The notes under the pieces: generated by a model
The model's database searches: none
Seen by the model: only the letters and a program-made list of their open reading frames with translations
What the model was told of the DNA's origin: nothing
Origin: Streptomyces humicola
Lineage (GTDB): Bacteria; Actinomycetota; Actinomycetes; Streptomycetales; Streptomycetaceae
Length of the DNA stretch: 54,861 nt
Direction: 5' to 3'
NCBI RefSeq assembly: GCF_024436035.1
Contig: NZ_JANFNG010000039.1
Span: 1-54,861, forward strand
In this document: positions 1 through 54,861 of the stretch, one piece after another
Layout: each line of letters opens with the position of its first letter
Position numbering within the stretch: position 1 is the first letter of the stretch
Translations under genes and position numbers: made by a program

Positions 1-24
1 CCCACGTGACCCGCCCAGTCACGG

Positions 25-197
25 CAACGGGCGGGCGGCGGGAAAAACACCCCACGCAAGCCAAGACAACGGAGGGGAACACGCGAACCGACCCAGAACG
101 CCCAGCGCAGCGCCACCGCAACGGACGGGCGGCCGGAAAAACCTACGTAAGCCGCACGCGCGAGAAATAGGCGAACCGCGCCCAGCGAAAAACAACG
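25..197. repeat. Imperfect tandem repeat, about 94-bp period
   Basis: Two related units begin at 25 and 119. Each starts with CAACGG, continues as a GC-rich block into GGAAAAAC and ACGYAAGCC, and later carries GCGAACCG followed by CCCAG. A third partial copy (CCCAGCG, AAAAAC, CAACG) runs into the glycerate kinase stop codon at 198. No coding frame looks real here. Function is unknown. Confidence 0.6.
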
Positions 198-1337
198 TCA
201 GGCGAGGAAATCGCGCGCGATCCGCTCAGCCACACGTTCCAGCAACGCCCCGGCATTAGCCATACACAACGCGGGATCGGGTTCGAGCTCAAGCAACGGG
301 TACCCCCGGCGGATGCCGGCCCCGCCGAGCGTCCCCGGCGTCAGCGCCAGCCGCCCGCAGACGGCGACGACGTCGACCCCCTTGGCCCGAGCGGCCTGAG
401 CGACCCCCGCCGGGGCCTTGCCGTGGAGGGTCTGTTCGTCCAGCGAACCCTCGCCCGTGATGACGAAATCGGCCCGTTCCAGGGCTTCCGCGAATCCCAG
501 CAGTTCGAAAAGAACCTCGACGCCGGGACGGAAGCTCGCCCGCAGACCGACCATCGCGCCGTAGCCGATGCCGCCGGCGGCGCCCGCGCCCGGGGCTTCG
601 GCGGCGTCGAGCGCGGCCGGGCCGAGCGCCTCGCCCAGCACCTGCGCGTACCGGCCCAACGCGGCGTCGAGCGCGGCGACGTCAGCCTCGCTCGCGCCCT
701 TCTGTGGGCCGTAGACGGCCGGCGCGCCCTTTGGGCCGCGCAGCGGGTTGTCGACGTCGCTGGCGAGGATCACCTCGGTCTCGGCGAGCCTCGGGTCGAG
801 CCCGGACAGGTCGGCGGCGGCGATCGACGCCAGCGCCCCGCCCCCGGGACCGACAGGTGCGCCTTCCGCGTCGGTGAACCGCGCGCCGAGCGCGGCCAGC
901 ATCCCGGCCCCGCCGTCGGTCGTGGCGCTGCCGCCGACGCCGAGCACGATGGTGCGGGCGCCCGCGTCGAGGACGGCACGCAGGAGCTCACCGGTGCCGT
1001 ACGTGGTCGCGGTGAGCGGCGCGAAGACGCCCTTGGGCAGATGGCGCAGGCCGGAGGCCTCGGCCATTTCCACGACGGCGGTGGCCTCGCGGAGGGCGTA
1101 AGCGGCGGTGACCTGATCGCCCAGCGGCCCGGTCACCTGCGCCGTCCGGCGTTCGAACCCGGCCGCGACGGCTGCGTCCACGGTGCCGTCGCCACCGTCG
1201 GCGACCGGCAGCGACTCCACCCGCAGCGCGGGGGCGACCCGGCGCAGACCGACGGTGACGTGCTCGGCGACCTCTACGGCCGTGAGCGAGCCTTTGAACT
1301 TGTCCGCCGCGATCAGCACGCTGCGAATTTCTGTCAC
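198..1337 (-). CDS. glxK: Glycerate kinase
   Basis: A 379-residue ATP-dependent kinase that phosphorylates D-glycerate, the last step of the glyoxylate/tartronate-semialdehyde route into glycolysis. The N-terminus IAADKFKGSLTA (residues 9-20), VADGGDG (45-51) and GVGGSATTDGG (133-143) are the diagnostic blocks of the GlxK/GarK family, with ITGEGSLDEQTLHGK near residue 300. Length is normal for the family. It is transcribed alone, leftward, but fits the ureide/glyoxylate genes at the other end of the window. The start is the ATG at 1337. Confidence 0.95.
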   Translation of the reverse strand: MTEIRSVLIAADKFKGSLTAVEVAEHVTVGLRRVAPALRVESLPVADGGDGTVDAAVAAGFERRTAQVTGPLGDQVTAAYALREATAVVEMAEASGLRHLPKGVFAPLTATTYGTGELLRAVLDAGARTIVLGVGGSATTDGGAGMLAALGARFTDAEGAPVGPGGGALASIAAADLSGLDPRLAETEVILASDVDNPLRGPKGAPAVYGPQKGASEADVAALDAALGRYAQVLGEALGPAALDAAEAPGAGAAGGIGYGAMVGLRASFRPGVEVLFELLGFAEALERADFVITGEGSLDEQTLHGKAPAGVAQAARAKGVDVVAVCGRLALTPGTLGGAGIRRGYPLLELEPDPALCMANAGALLERVAERIARDFLA

Positions 1338-1449
1338 CTTGCACTCCTGATGGACATGTCGCGCCGTTCGGACCCTATCTGCCCGATCGTCCGTTCACCA
1401 TGGGTGAGATCGACCCGCCACTGACCGTAACGGCGCGGTCACGGACATA

Positions 1450-1671
1450 GTGGGGCGACATGACCACCGCGGGGACCGACAAGAAACACAGTCGCCCGCC
1501 GGCTGGGTCCTCGGGAATTTCGGCTGGCTGTTCGTGATCGCCGCCGATGTCTTCCTCGCGCTGTGCGTGGTGATCGCTTTCAGCCGTTTCGGCCGGATCA
1601 AGCTCGGCCCCGACGTCAGCGAGCCGGAATTCAAGAGCAGGCCACGCAGCGGACGGCCCACGGCACAATGA
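1450..1671 (+). pseudogene. BCCT-family transporter fossil
   Basis: The 73-codon frame contains GWLFVIAADVFLALCVVIAF followed by SRFGRIKLGPDVSEPEF, which matches one N-terminal membrane segment and the conserved F-S-R-x-G-x-I-x-L-G block of betaine/choline/carnitine transporters. Those proteins are about 500 residues; here the frame stops 12 residues after the block. An ATG at 1460 in another frame encodes MTTAGTDKKHSRPP, a plausible original N-terminus, so a deletion plus frameshift probably removed the first helix. The rest of the transporter is absent. It is most likely a non-functional remnant. Confidence 0.7.
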
Positions 1672-1675
1672 GGAT

Positions 1676-2068
1676 GTGCCGCAGTATGCCGAGATCGAGC
1701 TCGCCGACAACACCTCCGTACGACTGGAGTTGACGCCCGTCGGCGATCCGCCGGAGGGTATCGCCGGGCCGTTCCACACCGGGCACGGCCCCGCCGTGGT
1801 CGCGCACCTCGCCGAGGACGCGCTGCGCGCGATGCTGCGTCCGCTCGGACCACTGCTGCAGCAGGTGCACGATTCGATCACCATCGCCGACCATCCGCCG
1901 AACCAGATCACGGTCCAGTTCGGCGTCGTCGTCGGTGACGATCTCAGCCTCGGGATCGTCGGCGCCAACGGTCAGGCGTGCATGACCGTTTCGGCGACGT
2001 GGGGGACCCCCTTCGGCGCGGCCCCGCAGCCCGGTGTGGTGCCCGCGGCTCAGCGCCCCACCGCATAG
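1676..2068 (+). CDS. Trypsin-co-occurring domain 1-like (CU044_2847 family) protein
   Basis: A 130-residue protein starting at GTG 1676. Residues 5-20 (AEIELADNTSVRLEL) form the strand pattern typical of the small trypco1/CU044_2847 domain, followed by a helix containing HLAEDALRAMLRPLGPLL and a C-terminal beta region with VVVGDDLSLGIVGANGQA. In the family this domain accompanies trypsin-like proteases and effector-associated domains in actinobacterial conflict systems; no such partner is seen here. It begins 4 nt after the BCCT fossil and overlaps the gamma-glutamyltransferase gene tail to tail by 19 bp. The molecular role is unknown. Confidence 0.6.
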   Translation: MPQYAEIELADNTSVRLELTPVGDPPEGIAGPFHTGHGPAVVAHLAEDALRAMLRPLGPLLQQVHDSITIADHPPNQITVQFGVVVGDDLSLGIVGANGQACMTVSATWGTPFGAAPQPGVVPAAQRPTA

Positions 2069-3852
2069 CCCTGCATGCCGCGCGGGTTGGCGGCCGCGGA
2101 GAGCACGCCGGTCTGCGGGTCGCGGGCGACCGCGCACAGCCGGCCCTCGGACCACGGCTCGGCGAGGATGACGTCATGGCCGCGGGCGCGCAGCGCGGCG
2201 ATCGCCCGTGCGCCGATGCGGGATTCGACAGTGACGCTGCCGGGCCGCATCGTGCGCGGGTAGAAGGAGCCGGGGAAGCTGTCGTTGTGCCAGTTCGGGG
2301 CGTCGATCGCGCCCTGCAGGTCGAGGCCGCCGCGGACCTGGGCGCGCAGCGCGACGGCGAGGAAGAAGTGCAGACTCCACTGGTCCTGCTGGTCGCCGCC
2401 GGGCGTGCCGAACGCCATGACGGGCACGCCGTCGCGCAGCGCGAGCGACGGGGTGAGAGTGGTTCGCGGACGGCGGCCCGGTGTAAGGGAGTTGGGCAGG
2501 CCCTCCTCCAGCCAGGTCATCTGCAGGCGGGTGCCGAGGGGGAAGCCGAGCTGCGGTACCACCGGGTTCGACTGCAACCAGCCTCCGCTGGGCGTCGCGG
2601 CGATCATGTTGCCCCAGCGGTCGACGACGTCGAGGTGGCAGGTGTCGCCGCGGGTCAGGCCGTCCTTGGCGACGGTGGGCTCGCCTGCTCCCGCGACGCC
2701 CAGCGCGTCCCAGGCGGAGTCGCCCGTTGCCGTGCGCAGGACGTTCTTCGGCAGCTGCGGGGTGCGGCCGCCGGGGGATCCGGGCCGCAGGTCGCCCGAG
2801 GCGTGCTCGCCTATGAGGGCGCGGCGGGCGGCGTTGTAGGAGGGCGAGAGCAGCTCGGCGAGGGGGACGGGCGCTGCGTCGCCGTACCAGGCCTCACGGT
2901 CGGCCATCGCCAGCTTGCTGCCCTCGATGAGGGTGTGCAGGTAGGGCTCGCTGCCGTATTCGACGTCCGTGAAGTCCTGTGGAAGCAGGGCGAGTTGCTG
3001 CAGGAAGACCGGTCCCTGGCTCCATGGGCCGGCCTTGGCGACCGTCCAGCAGTTCCAGTCGTAGGTGACCGGCGTCTCGTAGCCGGCGGACCAGTGGGCG
3101 AGGTCGTCGCCGGTCAGCACCCCTTCGTGCCGCTCACCCGAGGTGTCCATCGTGGGACGGGCCGCGGCCTCGGTGAGCGCCTCGGCGACGAAGCCCTCGC
3201 GCCAGACGCACCGGGCCGCCTCGATCTGCGTCTCACGTCCGCTCCCGGCCGCCTCGGCCTCGGCGACGACGCGGCGCCAGGTGGCGGCGAGTGTGGGGTT
3301 CTTCAGCAGCGCGCCGGGTGCGGGCGCCTTGCCTGCGGGCAGGTACAGCTCGGCCGAGCTGGTCCATTCGGTGGTGAACAGCTCCCGTACCGTCTCCACG
3401 GTGGCGCCTATGCGCTCGACGGCCGGATGGCCCGCTTCCGCGTAGCCGATGGCGTAGGAGAGCACCTGGGCGAGCGACTTGGTGCCGTGGTCGCGCAGCA
3501 GCAGCATCCATGCGTCGAAGGCACCGGGGACGGCGGCCGCCAACGGACCGGTGCCGGGCACGAGTTCGAGGCCGAGGTCCGTGAAGCGCTCGATGGTGGC
3601 ACCCGCGGGGGCGGGTCCCTGACCGCAGAGGACCTGCACCTCTCCCCCGGCCGGTGCGAGGATCGCCGGCACCTCTCCGGCGGGTCCGTTCAGGTGCGGT
3701 TCGACGACGTGCAGCACGAAGGCGGCGGCGACCGCGGCGTCGAAGGCGTTGCCGCCGTCTTCGAGCACCGCCATCGCCGACTGGGAGGCGAGCCAGTGGG
3801 TGGACGAGACCATGCCGAAGGTGCCCTGGAGGGTGGGGCGGGTGGTGAACAC
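2050..3852 (-). CDS. Gamma-glutamyltransferase family protein
   Basis: A 600-residue Ntn-hydrolase of the GGT/cephalosporin-acylase family. MAVLEDGGNAFDAAVAAAF near the N-terminus and the late GGDQQDQWSLHFFLAVAL segment are family blocks. The predicted autoprocessing nucleophile is Thr404 in GDTCHLDVVD. The N-terminus shows no convincing signal peptide, so it may be cytoplasmic. The GTG at 3852 is preferred because AAGGAG lies 8 nt upstream; the GTG at 3861 would overlap that site. It follows the SCP2 gene by 65 nt in the same direction. The substrate cannot be named from sequence. Confidence 0.85.
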   Translation of the reverse strand: MFTTRPTLQGTFGMVSSTHWLASQSAMAVLEDGGNAFDAAVAAAFVLHVVEPHLNGPAGEVPAILAPAGGEVQVLCGQGPAPAGATIERFTDLGLELVPGTGPLAAAVPGAFDAWMLLLRDHGTKSLAQVLSYAIGYAEAGHPAVERIGATVETVRELFTTEWTSSAELYLPAGKAPAPGALLKNPTLAATWRRVVAEAEAAGSGRETQIEAARCVWREGFVAEALTEAAARPTMDTSGERHEGVLTGDDLAHWSAGYETPVTYDWNCWTVAKAGPWSQGPVFLQQLALLPQDFTDVEYGSEPYLHTLIEGSKLAMADREAWYGDAAPVPLAELLSPSYNAARRALIGEHASGDLRPGSPGGRTPQLPKNVLRTATGDSAWDALGVAGAGEPTVAKDGLTRGDTCHLDVVDRWGNMIAATPSGGWLQSNPVVPQLGFPLGTRLQMTWLEEGLPNSLTPGRRPRTTLTPSLALRDGVPVMAFGTPGGDQQDQWSLHFFLAVALRAQVRGGLDLQGAIDAPNWHNDSFPGSFYPRTMRPGSVTVESRIGARAIAALRARGHDVILAEPWSEGRLCAVARDPQTGVLSAAANPRGMQGYAVGR

Positions 3853-3917
3853 GTCGGTCACTCCTTCGTGGGGCGGGCGGTGGCGGCGTCTACGCGGGCA
3901 CCGCGGATCATGACAAG

Positions 3918-4394
3918 TCACGCCTTGGGCATGTCGAAGAGCTCCGTCAGCCGCGCGGCCAGCCGCAGATCGCCGTGCGCCCTGAGCTTCCGCAGCAGGA
4001 ACAGCACGGGTCCTGATGCGTTGCCGGAGGCGAGCCTGAGCAGGTCGGGTGCGGCGAGGGTGACGGTGAGGCGCGGTTCGCGGTCGGTGGTGTGCGGGGT
4101 GACGACGAGACAGCCGTCGGCGATGTATGTCTCGTAGACGTCGCACGCATCGCCCTCACCCGTGATGCGCCAGCGCACCAGCGCCGTGCGGTCGCCCGCC
4201 GCCTCCGGCCGGAACAACAGCTCCATGCGGCGGAACAACTCGTCGAGAACGCGCCTGCGGTGCGGTCCCGTCATCACCTCGGCCGCCTTGCGCGGCGGTG
4301 TGCGCTTCACGATCCGGGCGAACTCGCGCGGCTCGACGGCACCGAGGTCGAGCGCGTCCAGGTCCAGCTCCGGCTCCCGCTCGTCGTCGCTCAT
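3918..4394 (-). CDS. SCP2-type sterol/lipid-carrier-like protein
   Basis: A 158-residue protein. After an acidic N-terminus, residues from about 40 onward ([20 protein letters not shown], then [19 protein letters not shown]) and the [11 protein letters not shown] and [17 protein letters not shown] strands fit the SCP2 lipid-binding fold. The C-terminal [20 protein letters not shown] matches the final helix of SCP2-domain proteins. The ATG at 4394 overlaps the flavoprotein stop (ATGA), so the two are translationally coupled. A hydrophobic substrate or product for the flavoprotein is possible but is inference. Confidence 0.7.
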
Positions 4395-5815
4395 CGGGGC
4401 GTCCGGTGTTCCCGGCCCAGGCGGTGCAGCACCGCACGTGCCGCGCCGAGACCCGACATCCCGTGCACTCCCGGGCCCGGCGGGGTCGCCTGGGAGCACA
4501 GGAAGACCGCAGGATCCGAGGTGGCGTACGCGACGCGGCGCAGCGACGGCCGGATGACGGCGCGCAGCCCGGCCGTCGCGCCGCACGCGATGTCGCCGCC
4601 GACGTAGTTGGCGTTGTGCGCGGCGAGCTCGGCAGGCCCGCGCACGGCGCGAGCGAGCACGCGGTCGGCGAAACCGGGCGCGAAGCGTTCGATCTGACGC
4701 TCGATGGCGGCGGTGAAGTCACCCCGCCAGCCGTTCGGCACGTGCGCGTACGCCCAGAAGACGTGGCGGCCCTCGGGTGCGCGGGTGGGGTCGAAGAGGC
4801 TCGGCTGGGTGGTCAGTACGAAGGGCACGTCGGCGGTGCAGCCGCCGCACACCGCCCGCATGGCGGCGTCGATGTCCTCGTAGGTGGGCGCGAGATGGAC
4901 GGTGCCGGCGCGCGCGGCCCGCGGGGAGCGCCACGGGACGGGTCCGTCGAGCGCGTAGTCGACCTTGAACGCAGCGGGTCCGTAGCGGTAGTGCCGGTAC
5001 TCGCCGGCGAGGCCGGCGATGCGCGCGAGGGCGGTGGGAGAGGTGTCGAAGACGTAGGCGCGGGCGGGCGGCAGCTGCGTCAGCGAGGTGACCTCGACGC
5101 CGGTGTGGACGGTGCCGCCGAGCTCGGCGAGGTGGGCGGCGAGCGCGTCGGAGATCGCCTGCGAGCCGCCGCGGGCGAACGGCCAACCGCCCTCGTGCCC
5201 GGCGAGCAGAAACATCAGCGCCCCGCCGGAGGTGACCAGTCCGGTGAGCGGGCTCACCAGATGGGCCGCCGCACCCGCGAACAACGCCCGCGCCTTGGCC
5301 CCGCGGAAGCGCCGCGCGGCAACGGCGAGCGGCAGCCCGCCCACCGCGCCGAACCGGGCGAACAGCAGCGGGCTGTGCGGCAGCCCCGCCCACTGCGGGC
5401 GGAAGACGTCCCGGGCGAGCTCGTCCCAGCGGCCGGTGAAGGGCTGAACGAGACGCCGGTACGCGCCGGCGTCACGCGGACCGAGTGATGCCGCGGTCTC
5501 CCCGACGGTGGGCGCCAGCACGGCGGCGCTGCCGTCGGGGAACGGGTGGGCCATCGGCAGCTCGGGGTGGACCCACTCCAGGCCGTGCTTGTCGAGTGGC
5601 AGCGCCTTGAAGGCGGGTGAGCCGACGCCGAACGGGTGAGCCGTCGAGCACGGGTCGTGCCGGAACCCCGGCAGGGTCAGCTCCTCGGTGCGGGCGCCGC
5701 CGCCGACGGTCTCCCCCGCCTCGTACACCTCCACGGACAGACCTGCCCGCGCCAGTTCGACGGCCGCCGTCAGCCCGTTCGGCCCGGCCCCGACCACCAC
5801 CGCATCAATCGTCAC
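4391..5815 (-). CDS. FAD-dependent oxidoreductase, phytoene-dehydrogenase-like
   Basis: A 474-residue flavoprotein. [20 protein letters not shown] at residues 6-25 is the FAD-binding Rossmann motif of the CrtI/retinol-saturase amine-oxidase group. [21 protein letters not shown] fits the mid-domain cofactor region. The C-terminus has [15 protein letters not shown], the usual closing FAD contact. No carotenoid genes are nearby, so carotenoid desaturation is unlikely. The start is uncertain: the GTG at 5815 directly abuts GGAGG. It lies 19 nt after the F420-type enzyme and is coupled to the SCP2 gene. The substrate is unknown. Confidence 0.8.
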
Positions 5816-5834
5816 CTCCCTACCGTGCCACGGA

Positions 5835-6848
5835 TCATGACGTCAGTGCGGGGATCACGTTCTCCCCGTAGGCGTCGATGGCCGCCTCGCGGGCGTCGTG
5901 CATGGCGTAGAGGGCGAACTGGTCGACGCCGAGCTCGCGCAGCTGCTGCATCCGTTCGATGTGCGCGGCGGGCGGGCCGAGGACGCAGAAACGGTCGACG
6001 ACGGCGTCGGGCACGAAGGCCGTGTCGGGGTTCCCGGCTCGCCCGTGGTGGGCGTAGTCGTAGCCCTGCCGCTCCTTGATGTACGCGGTGAGCTCCTCGG
6101 GGACGAGGTCCGAGTGCTCGCCGTAGCGTGCGGCCAGGTCGGCGACGTGGTTGCCCACCATGCCGCCGAACCAGCGGCACTGCTCGCGCGCGTGGGCGAG
6201 CCCGGCCGGGGTGCCGTCGGTGACGTAGGCGGGAGCGGCCACGCAGATCGTGACGGCGGCCGGGTCGCGCCCGGCGTCGGCGGCGGCCCGGCGCACCGCC
6301 TTGACCATCCACTCGGTGAGGAAGGTGTCCGCGAGCTGCAGGATGAAGCCGTCGGCCTTCTGCCCGGCGAGGGCGAGCGCCTTCGGCCCGTAGGCAGCCA
6401 TCCAGACCGGCAGCCGGCCCTCCCTCACCCACGCCAGCCGCACCGGCGTCCCGTCGACGACCGCCTCCCGCCCCTCGGCGAGGTCGCGGATCACGTCGAT
6501 CGCCTCGCCGAGCCGGGCGAGGGTGTTGGGGCTGCGCCCGGCGACGCGCATCGCCGAGTCGCCGCGGCCGATCCCGCACACCGTGCGGTTGCCGTACATC
6601 TCGTTGAGCGTGGCAAAGGTGGAGGCGGTCACCTCCCAGGTGCGCGTGCCGGGGTTGGTGACCATGGGGCCGACCGTGAGCCGGCGGGTGTGCTCCAGGA
6701 TCCGGCTGTAGATGACGAACGGCTCCTGCCACAGCACGGCGGAGTCGAAGGTCCAGCCGTAGCGGAAGCCGTTGCGCTCGGCGCGGCGCATCAGGCCGAC
6801 GACCGCGGAACCCGGAGGGTCGGTCTGCAGGACGAGTCCGAATTCCAT
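5835..6848 (-). CDS. LLM-class F420-dependent oxidoreductase (TIGR03842-like)
   Basis: A 337-residue luciferase-fold TIM barrel. [12 protein letters not shown], the [20 protein letters not shown] strand region and CGIGRGDSA are characteristic of the bacterial LLM subgroup that often sits beside dihydropyrimidinase, as it does here (35 nt downstream of it). F420 rather than FMN use is inferred from family and host. The C-terminal [20 protein letters not shown] segment is normal. The start ATG at 6848 has AAAGGGG upstream. A role in oxidising or reducing a pyrimidine- or hydantoin-type ring is plausible but unproven. Confidence 0.85.
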
Positions 6849-6870
6849 CGCCCGCCCCTTTCTCAGATTC

Positions 6871-6894
6871 TCAGATCAGGTTTTCAGATCAGGT
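6871..6894. repeat. 11-bp direct repeat across the dihydropyrimidinase stop
   Basis: TCAGATCAGGT occurs at 6871-6881 and again at 6884-6894, with a further TCAGAT at 6863. The second copy supplies the TGA stop of the dihydropyrimidinase gene on the minus strand. It looks like a slippage duplication at the gene end. Confidence 0.7.
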
Positions 6895-8284
6895 ACTGGC
6901 AGGCGGTGCGCGGCAGGTACTGCCCGTGCCCGGCGTGCCCGGTGTACGTGCGCTGGTCGATGACGAGCTCGCCCCGGGAGAGCACGGTCTCCACCTGCCC
7001 GGTGATGCGCCTGCCCTCGTACGCCGAATAGTCGACGTTCATGTGGTGGGTGGCGGCGGAGAGCACCTGCTCGGCGTGCGGGTCGTAGACGACGACGTCG
7101 GCGTCGGAGCCGGGGGCGAGGGTGCCCTTGCGCGGGTAGAGGCCGAACATGCGCGCCGGCGTCGCGCAGGCCAGCTCGATCCAGCGGCGGCGGTTGATGT
7201 GCCCGTCGACGACGGCCTGGTGGAGGAGGTCCATCCGGTTCTCCACCCCCGGGAGGCCATTGGGAATCTTGGAGAAGTCGCCGCGGCCGAGCTCCTTCTG
7301 CTCGCTGAAGCAGAACGGGCAGTGGTCGGTGGAGACGACGGACAGGTCGTCGGTGCGCAGGGCCCGCCAGAGCGCGGCCTGGTGGTGGGCGGGGCGCAGC
7401 GGTGTCGAGCAGACGTACTTGGCGCCCTCGAAGCCGGGCCGGGCCAGGTCGTCGGTGGAGAGGAAGAGGTACTGCGGGCAGGTCTCACCGAAGACGTTCA
7501 GCCCCATGTCGCGCGCCGTGGCGATCTCGGCGACGGCCTCCTCGGCGGAGACGTGGACGATGTAGAGGGGACAGCCCGCGACGCGGGAGAGCTGGATGGC
7601 CCGGTGTGTGGCCTCGGCCTCCAGCAACTCCTTGCGGACCTCGCCGTGGTAGCGGGGGTCAGTGTGCCCGGCGGCGAGCGCCTGCTCCACGAGGACGTCG
7701 ATGGCGATGCCGTTCTCCGCGTGCATCATGATCAGGGATCCGTCGGCGGCGGCGCGTTGCATCGCGCGCAGGATCTTCCCGTCGTCGCTGTAGAAGACGC
7801 CGGGGTAGGCCATGAAGAGCTTGAACGAGGTCACCCCGTGCTCGACGAGCGCGTCCATCTCCTTCAGCGACTCCTCTGTCACATCGGAGAGGATCATGTG
7901 GAAGCCGTAGTCGATGGCGCACCGGCCGTCGGCCTTGCCGTGCCAGGCGTCGAGGCCCTCGCGCAGCGACCGTCCGACGCTCTGCACGGCGAAGTCGACG
8001 ATGGTGGTGGTGCCGCCCCACGCGGCCGCGCGCGTCCCGGTCTCGAAGGTGTCGGAGGCGAAGGTGCCGCCGAACGGCAGCTCCATGTGCGTATGGGCGT
8101 CCACCCCGCCCGGGATCACATACTTGCCGGTGGCATCAATGACGCGGTCCGCGGTCCACGCCTGCGCGACCGAGGACTCATGAGCGGCGAGCGCGGCCAC
8201 CCGCCCGCTGTCGACCAACACGTCGGCGTGAGCCTCTTCGGCGGCCGTGATCACCAGGCCGCCCCGGATGAGAGTGCGTGACAT
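6884..8284 (-). CDS. hydA: Dihydropyrimidinase / hydantoinase
   Basis: A 466-residue cyclic amidohydrolase that opens dihydrouracil, dihydrothymine or 5-substituted hydantoins to the carbamoyl amino acid. DAHTHMEL (residues 62-69) supplies metal ligands His64 and His66, and Lys155 in VTSFKLFMAYPG is the expected carboxylated bridging lysine. MMHAENG and IVHVSAEEAV carry further ligand histidines, and STDHCPF the catalytic Asp. Length is typical. The gene leads the leftward LLM-flavoprotein-SCP2 set; the aminotransferase and beta-ureidopropionase genes that complete reductive pyrimidine breakdown lie 0.7 kb upstream in the same direction. Confidence 0.93.
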   Translation of the reverse strand: MSRTLIRGGLVITAAEEAHADVLVDSGRVAALAAHESSVAQAWTADRVIDATGKYVIPGGVDAHTHMELPFGGTFASDTFETGTRAAAWGGTTTIVDFAVQSVGRSLREGLDAWHGKADGRCAIDYGFHMILSDVTEESLKEMDALVEHGVTSFKLFMAYPGVFYSDDGKILRAMQRAAADGSLIMMHAENGIAIDVLVEQALAAGHTDPRYHGEVRKELLEAEATHRAIQLSRVAGCPLYIVHVSAEEAVAEIATARDMGLNVFGETCPQYLFLSTDDLARPGFEGAKYVCSTPLRPAHHQAALWRALRTDDLSVVSTDHCPFCFSEQKELGRGDFSKIPNGLPGVENRMDLLHQAVVDGHINRRRWIELACATPARMFGLYPRKGTLAPGSDADVVVYDPHAEQVLSAATHHMNVDYSAYEGRRITGQVETVLSRGELVIDQRTYTGHAGHGQYLPRTACQYLI

Positions 8285-8392
8285 GCGCCCTCCTCAGACC
8301 TCGTGGACACATGGTGTGAGGCGTTTCAGCGTAGGCCGCGGGCGGCCTCCCCGGTAGCAGGCCCGCCGAGGTGGCGGGGGTAGGGTCCCCGC

Positions 8393-8764
8393 ATGGCTCT
8401 GGAATGGGAACAGGTCGTGGTGGACGCCGCCGACCCGGTCGGGCTGGGACGCTGGTGGACCGAAGCGCTGGGATGGGTCGTCGTCAACGATTCACCTGAG
8501 GAGTTCGAGATCCGGCCCGCGCCGGACCGCCTGCCCGGTCTGCTCTTCGTCCCGGTCGACGCCCCCAAGACCGTCAAGAACCGCCTCCACCTGGACTTCC
8601 GCCCGGACGACCACACCGCGGAGGTCGCCCGTTTCCTCGCCCTGGGCGCCCGTCCCGTCGACATCGGCCAAGGCGAACAGCCCTGGACGGTGCTGGCCGA
8701 CCCGGAGGACAACGAGTTCTGCGTCCTGGGCGCCCGCCATGCCTGGCCATGGCCTGCTGCATAG
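8393..8764 (+). CDS. VOC-family (glyoxalase-like) protein
   Basis: A 123-residue single VOC module. WEQVVVDAADPVGLGRWWTE starts the first beta-alpha-beta unit, and NRLHLDFRPDD with VLADPEDNEFCVLGA form the second, the usual Glyoxalase_6 pattern seen in many small streptomycete proteins. The nearby His and Glu residues could bind a metal. It is divergent from the dihydropyrimidinase gene across a 108-bp intergenic stretch. No substrate can be assigned. Confidence 0.8.
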   Translation: MALEWEQVVVDAADPVGLGRWWTEALGWVVVNDSPEEFEIRPAPDRLPGLLFVPVDAPKTVKNRLHLDFRPDDHTAEVARFLALGARPVDIGQGEQPWTVLADPEDNEFCVLGARHAWPWPAA

Positions 8765-8806
8765 CACTCAGTCGCGAGTCACGTTGCCGGTATCGGGCGC
8801 GGGGTG

Positions 8807-8905
8807 ATGACCGCTGATGACGTGCTGCACGTCGTCGGTCTGCTCGGTACGGCCGGGTCGGAGGTCTGGATCTGTGGCGGCTGGGGCATCGACGAATACC
8901 TGTGA
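8807..8905 (+). pseudogene. Aminoglycoside nucleotidyltransferase-like N-terminal fossil
   Basis: A 32-codon frame reads MTADDVLHVVGLLG followed by TAGSEVWICGGWGIDEYL and stops at TGA 8903. This matches the N-terminus of the aminoglycoside-2''-adenylyltransferase/LinB-type nucleotidyltransferase fold (xADDVLxVLxLL then VWIDGGWGVDAL). The aspartate expected before GGWG is Cys here. The rest of the gene is missing and the next 90 bp show nothing recognisable, so this is a decayed remnant. Confidence 0.65.
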
Positions 8906-8998
8906 AGGCGGCGTGGGCGTGGGAGCGACAACGTACGCCATCCCCATCCCGATGCCCGCTCTGAACCAGAACTGACCTGCCCGGGCGAGCGGCAGCGG

Positions 8999-9023
8999 CG
9001 GGTGCCCCGGACGAGGGCACCCG
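8999..9023. terminator. Bidirectional terminator hairpin
   Basis: CGGGTGCCC (8999-9007) and GGGCACCCG (9015-9023) form a perfect 9-bp stem with a 7-nt loop, 7 nt beyond the aminotransferase stop codon (minus strand). Confidence 0.7.
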
Positions 9024-9029
9024 TTCGCC

Positions 9030-10376
9030 TCAGCCCTCTTCGAGCTGTTTGGCCGCGTCCTGCAGCGCCGCCTCGATGATTTCGGCGCCCTGCTCGGCCT
9101 CGGCGACGGTGAGCGTCAGTGGAGGCGCAATGCGGAGGACGTTCGCCGGGCGCCCGCCCTTGCCGATGAGCAGGCCCCGTTCACGCGCAGCCTCCAGGAC
9201 GAGCTTCGCGGCCTGCGGCGACGGCTCGCCCGTGGACGGTGCGACGAGTTCGACGCCGATCATCAGCCCGCGCCCGCGTACCTCCCGTACGACGGGCGAG
9301 GTGGCGGCGACCGAGCGCAGCCGGGACATCAGCAGGCCGCCGACGCGGCGCGCGTTGCCCTGCAGGTCGTGTTCGAGCAGGTAGGTGAGGTTGGCCAGGG
9401 CGCCGGCAGTGGTGACCGGGCTGCCGCCGAAGGTGGAGATGGAGTCGGCGCGCAGGCAGTTCATCACCTCCGCGCGGGCGACGACACCGCCCATCGCCAG
9501 GCCGTTGCCGATGCCCTTGGCGAAGGTGAGGATGTCGGGCGGACCGGCCTGGGCGTGCGCCTGCCAGCCCCAGAAGTGCTCGCCGGTACGGCCCCAGCCG
9601 GTCTGCACCTCGTCGGTGATCCACAGAATGCCGCGGCGGTCGAGCACCTCGCGGAAGGCGGCGAGGAGCCCGTCGGGAGGGGAGGTGAACCCGCCGACGC
9701 CCTGGATCGGTTCGGCGATCAGCGCGGCGACCGTCCCGTTGGCCTGACCGAGCATGTCGTCGAGGTCGGCCACGCAGGCCGCGATGAACTGGTCGTCCGT
9801 CAGGTGGGCGTAGGGGCCGCGGCTGCGCACCCCGCCGTGGACGTAAAGCGTCTGCAGCGGGGAGAGGCTCGTCGGCGACCAGGCGGTGTTGCCGGTGACG
9901 GCGATGGAGCTGAAGGAGCGGCCGTGGTAGCTGTTGCGCAGCGCCAGGATCTGGTTGGAGCGGCGGTAGGTGGTGGCGAGCAGCAGCGCCGTGTCGTTGG
10001 CCTCGGTGCCCGAGGCGGTGAAGAAGACCCGGGCGTCGGGGATGCCGCTCAAGTGGGCGATGCGCTCGGCGAGTTCGACGGCGGTGTGGTTGAGGTAGAG
10101 CGTCGAGGAGTGCAGGATCTTCCCGGCCTGCTCGCTGACGGCCGCCGTGACCTCGGGGAGGGCATGGGCGGTCATGGTGGTCAGGATGCCGCCGAAGAAG
10201 TCGAGGTATTCGTTGCCTTCGGCGTCCCACACTCGGCGGCCCTCGCCGCGGACGATCTCGATGGGGCGCTCGTAGTACGTGGCCAGCCAGTCGGGCATCA
10301 CGGCGCGGTGGCGTGCGTACAGCGCGGCGTGCGCCGGGCCGCCGGTGCTTTGGGGTGCGTTGGTCATGTGGGTCAT
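9030..10376 (-). CDS. Class III aminotransferase (aspartate aminotransferase family)
   Basis: A 448-residue PLP enzyme. RVFFTASGTEANDTALLLAT, SYHGRSFSSIAVTG and ITDEVQTGWGRTGEHFWG are class III blocks; Lys287 in FAKGIGNG is the Schiff-base lysine. By context it probably moves the amino group of beta-alanine or 3-aminoisobutyrate after the ureidopropionase step, like the 4-aminobutyrate/beta-alanine transaminase group. The ATG at 10376 is chosen because GGAG lies 11 nt upstream; a GTG at 10385 that overlaps the upstream stop (GTGA) and an ATG at 10367 are alternatives. It is coupled to the preceding nitrilase-type gene. Confidence 0.88.
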   Translation of the reverse strand: MTHMTNAPQSTGGPAHAALYARHRAVMPDWLATYYERPIEIVRGEGRRVWDAEGNEYLDFFGGILTTMTAHALPEVTAAVSEQAGKILHSSTLYLNHTAVELAERIAHLSGIPDARVFFTASGTEANDTALLLATTYRRSNQILALRNSYHGRSFSSIAVTGNTAWSPTSLSPLQTLYVHGGVRSRGPYAHLTDDQFIAACVADLDDMLGQANGTVAALIAEPIQGVGGFTSPPDGLLAAFREVLDRRGILWITDEVQTGWGRTGEHFWGWQAHAQAGPPDILTFAKGIGNGLAMGGVVARAEVMNCLRADSISTFGGSPVTTAGALANLTYLLEHDLQGNARRVGGLLMSRLRSVAATSPVVREVRGRGLMIGVELVAPSTGEPSPQAAKLVLEAARERGLLIGKGGRPANVLRIAPPLTLTVAEAEQGAEIIEAALQDAAKQLEEG

Positions 10377-10381
10377 AACGA

Positions 10382-11224
10382 TCACGACTCCATGAGGGTG
10401 CCGTAGGCGTCGGGGCGCCGGTCGCGGTAGAAGGCCCACAACTGCCTCACCTCGTCGATCATCGCGAAGTCCAGGTCGCGGACGAGGAGTTCCTCCCCCT
10501 TGTCGGAGGCGACGTCACCGACGAACTGACCGCGCGGGTCGGCGAAGTAGCTGGTGCCGTAGAAGTCGTTGTCGCCGTATTCCTCCTGACCGACCCGGTT
10601 GATGGCGGCGACGAAGTACTCGTTGGCGACCGCGGCCGCAGGCTGCTCCAGCTGCCACAGATAACCCGACAGGCCGCGCGAGGTCGCGGACGGGTTGTAG
10701 ACGAGCTGGGCGCCGGCGAGGCCGAGGGCACGCCAGCCCTCGGGGAAGTGCCGGTCGTAGCAGATGTAGACCCCGACCCTGCCGACGGCGGTGTCGAAGA
10801 CCGGCCAGCCCAGGTTGCCCGGCTTGAAGTAGTACTTCTCCCAGAACCCCTTGACCTGCGGGATGTGGTGCTTGCGGTACTTGCCCAGGTAGCTTCCGTC
10901 CGCGTCGATCACGGCCGCGGTGTTGTAGTAGAAACCGGACTGCTCGATCTCGAAGACCGGGACGACGATCACCATGCGGAGCTCCTTGGCGAGCGCCTGC
11001 ATCCGCTGAATCGTGGGTCCGTCCGGGACCGGCTCCGCCCAGTCGTAGTGCTCCGCCTCCTGCACCTGGCAGAAGTACGGGGCATTGAACAACTCCTGGA
11101 ACCCGATGATCTGCGCTCCCTGCGAAGCCGCCGCTCGGGCGTGCTCCTCATGCTTGGCGATCATCGACTCGGTGTCTCCGGTCCAGGTCGCCTGTACCAG
11201 CGCGGCGCGTACAACCGTGGTCAT
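10382..11224 (-). CDS. Beta-ureidopropionase (N-carbamoyl-beta-alanine amidohydrolase)
   Basis: A 280-residue nitrilase-superfamily enzyme that hydrolyses N-carbamoyl-beta-alanine to beta-alanine, CO2 and ammonia. The catalytic triad is visible: Glu44 in GFQELFNAPYF, Lys118 in KYRKHHIP and Cys155 in VYICYDRHFPEG. The first motif and the long YFKPGNLGWPVFDT stretch are those of the beta-alanine synthase branch rather than general nitrilases. The start ATG at 11224 has GGAGAGGAG upstream. It is first in a two-gene operon with the aminotransferase and divergent from the marR gene. Confidence 0.9.
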   Translation of the reverse strand: MTTVVRAALVQATWTGDTESMIAKHEEHARAAASQGAQIIGFQELFNAPYFCQVQEAEHYDWAEPVPDGPTIQRMQALAKELRMVIVVPVFEIEQSGFYYNTAAVIDADGSYLGKYRKHHIPQVKGFWEKYYFKPGNLGWPVFDTAVGRVGVYICYDRHFPEGWRALGLAGAQLVYNPSATSRGLSGYLWQLEQPAAAVANEYFVAAINRVGQEEYGDNDFYGTSYFADPRGQFVGDVASDKGEELLVRDLDFAMIDEVRQLWAFYRDRRPDAYGTLMES

Positions 11225-11290
11225 GCGCAGCTCCTCTCCGTCCCACCCCGCTGTGCCCACTGTGACAAGACCGCGGCCGTTACTCAACGA

Positions 11291-11372
11291 GCATGATGAC
11301 GTTTCATGCGGTGATCACCCAGTCACGGTCCCGCCAGTGGATTTGACAGGCAAACTTGCAAGCTTTCCTGTC
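11291..11372. promoter_or_regulatory. Three dyads in the ureidopropionase/marR divergent region
   Basis: GCATGA (11291-11296) and TCATGC (11304-11309) are a perfect inverted pair. GGTGATCACC at 11310-11319 is a perfect 10-bp palindrome. GACAGG (11345-11350), CTTGCAAG (11355-11362) and CCTGTC (11367-11372) form one large dyad centred at 11358.5, and TTGACA at 11343 could be a -35 box inside it. The third dyad ends 19 bp before marR and is a good candidate MarR autoregulatory operator; the first two are better placed for the leftward operon. Confidence 0.6.
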
Positions 11373-11391
11373 GATCGTTTACGGTGGCTAC

Positions 11392-11823
11392 ATGTCCGCT
11401 TCCGATCAGTCACGGCTCGCCGACGAGCTCGCCTCGGCCGGCTCGCAGCTGGTCCGACGGCTGCGGATGGCCTCACCCGAGGGCGCTCTGACGCCGTCGC
11501 AGCGCTCCGTGATCGGCCGTCTGGGCACCGAGGGGCCTGCGACCACCGCAGCACTCGCCCGCGCCGAGCTGGTACGCCCGCAGTCCATGCGCGCCACGCT
11601 CTGCGCGCTGGAGGAGCAGGGGCTGGTCGGCCGCGCCCCGCACCCCACCGACGGCAGGCAGGTCATCTTCTCGCTCACCGAGGCAGGCAGGGAACGGCTC
11701 GGCCAGCTGCGCCACGCCAAGCGGACCTGGCTCGCCGACGCCATCGGCTCACAGCTGACCGCCGAGGAACAACGCGTGCTCGCCGAGGCGGTCGGCCTGA
11801 TCAAGCGGCTGACCACGTCATGA
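11392..11823 (+). CDS. MarR-family transcriptional regulator
   Basis: A 143-residue winged-helix protein. LTPSQRSVIGRLGTEGPATT is the start of the HTH, followed by ALARAELVRPQSMRATLCAL (recognition helix) and GLVGRAPHPTDGRQVIFSLT (wing). The closing LTAEEQRVLAEAVGLIKRL helix is the dimerisation element. The start ATG at 11392 follows a large palindrome likely to be its own operator. The downstream MFS gene is 112 bp away in the same direction, the standard layout for a repressor of drug or phenolic-compound export. Confidence 0.9.
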   Translation: MSASDQSRLADELASAGSQLVRRLRMASPEGALTPSQRSVIGRLGTEGPATTAALARAELVRPQSMRATLCALEEQGLVGRAPHPTDGRQVIFSLTEAGRERLGQLRHAKRTWLADAIGSQLTAEEQRVLAEAVGLIKRLTTS

Positions 11824-11935
11824 GCGACGCACGCGAGGCCGCCGGGCGGCAGGGCATAACGATGTCTGCAGCGTTGTCCTCGCGGGCGACGGTGACATCA
11901 GCCGCTAGCGCGACGGGGCTCACGGAGGGAGGCGC

Positions 11936-13381
11936 GTGATACACGACGCCTCGGACACGCGGCAGGGACGCGTCTGCCGTGGCACCCACGACCGCACCGG
12001 CACCCGCACCACCGAGGGGTTCGGGGCGCGCCTGATCACGCCGTTGCTGCTCGGCTCGGTGCTCAACCCCGTCAACTCCACGATGATCGCCACCGCGCTC
12101 GCGTCGATCGGCGCGGATCTGCACGTCGGCGCCGCCGCGACCGCCTGGCTGGTGGCCTCCCTCTACGTCGCCAGCGCGGTGGGGCAGCCCGCGATGGGCC
12201 GCCTCGCCGATCTGCTCGGCCCGCGCCGGGTGTTCCTGTCCGGCCTGCTGCTGGTGGGCGCGGCCGGTGTGCTCGGCGCGCTCGCCCCGGACCTGGGCTG
12301 GCTGATCGGCTCGCGGGCACTCCTCGGCGTCGGGACCTCGGCCGCCTATCCGGCGGCGATGGCGCTGCTGCGCGCGCAGTCGCAGCGGCTGGGACGGGAG
12401 ACGCCGAGGCCGGTGCTGGGACTGCTGTCGCTGGCATCGCTCTCCAGCGCGGCGGTCGGGCCTGTCCTCGGCGGCCTGCTCGCCGCCACGCTCGGCTGGC
12501 GGGCGATCTTCGCGGTCAACGTCCCGCTCGCCCTCGTCGCCCTTGTCACCGCCGTGCTGTGGCTGCCGGGCGGGAAGCCGCGACCCAGCGGCGAGGAGGG
12601 CCCGCGGAGGTCCGCCTCACTCGACCCGCTCGGCGTCACGCTCTTCGCCGTCACGCTCACCACCGCGATGGTCTTCCTGATGGGGCTGGCGAACCCGCGA
12701 TGGTGGCTGCTGCCGCTCGTCGCCGTTCTTGCGGCCGCGCTGGCCCGTTGGGAGCTGCGCCGCCCGCAACCGTTCATCGATTTGCGGATGCTGACCCGCA
12801 ATCGCGCGCTGGCGACGACATATCTACGGCACGGACTCGCCTACCTGATCATCTACTGCGTGATGTACGGCTACGCGCAGTGGTTGGAGCAGTCGCACGG
12901 TTTCTCGTCGTTCGCAGCCGGGCTGATCATGCTGCCGATGTCGGTGGCCGCAGCGGTGTGCTCGCTGCTCGGTGCCCGGACGAAGGGCATCCGTGCACCG
13001 CTCACCCTCGCGGCGGCGCTCCTCGTCTGCGGCAGCGCCGCCCTCCTCCTCGCGTACCGCCGGACGCCCCTGGCGTTGCTGCTGCTCGTCGCGGTGCTCT
13101 TCGGCCTTCCGCAGGGCCTGAGTTCAACGGGTAACCAGGCCGCGGTGTACGCGCAGGCTCCCCCGGGAGGCACCGGTGCGGCAGCCGGTCTGCAGCGCAC
13201 CGCCCAGTACATAGGTGCCATCACCGCTGCCGCCCTGATCGGCCTGTACTACGGCCGGCGGGCGACGGATGCGGGGCTGCACGCGATGGCGGCCACGGTG
13301 GCGGTGCTCGGCCTGGCCCTGTTCGCCGTGACCGTGGCCGACCGGGCGCTGCGTCCCGGCTTGCCGACACCACGAAAATAA
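11936..13381 (+). CDS. MFS transporter, DHA2-type drug exporter
   Basis: A 481-residue integral membrane protein with about 14 hydrophobic segments. NPVNSTMIATALASIGADL in TM1 and GRLADLLGPRRVFLSG in the TM2-3 loop are the DHA2 proton-antiporter signatures, and GSRALLGVGTSAAYPAAMAL is motif C-like. The start is GTG at 11936 with GGAGGGAGG just upstream. It lies between marR and an isochorismatase-like gene and is presumably induced when MarR binds a toxic ligand. The substrate is unknown. Confidence 0.88.
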   Translation: MIHDASDTRQGRVCRGTHDRTGTRTTEGFGARLITPLLLGSVLNPVNSTMIATALASIGADLHVGAAATAWLVASLYVASAVGQPAMGRLADLLGPRRVFLSGLLLVGAAGVLGALAPDLGWLIGSRALLGVGTSAAYPAAMALLRAQSQRLGRETPRPVLGLLSLASLSSAAVGPVLGGLLAATLGWRAIFAVNVPLALVALVTAVLWLPGGKPRPSGEEGPRRSASLDPLGVTLFAVTLTTAMVFLMGLANPRWWLLPLVAVLAAALARWELRRPQPFIDLRMLTRNRALATTYLRHGLAYLIIYCVMYGYAQWLEQSHGFSSFAAGLIMLPMSVAAAVCSLLGARTKGIRAPLTLAAALLVCGSAALLLAYRRTPLALLLLVAVLFGLPQGLSSTGNQAAVYAQAPPGGTGAAAGLQRTAQYIGAITAAALIGLYYGRRATDAGLHAMAATVAVLGLALFAVTVADRALRPGLPTPRK

Positions 13382-13405
13382 TCACCTCCTGAGAGAAGGC
13401 AGTTC

Positions 13406-13966
13406 ATGTCCGCAACACAGCTCGACCCCCGTACCGCCCTCGTTCTCGTCGATCTGCAGAAGGGGATCGTCGGCCGACCCACCGTCCCCCACTCGTCCGC
13501 CGAGGTGGTGGAGCGTGGAGCGCGGCTCGCGGCCGCGTTCCGCAAGGCGGAGCTCCCCGTCGTCCTGGTGAACGTCACGGGCGGTGCTCCCGGGCGTACC
13601 GATCAGCCCATGTCGCGGGGCGGAGCCCAACTGCCGGCCGACTGGGCCGAGCTCGTGCCCGAACTCGACCGGCAGCCGGGCGACATCACGGTCACCAAGC
13701 AGCAGTGGGGCGCGTTCCACGGCACCAACCTCGATCTGGAGCTGCGCCGCCGGGGTGTCACGCAGGTCGTGGTGGCCGGTATCGCGACAAGCATCGGTGT
13801 GGAGTCGACCGCACGTGCGGCGCATGAGCACGGCTACCACGTGACGATCGCCACCGACGCCGTGACCGACCTCGACACCGATGCGCACCGCAACAGCGTC
13901 GAGCGCATCTTCCCGCGGATGAGCGAGACCGACACCACCGACAACATCCTGGCGCTGCTCGGCTGA
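13406..13966 (+). CDS. Isochorismatase-family hydrolase
   Basis: A 186-residue alpha/beta hydrolase-like protein. Asp16 in VLVDLQKG and Lys98 in TVTKQQWGAF correspond to two of the family's triad positions. The third, usually Cys, is Gly131 in GIATSIGVEST, so a cysteine-based nicotinamidase or carbamoylase mechanism is excluded; true isochorismatases also lack this Cys. It follows the MFS gene by 24 bp with AGAGAAGG before the ATG and ends at a strong terminator. It may modify the compound exported by the neighbouring transporter. Confidence 0.85.
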   Translation: MSATQLDPRTALVLVDLQKGIVGRPTVPHSSAEVVERGARLAAAFRKAELPVVLVNVTGGAPGRTDQPMSRGGAQLPADWAELVPELDRQPGDITVTKQQWGAFHGTNLDLELRRRGVTQVVVAGIATSIGVESTARAAHEHGYHVTIATDAVTDLDTDAHRNSVERIFPRMSETDTTDNILALLG

Positions 13967-13977
13967 CGCCGCGTCAC

Positions 13978-14032
13978 GACGGCCGAGAGGGCTCCCCGGT
14001 GGCGGACGGCCGCCGGAGCCCTCTCGGCCGTC
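13978..14032. terminator. Strong hairpin terminator after the marR-MFS unit
   Basis: Positions 13978-13995 and 14015-14032 are perfect 18-bp inverted copies (GACGGCCGAGAGGGCTCC) around a 19-nt GC-rich loop, 12 bp after the isochorismatase stop. The bases just after it carry a tandem 12-bp repeat, TCGGTGAACCCG, at 14031-14054. Confidence 0.85.
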
Positions 14033-14181
14033 GGTGAACCCGTCGGTGAACCCGCGCGGAAGCCGACCGTCCGCCAATCGTTACCCGCGCGTGACATGTC
14101 GACCTATTACCGGAGGTAAGGGCTCCTGGTTACCCTCCAGTCACTTTTGCAGGAGTGATAGCCGGACGACAGGAGTCATCT

Positions 14182-15849
14182 GTGCCACCCGTGCCACCGT
14201 CCCGGCGCAGGACGCTGCGCGCCGCAGCGGGAAGCGTCTCCGCAGCCCTCGCCGTCTCCGCTGCGCTCGGCGCCTCCCCCGCGGCTCTCGCCGCGACCGC
14301 GCCGGCGAGAGCCGCGGCGACGACGGTGGCGGCCGACGCACCGGCCACCTTCCGCTTCGTCGACATCCCCGGCTCCGGCGGCGTCACCCTCAAGGGCAAT
14401 GTCTTCACGCCCGGCGGCTACGACGCCACGCAGCGGTATCCGGTCGTCATCATGCCGAGCAGCTGGTCCCTGAACGACCTGGAGTACATCGCCCAGGCCA
14501 AGAACCTTGCGGACTCCGGCTATGTGGTGGTCAGTTACACACCGCGCGGATTCTGGCTTTCGGGCGGCCGCATCGAGGTGGCCGGACCGCAGGATGTCGC
14601 GGACATCTCGAAGGTCATCGACTGGACGCTCGCCAACGCCCCTGCCGATCCCCACCACATCGGCATGGCCGGCGTCAGTTACGGCGCCGGGCTCGGCCTG
14701 ATGGGCGCCGCCCATGACCGGCGGATCAAAGCGGTGGTCGCGCTCAGCGGCTGGGCCGATCTCATCGACTCCATCTACAGCGGCCGCACCCAGCATCTGC
14801 AGGCCGCCGCGCTGCTCGGCGCCAGCGGCTATCTGACGGGCCGGCCGAGCGCGCAGCTCCAGCAGACGCTCGCCGACTTCCTCGCCTCCCGCTACGACAA
14901 GGAGGCGCAGATGATCGCGTGGGGCAAGGAGCGCTCTCCCGACACCTACATCAATCAGATCAACGCCAACGGTGCGGCGATCATGATGGCCAATGCCTGG
15001 GGCGACAGCCTGTTCAACCCCAACCAGCTCGGCTCCTTCTACGACAGGCTGCGCGTGCCCAAGCGGCTGGAGTTCCGCCCGGGCGACCATGCCACCGCCG
15101 AGGCCACGGGTCTGTTCGGGCTGCCCAACGACACCTGGAGCGACGCCGAACGCTGGCTCGACCACTACCTCAAGGGCGAGGACAACGGCATCGACCGCGA
15201 GCAGCCGGTGGAGCTGGAGCCGACCACCGGCGGCGGGTACGAGTCGTACGCCAGCTGGGCGGACGTGGCGACCACCACCCGGAAACTCGCTCTGGGCCGG
15301 GAGAACTTCTGGGGCACGGGCGCGCTCGGCGGCGACGCCGTGTCCGGCTGGAGCACCCGGATCGGGACCAACGTCGACTCCGGTGCCGACGGCGGCATCA
15401 TGTTCCTCTCCCAGCTCGCCGACCAGCTCGCCAAGATCCCGCCAATGGCCGAGATCCCGCTGCTGCCGCGCGCCTACGCGGCCGTGTGGCAATCGGGCAC
15501 GTATGGGACCGGGCAGCGCATCCGCGGCACGGTGCATCTGCACACGACGCTGACCACCACGGCGGACAAGGCCAGCTTCATCGCGTACCTGTACGACGTG
15601 AACCCGCTCGGCGTCGGCAAGCTCATCGCCCACGCCCCGCAGACCTACATCGACCGCACACCCGGCCGGCCGTTCGGAGTCGACCTGGATCTGTTCTCCA
15701 CCGCGTACGACGTGCCCGCGGGCCACCATCTCGCCCTCGTCATCGACACGGTCGACCCGCTCTACATCACCCACAACCCGATCGGCTCGCACCTCACCTT
15801 CTCCTCCCCCGCCGACGATCCTTCCTGGCTGTCGATCCCGCTGAACTGA
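14182..15849 (+). CDS. Secreted CocE/NonD-type alpha/beta hydrolase
   Basis: A 555-residue exported serine hydrolase. The N-terminus PPSRRRTLRAAAGSVSAALA has a twin-arginine-like basic start, then a hydrophobic stretch and ASPAALA as a likely cleavage region. Ser166 in AGVSYGAGLGLMG is the nucleophile, and the C-terminal third (GTYGTGQRIRGTVHLHTTL onward, ending in the GHHLALVIDTVDP strand) fits the jelly-roll domain of Xaa-Pro dipeptidyl-peptidase/cocaine-esterase proteins. The GTG at 14182 is preferred because AGGAG lies 7 nt upstream. It is a single-gene unit; the natural ester or peptide substrate is unknown. Confidence 0.82.
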   Translation: MPPVPPSRRRTLRAAAGSVSAALAVSAALGASPAALAATAPARAAATTVAADAPATFRFVDIPGSGGVTLKGNVFTPGGYDATQRYPVVIMPSSWSLNDLEYIAQAKNLADSGYVVVSYTPRGFWLSGGRIEVAGPQDVADISKVIDWTLANAPADPHHIGMAGVSYGAGLGLMGAAHDRRIKAVVALSGWADLIDSIYSGRTQHLQAAALLGASGYLTGRPSAQLQQTLADFLASRYDKEAQMIAWGKERSPDTYINQINANGAAIMMANAWGDSLFNPNQLGSFYDRLRVPKRLEFRPGDHATAEATGLFGLPNDTWSDAERWLDHYLKGEDNGIDREQPVELEPTTGGGYESYASWADVATTTRKLALGRENFWGTGALGGDAVSGWSTRIGTNVDSGADGGIMFLSQLADQLAKIPPMAEIPLLPRAYAAVWQSGTYGTGQRIRGTVHLHTTLTTTADKASFIAYLYDVNPLGVGKLIAHAPQTYIDRTPGRPFGVDLDLFSTAYDVPAGHHLALVIDTVDPLYITHNPIGSHLTFSSPADDPSWLSIPLN

Positions 15850-15860
15850 CCGACCTGCCG

Positions 15861-16112
15861 TCAGCCGAAGACGCGCGAGGCGAGCGAGGCACGCTCCTCC
15901 TGGGGGATGGAGGTCCAGCGGGTGCCTCGGATGGCGCCTTCGAGTGCGAAGAGGGTGTGGCTGCAGGCGTCTTCGGGGAGGTCGTCGCGGATCTTGGCGA
16001 ACGCCGCTTCCGCACCGAGGCGGCGTAGTTCAGCCGCGTCGCTGACCCCGGCGTCGCGCAGCCGGTCGGCCAGGATCGAGCCGATATTGGGGAGCTTTTC
16101 CAGTGATTCCAT
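15861..16112 (-). CDS. TfoX C-terminal-domain protein
   Basis: An 83-residue protein consisting only of the helix-hairpin-helix-like TfoX C-terminal domain: LEKLPNIGSILADRLRDAGV, ELRRLGAEAAFAKIR, then SHTLFALEGAIRGTRW and the closing IPQEERASLA. In proteobacteria the domain is half of the competence regulator TfoX; in actinobacteria stand-alone copies are common and uncharacterised. The gene is convergent with the upstream CocE-like gene (11 bp apart). Confidence 0.82.
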   Translation of the reverse strand: MESLEKLPNIGSILADRLRDAGVSDAAELRRLGAEAAFAKIRDDLPEDACSHTLFALEGAIRGTRWTSIPQEERASLASRVFG

Positions 16113-16260
16113 GCCGTATCTCCCGGTCTGCGGTGGATGGTATCGCCTTGGGCCATGATGCCCGGCGATCGGCCCGATCCCGCGGATGCGCGGCCGTCGG
16201 GACTTTGTGAACCGGGGGTTGTCGGACGATCAGGATTACGGCAGCGTACGGGCCACGGAT

Positions 16261-16290
16261 GATCACTAGCGATCACTGACGATCAGAAAG
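16261..16290. repeat. Three tandem 10-bp repeats upstream of the PNGase A gene
   Basis: GATCACTAGC, GATCACTGAC and GATCAGAAAG follow one another with an exact 10-bp period, ending at the ribosome-binding site before the ATG at 16300. A one-helical-turn spacing would place the same face of each GATCA toward a bound protein. Regulatory function is inference. Confidence 0.55.
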
Positions 16291-16299
16291 GGTGATCGG

Positions 16300-18045
16300 A
16301 TGGAACGGCGTGGAAGAGCCGGGCATATGAGGCGATGGCTACGGGGGCTCGGTCTTTTCGGCGCGGTGACGGCCCTCGCGCTCGGCGGAGCGAGCGCCCC
16401 CGCCTGGGCGGGCCAGACGCCTGCGCCCGGCTCCAACCCGGCGCAGGACTACCAGGATCCGGTCAGCGCGGCGCCCCCTGTGAGCCGGCCCGACACCCGT
16501 CACTGCACGGTGACGGTGATGCAGCACGACTTCGCCAACACCATCAGCGACCCGCCCTACCAGAACACGGTGACGCCGCCCAGCGCTTGTGCCGGGCCGT
16601 GGACGAAGGTGGTGCTCGACTGGTCGGGCAGCGTCAAGGGGCGGCAGTACGACCGGCTCGCGGGGGTGCGGCTGGGCGGCGCGGAGATCTTCCGCACCAG
16701 CACCGCAGAACCGGACGACCCGGGGATCTCCTGGCACGTCGACAAGGACATCACCGAGTTCACCCCGCTGCTGAAGAGCCCTCAGCAGCTCCAGGTGGAG
16801 CTCGGCAACGTTGTCAACAGCACGTACACCGGCATCTACCGCATGAAGCTCACCTTCACCTACTACATGGCGGACGCCCGGCACCCGGCGGCGCGGACGG
16901 CCGACGAGATACTGCCGGTCGCCCAGCACAAGGCGGGCGCCCCACCCTGGTTCGACCTCGGCAAGGGCCAGTCGGCGACGACCTCGCTCACCTTCCCGCG
17001 CAATCTGACGCGCGCCCGTCTCGAGGTGTACGCGCGGGGCGGCGGCTGCGACGAGCAGTGGTTCACCGCAGTGCCCGACGACCTGGCGGCGACCGCGCCC
17101 GACTATCTGTGCGGTGGAGGCCCCTACCGCGAGGTGCAGGTCTCGGTCGACGGACATCCGGCGGGCCTCGCCCAGCCCTATCCGGTGGTCTACTCCGGCG
17201 GCATCGTGCCCACGCTGTGGCGGCCGATATCTGCGATCGACCAGTTCCGCACGCTGCCGTACGACATCGATCTCACCCCGTTCGCGGGCGAACTGACGGA
17301 CGGTCGGCCGCACATCCTGACGATCACGCCGTACGGCGACAACGACGACTGGACGCTGGGAGGTTCGCTCTTCCTCGACACCGACCACAAGCGCGCTCAG
17401 ACCTCGGGCCGGGTCACCCAGGACACCCTCGGCCTCACCCCGGCGATCTCGACGACCGAGACCAAGCAGTCCGACGGATCCACCGATGTGGCGGTGACGG
17501 CGCAGCGGTCGTGGAGCATCAGCGGCTATGTCGACACCTCGCACGGACGCGTCATCACCACCGTCGGACAGCAGCTCGCCTACACCAACAGCGATGCGGT
17601 GTCGAAGACCGGCCAACGGCAGGTGATGCGGCAGACCGACGCCGGTACGACAACCATACGGACACAGGGTCCGGGGCAGGCGGAGACCACCGCTCGCCAC
17701 GCATGGTCGTACCCGATCGACGTCGACAGCGATGTGATCTCCGACGTCGACTACAACAACTACGACCTGCAGGCCACGGTCGCCCAGGGCCGGGTGCTGC
17801 TCGACACCCTCCAGGACGGCCGCTCCGGCGCCTGGCGGACCACGGGCACCACCGACGACCACCTGAACGCCACGGGTGAACTCGCCCGCAAGGACGGCGC
17901 CGTGCTGAGCGCCGACTCCACCTCGTCCGAGCAGTACACCGGCACGACCGACAGCGGTGCGTGCTACGAGCGGACGCTGCGGGCGGCGCACGGCTGGATC
18001 ACCTCGGACACCGGCGGATCCGGCGGCCGCTGCGTCCGTCCGTAA
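16300..18045 (+). CDS. Secreted peptide:N-glycanase A-like amidase
   Basis: A 581-residue exported protein. Residues 1-38 form a signal peptide (RRWLRGLGLFGAVTALAL, cleavage near AWA-GQ). The mature N-terminal half carries the PNGase A blocks TVTVMQHDF, KVVLDWSGSVKGRQYDR, GVRLGGAEIFRTSTAEP and ISWHVDKDIT; ending in an immunoglobulin-like half with LDTDHKRAQTSG. Family members cut intact N-glycans from glycoprotein asparagines. ATG 16300 has AAAGGG 8 nt upstream. It is monocistronic. Eukaryote-like family membership suggests use of plant or fungal glycoproteins in soil. Confidence 0.83.
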   Translation: MERRGRAGHMRRWLRGLGLFGAVTALALGGASAPAWAGQTPAPGSNPAQDYQDPVSAAPPVSRPDTRHCTVTVMQHDFANTISDPPYQNTVTPPSACAGPWTKVVLDWSGSVKGRQYDRLAGVRLGGAEIFRTSTAEPDDPGISWHVDKDITEFTPLLKSPQQLQVELGNVVNSTYTGIYRMKLTFTYYMADARHPAARTADEILPVAQHKAGAPPWFDLGKGQSATTSLTFPRNLTRARLEVYARGGGCDEQWFTAVPDDLAATAPDYLCGGGPYREVQVSVDGHPAGLAQPYPVVYSGGIVPTLWRPISAIDQFRTLPYDIDLTPFAGELTDGRPHILTITPYGDNDDWTLGGSLFLDTDHKRAQTSGRVTQDTLGLTPAISTTETKQSDGSTDVAVTAQRSWSISGYVDTSHGRVITTVGQQLAYTNSDAVSKTGQRQVMRQTDAGTTTIRTQGPGQAETTARHAWSYPIDVDSDVISDVDYNNYDLQATVAQGRVLLDTLQDGRSGAWRTTGTTDDHLNATGELARKDGAVLSADSTSSEQYTGTTDSGACYERTLRAAHGWITSDTGGSGGRCVRP

Positions 18046-18053
18046 CCGGCTCC

Positions 18054-18084
18054 CTGAGCCGGGCCGGCGGCCGGCCCGGCTCAG
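18054..18084. terminator. Bidirectional terminator between convergent genes
   Basis: CTGAGCCGGGCCGG (18054-18067) and its exact inverse (18071-18084) form a 14-bp stem with a 3-nt loop. It contains the stop codon of the leftward gene. Confidence 0.8.
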
Positions 18085-18539
18085 GCGCCGCTGCCCTCCG
18101 CGGCCTCCGCGTGGACCTGCGCCAGCTCGGGCGCGCCGATAGCCGCCCACGCCTCGCCTGCCTCCACCACATCGAGCTCGCGTCCCGAGGCGAGCCGGAC
18201 CATCGGGCGGCCGTCCGGCCACACCTGCCAGCGGGCGCCCGGCACCGTCCGCACGATCACGGTGCCGAGGTAGAGGCCCGCGTCGTTGCCGAGCCCGGAC
18301 AGGGTCCCGGGCGCATCACGCCAGCGTGGCGTGAGCTGGTCCAGAGCCTCCAAGGAGGCGACGGTGCCGTCCAGTTCGATCCCGGCGTCCACGGCCTGCG
18401 CGCGCAGGAGCTCGCACTCCGACAGCAGCTCGGCGACGCCCTCCGCGTCGTCGTCACCGGCGGACGACGCCTGCCCGGCCGACGGACCCGAAGGAGCCGA
18501 GGGGCCCCGGCGCCATTTGTCGAAGAAGGAGACTGCCAT
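18081..18539 (-). CDS. Conserved actinobacterial protein, DUF6278-like
   Basis: A 152-residue cytoplasmic protein. It starts MAVSFFDKWRRG, has a low-complexity Ser/Gly/Asp linker to about residue 33, then an alpha-helical ECELLRAQAVDAGIELDG segment and a C-terminal beta-rich module (GLYLGTVIVRTVPGARWQVW, GRELDVVEAGEAW). The pattern resembles streptomycete DUF6278 proteins; no function is known. The ATG at 18539 is chosen over the GTG at 18545. It lies 51 bp downstream of the exonuclease III gene in the same direction. Confidence 0.6.
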   Translation of the reverse strand: MAVSFFDKWRRGPSAPSGPSAGQASSAGDDDAEGVAELLSECELLRAQAVDAGIELDGTVASLEALDQLTPRWRDAPGTLSGLGNDAGLYLGTVIVRTVPGARWQVWPDGRPMVRLASGRELDVVEAGEAWAAIGAPELAQVHAEAAEGSGA

Positions 18540-18590
18540 ACGCACAGCCTGACACTCCAGGCCCGCCGTGCGAAGACACGCCCACGTGTC

Positions 18591-19382
18591 TCACACGTCG
18601 AGGTCGAGATCGACCACGACCGGTGCGTGGTCGGAGGCGCCCTTGCCCTTGCGCTCCTCGCGGTCCACGTAGGCATCGCCGACGGCCTTGGTGAACGGCG
18701 GGTTGGCATAGACCAGGTCGATCCGCATCCCCTTGTTCTTGGGGAAGCCCAGCTCCCGGTAGTCCCAGTAGGTGTACGGCCGGTCGTACTTCAGCGGGCG
18801 CGGGACGACGTCGGCGAGTCCCGCGTCGCGCAGGCCCGCGAGCGCCGCCCGCTCGGCGGGCGTGACGTGCGTGAGCCCCTCGAAGAGCGCCGGGTCCCAG
18901 ACGTCGTCGTCCGTCGGCGCGACGTTGTAGTCGCCCAGCACGGCGAAGGGCCGCTCGCCCGCCGCGTCCTCGCCGACCGCCGCCCGCAGCGCCTCGAACC
19001 AGTGCAGCTTGTAGTCGTAGTGGTCGTGCCCGACATCCCGGCCGTTGGGCACATAGACCGACCAGACCCTGACCGGCCCGCAGGTCGCGGCGACTGCGCG
19101 CGGCTCCGTGCCCCCGTCGTAACCCGGCTCACCGGGCAGGCCCCGGGTCACCTCCTCCAGGCCGATCCTCGACAGCACCGCGACGCCGTTCCACCGGCCG
19201 GTGCCGTGCACCGCCGCCTCGTAGCCGAGCTCACGCAGCTGCTTGTACGGGAACGACGCCTCGGCGCACTTGAGCTCCTGGACGCACAACACGTCAGTGC
19301 CGCTGCTCTGCAGCCAGGCGAGCAGCCGCGGAAGGCGGGCGGTGATGGAGTTGACGTTCCAGGTCGCAATGCGCAGTGCCAT
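18591..19382 (-). CDS. xth: Exodeoxyribonuclease III
   Basis: A 263-residue Mg-dependent AP endonuclease/3'-5' exonuclease of base-excision repair. RIATWNVNSITARLPRLLAW at the start carries the catalytic Asn, VQELKCAE the metal-binding Glu, FAVLGDYNVAPTDDDVWD the Asp-Asn pair and KGASDHAPVVVDLD the closing Asp-His pair. Length matches bacterial Xth. Start at ATG 19382 (MALRIATWNV). No special link to the neighbours is seen. Confidence 0.95.
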   Translation of the reverse strand: MALRIATWNVNSITARLPRLLAWLQSSGTDVLCVQELKCAEASFPYKQLRELGYEAAVHGTGRWNGVAVLSRIGLEEVTRGLPGEPGYDGGTEPRAVAATCGPVRVWSVYVPNGRDVGHDHYDYKLHWFEALRAAVGEDAAGERPFAVLGDYNVAPTDDDVWDPALFEGLTHVTPAERAALAGLRDAGLADVVPRPLKYDRPYTYWDYRELGFPKNKGMRIDLVYANPPFTKAVGDAYVDREERKGKGASDHAPVVVDLDLDV

Positions 19383-19421
19383 GCCTGGCAATCTACCGTC
19401 CGGGTGTGACAAGCCGGGAGC

Positions 19422-20072
19422 TCAGATCAGCTCAACGCTCTCACCAGGGGCGATGCGGGTGTATTCGGTGCGACCGACGCCCGGGCCCGCGGGGCCGAAG
19501 TTCCGGTTGTAGATCGCGTGACCGTTGTCGTTGAGCAGCCCGTCGTGGATGGCGTAGGCGCACCGCGGCCCGACCGCACGGACGTAGTCGACAACCTCGG
19601 AGAACTTGTTCCACGGCGCGTGCACCGGGAGCATCAGGGTGTCCACGGGCCGGTCCGGCACGGTGAGGGCGTCCCCGGGGTGGAAGACGGTGGCGTCGAC
19701 GAGGTAGCCGACGTTGGTGACGCGCGGCATGTCGGGGTGGATCACGGCGTGCAGTTCGCCGTGCACCTCGACGCCGAAGCCCGCGTCGATAAACGCGTCC
19801 CCGTTGCCGACGGTGTGCACCCGGCCGGGGAACGCGGCGGTCAGCCGGTCGGCGACACTGCGCAGCGTCCAGATGCGGGCCGCCGGGTTGGCCTCCATCG
19901 CGGCGCGCAGCCGCTGCTCGTCGAAGTGGTCCGGGTGCTCGTGGGTGACGAGGATGGCGTCCGCTCCGACGGCGGCGTCCTCCTCGCTGAACCCGCCCGG
20001 ATCGATGACCAGCACCTGTCCGTCCTTCTCCAGCCGGATGCAGGAATGACCCTTCTTGGTGAGCTTGATCAC
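19422..20072 (-). CDS. Metallo-beta-lactamase-fold hydrolase (UlaG-like)
   Basis: A 216-residue protein. ILVTHEHPDHFD is the first metal-binding motif, preceded by GHSCIRLEKDGQVLVIDPGGF, the strand pair typical of the short UlaG-like L-ascorbate-lactonase/YtkL branch. Further ligands are the Asp in VFHPGDALTVP and His in YAIHDGLLND. The GTG at 20072 lies 5 nt after GAGGAG. It is downstream of the PcaD-PcaC-like gene by 48 bp in the same direction. The substrate is unknown. Confidence 0.85.
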   Translation of the reverse strand: MIKLTKKGHSCIRLEKDGQVLVIDPGGFSEEDAAVGADAILVTHEHPDHFDEQRLRAAMEANPAARIWTLRSVADRLTAAFPGRVHTVGNGDAFIDAGFGVEVHGELHAVIHPDMPRVTNVGYLVDATVFHPGDALTVPDRPVDTLMLPVHAPWNKFSEVVDYVRAVGPRCAYAIHDGLLNDNGHAIYNRNFGPAGPGVGRTEYTRIAPGESVELI

Positions 20073-20120
20073 CGGTGCTCCTCGAACTGTGACCGACGGT
20101 GCTGCTGCCGCGACCATCCT

Positions 20121-21434
20121 CTACCCGGGGAGGCTGGTCTCCTCCTTGATGACGCGCTGGGCCACCACGAATGCCGAGTTGGCGGCCGGTATCCCGCAGT
20201 AGACGGCGGTCTGGATCAGCACCTCCTTGATCTCGTCGGGTGCGAGCCCGTTGCGCAGCGCGGCGCGTACGTGGAAGGCGAGCTCCTTGAGATGGCCGCC
20301 GGCCGCGAGGGCCGTGAGCGTGACACAGCTGCGCGTCCTGCGGTCGAGGCCGGGTCTCGTCCACACCTCGCCCCAGGCGTAGCGGGTGATGAACTCCTGG
20401 AAGTCGGCGGTGAAGTCGTCCGCAGCAGCCACGGCCCGGTCGACATGCGCGTCGCCGAGCACCTCGCGCCGCACCTTCAGGCCCGACTCGTACGGGTCCG
20501 GGCGGGCGGCGGGCGGCTGGTCCGGCGGCTCGGTGGCGTCCGCGGGCCATGCGGCCTCCTCCGGCGCCGACTGGCGGGGCGGCTGGGCGGCCGCGGCCGG
20601 GGGTTCCACCGGCAGGCGTACCGGGGGCGGGTTGATGGCGGCCGTCGCGGGCCGGTCCTGCCATGCGGTGGTGAAGTGCCGGACGATCAGGTCGGTCACC
20701 GCGCGCGGCTGCTCGACGGGTACGAGGTGTGCGGCGCCGGGGACGACCGCGAGCCGCCCGTCGGGGATCCCGGCAACCAGGGCGCGTGCGTCGCCGGGCG
20801 GGGTCGCCGGGTCCTCGGCGCCCGCGACGACGAGGGTGGGGATGGCGATCCGCGCGAGCTCGGTACGGACGTCGAAGGCGGCGAGTGCCTCGCAGGCGGC
20901 GATGTAGCAGTCGGGTTCCGTGGCCCGGACCATCTGGACCGCCCACTCGACGATGGAGGGCTGGGCGGCCCGGAAGACGGGGTGGAACCACTGCTCGGGA
21001 GTGGTCTGTGCGATCCGGTCGAGTCCGCCGGAACGCACCACGACGCCGCGCTGCCGCCAGGAGTCGGGGGTCTCGAAGCGCGCGGAGGCGGAGACCAGGC
21101 CGAGCGAGGCGACGCGGTCGGGGTGGCGCAGCGCGAGGTCGATGCCGATCGCGCCGCCGAGCTGGCAGCCCACGTAGCCGAAGGTCTCGACGCCCAGATC
21201 GTCGAGGGTGGCGAGCAGCCGGTCGGCGAGGTCGGTGACGGAGGATGCGGCGTCGACGGGCGCGCCGCCGTGGCCGGGGAGGTCGTAGCGCAGCACCCGC
21301 CAGTGGGCGGCCAGTTCGGGGATCTGGCGGTCCCACATGTGCCATGTGGTACCGAGGGCCGGCCCGAGCACGAGTACGGGGGCACCCTCGGGGCCTTCGA
21401 TCCGGTGCTGGAGGGTCTTCGGGTCAGTCACCAC
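20121..21434 (-). CDS. pcaL: PcaD-PcaC-type fusion: alpha/beta-hydrolase plus carboxymuconolactone decarboxylase
   Basis: A 437-residue two-domain protein. Residues 10-262 resemble beta-ketoadipate enol-lactonase (GTTWHMWDRQIPEL, RYDLPGHG, GAEDPATPP, GAAHLVPVEQP). A Pro/Ala-rich linker follows, then residues about 322-437 form a 4-carboxymuconolactone decarboxylase domain (SCVTLTALAAGGHLKELAFH). This is the PcaL architecture of the protocatechuate branch in actinobacteria. The expected nucleophile elbow G-x-S-x-G reads GCQLG, with Gln91 in the Ser place; catalytic Asp and His candidates remain. No other pca genes are nearby. The lactonase half may be inactive or altered; the second half looks intact. 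Confidence 0.82.
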   Translation of the reverse strand: MVTDPKTLQHRIEGPEGAPVLVLGPALGTTWHMWDRQIPELAAHWRVLRYDLPGHGGAPVDAASSVTDLADRLLATLDDLGVETFGYVGCQLGGAIGIDLALRHPDRVASLGLVSASARFETPDSWRQRGVVVRSGGLDRIAQTTPEQWFHPVFRAAQPSIVEWAVQMVRATEPDCYIAACEALAAFDVRTELARIAIPTLVVAGAEDPATPPGDARALVAGIPDGRLAVVPGAAHLVPVEQPRAVTDLIVRHFTTAWQDRPATAAINPPPVRLPVEPPAAAAQPPRQSAPEEAAWPADATEPPDQPPAARPDPYESGLKVRREVLGDAHVDRAVAAADDFTADFQEFITRYAWGEVWTRPGLDRRTRSCVTLTALAAGGHLKELAFHVRAALRNGLAPDEIKEVLIQTAVYCGIPAANSAFVVAQRVIKEETSLPG

Positions 21435-21482
21435 AACACGCTATCGAGAGACCGGAACCACTCGTTCAGGGGGCCCTAGGGC

Positions 21483-22028
21483 TCAGTGGAAGGTGATGGT
21501 CGAGACGGTGTAGACGACCGGTGCGTCGGGGTTGTCCAGGTTCACGGTGATGTCGTGGCCAGGCTTGCCGTTCGAGCCCGGCAGGGAGACTCCGTCCCAG
21601 TCGTGTCCGGCCGGGAAGCTCCAGCCGACCCGCTTCGCCTGGCCCGTCGTGATGGTCAGATGCCCTTGCTCCAGTTCGGCGCGGCTGATGCCCAGCTGCG
21701 CGAGGAAGGTGTCGAGTCCGCCGGCGGTGGTGGTGAACTGCACGTACAGCGAGCTGCTCCGCCATGAGTTGGACTCGAAGTACGCGGGTTGGGTGACGCC
21801 CGACGGGATCGGCAGCTGGTATATGCGGCGCTGCACCGAAGCCGGTGTGTCGTGCACCAGGCCGGCCATCTCGGCCTGCAGCTGGCGGGCGGCCTGCGGA
21901 TCGTGGCTCTGTCCGGCGGCGATGACGACGTATCCGGCGGGGATGACGACCAGCAGCGCGATGATGAGCCACTGGATCCAGCCGCGCTTCTTCTTCGCGT
22001 TTTTCACGGTGCGCAGGGTGTCGGTCAT
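21483..22028 (-). CDS. Single-pass membrane protein of unknown function
   Basis: A 181-residue protein with a basic cytoplasmic N-terminus (NAKKKRG), one membrane span at about residues 17-39 (WIQWLIIALLVVIPAGYVVI) and an external domain rich in beta strands (SLYVQFTTTAGGLDTFLAQL, GHDITVNLDNPDAPVVYTVS). The extracellular part is not recognised. Its ATG overlaps the ROK kinase stop (ATGA), so the two are coupled. Confidence 0.75.
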   Translation of the reverse strand: MTDTLRTVKNAKKKRGWIQWLIIALLVVIPAGYVVIAAGQSHDPQAARQLQAEMAGLVHDTPASVQRRIYQLPIPSGVTQPAYFESNSWRSSSLYVQFTTTAGGLDTFLAQLGISRAELEQGHLTITTGQAKRVGWSFPAGHDWDGVSLPGSNGKPGHDITVNLDNPDAPVVYTVSTITFH

Positions 22029-23188
22029 CGACGTACCTCGCGGCTGCGCGGCGCGAGCCGCGCGTTGAGTGTCGCGTTGAGCGACGAGACTCGCTCCCGG
22101 CGCTCGACGCGTCGGCGGTTGGCTCGGCGGAACCTGCGGGCGACCAGCCGGGCGAGATCGGCCGCGCCGACCATCCCGGCCTCGGGCCCGAGCTCTGCCG
22201 TGACGATCCGTGCCTCGGGCCGGTAGCCGCGCCCGGTGAGCGTACGGCGGAAGGCGTCCCTGGCCGGGCCGATCAGCAGATCGTCCGCGGCGCTCACCCC
22301 GCCGCCGATGACGAAGCAGGACGGGTCGAGGGCGGCGGCGAGGTTGGCGATGCCGACGCCGAGCCACTGCCCGATCTCCTGGAACAGCTCGACGCACATC
22401 GCGTCGCCCTCGCGGGCGAGCTCGGTGATGAGCGGCCCGGTGATCTCGTCGATGCGGCCGCCCACGCGCTCGATGATCCCGTAGGCGACCGGCGACTCGG
22501 CCGCGGCGAGCTCACGGGCCTCGCGCACCAGCGCGTTCCCCGAGCTGTACTGCTCCCAGCAGCCGCGGTTGCCGCACGGGCAGCGGTGTCCGCCGGGCAC
22601 GACCTGCATATGGCCGAATTCACCGGCGACGCCGTAGCGGCCGCGCTTGACCTGGCCGTCTTCCAGGATGGCGCCGCCGATCCCGGTGCCGAGCGTGATC
22701 ATGACCAGGTCGGCCTCGCCGCGCCCCGCACCGAAGCGCCATTCGGCCCAGGCCGCCGCGTTGGCGTCGTTGTCCACCATGACCGGCACCCGCAGCCGCT
22801 CGGTGAGCGCGTCGCGCAGCGGCTCGTCGCGCCACGCCAGGTGCGGTGCGAACAGCACTCGGGACCTGTCGGCGTCGACCCAGCCGGCCGCGCCGATGCC
22901 GACCGCGTGCACGTCGTGACGCTCGGAGAGGTCGAGGACGAGATCGGCGATGGTGTCCTCGACGACCTTGGGGCTCTTGGACTTGTGCGGGGTCTCGGTC
23001 CGCAGCGTCTCCAGGATGTGGCCGTCGGCGTCGACCACCCCGGCCATCACCTTGGTGCCGCCGATGTCGATTCCGACGGTGGGCACCCGGGGCGCCGTCA
23101 GGTGGGAGCGGCGCTCACGCCGCCCGACGGTGAGCACGGTGGCGCGCGCCGCGCCGGTGCGGTGCACGCGTTCGCGGTTGGCGCTCAA
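22025..23188 (-). CDS. ROK-family sugar kinase (glucokinase-like)
   Basis: A 387-residue kinase. TVGIDIGGTKVMAGVVD is the phosphate-1 motif, VDNDANAAAWAEWRFG carries the catalytic Asp, LGTGIGGAI is phosphate-2, and GHRCPCGNRGCWEQY is the ROK zinc motif. The 37-residue basic N-terminal extension and the Arg-rich C-terminus (about 40 residues) are longer than in typical GlkA. The start TTG at 23188 follows GGAG by 8 nt; an internal start is possible. It lies just beyond the inositol regulator, but its sugar is unknown; glucose is the default family assignment. Confidence 0.85.
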   Translation of the reverse strand: MSANRERVHRTGAARATVLTVGRRERRSHLTAPRVPTVGIDIGGTKVMAGVVDADGHILETLRTETPHKSKSPKVVEDTIADLVLDLSERHDVHAVGIGAAGWVDADRSRVLFAPHLAWRDEPLRDALTERLRVPVMVDNDANAAAWAEWRFGAGRGEADLVMITLGTGIGGAILEDGQVKRGRYGVAGEFGHMQVVPGGHRCPCGNRGCWEQYSSGNALVREARELAAAESPVAYGIIERVGGRIDEITGPLITELAREGDAMCVELFQEIGQWLGVGIANLAAALDPSCFVIGGGVSAADDLLIGPARDAFRRTLTGRGYRPEARIVTAELGPEAGMVGAADLARLVARRFRRANRRRVERRERVSSLNATLNARLAPRSREVRR

Positions 23189-23267
23189 AGGGGGATCTCC
23201 GGGTCAGTGTCGGCGGCAGGGACCGCCATTACGCCCACGAATATACGTCAGCGGCTGGTCAGTGGCT

Positions 23268-24077
23268 TCAGGGCCGCACGAGGAGCTGGAACTCGAAGGC
23301 GTAGCGCGAGGCGCGGTATATGTGGGTGCCGTATTCGACGGCACGGCCGGTGTCGTCGTAGGTGGTGCGTTGCATGGTCAGCAGAGCGGCGCCCTCGGGC
23401 TCGCCGAGCTGCTCGCCCTCGTCGGCGGTGGCGGTGCGGGCACCGACTGCCTGCCGTGCGCTGTGCAGGGTGATCCCCGCGCCGCGCATCAGCCGGTACA
23501 GGCCGGTCGCCTCCAGCTGCGCGGTGCCGGGATCGACCAGGCCCGGCGGCAGATAGTTGCACAGCCGGGCCATCGGCTCGCCGTGGGTGAGCCGCAACCG
23601 CTCGATCACCCGGACGTCGCTGCCCTCCGCGATGCCCAGCGCGCCGGCGACCTCGGCCGAGGCCGGCTCGGTCTCATTGCGCAGGACGCGGGTGGCCGGG
23701 CTCTGGCCTGCCGCCTGCAGGTCGTCGTAGAGGCTGCTCAGCTCGAGCGGCCGCTTGACCTGGCTGTGCACGACCTGGGTGCCGATGCCCCGGCGGCGGA
23801 CCAGCAGCCCCTTGTCGACCAGCGACTGGATCGCCTGCCGGACGGTGGGACGGGACAGGCCGAGCCGCCCGGCGAGCTCGATCTCGTTGCCGAGCAGGCT
23901 GCCCGGGGCGAGCCTGCCGTGCTCGATGGCGCTCTCCAGCTGCTGGGCGAGCTGGTAGTACAGCGGCACGGGGCTCGACCGGTCCACTGTGAAATCGACG
24001 ACCGCGGACTCCGCGGGCTCAGGGGTGGGCACGGGGCGAGAATATCCGCCCGCAAGGGTGACAGGAACCTCTGACAT
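23268..24077 (-). CDS. GntR/UTRA-family regulator of the inositol genes (IolR-like)
   Basis: A 269-residue regulator. Residues about 36-103 are the GntR winged helix (LYYQLAQQLESAIEHGRLAP, then LAGRLGLSRPTVRQAIQSLV); the rest is a UTRA ligand domain with RVIERLRLTHGEPMARLCNY and the C-terminal YGTHIYRASRYAFEFQLLV. In actinobacteria GntR regulators of this type repress iol genes until inositol or a pathway product binds. It ends the leftward iol gene run and has half of the iol operator just upstream, suggesting autoregulation. The ligand is inferred from context. Confidence 0.88.
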   Translation of the reverse strand: MSEVPVTLAGGYSRPVPTPEPAESAVVDFTVDRSSPVPLYYQLAQQLESAIEHGRLAPGSLLGNEIELAGRLGLSRPTVRQAIQSLVDKGLLVRRRGIGTQVVHSQVKRPLELSSLYDDLQAAGQSPATRVLRNETEPASAEVAGALGIAEGSDVRVIERLRLTHGEPMARLCNYLPPGLVDPGTAQLEATGLYRLMRGAGITLHSARQAVGARTATADEGEQLGEPEGAALLTMQRTTYDDTGRAVEYGTHIYRASRYAFEFQLLVRP

Positions 24078-24082
24078 CAGAT

Positions 24083-24105
24083 TGTCCTGACATTCAGTGT
24101 TGAGA
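24083..24105. promoter_or_regulatory. Putative iol operator half-site before gntR
   Basis: TGTCCTGACA at 24083-24092 agrees at 9 of 10 positions with the half TGTCCTAACA of the element at 30687-30707 in the iolC/ABC region, followed by a weaker second half (GTGTTGAGA). It lies 6 bp upstream of the gntR ATG. Confidence 0.5.
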
Positions 24106-24128
24106 GATTCGCGGGGTGTCCGCGGCGC

Positions 24129-25622
<1,494 letters not shown>

Positions 25623-25677
25623 GTGCGGGGCCTTCCTGACGTGCTGGTGCGGGGGACGTATGGAGCGGAGGACGTTG

Positions 25678-27582
25678 TCACAGGTGGCGTCGGCGGTCGG
25701 CTGCGTGGCGGTCGTACTCCTCACGGGCCTTGACGGCGGCGGCGCGGGTCGCGGTCTCGGCGACGGGCACGTCCCACCACGCCTGCGCGGCGGGGGCGGT
25801 CGGTGCGAGGCCCTCGGCAGTCTCGGTTTCCACGTAGACGCAGGTCGGGCGCCCCGATGCGCGCGCCGCGGCGAGCGCCTCGCGCAGCTCGCGGACGGTG
25901 TAGGCGCTGATCACGTCCATGCCGAGGCTCTCGACGTTGGCGGCGAGGTCGACGGGCAGCGGCGCGCCGGTGTAGCTGCCGTCGCCGGCGCGGAACCGGT
26001 AGGCGGTGCCGAACCGTTCGGCGCCCGTCTCCTGCGACAGTCCGCCGATGGAGGCGTAGCCGTGGTTCTGGATGAGGACGAGATTGACGTTGATCCCTTC
26101 CTGCACGGCGGTGACGATCTCGGTGGGCATCATCAGGTACGTCCCGTCGCCGACGAGCGACCAGACCGGGCGGTCGGGGGCGGCGAGCCGCACGCCGATG
26201 CCGGCCGGGATCTCGTAGCCCATGCACGAGTAGCCGTATTCGAGGTGGTACTGGCGCGGCGAACGGGCCCGCCACAGCTTGTGCAGGTCCCCGGGGAGGG
26301 ATCCGGCCGCGTTGATGACGATGTCGTCGTCGCCGACCACCGAGTCCAGGGCGCCGAGCACCTGGGTCTGGGTGGGCTTGGCCTCCTCGTCGTCCGCGGC
26401 GTAGGCGGTGTCGACGATGCGCTCCCAACGGGCCTTGCCGGTGCGGTACTCGGCCTCGTACGTCTCGTCGACGCGGTGGCCCGTGAGCGCCTCGGCCAGC
26501 GCCTCCAGACCGGCGCGGGCGTCGGCGACGACCGGGACGGCGCACTGCTTGTATGCGTCGAACGCGGCCACGTTGAGGTTGACGAACCGCACGCCCGGTG
26601 CGGCGAACAGGGTGCTGGACGCGGTGGTGAAGTCGGAGTAGCGGGTGCCGACGCCGATGACCAGGTCGGCGGTGCGTGCCAGGTCGTCGGCGATCGCGGT
26701 GCCGGTGTGCCCGATGCCGCCGATGTCACAGGGATGGTCCCAGCGCAGCGAGCCTTTGCCGGCCTGGGTCGAGGCCACCGGGATGCCGGTCGCGTCGACG
26801 AGCGCCTTGAGCGCGTCCTCGGCCTCGCTGTGGTGGATGCCGCCGCCCGCGATGATCAGCGGGCGCCTGGCGGCGCGTACGGCGTGCACCGCCTCGGCGA
26901 TCGCGGAGGTGTCGGGTGCCGGGCGGCGCACGTGCCAGATCCGGTCGGCGAAGAACTCCTCGGGCCAGTCGAACGCTTCGGCCTGCACGTCGTGCGGCAG
27001 GGCGAGGGTGACCGCGCCCGTCTCGACGGGGTCGGTGAGCACCCTCATCGCCTGCAGGGCGGCGGGGATCAGCGCCTCGGGCCGGGTGATCCTGTCGAAG
27101 TAACGGGAGACGGGCCGCAGCGTGTCGTTGACGGAGATGTCGCCCGCAGCGGGGTGTTCGAGCTGCTGGAGCACCGGCTCCGCGGGCCGGGTGGCGAAGG
27201 TGTCGCCGGGCAGCAGCAGCACGGGCAGCCGGTTGACGGTGGCGAGCGCCGCGCCGGTGACGAGGTTGGTGGCGCCGGGGCCGATGGAGGTGGTGACGGC
27301 CTGGGCGGCCAGCCGGTTCGACTGGCGGGCGTAGCCGACGGCGGCGTGCACCATCGCCTGCTCGTTGCGACCCTGCAGGTACGGCATGCCCGACGGGCCG
27401 TCGTGGCCGGCCTGCAGCAGCGCCTGGCCGAGCCCCGCGACGTTGCCGTGGCCGAAGATGCCCCAGCAGGCGTTGATCAGGCGGCGTCGTTGCCCGTCCC
27501 GCTCGGTGTACTGGTGGGCGAGGAAGCCGACCAGGGCCTGTGCGACGGTGAGCCGCCTGCTCGGCCGGGAGGAACCGGTCAT
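25678..27582 (-). CDS. iolD: 3D-(3,5/4)-trihydroxycyclohexane-1,2-dione acylhydrolase
   Basis: A 634-residue ThDP-dependent enzyme that hydrolytically opens the diketo ring of the inositol pathway to 5-deoxy-glucuronate. The N-terminal Pyr domain (FGHGNVAGLGQALLQAG, IGPGATNLVTGAALA), a central Rossmann-like domain (PLIIAGGGIHHSEAEDALK) and the PP domain with GDGTYLMMPTEIVTAVQEG (ThDP-Mg motif) and IQNHGYASIGGL are in order. Its ATG at 27582 overlaps the iolB stop (ATGA) and is preceded by GAAAGGGG. It is followed by iolA after 55 bp. Confidence 0.95.
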   Translation of the reverse strand: MTGSSRPSRRLTVAQALVGFLAHQYTERDGQRRRLINACWGIFGHGNVAGLGQALLQAGHDGPSGMPYLQGRNEQAMVHAAVGYARQSNRLAAQAVTTSIGPGATNLVTGAALATVNRLPVLLLPGDTFATRPAEPVLQQLEHPAAGDISVNDTLRPVSRYFDRITRPEALIPAALQAMRVLTDPVETGAVTLALPHDVQAEAFDWPEEFFADRIWHVRRPAPDTSAIAEAVHAVRAARRPLIIAGGGIHHSEAEDALKALVDATGIPVASTQAGKGSLRWDHPCDIGGIGHTGTAIADDLARTADLVIGVGTRYSDFTTASSTLFAAPGVRFVNLNVAAFDAYKQCAVPVVADARAGLEALAEALTGHRVDETYEAEYRTGKARWERIVDTAYAADDEEAKPTQTQVLGALDSVVGDDDIVINAAGSLPGDLHKLWRARSPRQYHLEYGYSCMGYEIPAGIGVRLAAPDRPVWSLVGDGTYLMMPTEIVTAVQEGINVNLVLIQNHGYASIGGLSQETGAERFGTAYRFRAGDGSYTGAPLPVDLAANVESLGMDVISAYTVRELREALAAARASGRPTCVYVETETAEGLAPTAPAAQAWWDVPVAETATRAAAVKAREEYDRHAADRRRHL

Positions 27583-28514
27583 CGGGAGCCCCTTTCGGGC
27601 GCGCTGGTATCGGGGGCGGAGTAGAGGGGCAGGCGGGGGTCGGTGGGCTGGGCCGCCCACGTGCCGCGGATCCACGCCTGGTCGGGGTGGTCGCAGATCA
27701 GCCATTCCCGCTCGTCGCCCGGGCCCGCCATCACGTTCAGGTAGTACATGTCGTGGCCGGGCGCAGCGATGGAGGGGCCGTGCCAGCCGTCGGGGATGAG
27801 GACGATGTCGCCGGTGCGGACCTCGGCGAGCACGTCGGTGCCGCGGCCGTGGCCGGAGGGTGCGACGCGTTGGTAACCGAAGCCGTCGGCCTGGGGATCG
27901 CCTGGTGCCGCGGCGATTTCGAAGTAGTAGATCTCTTCGAGCTCGGACTCCTCACCGGGTCGGTGCTCGTCGTGCTTGTGAGCCGGGTACGAGGACCAGT
28001 TGCCGCCCGGGGTGAGCACCTCGACAGCGATGAGTTTGTCGGCCTCGAAGGCGCCGGCCGCGGCGAAGTTGTTGACCTGGCGGGAGCAGGTGCCGCTGCC
28101 GCGCAGTTCGACGGGGACGGCGGAGGCCGGTCCGTAGCGTGCGGGCAGGCGGCGGGAGCAGCGGGCGCCGGTGAGCGCGAAGCGGCCGCCGTCGCGTGAG
28201 GCGATGGACGCCTGGGCGTCGCGCGGCACGTACGCGAAGTCCGTCACCCCGCTGAACACATTGTCCCGGCCGTGGAGTTGGAACGTCTGCCCCTCGGTGG
28301 CGACCGAGCACCCTCCGGCCAGCGGCAGCACGATCCATTCACTGTCGCCGCTGTCGAAGACGTGCCAGCCGCCAGGCGGCAGTTCCAGTACGCGCAGCGA
28401 GGAGTATCCCCATCCGGCGCGTTCCGGGTCGATGTCGAGGGCGTACTCGCCGCGCGCGGCCTTGCCCACGGGCACATGGCCCTCGAAGGCCCTGGCGCTC
28501 CGTGTGTCCGTCAT
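27579..28514 (-). CDS. iolB: 5-deoxy-glucuronate isomerase
   Basis: A 311-residue bicupin that converts 5-deoxy-D-glucuronate to 2-deoxy-5-keto-D-gluconate. The metal-binding cupin motif is SYPAHKHDEH followed after an acidic stretch by EEIYYFEI, and DIVLIPDGWHGPSIAAPGHD closes the second module. WVYRGTWAAQ-type C-terminal sequence is present as AWIRGTWAAQPTDPRLPLY. It overlaps iolD by 4 bp and lies 56 bp after the barrel protein, all leftward. Confidence 0.94.
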   Translation of the reverse strand: MTDTRSARAFEGHVPVGKAARGEYALDIDPERAGWGYSSLRVLELPPGGWHVFDSGDSEWIVLPLAGGCSVATEGQTFQLHGRDNVFSGVTDFAYVPRDAQASIASRDGGRFALTGARCSRRLPARYGPASAVPVELRGSGTCSRQVNNFAAAGAFEADKLIAVEVLTPGGNWSSYPAHKHDEHRPGEESELEEIYYFEIAAAPGDPQADGFGYQRVAPSGHGRGTDVLAEVRTGDIVLIPDGWHGPSIAAPGHDMYYLNVMAGPGDEREWLICDHPDQAWIRGTWAAQPTDPRLPLYSAPDTSAPERGSR

Positions 28515-28570
28515 GGTGCGAACTTCCTCCTCATCTGCGGCATCTGCGCATCTGTGGCCTCATATGCGAC

Positions 28571-29449
28571 TCAGAGCAGACCGACGGCGGTGTCGACGGC
28601 GGTCTCGACGGTTCCTTCGGCCGGGTAGAGCAGCGAGCGCCCGACGACGAGCCCCTGCACGGTGGGCAGTCGCAGCGCCTTGCGCCACTTCTCGTAGGCG
28701 CCTTCCTGGTCCTTGCCGACCTCGCCGCCGAGCAGGACCGCGGGGAGCGTGGAGGTCTCCATCACCGCGGCCATGTCGTCGACATCCTCGGTGACCGGCA
28801 CCTTCAGCCAGGTGTACGCGGAGGTGCCGGCGAGCCCGGAGGCGATGGCGATGGACTTGGTGACGGCCTCGGCGCTCAGGTCGTTCTTCACCTTGCCGTC
28901 GATGCGCCGGGAGATGAACGGCTCGACGAAGACGGGCAGTTTGAGCTCGGCCATCTCGTCGATGGCCCGGGCGGTCGACAGCATGGTGGTGAGCGAGCCA
29001 GGGTCGTCGTAGTCGATGCGCAGCAGGAGTTTGCCTGCGTCGAAGCCGAGGCGCGCGATGTCCTGCGGGCGGTGGCCGGTGAACCGGTCGTCGAGTTCGA
29101 AGGCCGCGCCGGCGAGGCCGCCGCGGTTCATCGAGCCCATGACGACCTTGCCGTCGAGCGCACCGAGCAGCAGCAGGTCCTCGAGGATGTCGGCGGTGGC
29201 GAGCACGCCGTCGACGCCGGGACGGGAGAGCGCGAGGCACAACCGTTCCAGCAGGTCGACCCGGTTGGCCATCGCGAGCTTGTGGTCGCCGACGGCGAGA
29301 GCGCCGCGCGCCGGATGATCGGCCGCCACGATCATCAACCGCCCGCTCTCGCCTATCAGGGGACGGCGGGGGCGGAGGGCGGCGGCTTCCGCGAAGGCCT
29401 CGGGGTGCTGTGTCCGCACCTTCACGAGGTCGCTGATGCTGATGCTCAA
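28571..29449 (-). CDS. DeoC/LacD-like (beta/alpha)8-barrel, Cgl0158 type, inositol-cluster aldolase
   Basis: A 292-residue barrel. MIVAADHPARGALAVGDH, TADILEDLLLLGALDGKVV and KLLLRIDYDDPGSLTTM are characteristic of the Cgl0158 family present in actinobacterial iol clusters. FVEPFISRRIDGKVKNDLS carries lysines of which one may form a Schiff base. Since no IolJ (2-deoxy-5-keto-6-phosphogluconate aldolase) of Bacillus type is present and the gene sits between iolC and iolB, it most likely provides that aldol cleavage. This assignment is inference from position. Confidence 0.82.
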   Translation of the reverse strand: MSISISDLVKVRTQHPEAFAEAAALRPRRPLIGESGRLMIVAADHPARGALAVGDHKLAMANRVDLLERLCLALSRPGVDGVLATADILEDLLLLGALDGKVVMGSMNRGGLAGAAFELDDRFTGHRPQDIARLGFDAGKLLLRIDYDDPGSLTTMLSTARAIDEMAELKLPVFVEPFISRRIDGKVKNDLSAEAVTKSIAIASGLAGTSAYTWLKVPVTEDVDDMAAVMETSTLPAVLLGGEVGKDQEGAYEKWRKALRLPTVQGLVVGRSLLYPAEGTVETAVDTAVGLL

Positions 29450-29523
29450 GGGGTGCTCCTCGCTTTCAGCGATTCAAGTAGGAGGGGCCGAATGCGTGCG
29501 GCAGGCGCACGGTGGGGTGCCGG

Positions 29524-30486
29524 TCAGCCGCGCGCGAGGAGGTCTTCGACCTCGGACTCGGTAGGCATCGCGGAGGAGCAGGCGAGGCGGGAGGCGACGA
29601 GCGCGCCGGCGGCGTTGGCGTAGCGCATGAGGCGTTCGAGCTCCCAGCCGGCCAGCAGCCCGTGGCACAGGGATCCGCCGAAGGCGTCGCCGGCGCCGAG
29701 GCCGTTGACGACGTCGACGCGGACGGGCGGGACCTCCGCGGTGGTGCCGTCGCGGTGCACGGCGAGTACGCCCTTGGGACCCTGTTTCACCACGGCCAGT
29801 TCGACCCCGGCGTCGAGGAGGGCCCGTGCGCAGGCGTGCGGTTCGCGTACGCCGGTGGCGACCTCGCACTCGTCGAGGTTGCCGACGGCGACGGTGGCAT
29901 GCCGCAGGGCCTGGGCGTAGGAGGTCCGCGCCACGGCGGGGTCCGTCCGGGCACCCTTTTCCCAGAACATGGGCCGCCAGTCGAGGTCGAAGACGGTGAT
30001 GCCGGCGCGGTCCCTGGCCTGGAGGGCGGTGAGGGTCGCGGTGCGGCTGGGCTCCTCGCACAGGCCGGTGCCCGTCATCCAGAAGATCCTGGCCGAGCGA
30101 ACGGCTTCGAGGTCGAGTTCGCCGGGGTGGATCTCCAGGTCGGGCGCCTTCGGCAGGCGGTAGAAGTAGAGGGGGAAGTGGTCGGGCGGGAAGATCTCGC
30201 AGAAGGTGACGGGCGTCGGGTACTGGGCCACTGAGGTCACCCACCGGTCGTCGACCCCGAATTCCTTCAGCGCCTGGTGGACGTAGTCGCCGAAGGGGTC
30301 GGCGCCGGTGCGGCTGATGACCGCGGTGGTGCGCCCGAGACGGGCTGCGGCCACCGCGACATTGGTCGCCGAGCCGCCCAGGAACTTGCCGAAGGTGTCC
30401 ACCTGCGACAGCGGGACGCCGGTCTGCAGCGGGTAGATGTCCACCCCGATCCGGCCCATGGTGATCAGGTCGTACGGCTCGGTCAT
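29524..30486 (-). CDS. iolC: 5-dehydro-2-deoxygluconokinase
   Basis: A 320-residue PfkB/ribokinase-family enzyme that phosphorylates 2-deoxy-5-keto-gluconate. TMGRIGVDIYPLQTGVPL and FGKFLGGSATNVAVAAARLG are IolC-specific forms of PfkB motif 1; VVNGLGAGDAFGGSLCHGL is motif 2 with the catalytic Asp. It heads the leftward iol operon. The start ATG at 30486 has GGAG upstream (AGGAGCCTGCCC). Confidence 0.94.
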   Translation of the reverse strand: MTEPYDLITMGRIGVDIYPLQTGVPLSQVDTFGKFLGGSATNVAVAAARLGRTTAVISRTGADPFGDYVHQALKEFGVDDRWVTSVAQYPTPVTFCEIFPPDHFPLYFYRLPKAPDLEIHPGELDLEAVRSARIFWMTGTGLCEEPSRTATLTALQARDRAGITVFDLDWRPMFWEKGARTDPAVARTSYAQALRHATVAVGNLDECEVATGVREPHACARALLDAGVELAVVKQGPKGVLAVHRDGTTAEVPPVRVDVVNGLGAGDAFGGSLCHGLLAGWELERLMRYANAAGALVASRLACSSAMPTESEVEDLLARG

Positions 30487-30891
30487 GGGCAGGCTCCTCG
30501 TGATCCGTCATGCGGCGTCCGGATGCAGCGCTCGCGGCGGGCGTCCGTGAATGCTCTGGCCGGTGGCCCGGCCTTGTCAGGTCTAGCCCTCGGCCGGGAA
30601 CCATGTCAATACTTTGTCATTACATTCGAACGTCTAGACTCATACCCACCCTAGCGTTACTGTGTCGTTACGTCGAGATGAATGGATGTCCTAACAAAGT
30701 CTTGACAGTCACCCCCACCAGCGGTTGACTCCCCTCCTGCAACGGTCGTGTTAACGGCGTCACAAACGCCCCGGCCCATGGCCCCGAGTCTCCGACCAGC
30801 GAGTCCCCGACCGCGAGTCCACGACTTCGGAGTCCGTCGGCTCCACCTCTCCGTTCTCCCGTCCCCTCTCCCGCAGCGAGGTGCAGGATCA
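30487..30891. promoter_or_regulatory. Divergent iol promoter region with paired inverted operators
   Basis: This 405-bp non-coding stretch separates iolC (left) from the ABC operon (right). A 21-bp element at 30604-30624 (starts TGTCAATACTTTGT, ends CATTACA) recurs in inverted orientation at 30687-30707 (starts TGTCCTAACAAAG, ends TCTTGACA); the two agree at 17 of 21 positions. The second ends in TTGACA, a possible -35 for the rightward operon. GTCTAGAC at 30632-30639 and a CGTTAC direct repeat near 30654 and 30666 lie between them. GntR-family binding is the likely role. Confidence 0.65.
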
Positions 30892-31902
30892 ATGGACAAC
30901 TCCCCCAGAGCCCGTAAGACCGCCCTTGGCGCAGCCTGCGCGGCAGGGCTCCTCCTCGCCGTCGCAGGCTGCGCCAGCAGCACCGGCGGGGCGAAGGCCG
31001 CCCAGGGCACCACCGGCGTGACGGCAGGCCACGCCAACACACCCCGGATGACGATTGCGATGGTCACGCACGCGGCACCGGGCGACACCTTCTGGGACAT
31101 CGTGCGCAAGGGCGCGGAGGCCGCCGCCGCGAAGGACAACATCAATCTCGTCTACTCCTCCGACCCCGTGGCGTCCAACCAGGCCAACCTGGTCAGCAAT
31201 GCCATCGACCAGAAGGTCGACGGGCTCGCCGTCACCCTCTCCACCCCCGACGCCATGAGGGGCGTGGTCGCCAAGGCCGAGTCCGCAGGCATCCCTGTCG
31301 TCGCCTTCAACCAGGGAGAGGACTACTGGAAGCAAATGGGCGCGCTGGGCTACTTCGGCTCGGACGAGAAGCTGGCCGGCGCGGCCCTCGGCAACCGGCT
31401 CAACTCGATGGGCGCCAAGCACGACCTGTGCATCATCCACCAGCAGGGGTCCGTGGCCCTGGAGGACCGGTGCGCGGGCGTGAAGTCCACGTTCAAGGGC
31501 ACCACCGACATCCTTTACGTCAACGGCGCGGACATGCCGTCCGTGCAGTCGACGCTGACCGCCAAGCTCCGGCAGGACCCGAGCATCGACCAGATCACCG
31601 CGCTCGGCGCCCCCATCGCCCTGACCGCCATCAGCTCGGTCAGCGACGCGGGCAGCAAGGCGAAGGTCAACACGTTCGACCTCAACAAGGACGCGGCGGC
31701 GGCGATCAAGGAGGGCAAGATCGAGTTCTCCGTCGACCAGCAGCCGTTCCTGGAAGGCTACGAAGCGGTCGACGCCCTGTGGCTGTACAAGGTCAACGGC
31801 GACACGATCGGAGGTGGCCAGCCCACGCTGACCGGTCCGGCCTTCGTCGACCCGTCGAACATCGCTACCGTCTACCAGTACGCGCAGAATGGCACCAGGT
31901 GA
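30892..31902 (+). CDS. Sugar ABC transporter substrate-binding lipoprotein (inositol uptake)
   Basis: A 336-residue periplasmic-binding-protein homologue of the ribose/allose type. The signal peptide ends in lipobox LAVAGC, giving lipidation at Cys27, then a Gly/Ala linker. The mature part begins RMTIAMVTHAAPGDTFWDIV and contains SDPVASNQANLVSNAIDQKV and a hinge region VNTFDLNKDAAAAIKEGKI. It anchors outside the membrane and feeds the adjoining permease. myo-Inositol or a related cyclitol is inferred from the gene cluster. Start at ATG 30892. Confidence 0.9.
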   Translation: MDNSPRARKTALGAACAAGLLLAVAGCASSTGGAKAAQGTTGVTAGHANTPRMTIAMVTHAAPGDTFWDIVRKGAEAAAAKDNINLVYSSDPVASNQANLVSNAIDQKVDGLAVTLSTPDAMRGVVAKAESAGIPVVAFNQGEDYWKQMGALGYFGSDEKLAGAALGNRLNSMGAKHDLCIIHQQGSVALEDRCAGVKSTFKGTTDILYVNGADMPSVQSTLTAKLRQDPSIDQITALGAPIALTAISSVSDAGSKAKVNTFDLNKDAAAAIKEGKIEFSVDQQPFLEGYEAVDALWLYKVNGDTIGGGQPTLTGPAFVDPSNIATVYQYAQNGTR

Positions 31903-31909
31903 GCAGCAT

Positions 31910-32983
31910 ATGAGCGCCCAAGCCACTACCCCCAGCCCCCCGTCCCCGCCGACGCAGTCGGCCACCGGCCTGGAGAAGCGGACCGCGGAGCGCTCGCTCG
32001 CGCGCCGGTTCCTGGCCCGCCCGGAGGTCGGCGCACTGATCGGCGCCATCGCCGTCTACGCCTTCTTCTGGGTGGCGGCCCCGACCTTCCGGCCGGCCGA
32101 CTCGCTCTCCACAGTGCTCTACCAGGCATCGACCCTGGGCCTGATGGCGCTGCCGGTGTCGCTGCTGATGATCGGCGGCGAGTTCGACCTGTCGGCCGGC
32201 GTCGCGGTGATCACCTCATCGCTCACCGCGAGCATCTTCGCCTACGAACTCACGCTGAACGTCTGGATGGGCGTCATCGCCGCGCTGGTCGTATCGCTCG
32301 CCGTGGGGTTCTTCAACGGCTACGTACTAGTGAAGACCGGGCTGCCCAGCTTCCTCGTCACCCTGGGCACGTTCCTGATGCTGCAGGGCCTGAACCTGGC
32401 GGTCACCAAGATCTTCACCGGCAACGTGGCCACCAACGACATCTCCGACATGCAGGGGTTCAGCTCGGCGAAGGCGATCTTCGCGTCCGACATCACCATC
32501 GCCGGCGTCCCCGTGAAGATCACGGTGCTGTGGTGGCTGCTGTTCGTGGCGCTGGCGACCTGGATGCTGCTGCGCACCAAGTTCGGCAACTGGATCTTCG
32601 CCGTCGGCGGCCAGAAGGACAGCGCGCGTGCCGTCGGCGTTCCGGTCGCCCGCACAAAGATCGTGCTGTTCATGCTGGTGGGTCTCGGCGCCTGGTTCGT
32701 CGGCATGCACGAGCTGTTCGAGTTCAACACGGTGCAGTCCGGTGAGGGCGTCGGCAACGAGCTCCTCTACATCGTCGCGGCGGTGATCGGCGGCTGCCTG
32801 CTCACCGGCGGCTTCGGCTCGGCGATCGGCCCGGCGATCGGTGCCTTCATCTTCGGCATGGTCACCCAGGGCATCGTCTTCGCCGGCTGGAACCCGGACT
32901 GGTTCAAGTTCTTCCTCGGCGTCATGCTGCTGGGCGCCATGCTGCTCAACACCTGGGTCCGACGCCAGGCATCCCGGAGGTGA
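31910..32983 (+). CDS. Sugar ABC transporter permease (RbsC-like)
   Basis: A 357-residue inner-membrane protein with a charged 40-residue cytoplasmic N-terminus and about ten hydrophobic segments. PVSLLMIGGEFDLSAGVAVI is the RbsC-family signature, and GGQKDSARAVGVPVARTKI the cytoplasmic loop that contacts the ATPase. GSAIGPAIGAFIFGMVTQGI is the last conserved segment. It starts 7 bp after the binding-protein stop and ends 5 bp before the ATPase start. Confidence 0.92.
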   Translation: MSAQATTPSPPSPPTQSATGLEKRTAERSLARRFLARPEVGALIGAIAVYAFFWVAAPTFRPADSLSTVLYQASTLGLMALPVSLLMIGGEFDLSAGVAVITSSLTASIFAYELTLNVWMGVIAALVVSLAVGFFNGYVLVKTGLPSFLVTLGTFLMLQGLNLAVTKIFTGNVATNDISDMQGFSSAKAIFASDITIAGVPVKITVLWWLLFVALATWMLLRTKFGNWIFAVGGQKDSARAVGVPVARTKIVLFMLVGLGAWFVGMHELFEFNTVQSGEGVGNELLYIVAAVIGGCLLTGGFGSAIGPAIGAFIFGMVTQGIVFAGWNPDWFKFFLGVMLLGAMLLNTWVRRQASRR

Positions 32984-32988
32984 CCACC

Positions 32989-33849
32989 ATGGCTCAGAGC
33001 ACTGCAGACGACGCGCCCATCGTCGAACTCCACGACATGGGGAAGATGTACGGCAACATCCGCGCGTTGCGCGGGATCGACCTGGCCGTCAGGCCGGGCC
33101 GGGTGACCTGCGTCCTCGGCGACAACGGCGCGGGCAAGTCCACCCTCATCAAGGTCATCTCCGGACTCCACCAGCACGACGAGGGCGAGTACAGGGTCGA
33201 CGGGGAGCCGGTCCGGTTCACCACCCCGCGCGAGGCCCTCGACCGCGGCATCGCCACCGTCTACCAGGACCTGGCGGTCGTCCCGCTGATGCCGGTCTGG
33301 CGCAACTTCTTCCTCGGCTCGGAAATCACGCGCGGCGTCTGGCCGCTGCGCCGCCTCGACATCGAGAGAATGAAGAAGATCGCCGACGAGGAACTGCGGG
33401 CGATGGGCATCGAACTCGACGACATCGACCGGCCCATCGGCACCCTCTCCGGCGGCCAGCGCCAGTCCGTGGCGATCGCCCGCGCCGTCTACTTCGGCGC
33501 CCGGGTGCTGATCCTCGACGAGCCGACCGCCGCACTGGGTGTCAAGCAGTCCGGCGTCGTGCTCAAGTACATCGCCGCCGCCCGCGACCGCGGCCTCGGC
33601 GTCATCTTCATCACCCACAACCCCCATCACGCCTACATGGTCGGCGACCACTTCGCCGTCCTGCGGCTGGGGGCCCTGGAGCTGAGCGCCGACCGCGGCC
33701 AGGTCTCGCTCGAGGAACTCACCAACCACATGGCGGGCGGTGCCGAACTGGCCGCGCTCAAGCACGAGCTGGCGCAGGTCCGCGGCGTCGACGTCGAGGG
33801 GCTCCCGGAGGAGACGGAGCTGCCGGCAACGCCCGCGTCCTCGTCCTGA
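32989..33849 (+). CDS. Sugar ABC transporter ATP-binding protein, single domain
   Basis: A 286-residue ATPase. Walker A GDNGAGKST is at residues 44-52, Q-loop YQDL near 92, signature LSGGQ at 153-157, Walker B VLILDEPT at 173-180 and the H-loop in FITHNPHHAY. It has one nucleotide-binding domain, as in FrcA-type transporters, rather than the two of RbsA (about 500 residues). The ATG at 32989 is preferred over the GTG at 32980 because GGAGG (32976-32980) precedes it by 8 nt. Confidence 0.92.
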   Translation: MAQSTADDAPIVELHDMGKMYGNIRALRGIDLAVRPGRVTCVLGDNGAGKSTLIKVISGLHQHDEGEYRVDGEPVRFTTPREALDRGIATVYQDLAVVPLMPVWRNFFLGSEITRGVWPLRRLDIERMKKIADEELRAMGIELDDIDRPIGTLSGGQRQSVAIARAVYFGARVLILDEPTAALGVKQSGVVLKYIAAARDRGLGVIFITHNPHHAYMVGDHFAVLRLGALELSADRGQVSLEELTNHMAGGAELAALKHELAQVRGVDVEGLPEETELPATPASSS

Positions 33850-33954
33850 CATCACAGCAACCCGCATCGTGAGCGGGCGCAGAAGCGAACCAAAGGAACA
33901 GCGGCCGCCTGGGCCGAACGCGAATCCACCGCGAATCCAAGGAGACCACCGCCG

Positions 33955-34893
33955 ATGACAGACAGCGAAGTGACATCAGCCGACTCCGTCGGCCGACCCG
34001 TGCTGGACCGCCTCCGCATCGGTTCCGCACCGGATTCGTGGGGTGTCTGGTTCCCCGACGACCCCCAGCAGGTGCCGTGGCGGCGCTTCCTGGACGAGGT
34101 CGCCGAGGCGGGCTACGAGTGGATCGAGCTCGGCCCCTACGGCTATCTGCCGACCGACCCGGCCCGGCTCACCGAGGAAGTGAACCGCCGCAATCTGAAG
34201 GTCTCCGCCGGCACGGTCTTCACCGCGCTCCACCGCGGCCCCGAGGTCTGGGACTCCACATGGGCACACGTCTCCCAGGTCGCCGAGCTCACTCGGGCGA
34301 TGGGCGCTCACCACCTCGTCGTCATCCCCGCCTTCTGGCGCGACGACAAGAGCGCCGCGCAGTTGGAGAGCAGCGAGTTGACGGCGGATCAGTGGGGGCA
34401 TCTGGCACGTGGCATGAACCGGCTCGGCCGCGAGGTGCGTGAGCGCTTCGGCCTGAACATCGTCGTGCACCCGCACGCCGACACCCACATCGACACCGAG
34501 GCGCACGTCGTCCGCTTCCTCGACGCGACCGACTCCGACGTCGTCGGCCTCTGCCTCGACACCGGTCACTACGCCTACTGCGGCGGCGACAACGTCAAGC
34601 TCATCGAGACCTACGGGGAGCGGATCGGCTATCTGCACCTGAAGCAGGTGGACCCGGAGATCCTCGCCGACGTGGTCGAGAACGAGGTGCCGTTCGGCCC
34701 GGCGGTCAAGCGCGGCGTGATGTGCGAACCGCCGCTCGGCGTCCCGGAGTTGCCGCCGGTGCTGGAGGCCGCGCAAGGGCTAGGCGTCGACCTCTTCGCC
34801 ATCGTCGAGCAGGACATGTACCCGTGCCTGCCTGGCCGGCCGCTGCCCATCGCGCAGCGCACCCGCCGCTATCTGCGTGGCTGCGGCGCCTGA
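33955..34893 (+). CDS. iolE: Inosose dehydratase/isomerase-like TIM barrel (IolE-like)
   Basis: A 312-residue xylose-isomerase-like barrel. [18 protein letters not shown] and [17 protein letters not shown] are hallmark segments of the IolE/IolI group in actinobacterial inositol clusters. [20 protein letters not shown] and [15 protein letters not shown] supply metal ligands (His, Asp), and [11 protein letters not shown] the third. It likely dehydrates 2-keto-myo-inositol to the trihydroxycyclohexanedione used by IolD. A direct repeat GCGAATCCA precedes its AAGGAG site. Confidence 0.85.
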
Positions 34894-34972
34894 CGACAGC
34901 ACGATCCAGCACGGCCCAGCACGGCCGAGTCCGACCGAGCACGACGACGACACCGAGCAGAGAGACGAGATC

Positions 34973-35992
34973 ATGACCGAGCAGGGAACACTCCGCGTCG
35001 CGGTGATCGGCACCGGCAGGATGGGCGCCGACCACGTCCGCCGCATCAACGACGTGATCAGCGGAGCGCGCGTGACTGCCGTCGTGGACGTCGACGGGGA
35101 GCGGGCGAAGTCGGTCGCCGGCTCCGTCGACGACTGTACGGCGTTCACCGACCCGGCAGCCGCGATGGCCTCGCCCGACGTCGACGCCGTGCTGATCGCC
35201 TCCCCCGGCCCGGCGCACGAGGAGACGCTCCTCGAGGCGTTCCGCCATGACCTGCCCGTGCTGTGCGAGAAGCCGCTCACCCCCGACTCCGCCTCCGCGC
35301 TGCGGGTGCTTCAAGCCGAGCAGAGGCTGGGCCACCGCCGGGTGCAGGTGGGCTTCATGCGCCGCTACGACAAGGAGTACATGCAGCTCAAGCAGCTGCT
35401 GGCGAACGGCGACCTGGGCCGGCCGCTGCTGCTGCACTGCCGGCACCGCAACGCCTCCGTACTCCCGTACTTCACCGACCAGATGCTCATCAACGACTCG
35501 GTGGTGCACGAGATGGACTGCACCCGCTGGCTGCTGGAGCAGGAGATCACCGCGGTCACCGTGGTGCGGCCGACGCCGTCGGCCAACGCCCCCGAGGGCC
35601 TCAGCGATCCGCAGCTGGTGCTCTTCGAGACCGACGGCGGCGCGGTCGTCGACGTCGAGATCTTCGCCACGTGCGGCTTCGGCTACCAGGTGCAGGCCGA
35701 GGCAGTCTGCGAGAACGGCACGGCACGCATCGGCGACGCCCACGGCCTGATGACCAACACCGCAGGCGGCTGGGGCGGCGAGATCGCGCCGGACTTCGTG
35801 GCGCGGTTCGAGGAGGCGTACGACCGCGAGGTGCAGCACTGGGTCGACGCCACCCGGCGCGGCGAGGTCCACGGCCCCAGCACATGGGACGGCTACGCGG
35901 CGGCCGCCGTGTGCGAGGCCGGTGTGCGAGCGCAGGCCGAGGGCCGGCGCGTCGAGGTCGAGATGATCGAGCGCCCCGCCCTCTACGGCTGA
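34973..35992 (+). CDS. iolG: Inositol 2-dehydrogenase, Gfo/Idh/MocA family
   Basis: A 339-residue NAD(P)-dependent oxidoreductase for the first pathway step, myo-inositol to 2-keto-inositol. [19 protein letters not shown] is the Rossmann motif, LCEKPLTPD the family EKP motif with a catalytic Lys, and [15 protein letters not shown] carries the Asp/His pair typical of IdhA/IolG. The ATG at 34973 is used; the preceding gap contains three CAGCACG repeats with a 10-bp period (34897, 34907, 34917). Confidence 0.9.
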
Positions 35993-36058
35993 TCCCCTGT
36001 CCGGCCGCCTGACCGCCCGACGGCCCGTCCGTCTCCGACCGAAAGGCAGTCCCGCACC

Positions 36059-36916
36059 GTGAAGATCGCCCTCGACCCCTACATGCTCCGCAAGGTGCCG
36101 CTGCTCGAACTTCCGGCGCTCGTCGCCGAGCTGGGCTACGAATGGATCGAGCTGTCGCCGCGCGACGACTTCATCCCCTTCTTCAAGCACCCGCGCATCG
36201 ACGACGCCTCCGTGCAGCAGTTCCGCAAGGCACTGGACGCCGCCGACGTGGGCATCTCGTCGGTGCTTCCGCTCTTCCGCTGGTCCGGGCCGGACGAGGA
36301 CGAGCGGCAGGCCGCCGTCCGCTACTGGAAGCGCGCCATCCAGATCACCTCGGATCTGGGCCTGGACAGCATGATCTCGGAGTTCAACGGCCGCCCCGAC
36401 CAGCCCGCACGCAGCGAGGCGCTGTTCTGGCGGTCGATGGACGAGCTGCTGCCGCACTTCGAGCGCGAGGGCATCCAACTGGCGCTCGAACCGCACCCGG
36501 ACGACTTCATCGAGGACGGTTATGAAGCGATCAACATGATCCGCGGCATCAACCACCCCAATGTGAAGTACCTGTACTGCGCCCCGCACACCTTCCACCA
36601 CGGCAACGACGCCCCGGGAATGATCAAGTACGCCGGTGACCTGCTCACCAACGTGCATCTGGCGGACGCCTTCAACCACACCGCGTCCTCCGGCAACCGC
36701 TACATCCTCAACCCGCCCGGCACCCCTGCCCGCGTCCACCAGCACCTGGACATCGGCCAGGGCGAGGTCGACTTCGACGAGCTCTTCCGCGAGCTGCACC
36801 GCAACGGGTTCGACGGAACGCTGACGGCCTGCGTCTTCGCGTGGGAGGAGCGTGCCCGCGAGTCGTCCGTGTTCATGCGCGAGAAGATCGACGAATACCT
36901 GCGGTCCTGGAGTTGA
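36059..36916 (+). CDS. iolH: Sugar phosphate isomerase/epimerase, IolH-like
   Basis: A 285-residue xylose-isomerase-like TIM barrel starting at GTG 36059. IALDPYMLRKVPLLELPALV and GYEWIELSPRDDFIPFFKHP match IolH proteins of inositol clusters; LALEPHPDDFIEDGYEAI and NVKYLYCAPHTFHHGND hold metal-binding Glu, His and Asp candidates, with HLDIGQGEVDFDELF near the end. Its exact reaction in inositol catabolism is unsettled in the family. Last intact gene of the rightward operon. Confidence 0.85.
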   Translation: MKIALDPYMLRKVPLLELPALVAELGYEWIELSPRDDFIPFFKHPRIDDASVQQFRKALDAADVGISSVLPLFRWSGPDEDERQAAVRYWKRAIQITSDLGLDSMISEFNGRPDQPARSEALFWRSMDELLPHFEREGIQLALEPHPDDFIEDGYEAINMIRGINHPNVKYLYCAPHTFHHGNDAPGMIKYAGDLLTNVHLADAFNHTASSGNRYILNPPGTPARVHQHLDIGQGEVDFDELFRELHRNGFDGTLTACVFAWEERARESSVFMREKIDEYLRSWS

Positions 36917-37080
36917 GCGGCTTCCCGATCTTGAACTCGGCGGCGGGACCGACCTGGACCTTCCTCGGCTTCGTGGTGTCCGGCGTCGCCGCGATCACCT
37001 CCACATGGCAGGCGCTGCCCGAGACGAGAGGGCGGACGCTCGGCGCCCTGGAGAACGACTTCCGGGAACGGTACGCTTAG
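36913..37080 (+). pseudogene. C-terminal fossil of an MFS sugar porter
   Basis: The frame after the iolH stop reads SGFPILNSAAGPTWTFLGF, then VVSGVAAITSTWQALPETRG, RTLGALENDFRERYA and a TAG at 37078. The last helix followed by LPETRGRTL and an acidic amphipathic tail is the standard end of MFS sugar porters such as IolT. No upstream part survives: the frame joins the iolH stop codon directly. It probably marks loss of an inositol facilitator once encoded at this operon end. Confidence 0.75.
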
Positions 37081-37105
37081 TCAACTCACAAGGAGGAGGG
37101 GGAAT

Positions 37106-37465
37106 TTGAAGGCCTCGGCCATTCACCACGTATCGGTCTGCGTCGAGAAACTCGACGACGCCGTCGACTTCTACACGCGGCGGCTCGGGCTGCGGCTGCG
37201 CGACGACCGCCCGGACACCCTCGGCCGCGGCGCCTGGCTCGACGCCGGACCCCAGCAGCTGCACCTCATCGAGGCCGCCCCTCCCCCGGGCCGCGGGCAG
37301 CACTTCGCCCTGGCCGTGGCCGACCTGGACGCGGCCACCACCGAGTTGCGGGCCGCCGGCGTGCAGGTGAGCGAGGCCATCCGCATCGGTTCGGCGCGTC
37401 AGGCCTTCGTCACCGACCCGTCGGGCAACGCCATCGAGCTGCACGAGCCGTCACACGACGCCTGA
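37106..37465 (+). CDS. VOC-family glyoxalase/dioxygenase-like protein
   Basis: A 119-residue single VOC module starting at TTG 37106, supported by a strong AGGAGGAGGGGG just upstream. AIHHVSVCVEKLDDAVDFYT opens the first half (candidate metal His), LGLRLRDDRPD continues, and AFVTDPSGNAIELHEP supplies the closing Glu. The Glu and His positions match glyoxalase I and methylmalonyl-CoA epimerase-type folds; the substrate is unknown. It is preceded by the MFS fossil. Confidence 0.85.
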   Translation: MKASAIHHVSVCVEKLDDAVDFYTRRLGLRLRDDRPDTLGRGAWLDAGPQQLHLIEAAPPPGRGQHFALAVADLDAATTELRAAGVQVSEAIRIGSARQAFVTDPSGNAIELHEPSHDA

Positions 37466-37482
37466 CGCGATCCCAACGGCCA

Positions 37483-38706
37483 CTACGCGCCGCCGTCGCC
37501 GCGGACCGGGAGGCTGCGCACGCCGCGTATCAGCGCGCCGGAGCGCCAGCCGAGGGTGGCGGGGTCGGCGTCGAGGGCGAGCCGCGGGAAGCGTTCGAGC
37601 AGCGAGCGGACGGCGATCCGGCCCTCCAGGCGTGCGAGCGGGGCGCCGAGGCAGTAGTGGATGCCGTGGCCGAAGGCGAGATGCCCGCCCGCGGGGCGGT
37701 GGATGTCGAACTCGTCCGGGGCCGGGAAGCGTCCGGGGTCGCGGTCGGCGGCGGCGATCACCACGAGGACGGGCGCACCGCCGCCGGGGATGACGGTGCC
37801 GCCGATCTCCAGCGGCCGGGTCGTGAAGCGGAACGTCGAGGTCTCCACCGGGCCGTCGTAGCGCAGCATCTCCTCCACGGCAGCGTCGAGCAGCGACCAG
37901 TCGGCGCGCAGCTCGGCCAGTTGATCCGGGTGGGTGAGAAGTGCCAGCACCCCATTGGCGATGAGGTTGACGGTCGTCTCGTGGCCGGCGACGAGCAGCA
38001 GGAACGCCATGGCCCGCAGCTCGTCGTGGGAGAGCCGGTCGCCGTCCTCGTCGGTGGTCCTGATCAGGGCGCTCATCAGATCGTCGCCCGGACGCTCGCG
38101 TTTCTCCTCGACCAGCCTGCTGAGATAGGCGCCCATCTCCTTGAACGCGGTCTCCTGGCGCTCGGGGTCGCCGACGGGAGCGATGATCTCGTTCGACCAG
38201 CCCCTGAAGGCCTCCCGTTCCAGGAAGGGCACCCCGAGCAGCTCGCAGATCACCGTCATCGGGAGCGGAAAGGCGAGCGCCTCGACGAGATCGACGCGAC
38301 CGGTGGCGGGCATCGCGTCGAGGAGCTCGTCGGTAATCTGCTGGATGCGCGGGCGCAGCGCCTCCACCCGGCGCGGAGTGAACTCCTTGGCGACGAGCTT
38401 GCGCAGCCGGGTGTGGTGCGGCGGATCGGAGTTGAGCATGTGCGTGCCGATGTAGAGCTCGTCGTCATCGGTCCACTGCTCGGAGTTCAGCCAGCTCTTG
38501 GAGAGGGTGGGGTCGGCGAGGGCGGCGCGCACCTCCTCGTGGCCGACGACGAGCCACACTTCGTTGCCGTGCGGCAGGCGCGCGTAGTGGACCGGGCTCT
38601 TCTCGCGCAGCTCGGCGTAGACGGGGTACGGGTCGGCGGTGAATCTCTCGCCGTACGCCGCAAGGTCGACGATCTTGACGGCTGTGTTCGTGGTCGGCTC
38701 CACCAT
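37483..38706 (-). CDS. Cytochrome P450
   Basis: A 407-residue monooxygenase. LLVAGHETTVNLIANG is the I-helix oxygen-activating motif, EEMLRYDGPVETSTFRF the ExxR region, and AFGHGIHYCLGAPLARLEG the haem loop with the axial Cys. The sequence style is that of streptomycete CYP107/CYP105-like enzymes. No ferredoxin or reductase gene is adjacent, so redox partners come from elsewhere. It is convergent with the VOC gene (17 bp apart). The substrate is unknown. Confidence 0.93.
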   Translation of the reverse strand: MVEPTTNTAVKIVDLAAYGERFTADPYPVYAELREKSPVHYARLPHGNEVWLVVGHEEVRAALADPTLSKSWLNSEQWTDDDELYIGTHMLNSDPPHHTRLRKLVAKEFTPRRVEALRPRIQQITDELLDAMPATGRVDLVEALAFPLPMTVICELLGVPFLEREAFRGWSNEIIAPVGDPERQETAFKEMGAYLSRLVEEKRERPGDDLMSALIRTTDEDGDRLSHDELRAMAFLLLVAGHETTVNLIANGVLALLTHPDQLAELRADWSLLDAAVEEMLRYDGPVETSTFRFTTRPLEIGGTVIPGGGAPVLVVIAAADRDPGRFPAPDEFDIHRPAGGHLAFGHGIHYCLGAPLARLEGRIAVRSLLERFPRLALDADPATLGWRSGALIRGVRSLPVRGDGGA

Positions 38707-38772
38707 GCGGCCAACGTAACGCGAGCGCGCCTCGAGGGCGTCAGCCCCAAGGAGGAGCCGGGGGCCTGCGGC

Positions 38773-39387
38773 CTAGGCGATGCGGGCGAGGAGTTCGGCG
38801 ACGCGCTTGGCCACCGTCTCCCGGTCGCCCTCGGTGAGTCCGGATTCGATCCCGCAGGCCACCGCGCCCGCGCTGATCCAGTCGGGCGCGGTCTCGGTGG
38901 TGATGCCGCCGACCGGCACCAGCGCGGCCTGCGGCAGGACGCCGCGTACGTCCTTGACCCAGCCGGGGCCGTAGGCGGAGGCGGGGAAGAGCTGTACGGC
39001 GTCGGCGCCGAGCTCCAGGGCCCGGGTGATCTCGGTGGGGGTGGCGGCTCCGGGGAGGACGGGTATCCCGTAGCGGTGGCCGGTACGGATGACGTCGGCG
39101 TCGAGGCCGGGTGCGGCGAGAAAGCCGGCGCCCGCCTCGACCGCCATCCGGGCCGACTCGGCATCGAGCACGGTGCCCGCGCCGATCACCGCGTCCTCAC
39201 CCACCTCGCGCACTAACGTAGTGATGGCTTCCAGCGCGAAGGGCGTGGTCAGGGAGATCTGAAGCGTGGTGAGACCGGCGGAGAGCAGCGTGTCGGCGGC
39301 CGCCGCCGCCTGGTCGTAGCTCTCGGCGCGAATGATGGCAACGACCCGCTGGGCCAGTGCGGCCCGGGTGATCTCCCAGCGATACAC
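38773..39387 (-). CDS. KDPG/KHG aldolase-fold protein, catalytic residues replaced
   Basis: A 204-residue barrel of the Eda/DgoA family (RVVAIIRAESYDQAAAAADT, DAVIGAGTVLDAESARMAVE, ATPTEITRALELGADAVQLF). Two key residues differ: the general-base Glu of the LExTL motif is Gln43 (TTLQISLTTP), and the Schiff-base Lys of the K-x-FPA motif is Gln132 (VQLFPASAYG). Class I aldol cleavage is therefore unlikely; it may bind a keto-acid or have a different activity. The start is GTG 39387. No 2-keto-3-deoxy-gluconate kinase is nearby. Confidence 0.8.
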   Translation of the reverse strand: MYRWEITRAALAQRVVAIIRAESYDQAAAAADTLLSAGLTTLQISLTTPFALEAITTLVREVGEDAVIGAGTVLDAESARMAVEAGAGFLAAPGLDADVIRTGHRYGIPVLPGAATPTEITRALELGADAVQLFPASAYGPGWVKDVRGVLPQAALVPVGGITTETAPDWISAGAVACGIESGLTEGDRETVAKRVAELLARIA

Positions 39388-39741
39388 GGGGGTTCGCCGT
39401 CCTTTCGGTGTCCGTGCGATGCTCGGCCGTCGGCCGGAGCGGTCACCAGAACGTTATCGGCCGTCACCGAAACCGGAGCAGGAACGGGGACATCTCCTCT
39501 CACATACCTGGTCATGACCCTTTCTCGGGATGATCACGGTCGCTTCTCAGCTGTTTTTCACGCCCGCTTGACCAAGCGCACAGCGGAGGCACAGGGGCCG
39601 TTGCGAGGCTCATGGCTCCGATGCGGTCCGATTCGGGTCCTCTTCGGCAGCCGGGCCGCTCTTGTCCGGCGCCGCCCTCAATGGCGAGGTTGCGGCTGCC
39701 CGCGGCCGTGATCCCCCCTCGATGTCCGGAGGTAGTGCCCC
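39388..39741. other. Non-coding interval before the glycosyltransferase
   Basis: This 354-bp stretch shows no convincing gene. Short frames in it lack ribosome sites and family resemblance. It ends with GGAGGTAG at 39728-39735, the ribosome site of the TTG-started glycosyltransferase, and presumably holds divergent promoters. Confidence 0.5.
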
Positions 39742-42114
39742 TTGTCCGCGACCCTTGCCGGTGCGCACGCCAAACCAGCCCGTGCACCACAGGACGGACC
39801 GCCGCGGCTGGTCCGTGCCCTGGTCTTCTGGCGCTCACCGCAGGACCAGCCGCGTTGGGCCAGGCCCGTCCTGTTGCTGATCGCGGCGGTGGCGGGCGTG
39901 CTGTACGCCTGGAACATCACCTCGTCCGGCTTCGCGTACTACTACTCGGACGCCGTCAAAAGCATGTCGGTGAGCTGGAAGGCGCTGCTGTTCGGCGCGA
40001 TGGACCCGGGCGCCACGATCACCCCGGACAAGATCGCCGGATCGTTCGTCCCACAGGCACTGTCGGCTCGCCTCTTCGGCTTCCACGCCTGGTCGGTGAC
40101 GCTCCCTCAGTGCATCGAGGGGGTGATCTGCGTCCTGGTGATGTACCGCGTCGTACGGCGCTGGGCGGGCCCGTACGCCGGGCTCGGCGCCGCCGCGCTG
40201 TTCACCTTCACGCCCGTGGTCGCCTCGATGTTCGGCCACTCCATGGAGGACGGCGGGCTCACCTTCTGCCTCGTGATGGCCGCCGACTGCTGTCAACGTG
40301 CGTTCCTGGACGCACGGTTGCGCTCCCTTGTGTTCGCCGGGGTGTGGGTGGGCGTCGGCTTCCAGGCGAAGATGATGCAGGCCTGGATGGTGCTGCCGGC
40401 GCTGGCGCTCGTCTATCTGGTGTCGGCACCGGGCAGGCTGCGGCGCAGGATCGCGCACGTCGCGGTCGCCGCAGTGGTGTGCCTCGCGGTATCGCTCTCC
40501 TGGGTGATGCTGATGACGTTCGTACCGGCGAAGGACCGCCCCTACGTGGACGGTTCCACCAACAACAGCGCCATCGCCATGGTCTTCGGCTACAACGGCC
40601 TGGAGCGGTTCGGCATCAACGTGCCGGGTGCTGTCGCGAGCATGGGCGGCGGAGGCGGAACCGCGGGGAAGGGCGGCTTCGCCCGGCTCGGGACCGGCGG
40701 CACCGCCGGCACCGGCGGCTTCCCGGGACTCGGTGGCTCCGGTGCCCGCCCCGGCGCGGATACCGCCGGCGCAGGCGCGCCGGGCACGAGCGGCGCCGCG
40801 GGCCCGGGCAGTCCGGCAGGCGCCAACGGTGCTGCCAGTGCCGGCAGTACCCAAGGCGCCGCAGGTGTCGGTGGCGCCGCGGGCCCGGCGGCCACCGCCG
40901 CCGGCCGGGGCGGCGGGAGCCTCCCGGGCGGCACGGGCGGCACGGGCGCCTCCGGCGCCGAAGGCACCCGGCGGCTCGCCAGCGGGCCCGGTGCCGTGCA
41001 CGGCGGATCGAGCTGGCTGAAGCTGTTCCAGAGCAGGTTCGGACCGCAGATCGGGTGGATGTATCCGTTCGCGTTGCTCGCCCTCGTCCTGGGGCTGTGG
41101 TGGCGGCGCGGCCGGGAGCGTACCGACCGGCTGCGCGGCGGCTATGCGATGTGGGGCAGCTGGCTGGTCGTCGTCGGCCTGGTCTTCAGCAAGATGAGCA
41201 ACATCCCTCACACCGCCTACATGTCGACCCTCGCCCCGCCGCTGGCCGCGCTCACCGCTGCCGGTGCGGTGATGATGTGGCGCGCCTACCGCAGGGGCGG
41301 GGCGCGTGCCTGGGCGCTGCCGGTCGCTGTGGCCGCGGAGGCGGCGTGGAGCTGGTATCTCGGCTCGTTCGACTCCGGTTTCCTGCCGTGGCTGAAGTGG
41401 ACGATGCTGGCGGCGTCGGTCATCGGTGTCGTGGTGATGGTCCTCGGGCGCGGCACCCGCCGCATGCGATCGCGGCTGCTGACGGCGGGTCTGCTCGCCG
41501 GGATCGCCGGGTCGGTGGTCACTCCGGTGGCGTGGTCCGCTTCGGTCCTCGACACCACGTACGCGGGCAGCGCCTTCGACGCCAGCGCCGGACCGTCCGC
41601 CATGGGTGGTGGCGGCCGCGGCTTCTCCGGCCCGGGCGGCGACGTCTCCACCTCTCTGACGGCCAGTCAGCGTCGCCTCTACCAGTACGTCAAGGCACAC
41701 CAGGGCAGCGCGGAGTACGTGATGGCGACCGAGGGCTGGAACCTGGCCTCGCCGTACATCCTGGCCACGGGCGACACGGTGCTGCCGATGGGCGGCTTCA
41801 GCGGCTCGGTGCCGCAGCCGTCGCTGGACGACTTCGTCTCCCTCGTGCACAAGGGAGAGGTGCGCTTCGTGCTCACGCAGGGCTCCGGCAGCGCAGGCGC
41901 CGGCATGCCGGGTGCGGGGGGCGGCAGCGGGTCCCTGACCGGGATCAGCAGTTGGGTGACGAAGCACTGCGCTCAGGTGCCGTCACAGGACTACGGCGTC
42001 AGCGCGTCGAGCAGCACCAGCCGCAGCAGCACAGCCGGTACCGGCCCGGCCGGCATGTTCGGCGAAGCCGGTGCCGGCGGCGGAACGCTCTACCGCTGCT
42101 CGCCCTCGTCGTGA
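39742..42114 (+). CDS. PMT/ArnT-like membrane glycosyltransferase with Gly/Ala-rich insert
   Basis: A 790-residue GT39-type polytopic enzyme starting at TTG 39742, 6 nt after GGAGGTAG. The catalytic N-terminal domain has YAWNITSSGFAYYYSDAVKS, with FGHSMEDGG the conserved acidic pair region, and multiple helices to residue about 285. Residues about 293-423 are a low-complexity Gly/Ala/Pro/Ser-rich loop with GTGGT- and AAGA-like units. A further membrane block follows, then a Gly-rich tail with an unknown soluble domain (YVMATEGWNLASPYILATGD). It probably transfers a lipid-linked sugar to a protein or envelope acceptor. Confidence 0.85.
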   Translation: MSATLAGAHAKPARAPQDGPPRLVRALVFWRSPQDQPRWARPVLLLIAAVAGVLYAWNITSSGFAYYYSDAVKSMSVSWKALLFGAMDPGATITPDKIAGSFVPQALSARLFGFHAWSVTLPQCIEGVICVLVMYRVVRRWAGPYAGLGAAALFTFTPVVASMFGHSMEDGGLTFCLVMAADCCQRAFLDARLRSLVFAGVWVGVGFQAKMMQAWMVLPALALVYLVSAPGRLRRRIAHVAVAAVVCLAVSLSWVMLMTFVPAKDRPYVDGSTNNSAIAMVFGYNGLERFGINVPGAVASMGGGGGTAGKGGFARLGTGGTAGTGGFPGLGGSGARPGADTAGAGAPGTSGAAGPGSPAGANGAASAGSTQGAAGVGGAAGPAATAAGRGGGSLPGGTGGTGASGAEGTRRLASGPGAVHGGSSWLKLFQSRFGPQIGWMYPFALLALVLGLWWRRGRERTDRLRGGYAMWGSWLVVVGLVFSKMSNIPHTAYMSTLAPPLAALTAAGAVMMWRAYRRGGARAWALPVAVAAEAAWSWYLGSFDSGFLPWLKWTMLAASVIGVVVMVLGRGTRRMRSRLLTAGLLAGIAGSVVTPVAWSASVLDTTYAGSAFDASAGPSAMGGGGRGFSGPGGDVSTSLTASQRRLYQYVKAHQGSAEYVMATEGWNLASPYILATGDTVLPMGGFSGSVPQPSLDDFVSLVHKGEVRFVLTQGSGSAGAGMPGAGGGSGSLTGISSWVTKHCAQVPSQDYGVSASSSTSRSSTAGTGPAGMFGEAGAGGGTLYRCSPSS

Positions 42115-42124
42115 ACAGGCGGCT

Positions 42125-42155
42125 GCGGCCGGGGCGGAGAACCCGCCCCGGCCGC
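42125..42155. terminator. Bidirectional terminator
   Basis: GCGGCCGGGGCGG (42125-42137) pairs perfectly with 42143-42155 around a 5-nt loop, 10 bp beyond the glycosyltransferase stop and 15 bp beyond the convergent allantoicase stop. Confidence 0.85.
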
Positions 42156-42170
42156 GGCGCCGTCAGTGGG

Positions 42171-43292
42171 TCACAGCTGCGCCGAGCGTTCGGCCAGGCG
42201 CTTGGCGCCGACCGCCGTCAGCGAACCGTGCAGCCGCAGACGGGAGATGCCGCCGTCCGGGAAGATGTCGATCCGGACATGGGTTGCGGCGGGCGCGTCG
42301 ACCAGGAAGCGGTGGACGGTGTCGGGCTGCAGCCGGGTGCGCGGCAGGATCTCGAACCACTCCTCCGAGCCGGCGCTCTGGTCCTGCCCGTAGAGGGCGG
42401 CCCAGCCGGCCGAGTTGCCCTTGAGGTAGCCGGTGTCGATCTCCACGGCGCGGATCTCGGCCTGCTCGGTGAGGCGGTAGCGGACCCAGTCGTTGCCCTT
42501 GTCGCGGCGGCGACGGGTCTCCCAGCCGTCGTCCATCTTGCGCGAACGGCCCGGCAGGATGGTGTTGGTGGGCGGCGAGTAGAACCGGTCGGAGGCGTCC
42601 TCGACGGCGCCGCCGTTCTCCAGCGCGACGAGGTCGAAGGTGCCGAGCGCGGCCAGCCACTCCGGGTCGGGCGCGACATCGCCGTAGACGCGCAGCCGCG
42701 CGATGCCGCCGTCGGGGTGCTGGTTGAGGCGCAGGTGGGTGAAGCGGCGCTCGACGGCGATCTCGAAGGCGTTGGCGGCGTGGCCGCCGATGGCGGTGCG
42801 CGGGACCAGCTCGGTCCACTCCACACCGTCGGCGAGCAGTTCCTCGGGCGAGGCGGACAGCGGCGCGACGGTGGCCTCGATGGAGACGGCCTGCGGGTAG
42901 TTGCCGCGGAAGTGTGCGGTGTCCACGATGATGCCGCGGATCACGCCGGGGGCGCCGAGGCGGATGAGCGCCCAGTCGTGGTCCTCGTCGGCCGGGTGCG
43001 GGGTGCCGGCTCCGGTGCCCCTGCGACGGCGGGTCTCCCAGCCGTCCATGATCTTGCCCTTGTGGCCGAAGTGCTCGGGGTCGAAGTGAGCGGGCTCGGG
43101 GATGAGCAGGTTCTCGCGCTCGGCGAAGAACTCGTCGTTGGCGGCGACGACGCCCGCGCCGAGGCGGCGGTCGGCCAGGTCGACCAGGTCGACCAGGTCG
43201 GCGAAGGGAATCTCCGCGCTGCGGTAGTCGGCGTACGGGTCGCCGCCTCCGTACGGCTTGGCGTCGCCGGTGAAGCGAGTGACCTGCGTCAT
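42171..43292 (-). CDS. alc: Allantoicase
   Basis: A 373-residue enzyme that hydrolyses allantoate to ureidoglycolate and urea. It consists of two allantoicase (jelly-roll) repeats: each carries [14 protein letters not shown]- or [15 protein letters not shown]-type sequence followed by DWxxxRL, and [13 protein letters not shown] or [13 protein letters not shown]. Near the N-terminus a 9-bp unit repeated three times (43175-43201) encodes the run LVDLVDLAD. The ATG at 43292 overlaps the allantoinase stop (ATGA), so both are cotranslated. Its product feeds glyoxylate. Confidence 0.94.
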
Positions 43293-44641
43293 GCATGCTG
43301 CCTTTCGATGAGCCGGCCGGTGGGCCGGGTGGTGAGGCCGTGATCGGCGATGCGCTGTCCGCGCAGCCAGGTGCTGCGCACGACGCCGTGGAGCGTGCGC
43401 CCGGCGTAGGCGGTGATCCGATTGCGGTGGTGGAGCACCGCCGGGTCCACGGTGAAGGTCTCCTCGGGTGCGAGGACGGCGAAGTCGGCGTCGTTGCCCG
43501 GTGCGATGGCGCCCTTGTTGCCGAGTCCGGCCAGCGCGGCCGGTGCGGACGACATCCAGCGCACCACGTCGGTGAGTGTGTGGCCGCGGCGGCGGGCCTC
43601 GGTCCAGATCGCCGGAAGGCCCAGCTGGAGCGAGGAGATGCCGCCCCACGCCTGCCCGAAGTCGCCGGTGTCGAGGAGCTTGAGGTCGACGGTGGACGGC
43701 GAGTGGTCGGAGACGATGCAGTCGATGGTGCCGTCGGCGAGGCCTTCCCACAGGGCGTCCTGGTTTCCGGCCTCGCGGATGGGCGGGCAGCACTTGAACT
43801 CCGTTGCACCGTCCGGCACTTCCTCGGCGGTGAGGGTGAGGTAGTGCGGGCAGCTCTCGACGGTGAGCCGTACGCCGTCGCGCTTGGCGGCGGCGATCAG
43901 CGGCAGGGCGTCGGACGAGGAGAGGTGCAGGATGTGGATGCGGGCCCGCAGCCGCTGCGCGAGTGCGATCAGCGAGGCGATGGCGGTGTTCTCGGCGTCG
44001 CGCGGACGGGAGGCGAGGAAGTCGGCGTAGCGGCGGCTGCCGTCGGCGTGCGGCGCGGCCTCGATCAGGTGGGGGTCCTCGGCGTGCACGATGAGCAGGC
44101 CGTCGAAGCCGGCGATCTCGGCCATCGCCTCTTCGAGCTCGGCGGGGCTCAGGTGCGGGAACTCGTCGGCGCCCGACGGCAGCAGGAAGCACTTGAAGCC
44201 GAAGACGCCGGCGTCGTGCAGCGGCCGCAGCTCCTTGACGTTGCCGGGGATGGCGCCACCCCAGAAGCCGACGTCGATGTGGGCCTTGTCCCGGGCCGTG
44301 CTGCGCTTGATGTCGAGAGCGGTGGGAGTGGTGGTCGGCGGGATGCTGTTGAGCGGCATGTCGATCAGCGTCGTGATGCCGCCCGCCGCGGCCGCGCGGG
44401 TCGCGGAGTCGAAGCCCTCCCATTCGGTGCGGCCGGGATCGTTGACGTGGACGTGCGTGTCGACGAGGCCGGGCAGCAGCGCGTCGTCACCGAGGTCCAC
44501 GATGCGGGCGCCTGCCGGAAGCTCGGCCTCGTACGGCAGAACGGCCACGATCCGGTCATCGGCGACGGTCACCGCCGCCGGGCGCTCACCCTCAGGTGTG
44601 ACGACCCGCGTCGAGCGCAGGACGAGGTCTGCGTGCGACAC
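43289..44641 (-). CDS. allB: Allantoinase
   Basis: A 450-residue cyclic amidohydrolase that opens allantoin to allantoate. [20 protein letters not shown] supplies the first metal histidines, [18 protein letters not shown] the carboxylated Lys, [13 protein letters not shown] and [16 protein letters not shown] further ligands, and [10 protein letters not shown] the catalytic Asp. Length is family-normal. GTG 44641 is the start, with GGAGAG upstream, and its region carries a palindrome at 44673. It leads the alc-allB unit and is divergent from the IclR gene. Confidence 0.95.
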
Positions 44642-44983
44642 AGGCTCTCCTTCCTTCTTCCACCTACCGGAATTCAACTTTCTGTTGAAGGAAGTCTTCA
44701 CGCCGGAGACGTGGAGCGTCAAGGCTTCAGACGTGCGACCCGTGAGCCACTTTGGAGGATTCCACAAAATGGAATCTGCATTCCATACAATAGAAGGTAG
44801 CTACGACCAGTTGCGGTGTGGCGACAGGTAGGGCGTAAGCGTCGATCGTGTGGTCCACGGGCCCGCGGACCTCGGATCCGCAGGCAGCGGCCCGTGATCG
44901 ACCGCTCGGCGCCCGGTAGGCTGCCGTACGCTGCCGAGCCCATACCGGGCCCGGCGGCTCACGCGGCTTCGAGAGGACCGGAC
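44642..44983. promoter_or_regulatory. allB-iclR divergent control region with tandem boxes
   Basis: This 342-bp gap has four signals. A 17-bp dyad at 44673-44689 (TTCAAC, 5 nt, GTTGAA) lies 32 bp before allB. A possible leftward promoter is TTGACG at 44717-44722 (read on minus) with AAGACT 18 bp downstream. Two 15-bp boxes start exactly 21 bp apart: TTCCACAAAATGGAA (44760-44774) and TTCCATACAATAGAA (44781-44795); the latter contains TACAAT, a good -10 for the rightward iclR gene. The first 190 bp before the chosen iclR start (GTG 44984) are open in frame from GTG 44816, so an earlier iclR start is possible. Confidence 0.6.
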
Positions 44984-45808
44984 GTGCCGTCGATCAGCTC
45001 CAGCAGCTCCGCCAACAACACCAGCACCAGCAGTAAGCCCAACGGCACCGCCGCGGGCGCCGGTGGCGTGCAATCCCTGGAGCGCGCTTTCGACCTGCTG
45101 GAGCGGATGGCCGACGCGGGCGGCGAGGTCGGGCTGAGCGAGCTCTCCGCGAGCAGCGGACTTCCGCTTCCCACGATCCACCGGCTGATGCGCACGCTCG
45201 TCTCCTGCGGCTACGTACGGCAGCAGCCGAACCGCCGCTACGCGCTCGGCCCGCGCCTCATCCGGCTCGGCGAGAGCGCATCGCGGCTGCTGGGCACTTG
45301 GGCGCGGCCGTACCTCGCGGAACTGGTCGAGGCGACCGGCGAGACGGCGAACATGGCGCTGCTCGACGGCGATGAGGTCGTCTACGTGGCGCAGGTGCCG
45401 TCGCGCCACTCAATGCGGATGTTCACCGAGGTCGGACGGCGGGTGCTGCCGCACTCCACGGGCGTCGGCAAGGCGCTGCTCGCGCACGTCCCGGCCGACG
45501 AGGTGCGGGCGCTGCTGGGGCGTACGGGCATGCCCGCGGCGACCGAGAAGACGATCACCGACCCGGAGGAGTTCATCGCCGAGCTGGAGCGCATCCGCAC
45601 GGCGGGCTACGCGGTCGACGACAACGAGCAGGAGATAGGGGTGCGCTGCCTGGCGGTGACCGTGCCCGATTCCCCGACGGCCGCGGCGATCTCCATCTCG
45701 GGCCCGGCGGGACGCGTCACGGAGACGGCACAGGACAAGATCATCCCCGTGCTGCAGGACGTCGCACGCCAGCTCTCCGCTGCGCTCGCCAGCACGGGAA
45801 CCGCCTGA
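44984..45808 (+). CDS. allR: IclR-family regulator of allantoin genes (AllR-like)
   Basis: A 274-residue repressor-type protein. A Ser/Asn/Thr-rich N-terminus leads to the winged helix (GVQSLERAFDLLERMADAGG, LSELSASSGLPLPTIHRLMR) and the IclR effector domain (GETANMALLDGDEVVYVAQV, LPHSTGVGKALLAHVPADEV, IGVRCLAVTVPDSPTAAAIS). IclR proteins of this type sense glyoxylate or allantoin-pathway compounds. Its position beside allB and the repeated boxes at both allB and malate synthase promoters support that role. The GTG at 44984 follows GAGAGG; the start is not certain. Confidence 0.88.
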   Translation: MPSISSSSSANNTSTSSKPNGTAAGAGGVQSLERAFDLLERMADAGGEVGLSELSASSGLPLPTIHRLMRTLVSCGYVRQQPNRRYALGPRLIRLGESASRLLGTWARPYLAELVEATGETANMALLDGDEVVYVAQVPSRHSMRMFTEVGRRVLPHSTGVGKALLAHVPADEVRALLGRTGMPAATEKTITDPEEFIAELERIRTAGYAVDDNEQEIGVRCLAVTVPDSPTAAAISISGPAGRVTETAQDKIIPVLQDVARQLSAALASTGTA

Positions 45809-45810
45809 CC

Positions 45811-46206
45811 TCAGGTGGGGTCGCCGGCCGCCTCGCGGCGTGGTCGTGCCGCCGGAACGGGGCCGAAGAGGTCGATCGCGCCGCGCACCTCCGCCAGGGA
45901 CGGTGCGAGCGCGCTCACCGAGCCCAGGGCGCTGGTGAGCACCAGCAGCGAGCCGCGGAGGCGTTCGATCACCGGGACGCCCGCCGCGGCGGCTGCGTCG
46001 AGCGCCGCGAGTTCGTCCTCGGCGACCTCACGGTCGGACAGATGGGCGCGGTAGCCCGCGAGCTCGCGGCGGAGGCGGGCGACCGCCTTGCGCAGACCCG
46101 TCACCCGCGGGTCCTCGGTACCGTCCGCCGCGCCGTCGGCTGTGCCATCCGCGCCGTCGGCGCGTACGACGGTCCGGGCACACTGCCCGGTCGGGTCGTT
46201 CGACAC
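45811..46206 (-). CDS. Small conserved actinobacterial protein (DUF5955-like)
   Basis: A 131-residue protein starting at GTG 46206 with GGGGGAG upstream. An acidic, repetitive stretch (GADGTADGAADGTED) precedes two helices, VTGLRKAVARLRRELAGYRA (predicted coiled coil) and LAALDAAAAAGVPVIERLRG, then a hydrophobic LLVLTSALGSVSALAPSLAE helix. The layout resembles streptomycete DUF5955 proteins. No function is known. It is convergent with allR and divergent from the MobA-like gene. Confidence 0.6.
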   Translation of the reverse strand: MSNDPTGQCARTVVRADGADGTADGAADGTEDPRVTGLRKAVARLRRELAGYRAHLSDREVAEDELAALDAAAAAGVPVIERLRGSLLVLTSALGSVSALAPSLAEVRGAIDLFGPVPAARPRREAAGDPT

Positions 46207-46265
46207 TGCTACTCCCCCTCAGACGTCCTGGGGTAGGCCATGCTGGGCCGGACCAGTAAAGGCGA

Positions 46266-46326
46266 CTCTCCGCACATCGCGCCATACGGAGAGCGAAATC
46301 GGTCTCAAAAAACCTTCGTTCGAAGG
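46266..46326. promoter_or_regulatory. Two inverted repeats upstream of the MobA-like gene
   Basis: CTCTCCG (46266-46272) and CGGAGAG (46287-46293) form one dyad. CCTTCG (46313-46318), TT, CGAAGG (46321-46326) forms a second compact palindrome. Both lie in the intergenic region before the ATG at 46405. Binding proteins are unknown. Confidence 0.45.
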
Positions 46327-46404
46327 AGACTTGGCGGTATTTCACACGTCCGTGTGGCAAGCCGCCGCTTTCCTCGCAAGCCGGAAAGGGGATATGCAGG
46401 CGTC

Positions 46405-47061
46405 ATGAAGCAGTTTGTAGCGGGTGTGGTGCTCGCGGCCGGTACCGGACGGCGGCTGGGCGGGCAGCCCAAGGCGCTCCTCACCTACCGCGGGGGGCTG
46501 CTCGTCGAGCATGCCGCCCGCGTGCTGCGCGACGGGGGCTGCGACGTGGTGCATGTCGTGCTCGGTGCGGCCGCCGCGGAGGTACGGGAGCGGGCCACCG
46601 GGCTCGACTGGTGCCGGCTGGTCGACAACCCCGACTGGGCGCAGGGGATGGGATCCTCGCTGCGCGTCGGGCTCGCCTCGCTCCGCTCCACGGACGCGCG
46701 GGCGGCGGTGGTCTCCCTCGTCGACCAGCCCGGAATCGGCCCCGAGGCCGTCGCACGCCTGCTGTCGTCCGGCGTCTCGCGGGCGAGCCTCGCCGCCGCC
46801 GCATACGACGGCAGCCGCGGCCATCCCGTGCTCTTCGGCGCCGATCACTGGCCCGCCGTCATTTCCTCGGCCAAAGGCGATCAAGGCGCTCGCGCATATC
46901 TGCGGGGGCGTGAGAGCACAATCACATTGGTCGAATGCGGGGACATTTCCTCGCCCGGCGACATCGACACCCCCGCCGACCTGCGACTCCTCTCCGAGCC
47001 TGGCGGCCGGGCCGCCGAGAGGCCCCGCGAAGGCCGTGCACCGGGTGCCACAAACCGTTGA
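46405..47061 (+). CDS. MobA-like NTP transferase (molybdenum cofactor nucleotidyltransferase family)
   Basis: A 218-residue nucleotidyltransferase. [20 protein letters not shown] is the nucleotide-binding signature, [17 protein letters not shown] the metal-binding region, and [19 protein letters not shown] the closing motif. The group includes MocA/MobA and the enzyme that finishes molybdopterin cytosine dinucleotide for xanthine-dehydrogenase-type enzymes, which fits purine oxidation upstream of urate, although no xdh genes lie in the window. A FAD- or sugar-nucleotide use cannot be excluded. Its stop codon overlaps the -35 of the malate synthase promoter. Confidence 0.85.
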
Positions 47062-47099
47062 TCTTCCACTATGCAGAAACTATGCTCCACGCAGCAGAA
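47058..47099 (+). promoter_or_regulatory. Malate synthase promoter with two AllR-like boxes
   Basis: TTGATC (47058-47063) and TATGCT (47081-47086), 17 bp apart, form a good vegetative-type promoter. TTCCACTATGCAGAA (47064-47078) fills the spacer and CTCCACGCAGCAGAA (47085-47099) overlaps the -10 and start site. The two boxes begin 21 bp apart, exactly as at the allB/iclR region. A repressor at these sites would block transcription. Confidence 0.62.
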
Positions 47100-47216
47100 C
47101 GCTCGGGCCCGGCCGCACACCGGCCCGGGATCTGCCGCCGTACCCACAATCCGCGGCACCCCGTGCCGCCATCGCGCCGCCGCCGCACACGGCGCGCGCG
47201 TGAAGGAGTGACAGCC

Positions 47217-48833
47217 ATGTCCGCAGCAGCGCCCTCCCCGCTGCCCGTCATCGTCGACGCAGAGCCCGTCCCACGTTCCGAGGAGGTGCTCACCGATGAG
47301 GCGCTCGCCTTCATCGGAGAGCTGCATCGCCGGTTCGCACCGCGCCGCGCCGAACTGCTCGCCCAGCGCAAGGAGCGCCGAGACGAGATCGCACGAACCG
47401 CCGCACTGGACTTCCGCCCCGAGACCGCGCACGTCCGCGAGGGCGACTGGCAGGTCGCCCGGGCCCCGGAGGTGCTGAACGACCGGCGTGTGGAGATCAC
47501 CGGTCCGACCGACCGCAAGATGACCATCAACGCGCTGAACTCCGGCGCCAAGGTATGGCTCGCCGACTTCGAGGACGCCTCCGCGCCCACATGGGAGAAC
47601 GTGGTCCTCGGCCAGGTCAACCTGATCGACGCCTACGAGCGCCGCATCGACTTCACCTCCCCCGAGGGCAAGTCCTACGCGCTGCGCCCGGATGCGGAAC
47701 TCGCCACCGTCGTGATGCGCCCGCGCGGCTGGCACCTGGACGAGCGGCACCTGACCGTCGACGGCGAACCGGTGCCGGGCGCCTTCGTCGACTTCGGCCT
47801 GTATTTCTTCCACAACGCCAAGCGGTTGCTGGCCAAGGGCAAGGGCCCGTACTTCTACCTGCCGAAGACGGAGTCGTACCTCGAGGCGCGCCTGTGGAAC
47901 GACGTCTTCGTCTTCGCCCAGGACTACACCGGCATTCCGCAGGGCACCATCCGTGCCACCGTCCTCATCGAGACGATCACCGCCGCGTTCGAGATGGAGG
48001 AGATCCTCTACGAACTGCGCGACCACGCCAGCGGTCTGAACGCCGGCCGCTGGGACTATCTCTTCTCGATCGTGAAGAACTTCCGCGACGGTGGTGAGAA
48101 GTTCGTCCTGCCGGACCGCAACGCGGTGACCATGACGGCGCCGTTCATGCGCGCGTACACCGAACTGCTCGTCCGCACCTGCCACAAGCGCGGCGCCCAC
48201 GCCATCGGCGGCATGGCCGCGTTCATCCCCTCGCGCCGCGACCCCGAGGTCAACGCCAAGGCGCTGGAGAAGGTCAGGGCCGACAAGGACCGCGAGGCCG
48301 CGGACGGTTTCGACGGCTCCTGGGTCGCCCACCCCGACCTGGTCCCGGTCGCCCGCGCCAGCTTCGACGCGGTGCTCGGCGACAAGCCGAACCAGAAGGA
48401 CCGGCTGCGCGAGGACGTGCACGTCACCGCCGACCAGCTGATCGCCATCGATTCGCTCGACGCCAAACCGACGTACGAGGGGTTGCGCAACGCCGTCCAG
48501 GTCGGCATCCGCTACATCGAGGCCTGGCTGCGGGGCCTCGGCGCCGTTGCCATCTTCAACCTCATGGAGGACGCGGCCACCGCCGAGATCTCGCGCTCGC
48601 AGATCTGGCAGTGGATCGACGCCGGCGTCGTCTTCGACAACGGCGAGAAGGCCACCGCCGAGCTGGCCCGCCACATCGCCGCCGAGGAACTGGCGGCGAT
48701 CCGCGCGGAGATCGGCGAGGAGGCCTTCGCGGCCGGCACCTGGCAGCAGGCGCACGACCTGCTGCTCCAGGTCTCGCTCGACGAGAAGTACGTGGACTTC
48801 CTCACCCTGCCCGCGTACGAGTTGCTCGGCTGA
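47217..48833 (+). CDS. aceB: Malate synthase A
   Basis: A 538-residue enzyme that condenses glyoxylate with acetyl-CoA to malate. [69 protein letters not shown] and FPALL-type [13 protein letters not shown] are class A signatures with the catalytic Arg and metal-binding Glu in place; [17 protein letters not shown] follows. In streptomycetes this isoform removes glyoxylate from allantoin, so its position behind allR and the shared boxes fit. Start ATG 47217 follows GAAGGAG. It ends at a strong terminator. Confidence 0.96.
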
Positions 48834-48846
48834 GCGACGAGACCGT

Positions 48847-48890
48847 ACGACGGTGGCCGGCCCCGGAACACAGGGGCCGGCCACCGTCGT
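48847..48890. terminator. Strong terminator after malate synthase
   Basis: Positions 48847-48864 and 48873-48890 are an exact 18-bp inverted pair (begins ACGACGGTGG) with an 8-nt loop, between the convergent malate synthase and permease genes. Confidence 0.88.
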
Positions 48891-48917
48891 GTGCCAAGCG
48901 GTCTCGCGCTCACGCGG

Positions 48918-50300
48918 TCATATGGGAACGCGCTCCCGCTGCACCGGGACATCCGGCTCCGTGGTCCCGCGCCGGCCCAGGTGATGGAAGATCAGATTAA
49001 GGACGACGGCCACCAGACAGCCGGTGCTGATACCGGAGTTGAGCACGATCTGCAGATGTGGGTCCACGTGGGCGTAGAAGCCCGGCGAGACGATCGGGAT
49101 CATGCCGATGCCGATGGCGATGCCCACGATGAGCAGGTTGTTCCCGTCCGAAAGATCCGCCTCAGCAAGGGTCTTGACGCCGCTGGAGGCGACCGTACCG
49201 AACAGCACCAGACCCGCGCCGCCCAGCACTGGGCCTGGCACCAGCGAGATCAATGACGCGAGCACCGGGCACAGCCCGGCCAGCACCAGCAGCACACCGC
49301 CCGCGGCGACGACGAACCGGCTGCGCACCTTGGTGATCGCCACCAGGCCGATGTTCTGGGCGAAGGCACTGTTGAAGAAGCCGTTGAACAACGGGCTGAT
49401 GGCGCTGCCCAGGGTGTCGGCGCGCAGCCCCGCCGCGAGCGTCGCCTCGTCGGCCGGACGCTCCACGACCTTGCCGAGCGCCAGGATGTCGGCGGTCGAC
49501 TCGGTGAGGCACACCACCATCACGATGCACATCGACAGGATCGCGGGGATCTGGAACTGCGGTGCGCCGAAGTGGAACGGGGTGGGAAAGCCGACGAGGC
49601 CGGCCTTGCCGATCGGGCTGAAGTCGGTCTTGCCCAACGGGATGGCGATCAGCGTGCCGACGACCAGGCCGATGAGGATCGAGATCTGCTGGAGGAAGCC
49701 GCTGAGCAGCCGCCGCAGCGCCAGCACCACCACCAACGTGATGGCGGCGAGCACGATGTTGGACAGTGCGTCGTATCCGGGGGCCGAGGGATCGCTGCCC
49801 GCGATCCATCCGACGGCCACGGGGAGCAGCGATATGCCGATGAGGGTGATGACCGAGCCGGTGACGACGGGCGGGAAGAAGCGGATCAGCCTGCAGAAGT
49901 AAGGCGCGACCAGGCATCCGACGAGGCCGGCGACGATGACGGAGCCGAAGATGACGGGAAGGGCGTCATGGCGGCCGGTGGAGTCGGCGATCGCGATCAT
50001 CGGGGCGACGCCGGCGAACGAGACGCCGTTGACGAAGGGCAGCCGGGCCCCGACCTTCCAGAATCCGATGGTCTGCAGGAGGGTTGCCAGACCTGCGGTG
50101 AACAGGCTCGCCCCCACCAGGAATGTCATGTCGGTCGCGGAGAGCCCGACCGCTTTGCCGACGACGAGGGGCGGCGCGACCACCCCCGCGTACATGGCGG
50201 CCACGTGCTGCAGGCCGCTGGTGAACAGCTTTCCCGGCGGGAGCTTGTCGTCGACCGGGTGTTTGGGAGGTTCGGATGCGGGAGCCGGGGTGTCGACCAC
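48918..50300 (-). CDS. NCS2 urate/xanthine permease
   Basis: A 460-residue membrane transporter with about 14 segments. LQHVAAMYAGVVAPPLVVGK and LPFVNGVSFAGVAPMIAIA are N-terminal signatures of the nucleobase:cation symporter-2 family; GFFNSAFAQNIGLVAITKV contains the QN pair of the purine-binding motif in the urate/xanthine branch. GTG 50300 is the start. It is the most downstream gene of the leftward purine block and probably brings in urate, xanthine or uracil. Confidence 0.9.
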   Translation of the reverse strand: MVDTPAPASEPPKHPVDDKLPPGKLFTSGLQHVAAMYAGVVAPPLVVGKAVGLSATDMTFLVGASLFTAGLATLLQTIGFWKVGARLPFVNGVSFAGVAPMIAIADSTGRHDALPVIFGSVIVAGLVGCLVAPYFCRLIRFFPPVVTGSVITLIGISLLPVAVGWIAGSDPSAPGYDALSNIVLAAITLVVVLALRRLLSGFLQQISILIGLVVGTLIAIPLGKTDFSPIGKAGLVGFPTPFHFGAPQFQIPAILSMCIVMVVCLTESTADILALGKVVERPADEATLAAGLRADTLGSAISPLFNGFFNSAFAQNIGLVAITKVRSRFVVAAGGVLLVLAGLCPVLASLISLVPGPVLGGAGLVLFGTVASSGVKTLAEADLSDGNNLLIVGIAIGIGMIPIVSPGFYAHVDPHLQIVLNSGISTGCLVAVVLNLIFHHLGRRGTTEPDVPVQRERVPI

Positions 50301-50410
50301 GGTTCTCCTCCTGTCGGTTACACGCCAAAGGCGCGGGTTTCAGGGAGGGTGGTGCGGGTCGTCTGGAGCTCTGCGGAAAGCCAGAGGCAGGACCGAAGAG
50401 GGGTTGGGTG

Positions 50411-50452
50411 CGCCGCCCCCGTACTACTGCTGTCCGATGTACGGGGGCGGCG
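50411..50452. promoter_or_regulatory. Large hairpin in the leader between deaminase and permease
   Basis: CGCCGCCCCCGTAC (50411-50424) and its exact inverse (50439-50452) make a 14-bp stem with a 14-nt loop. It lies 110 bp upstream of the permease start and 77 bp beyond the deaminase stop. Two weaker GC-rich dyads follow (around 50455-50475 and 50482-50510). It could be the deaminase terminator or an attenuator of the permease. Confidence 0.6.
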
Positions 50453-50529
50453 CTGCCGGAGCCCCACGGGGTCCGGCACCCCGGCCGGGGACCGTCCCCC
50501 CCGGCCGGTGGCCTGGCTGTGCGCCGGCG

Positions 50530-51960
50530 TCAGTCGGTGAGACCGGCGATCTTCGCGAGGCGCTGGGCCTCGGTGCGCGTGCTGCGCGCGATGGCGTCCT
50601 CGTCGACGTGGACCAGGTGGCTGTTCTCGACCACCGGCTTGCCGTTGGTGAGGAGCAGGGTGAGCGGTGCCGCGGCGCCGAAGACGAGGGCGGCGACCGG
50701 GTCGGCGATGGAGGAGTGCAGCACCCCGTCCAGCTTCCACAGGGCGAGGTCGGCGAGCTTGCCCGGCTCGATCGAGCCGATCTCCTGCTCACGGCCGAGG
50801 ACACGCGCACCGCCATAGGTGCCCAGCCGCAGCGCCTGGCGGGCGTTGAGCGCCTTCTCGCGGTGGCTGCCGAGGCGGTTGATCAGCAGAGCGTTGCGCA
50901 GCTCGGTGCCGAGCTCGCCGGACTCGTTGGAGGCGGTGCCGTCGACACCGAGGCCGACCGGCACACCCGCGGCGAGCATGTCGGGAACGCGGGCGATGCC
51001 CGCGGCGAGGCGCGCGTTGGAGGACGGGCAGTGGGCGACGCCGGTGCCGGTCTCGGCGAACTTCGCGATGTCGGAGTCGTTCATGTGGACGCAGTGCGCC
51101 ATCCACACGTCCTCGCCGAGCCAGCCGGTGGACTCGAAGTAGTCCGTCGGGCCCATGCCGAACAGCTCGTGGCAGAACTTCTCCTCCTCCACGGTCTCCG
51201 AGCCGTGCGTGTGCATCCGCACACCGAGCCGGCGAGCGAGCTCGGAGCCCTGCTTGAGCAGCTCAGTGGAGACCGAGAAGGGCGAGCAGGGGGCGACGGC
51301 GACCTGGGTCATCGCGTCGAAGGAGGCGTCGTGGTGTTTCTTGACGGTCTCCTCGGTGGCGGCGAGCGCGCCCTCCAGAGTTTCCACGGCGAAGTCCGGC
51401 GGCAGACCGCCGTCCTTCTTGCTGCGGTCCATCGAGCCGCGGGCCAGGGTGAAGCGGACACCCGTCTCGGAGGCAGCACGGATGATGGCGCCGGACAGGT
51501 CGCCGCAGCCCTGCGGGTAGACGTAGTGGTGGTCCATGGCGGTCGTCACGCCGGACAGCGCGAGCGCGGCCAGCGAGCCCTGGGCCGCCGCGTAGACCAT
51601 CTGCTCGTCGATGCGCGCCCAGGTCGGGTAAAGGGTGACGAGCCAGTCGAAGAGGTTGCAGTCCTGGGCGAGGCCGCGGGTGATCCACTGGTAGAAGTGG
51701 TGGTGGGTGTTGACGAGGCCCGGCGTCAGCAGGTGTCCTTCCGCGTCGATGCGTCGGACGACATTCTCCAGACCGGCGGAAGCAGGACCCTGGCCGACCG
51801 ACTCGATACGGTTTCCGGCGATGACGACATGACCCGAGGCGTACTCGGTGTCATGGGCGTCCACGGTCGCGATGGAACAGTTCTCGATGACGATGCGGGG
51901 GAGTCCCCCCGGCCGAAGGCTAGGGGGAGCCGCGCTGCCGGGGGCTGCCGATGCTGCCAT
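50530..51960 (-). CDS. 8-oxoguanine deaminase
   Basis: A 476-residue amidohydrolase of the TrzN/SsnA group that converts 8-oxoguanine to urate. LLTPGLVNTHHHFYQWITRG holds the first metal His pair, GVRMHTHGSETVEEEKFCHE the central His and Glu, WMAHCVHMNDSDIAKFAETG the next His, and VGLGVDGTASNESGELG the Asp. Length and motifs match the specific 8-oxoguanine deaminase family rather than guanine deaminase. It is preceded upstream by a terminator after uricase, so probably has its own promoter. Confidence 0.9.
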   Translation of the reverse strand: MAASAAPGSAAPPSLRPGGLPRIVIENCSIATVDAHDTEYASGHVVIAGNRIESVGQGPASAGLENVVRRIDAEGHLLTPGLVNTHHHFYQWITRGLAQDCNLFDWLVTLYPTWARIDEQMVYAAAQGSLAALALSGVTTAMDHHYVYPQGCGDLSGAIIRAASETGVRFTLARGSMDRSKKDGGLPPDFAVETLEGALAATEETVKKHHDASFDAMTQVAVAPCSPFSVSTELLKQGSELARRLGVRMHTHGSETVEEEKFCHELFGMGPTDYFESTGWLGEDVWMAHCVHMNDSDIAKFAETGTGVAHCPSSNARLAAGIARVPDMLAAGVPVGLGVDGTASNESGELGTELRNALLINRLGSHREKALNARQALRLGTYGGARVLGREQEIGSIEPGKLADLALWKLDGVLHSSIADPVAALVFGAAAPLTLLLTNGKPVVENSHLVHVDEDAIARSTRTEAQRLAKIAGLTD

Positions 51961-51994
51961 GGTGCTGCCTCGTTCTCTTGGTTTCTTGATCGGC

Positions 51995-52026
51995 CGGGCG
52001 GGCAGTCGGGGAAGGCTGCCCGCCCG
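51995..52026. terminator. Terminator after uricase
   Basis: CGGGCGGGCAG (51995-52005) and CTGCCCGCCCG (52016-52026) form an 11-bp stem with a 10-nt loop, 44 bp beyond the uricase stop on the minus strand. Confidence 0.72.
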
Positions 52027-52069
52027 CTCCCCGCGGGTGCCGAGGTTCAGATCGAGTTTCGGATGACGG

Positions 52070-52993
52070 TCACAGGTTGGTGTGGTCGACCGGGATGCGC
52101 GCCTCGACGCCGTCGCGCAGCACGGTGCCCTCGATCAGGCCGTACGGGCGGTCGGCCGCGAAGTACACCTCGTTGTCGTTCTTCAGACCGAACGGCTCCA
52201 GGTCCACCAGGAAGTGGTGCTTGTTCGGGAGCGACAGACGCACCTCGTCGATCTCCGAGCGGCTGTTGATCACCCGCGAACCCATCTGGTACAGGGTCTG
52301 CTGGAGGGAGAGGCTGTAGGTCTCGGCGAAGGCCTGCAGCAGGTGCTTCTTCGCCTCGGCGTACGAGCGCTCCCAGTTGGGCATCCGCTGCTCGTCGCTG
52401 GTCCAGTTGAAGCGCCAGGCGGCCTGGACCGTGGTGGCGAGGATGCGGTCGTACGCCTCCTGCAGCGTCGTGTACTTGTCCTTGACGTAGCCCCAGAACT
52501 CCGAGTTGGTGGAGTTCATCACCGTCAGGTCCTTCATCCCGGAGATGACTTCCCAGTTCTCACCGTCGAAGGTGATCTGTGAGGTGCGCACCTCCTGGCC
52601 CTTGCGGACGAAGGAGTGCTTGACCTCGTCCGAGCCGATGAAGCGGGAGTTGTTGTCGGAGGTCTCGATCCGCTCCCACGTGTACTCCTCGACGCGGATG
52701 CGTGCGCGCTTGATCGGCTCCTGGCTGGTCACGAAGTGGCGGGCCAGGTGGATGCCGAACTGCTCGGCGGACTCGATGCCGTGTTCCTTGGCGAAGGCGA
52801 AGACGGTGTTCTTCGTGGTGTCGGTCGGCAGCACGTTGGCGTTGCTTCCCGAGTAGTGGACCTCCTCCATGTCGCCGGAGAGGGCGACGGAGACGTTCAG
52901 GTCCTTGATGTGGTGCGTGTCGCCATCACGGGTGATCTTGACGACGCGGTTTTCCGCCTTGCCGTACTGGTTCTGGCCGAGAATGGTGGGCAT
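52070..52993 (-). CDS. Urate oxidase (uricase)
   Basis: A 307-residue cofactor-free oxidase converting urate to 5-hydroxyisourate. QNQYGKAENRVVKI carries the catalytic Lys, LPTDTTKNTVFAFAKEHGIE the catalytic Thr in the TDxxKN motif, and NKHHFLVDLEPFGL the His of the relay with the Phe/Asn binding wall. It has no peroxisomal tail, as expected in bacteria. ATG 52993 starts 7 bp after the hydroxyisourate hydrolase stop, completing the uraD-hiuH-uricase operon. Confidence 0.97.
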   Translation of the reverse strand: MPTILGQNQYGKAENRVVKITRDGDTHHIKDLNVSVALSGDMEEVHYSGSNANVLPTDTTKNTVFAFAKEHGIESAEQFGIHLARHFVTSQEPIKRARIRVEEYTWERIETSDNNSRFIGSDEVKHSFVRKGQEVRTSQITFDGENWEVISGMKDLTVMNSTNSEFWGYVKDKYTTLQEAYDRILATTVQAAWRFNWTSDEQRMPNWERSYAEAKKHLLQAFAETYSLSLQQTLYQMGSRVINSRSEIDEVRLSLPNKHHFLVDLEPFGLKNDNEVYFAADRPYGLIEGTVLRDGVEARIPVDHTNL

Positions 52994-53000
52994 GTCGGTG

Positions 53001-53402
53001 CTAGCTCCCTCGGTATACGGAGTAGCCGAACGGGTTGAGCAGCAGCGGTACGTGGTAGTGCTCACCCGGCTTGACGGCGAACGTGATCGCCACCTCCGGG
53101 AAGAAAGCTCCGCTGTCCCTTACGCGGGGGGCGTCCTGCTGAGCCTCGGCTTCTTGCTTGTGGGTGAAATACGGCTCGACCTCGAAGTAGAGCCGTACGT
53201 GGGTGGTGCCCTCGGGGAGGGCGGGCAGGTCCTTGCAGCGCCCGTCCGCATCGGTCTTCGACGCGCCGTGCACGGTCCATGGGGCATCGGCACCGGACCG
53301 GACCGACAGTTCGACGGCGACGCCCTCGGCGGGGCGTCCGACGCTGGTGTCCAGGATGTGCGTGGATACGGACGCCGTGAGCGCCGTGGCCGTCATGGTC
53401 AT
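53001..53402 (-). CDS. 5-hydroxyisourate hydrolase
   Basis: A 133-residue transthyretin-related protein. SVSTHILDTSVGRPAEGVAV at the start carries the first catalytic His, and the C-terminal FGYSVYRGS is the family's YRGS hallmark with further active-site residues; HYHVPLLLNPFGYS holds the second His. It hydrolyses 5-hydroxyisourate to OHCU. Its ATG 53402 overlaps the uraD stop (ATGA); an ATG at 53396 is an alternative. Confidence 0.95.
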   Translation of the reverse strand: MTMTATALTASVSTHILDTSVGRPAEGVAVELSVRSGADAPWTVHGASKTDADGRCKDLPALPEGTTHVRLYFEVEPYFTHKQEAEAQQDAPRVRDSGAFFPEVAITFAVKPGEHYHVPLLLNPFGYSVYRGS

Positions 53403-53905
53403 TCTCCTTCTGCGAGGCGGGTCAGCCGGATGCGGTTGATCTTCCCCAGCTCGGTGCGGACGATCTCGCGTTCCTGCTCCGGCGTGTTGCCGATCCGGGC
53501 CGTCGCGGCGTCCCGCATCTGTTCCCCGGTGAGGCCCGTGGCGCAGATGAGGAAGACGTGCCCGAACCTGTCCTGGTAGGCCAGGTTGAGTTCGAGCAGC
53601 TCCGCCTTGAGCTCGTCCGACGCTCCGGCCATGCCGCGCTGCTCGCGCGCCGAGGTCGGGTCGCCGGGCTTGGGCCTGCCGATCGGCGGGTGGCCTGCCA
53701 TGGCCTCACCGAGGTCCTCGGGGGTCAGCTCCCGCATCGCCGCGTCGCTCGCCTCGCACAGCTCGTCGAGACCGGCGAACGGGCGCTTGGCGAGCACCGC
53801 GCGCGCCCAGGCAGTGCTGGTGCAGACCTCGTGGAGGAGGTCGGCGGCAGTACCGTCGTCGGCTGTGTTGAGGCGGGCGATCCCCGCGGGGGTAGGAGAT
53901 GTCAT
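53399..53905 (-). CDS. uraD: OHCU decarboxylase
   Basis: A 168-residue decarboxylase that converts OHCU to S-allantoin. AGHPPIGRPKPGDPTSAREQ contains the catalytic His and SAREQ pattern, and LNLAYQDRFGHVFLICATGL the substrate-binding helix. It is the first gene of the three-gene urate operon (uraD, hiuH, uricase). ATG 53905 (MTSPTPAGIARLN) is preferred to the farther upstream open frame because of its AGGAG-like GGAGG spacing and family length. Confidence 0.94.
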   Translation of the reverse strand: MTSPTPAGIARLNTADDGTAADLLHEVCTSTAWARAVLAKRPFAGLDELCEASDAAMRELTPEDLGEAMAGHPPIGRPKPGDPTSAREQRGMAGASDELKAELLELNLAYQDRFGHVFLICATGLTGEQMRDAATARIGNTPEQEREIVRTELGKINRIRLTRLAEGE

Positions 53906-53975
53906 GGAGCGGCCTCCGAGGCCTGCGTTGGACCGGGCTTGCCCGAAAGCTGTGTACTCCGGGCTTGCTGGAAAG

Positions 53976-54014
53976 CTAAAGGCCCGCGCCACACGTCGTC
54001 AACACTTTGTTGAA
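53976..54014 (-). promoter_or_regulatory. uraD promoter overlapped by a 17-bp dyad
   Basis: Read on the minus strand, TTCAACAAAGTGTTGAC (53998-54014 on plus) forms a dyad whose right arm contains a -35 TTGACG. After 18 bp, TAGCTT is the -10. The same arrangement, same 18-bp spacing and same dyad occur at 54764-54805 in the opposite direction. Repressor binding on the dyad would block the -35. Confidence 0.62.
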
Positions 54015-54030
54015 CTTCCTGCAATACAAA

Positions 54031-54063
54031 GGCCGCCGCCCGGGAGATGCCGGGGCGGCGGCC
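54031..54063. terminator. Terminator after the HTH gene
   Basis: GGCCGCCGCCC (54031-54041) and GGGCGGCGGCC (54053-54063) form an 11-bp stem with an 11-nt loop, 34 bp past the HTH gene stop on the minus strand and just upstream of the uraD dyad. Confidence 0.75.
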
Positions 54064-54097
54064 GAGTCAGCGCTGGTCACACCGCGCTCAAAGCCGG

Positions 54098-54475
54098 TCA
54101 CGCATTGTTCTTGGCAGCACCTTCACGGTTGAGGTAGTTGTACACCGTGAAACGGCTGACGCCGAGCGCGGAGGCGACCGTCTCGACGCCGTGGCGCACC
54201 GAGAAGGCGCCGCGCTCCTCGAGGATCCGCACCACCGTCTGCTTCTCCTTGCGGTCCAGCTCGGCGAGGGGCCGGCCCTTGCGCCGCTCCAGGTCGGCGA
54301 GGATGTGGTCGAGGGAGTCGGCTATGTGCGGCAGCCGTACGGCCAGCACCTCCTCGCCCTCCCAGCTGAGCACGACGTCATCGCCGCGCGCCTGATCGGG
54401 GGGGACCATGACCCCGCCCATGGCGTCGACGAGCGGTTTGACCGCGTCGACGAAGGGGTGACCGGTGCTCGTCAC
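54098..54475 (-). CDS. Helix-turn-helix protein (HTH_22/YheO-like C-terminal domain)
   Basis: A 125-residue protein starting at GTG 54475. The N-terminal half (VDAVKPLVDAMGGVMVPPDQ onward, EEVLAVRLPHIADSLDHILA) is unassigned; residues about 75-118 (LDRKEKQTVVRILEERGAFS, ALGVSRFTVYNYLNRE) are an HTH of the YheO/DauR C-terminal type. It overlaps the upstream small gene stop by 4 bp (GTGA) and sits between the two mirrored operators of the urate region, so it is a candidate regulator of them; this is inference. Confidence 0.7.
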   Translation of the reverse strand: MTSTGHPFVDAVKPLVDAMGGVMVPPDQARGDDVVLSWEGEEVLAVRLPHIADSLDHILADLERRKGRPLAELDRKEKQTVVRILEERGAFSVRHGVETVASALGVSRFTVYNYLNREGAAKNNA

Positions 54476-54726
54476 GCCTCGCCCTCCTCATCGACCACGC
54501 TGACCTGCAGCGACACCCGGGTGGCGCCCGCCGTGAGGGTGCGCTGCAGCAGGTCGCCGACGGCGGCGAGCACCTGCTCGGCGGAACCCTCCACCGTGTT
54601 CCCGAACGGGCCGACGTCCACCTTTTCCAGGTCGGCGGCCTGGACGACCTCGCGGGCCACGAGCGCGTGGGCCGGCGCGTGGTCCAGGTCGAACGGCTCC
54701 GTCGTGAATTCCACCTTCAATCGCAC
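54472..54726 (-). CDS. Small MTH1187/YkoF-like (thiamine-binding fold) protein
   Basis: An 84-residue protein starting at GTG 54726. The beta-alpha-beta pattern RLKVEFTTEPFDLDHAPAHA, then ADLEKVDVGPFGNTVEGSAE and LLQRTLTAGATRVSLQVSVV, follows the small MTH1187/YkoF-type thiamine-binding fold (G-NTVEG-like turn). In that family it binds thiamine or related compounds; a link to the possibly ThDP-dependent right-end gene is suggestive only. Coupled to the HTH gene. Confidence 0.55.
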   Translation of the reverse strand: MRLKVEFTTEPFDLDHAPAHALVAREVVQAADLEKVDVGPFGNTVEGSAEQVLAAVGDLLQRTLTAGATRVSLQVSVVDEEGEA

Positions 54727-54763
54727 GCGCCCAACTTAGCCGGTCGTCCCGCCGACCCCAAGA

Positions 54764-54805
54764 TTCAACAAAGTGTTGACATCGCTCGCGCGAGGTCCTT
54801 AGTGT
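54764..54805 (+). promoter_or_regulatory. Rightward promoter with dyad operator at the window end
   Basis: TTCAAC (54764-54769), AAAGT, GTTGAC (54775-54780) is a 17-bp dyad whose right arm contains -35 TTGACA (54776-54781); TAGTGT (54800-54805) lies 18 bp downstream as -10. A direct repeat ATACGGAA with TCGC tail follows at 54811-54824 and 54836-54849; the second copy covers the ribosome site before ATG 54851. Start of transcription is predicted near 54812. Confidence 0.6.
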
Positions 54806-54850
54806 CCGCGATACGGAACTTCGCTTTCACCTCCCATACGGAAGGTCGCA

Positions 54851-54861
54851 ATGCCCAAGCA
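54851..54861 (+). CDS. Start of a truncated rightward gene (possibly glyoxylate carboligase)
   Basis: ATG 54851 with GGAAGG (54841-54845 area) upstream begins a frame reading M-P-K before the window ends. Family cannot be read from three residues. By context (urate and ureide genes, glyoxylate-consuming steps, a small thiamine-binding-like protein next door) glyoxylate carboligase is a reasonable guess, not more. Confidence 0.35.

Follow-up and report, generated by a model that had tools for sequence, protein, structure and literature searches.

Paired 15-bp boxes at the allR and aceB promoters of Streptomyces humicola as predicted operators of the IclR-family regulator AllR, and a second conserved palindrome beside them

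The window, i.e., the whole stretch of DNA that was analysed, comprises 54,861 nucleotides and is an entire contig (C32) of the 7.07-Mb genome of Streptomyces humicola. It codes for an allantoinase, a divergently transcribed IclR-family regulator and a malate synthase, and pairs of 15-bp boxes and a 17-bp palindrome lie in the DNA upstream of these genes:

43289–44641, minus strand: allB, allantoinase, GTG start (NCBIfam TIGR03178, 608 bits, cut-off 358)
44658–44672, no strand: single AllR-like box, TTCCACCTACCGGAA, which adjoins the palindrome and ends 17 bp upstream of the allB start codon
44673–44689, no strand: second palindrome, TTCAACTTTCTGTTGAA, directly downstream of the likely allB -10
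44693–44722, minus strand: likely allB promoter, TTGACG (44722–44717), 18 bp, AAGACT (44698–44693)
44752–44781, plus strand: likely allR promoter, TTGGAG (44752–44757), 18 bp holding box A, weak -10 CTGCAT (44776–44781)
44760–44774, plus strand: predicted AllR box A of the allR/allB intergenic pair, TTCCACAAAATGGAA, a palindrome with perfect 5-bp arms; conserved
44781–44795, plus strand: predicted AllR box B of the same pair, TTCCATACAATAGAA, 21 bp from box A; conserved
44984–45808, plus strand: allR, IclR-family regulator, GTG start (Pfam HTH_IclR and IclR_C)
47046–47062, no strand: degenerate copy of the palindrome (3/12 mismatches), overlapping the aceB -35 and 1 bp before box A
47058–47086, plus strand: likely aceB promoter, TTGATC (47058–47063), 17 bp, TATGCT (47081–47086); missed by a sigma-70 consensus scan
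47064–47078, plus strand: predicted AllR box A of aceB, TTCCACTATGCAGAA, within the -35/-10 spacer
47085–47099, plus strand: predicted AllR box B of aceB, CTCCACGCAGCAGAA, covering the likely start and the end of the -10
47217–48833, plus strand: aceB, malate synthase (NCBIfam TIGR01344, 840 bits, cut-off 594.5)

The boxes are of the type TTCCR-N5-YRGAA. The allR/allB pair (44760–44795) reads TTCCACAAAATGGAA-tctgca-TTCCATACAATAGAA and the pair upstream of aceB (47064–47099) reads TTCCACTATGCAGAA-actatg-CTCCACGCAGCAGAA, with a start-to-start distance of exactly 21 bp in both. The first-pass annotation of this DNA had placed all four 15-mers and their spacing correctly; the common pattern that it drew from them, TCCA-x7-x-GAA, is real and one position too long, the true form being TCCA-N7-GAA. 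When each box is scored over 10 positions and a total of at least 17 with at least 8 per box is required at spacings of 15–44 bp, exactly two pairs pass in the window, both at a spacing of 21. Sixty dinucleotide shuffles of the window gave 11 pairs across all 30 spacings combined, not one of them at 21 bp. Single boxes are common, 56 of them scoring at least 8 on the plus strand of the window, and hence only their pairing is informative.

Searching the genome for exact instances of TTCC-N8-GAA-N(0-25)-NTCC-N8-GAA, with the spacer left free, recovered five matches as compared to none for a reversed-pattern control. Three of these are spaced at exactly 21 bp, namely those at 44760, at 47064 and upstream of hyi (contig C23:2007–2042), and the other two have starts 33 and 38 bp apart; this search, which the first-pass annotation had suggested as a check, finds exact 21-bp matches at allR, aceB and hyi only. 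With the spacing fixed at 21 bp and two mismatches allowed there are 14 forward and 10 reverse matches, versus 2 and 5 in the control, and many of them look like background.

The nearest relatives of AllR are found in Streptomyces and Actinacidiphila, and we compared 80 AllR-bearing loci, 78 with allB and 66 with a readable aceB upstream region. A spacing of 21 bp is the best or tied-best in 72/78 allB upstream regions, three of which have to be discounted (the scores of L009 and L066 reach just 15; L066 and L068 match in allR coding DNA), and in 63/66 aceB upstream regions, the exceptions (L052, L066 and L069) having a broken box B. A cleaner count, limited to intergenic 21-bp pairs scoring at least 17, finds them in 70/78 allB/allR regions, with the misses either matched solely inside allR coding DNA (L024, L051, L066 and L068) or scoring under 17 (L009, L013, L017 and L019). 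L009 and L024 code for an AllR 91–92% identical to that of the window and display single boxes without a clear intergenic pair, which counts against strict universality. In the alignments of the relatives' allR and aceB regions the boxes are kept while much of the flanking DNA drifts, and their conservation upstream of the aceB and allB orthologues (63/66 and 70/78, respectively) bears out this part of the original proposal.

At aceB, box A occupies the spacer between TTGATC and TATGCT and box B spans the likely start as well as the end of the -10, just as first described. The promoter of the relatives is mostly TTGAAC-N17-TA(G/C)TAT, and the aceB-sense consensus of 63 sequences is ATTGAAC-TTCCACcATGAGGAA-ACTAxT-ATCCACTGttCAGAA. 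The allR-sense consensus, from 75 distinct sequences including the window, is cTGGAcGT-TTCCACaAAGtGgAA-ttagaa-[TTcCg..aagcaGAA], and many relatives have TAGAAT where the window has the weak -10 CTGCAT. Both share a common layout, with box A filling the spacer directly after a -35-like element, the -10 at the linker and box B over the likely start. A sigma-70 consensus scan of 44600–47250 found no promoter; hence, the promoters were called from conservation and by inspection.

Since this aceB-like geometry is relative to allR and not to allB, we take the 44760 pair to be, most directly, an operator for autoregulation on the promoter of allR itself. Its original assignment to the allB promoter does not fit this geometry: the likely allB promoter is separate and has its -35 at a distance of 73 bp from the pair, and TTGAC is found 16–59 bp upstream of the allB palindrome in 79/79 sequences, window included. 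The pair may also act on allB, because changes in its distance from the allB -35 lean to steps of ~11 bp. The 17 inferred changes of at least 4 bp tend towards multiples of ~11 bp, with 22/5000 jittered sets being as periodic, in a cleaned test of 71 sequences (8 of the 79 dropped) that is limited by shared ancestry and the scanned period. We give somewhat under even odds to the narrower alternative, namely that the pair controls allR alone and that control of allB lies entirely with the palindrome and single box next to it. The match of the pair to the allR promoter, its 73-bp separation from the allB -35 and the palindrome-to-pair distance, which is not significantly phased after cleaning (397/5000 jittered sets as periodic), speak for this alternative, whereas the ~11-bp steps (22/5000) suggest contact on the same DNA face, an argument itself weakened by shared ancestry and the scanned period. 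Stronger phasing was seen in a set of 75 sequences that left out L009, L024, L051 and L066 and still held L068 and weak pairs (pair to -35, 0/5000; pair to palindrome, p 0.01); after cleaning, the pair-to-palindrome phasing was dropped and the pair-to--35 phasing kept, more weakly.

The protein encoded between the two pairs belongs to the IclR family, with matches to HTH_IclR (65.0 bits, cut-off 22) and IclR_C (150.9 bits, cut-off 24). Against more specific models it scores below the cut-offs: 206.4 bits for BhcR (NF045644, cut-off 350), its best NCBIfam model, 166.2 bits for E. coli-type IclR (NF008601, cut-off 380) and 123.9 bits for E. coli-type AllR (NF007548, cut-off 406). Adjacency to and divergence from allB, which we chose in this analysis as the feature of a Streptomyces AllR, is seen in the window and in 78/80 loci; the other two (L016 and L083) have no allB match and their AllR starts less than 200 bp from the contig end. 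The glyoxylate pocket of IclR, as given in PMC11323563 (Table 1; IclR numbering), comprises Gly160, Ala161, Asp212, Ser239 and Ser241. By an alignment read by eye AllR keeps four of these five oxygen-binding residues and has Val at position 161, where BhcR has Ile.

The distribution of the pairs likewise points to AllR. In a sample of 61 genomes of the host's family, with E <= 1e-60 taken as an AllR match, the pair pattern (up to one mismatch) is present in 47/54 genomes with an AllR match as compared to 2/7 without one (Fisher p 0.002), leaving 7/54 AllR-bearing genomes without a pair. The sample contains 166 strand-wise pair matches versus 6 for the reversed control, near-symmetric sites being counted on both strands. 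The half-sites of the boxes, TTCC/GGAA, resemble the E. coli IclR/AllR half-sites TGGAA...TTCCA in PMC8222616, which also describes tandem palindromes of the IclR family with centres 18–22 nt apart, read as tetramer sites. The spacing of 21 bp upstream of the targets, at both loci and in most relatives, lies within this range and fits the reported tandem spacing. The genome has 12 further matches to AllR, indicating that other IclR-type proteins exist in it, which counts against the assignment. On balance, we propose, with a probability of roughly 0.83, that the paired boxes are operators of AllR, acting as an IclR-family repressor with two dimers on one DNA face. The original idea of one IclR protein for both genes is partly supported: the single regulon, the IclR-type half-sites, the aceB geometry, the conservation and the family-like spacing favour it, while allR takes the place of allB as the most direct target of the 44760 pair and the regulon is widened.

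AllR control of Streptomyces allantoin genes is already published. By its title, listed among the references of PMC12772271, Navone et al. 2015 (Appl Environ Microbiol 81:6649) has AllR controlling the allantoin pathway genes of S. coelicolor. AllR is reported to bind the promoters of these genes, with allantoate and glyoxylate as effectors and hyi in the regulon. Our literature search, outside which that paper fell, returned no paper giving a Streptomyces AllR motif. The box pairs are thus a fresh example of a described kind of operator, ordinary in kind and useful in detail.

The predicted regulon is wider than first proposed, adding hyi, gcl and a tartronate-semialdehyde reductase gene. In the S. 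humicola genome the 21-bp site is exact at hyi and has one mismatch each at gcl and the reductase gene; the best model for the hyi protein is hydroxypyruvate isomerase (317 bits, under the cut-off of 353). Sites upstream of gcl, the reductase gene, an ammonium transporter and an AH_C-family gene are among the two-mismatch matches. A search for gcl in 30 genomes gave six with a match at E <= 1e-250, four of which, that of S. humicola included, have a 21-bp pair directly downstream of the -10 of a TTGACG-N17 promoter-like element; the gcl genes of L225 and L226 are without it. Seven further gcl loci of the host's family have two boxes at a spacing of 21 bp, a strong one and a weak one. The AH_C gene (PF21986, allophanate-hydrolase C-terminal family) is matched in 65/297 genomes and lies directly downstream of aceB in 26 of the 27 loci drawn from these (L159–L185).

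Three further sites were observed in this genome. On contig C41 (33180–33215; L098) the AH_C gene is stand-alone, and both an aceB-like promoter and a pair accompany it. On contig C33 (179451–179486; L097) the promoter of a second ammonium transporter, TTGACG-N17-TAACGT, carries a strong 21-bp AllR-like pair scoring 18/20. As a conserved feature of the regulon this site was rejected, with 0/7 orthologues (69–71% identity) having a pair within 400 bp upstream, and it may at most be lineage-specific. Finally, the contig end within the window (54804–54861) holds an AllR-like box (54804–54818) and a possible gene start at 54851; the gene at the equivalent place in L010 is hyi with a full 21-bp pair.

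A second motif, the palindrome TTCAAC-N5-GTTGAA, recurs beside these boxes. It is matched with up to two mismatches in 78/78 of the relatives' allB upstream regions, and in the window the single box at 44658–44672 together with the overlapping palindrome also scores as a two-mismatch pair. The degenerate aceB copy is found with at most 3/12 mismatches at exactly this place in 66/67 regions, window included, and the same 67 regions contain no form of the palindrome (up to three mismatches) more than 8 bp away from it. Copies with one mismatch at 53998–54014 and 54764–54780, beside the uricase operon, flank an HTH_22 gene (54098–54475) and a small thiamine-binding-like gene. The window has five matches in all versus 0.24 expected, the two beyond the allB and uricase copies having two mismatches. 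In the two relatives examined for this, L010 and L066, a copy stands upstream of an OHCU decarboxylase gene and continues into a -35-like TTGAC.

When up to two mismatches are allowed, the palindrome is frequent in the S. humicola genome (196 per strand versus 100 for the control), and hence a copy is informative only if it is strict or conserved. A search of 61 genomes for the strict form, TTCAACANNNCGTTGAA, gave 33 places in 26 of them. Of the 30 places with a locus, allB matches account for 17, DUF6986-like genes for 9, gcl for 3 and an aceB/allR-like pair for 1; Pfam assigned one of the nine DUF6986-like genes (L186), and the other eight were identified by eye from the gene start. Within the 61-genome sample the strict form is found in 26/54 genomes with an AllR match as compared to 0/7 without (Fisher p 0.017). 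At the DUF6986-like genes the palindrome lies ~3 bp past a TTGAC-N17/18-TA(G/A)C(T/G)T-like promoter. The loci with the palindrome at the start of such an HpcH/HpaI-like gene are L186 (S. humicola contig C12:111513), L192, L193, L194 and L196, and further L197, L198, L208 and L218.

It is about an even bet that the allantoin-to-glyoxylate promoters of these actinomycetes carry two operators for two regulators, the AllR pair and the 17-bp palindrome, with the second regulator joining uricase, allantoinase, malate synthase and the uncharacterised enzyme DUF6986 in a single purine/glyoxylate regulon. That regulator is perhaps a TetR-like protein or the HTH_22 protein encoded at 54098–54475. A TetR-like protein of Saccharopolyspora binds TTCAACATGCGTTGAA-like sites (PMC6346578), a likeness that is only a lead to the binder of the palindrome. 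By joining DUF6986 with purine and glyoxylate genes, a second regulator suggests a role for DUF6986 near glyoxylate or purine metabolism, in which it would probably act; our literature search found no paper naming DUF6986. The second palindrome may be the part of these findings that is new.

A different division of labour, in which AllR recognises TTCAAC-N5-GTTGAA and a different IclR-type protein uses the TTCC boxes, or in which AllR binds both motifs, strikes us as improbable. The palindrome's presence in all 78 allB regions and, in weaker form, in 66/67 aceB regions, together with the bias of its strict form towards AllR-bearing genomes (p 0.017), would be in keeping with it. However, TTCC/GGAA half-sites are of the IclR/AllR type and those of the palindrome are not, and it is a TetR-like protein that binds TTCAACATGCGTTGAA-like sites (PMC6346578); moreover, the box pair sits on the promoter of allR itself. 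That chance, or inherited promoter DNA without regulatory function, explains the boxes can practically be dismissed: single boxes are indeed frequent by chance, but the shuffles gave no pair at 21 bp, the boxes outlast much of their flanks, the same pair recurs at the unlinked hyi, gcl and reductase genes, and the genome search, the consensus and the 70/78 conservation all contradict it.

Returning to AllR as the predicted ligand of the pairs, the analysis shows the sequence, spacing, conservation, promoter-like geometry, regulon genes and co-occurrence with AllR, and we infer the binding of AllR, its oligomeric state, repression and effector response. Each 15-bp box would bind one AllR dimer, and the distance of 21 bp, or two helical turns, would set two dimers on one DNA face as a tetramer or a cooperating pair. 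On the aceB and allR promoters, AllR occupying box A in the spacer and box B at the start would block RNA polymerase; at gcl the pair lies directly downstream of the -10. We posit that allantoin breakdown raises allantoate or glyoxylate and thereby releases AllR, resulting in the joint production of allantoinase, malate synthase, glyoxylate carboligase, hydroxypyruvate isomerase, tartronate-semialdehyde reductase and AllR itself.

This amounts to a testable operator code for AllR, with two boxes 21 bp apart in 36 bp, which can be scanned for across actinomycete genomes, and it indicates the regulator's own promoter as a target. The stand-alone AH_C gene and the ammonium transporter emerge as candidate regulon members in this strain. 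The second palindrome suggests an additional regulator for purine breakdown and offers DUF6986 a functional context.

As in the AllR regulon of S. coelicolor, judging by the title of that work, AllR here would preside over allantoin pathway genes. As in the tandem operators of the IclR family, palindrome centres are set 18–22 nt apart (PMC8222616). In contrast to the E. coli site TGGAA-N5-TTCCA, the repeated 15-bp unit has the everted order TTCC...GGAA, and the inner halves are 6 bp apart and not 5. In PMC11323563, BhcR of Paracoccus denitrificans is a glyoxylate-responsive IclR-type regulator of glyoxylate assimilation; it serves the beta-hydroxyaspartate cycle, and the AllR of the window falls below the BhcR cut-off. 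The same source describes E. coli IclR (aceBAK) and AllR (gcl, allS-allA), which, like the system predicted here, place an IclR-type glyoxylate-sensing repressor over malate synthase or allantoin/glyoxylate genes. While E. coli splits this work between two proteins, in S. humicola one apparently covers both.
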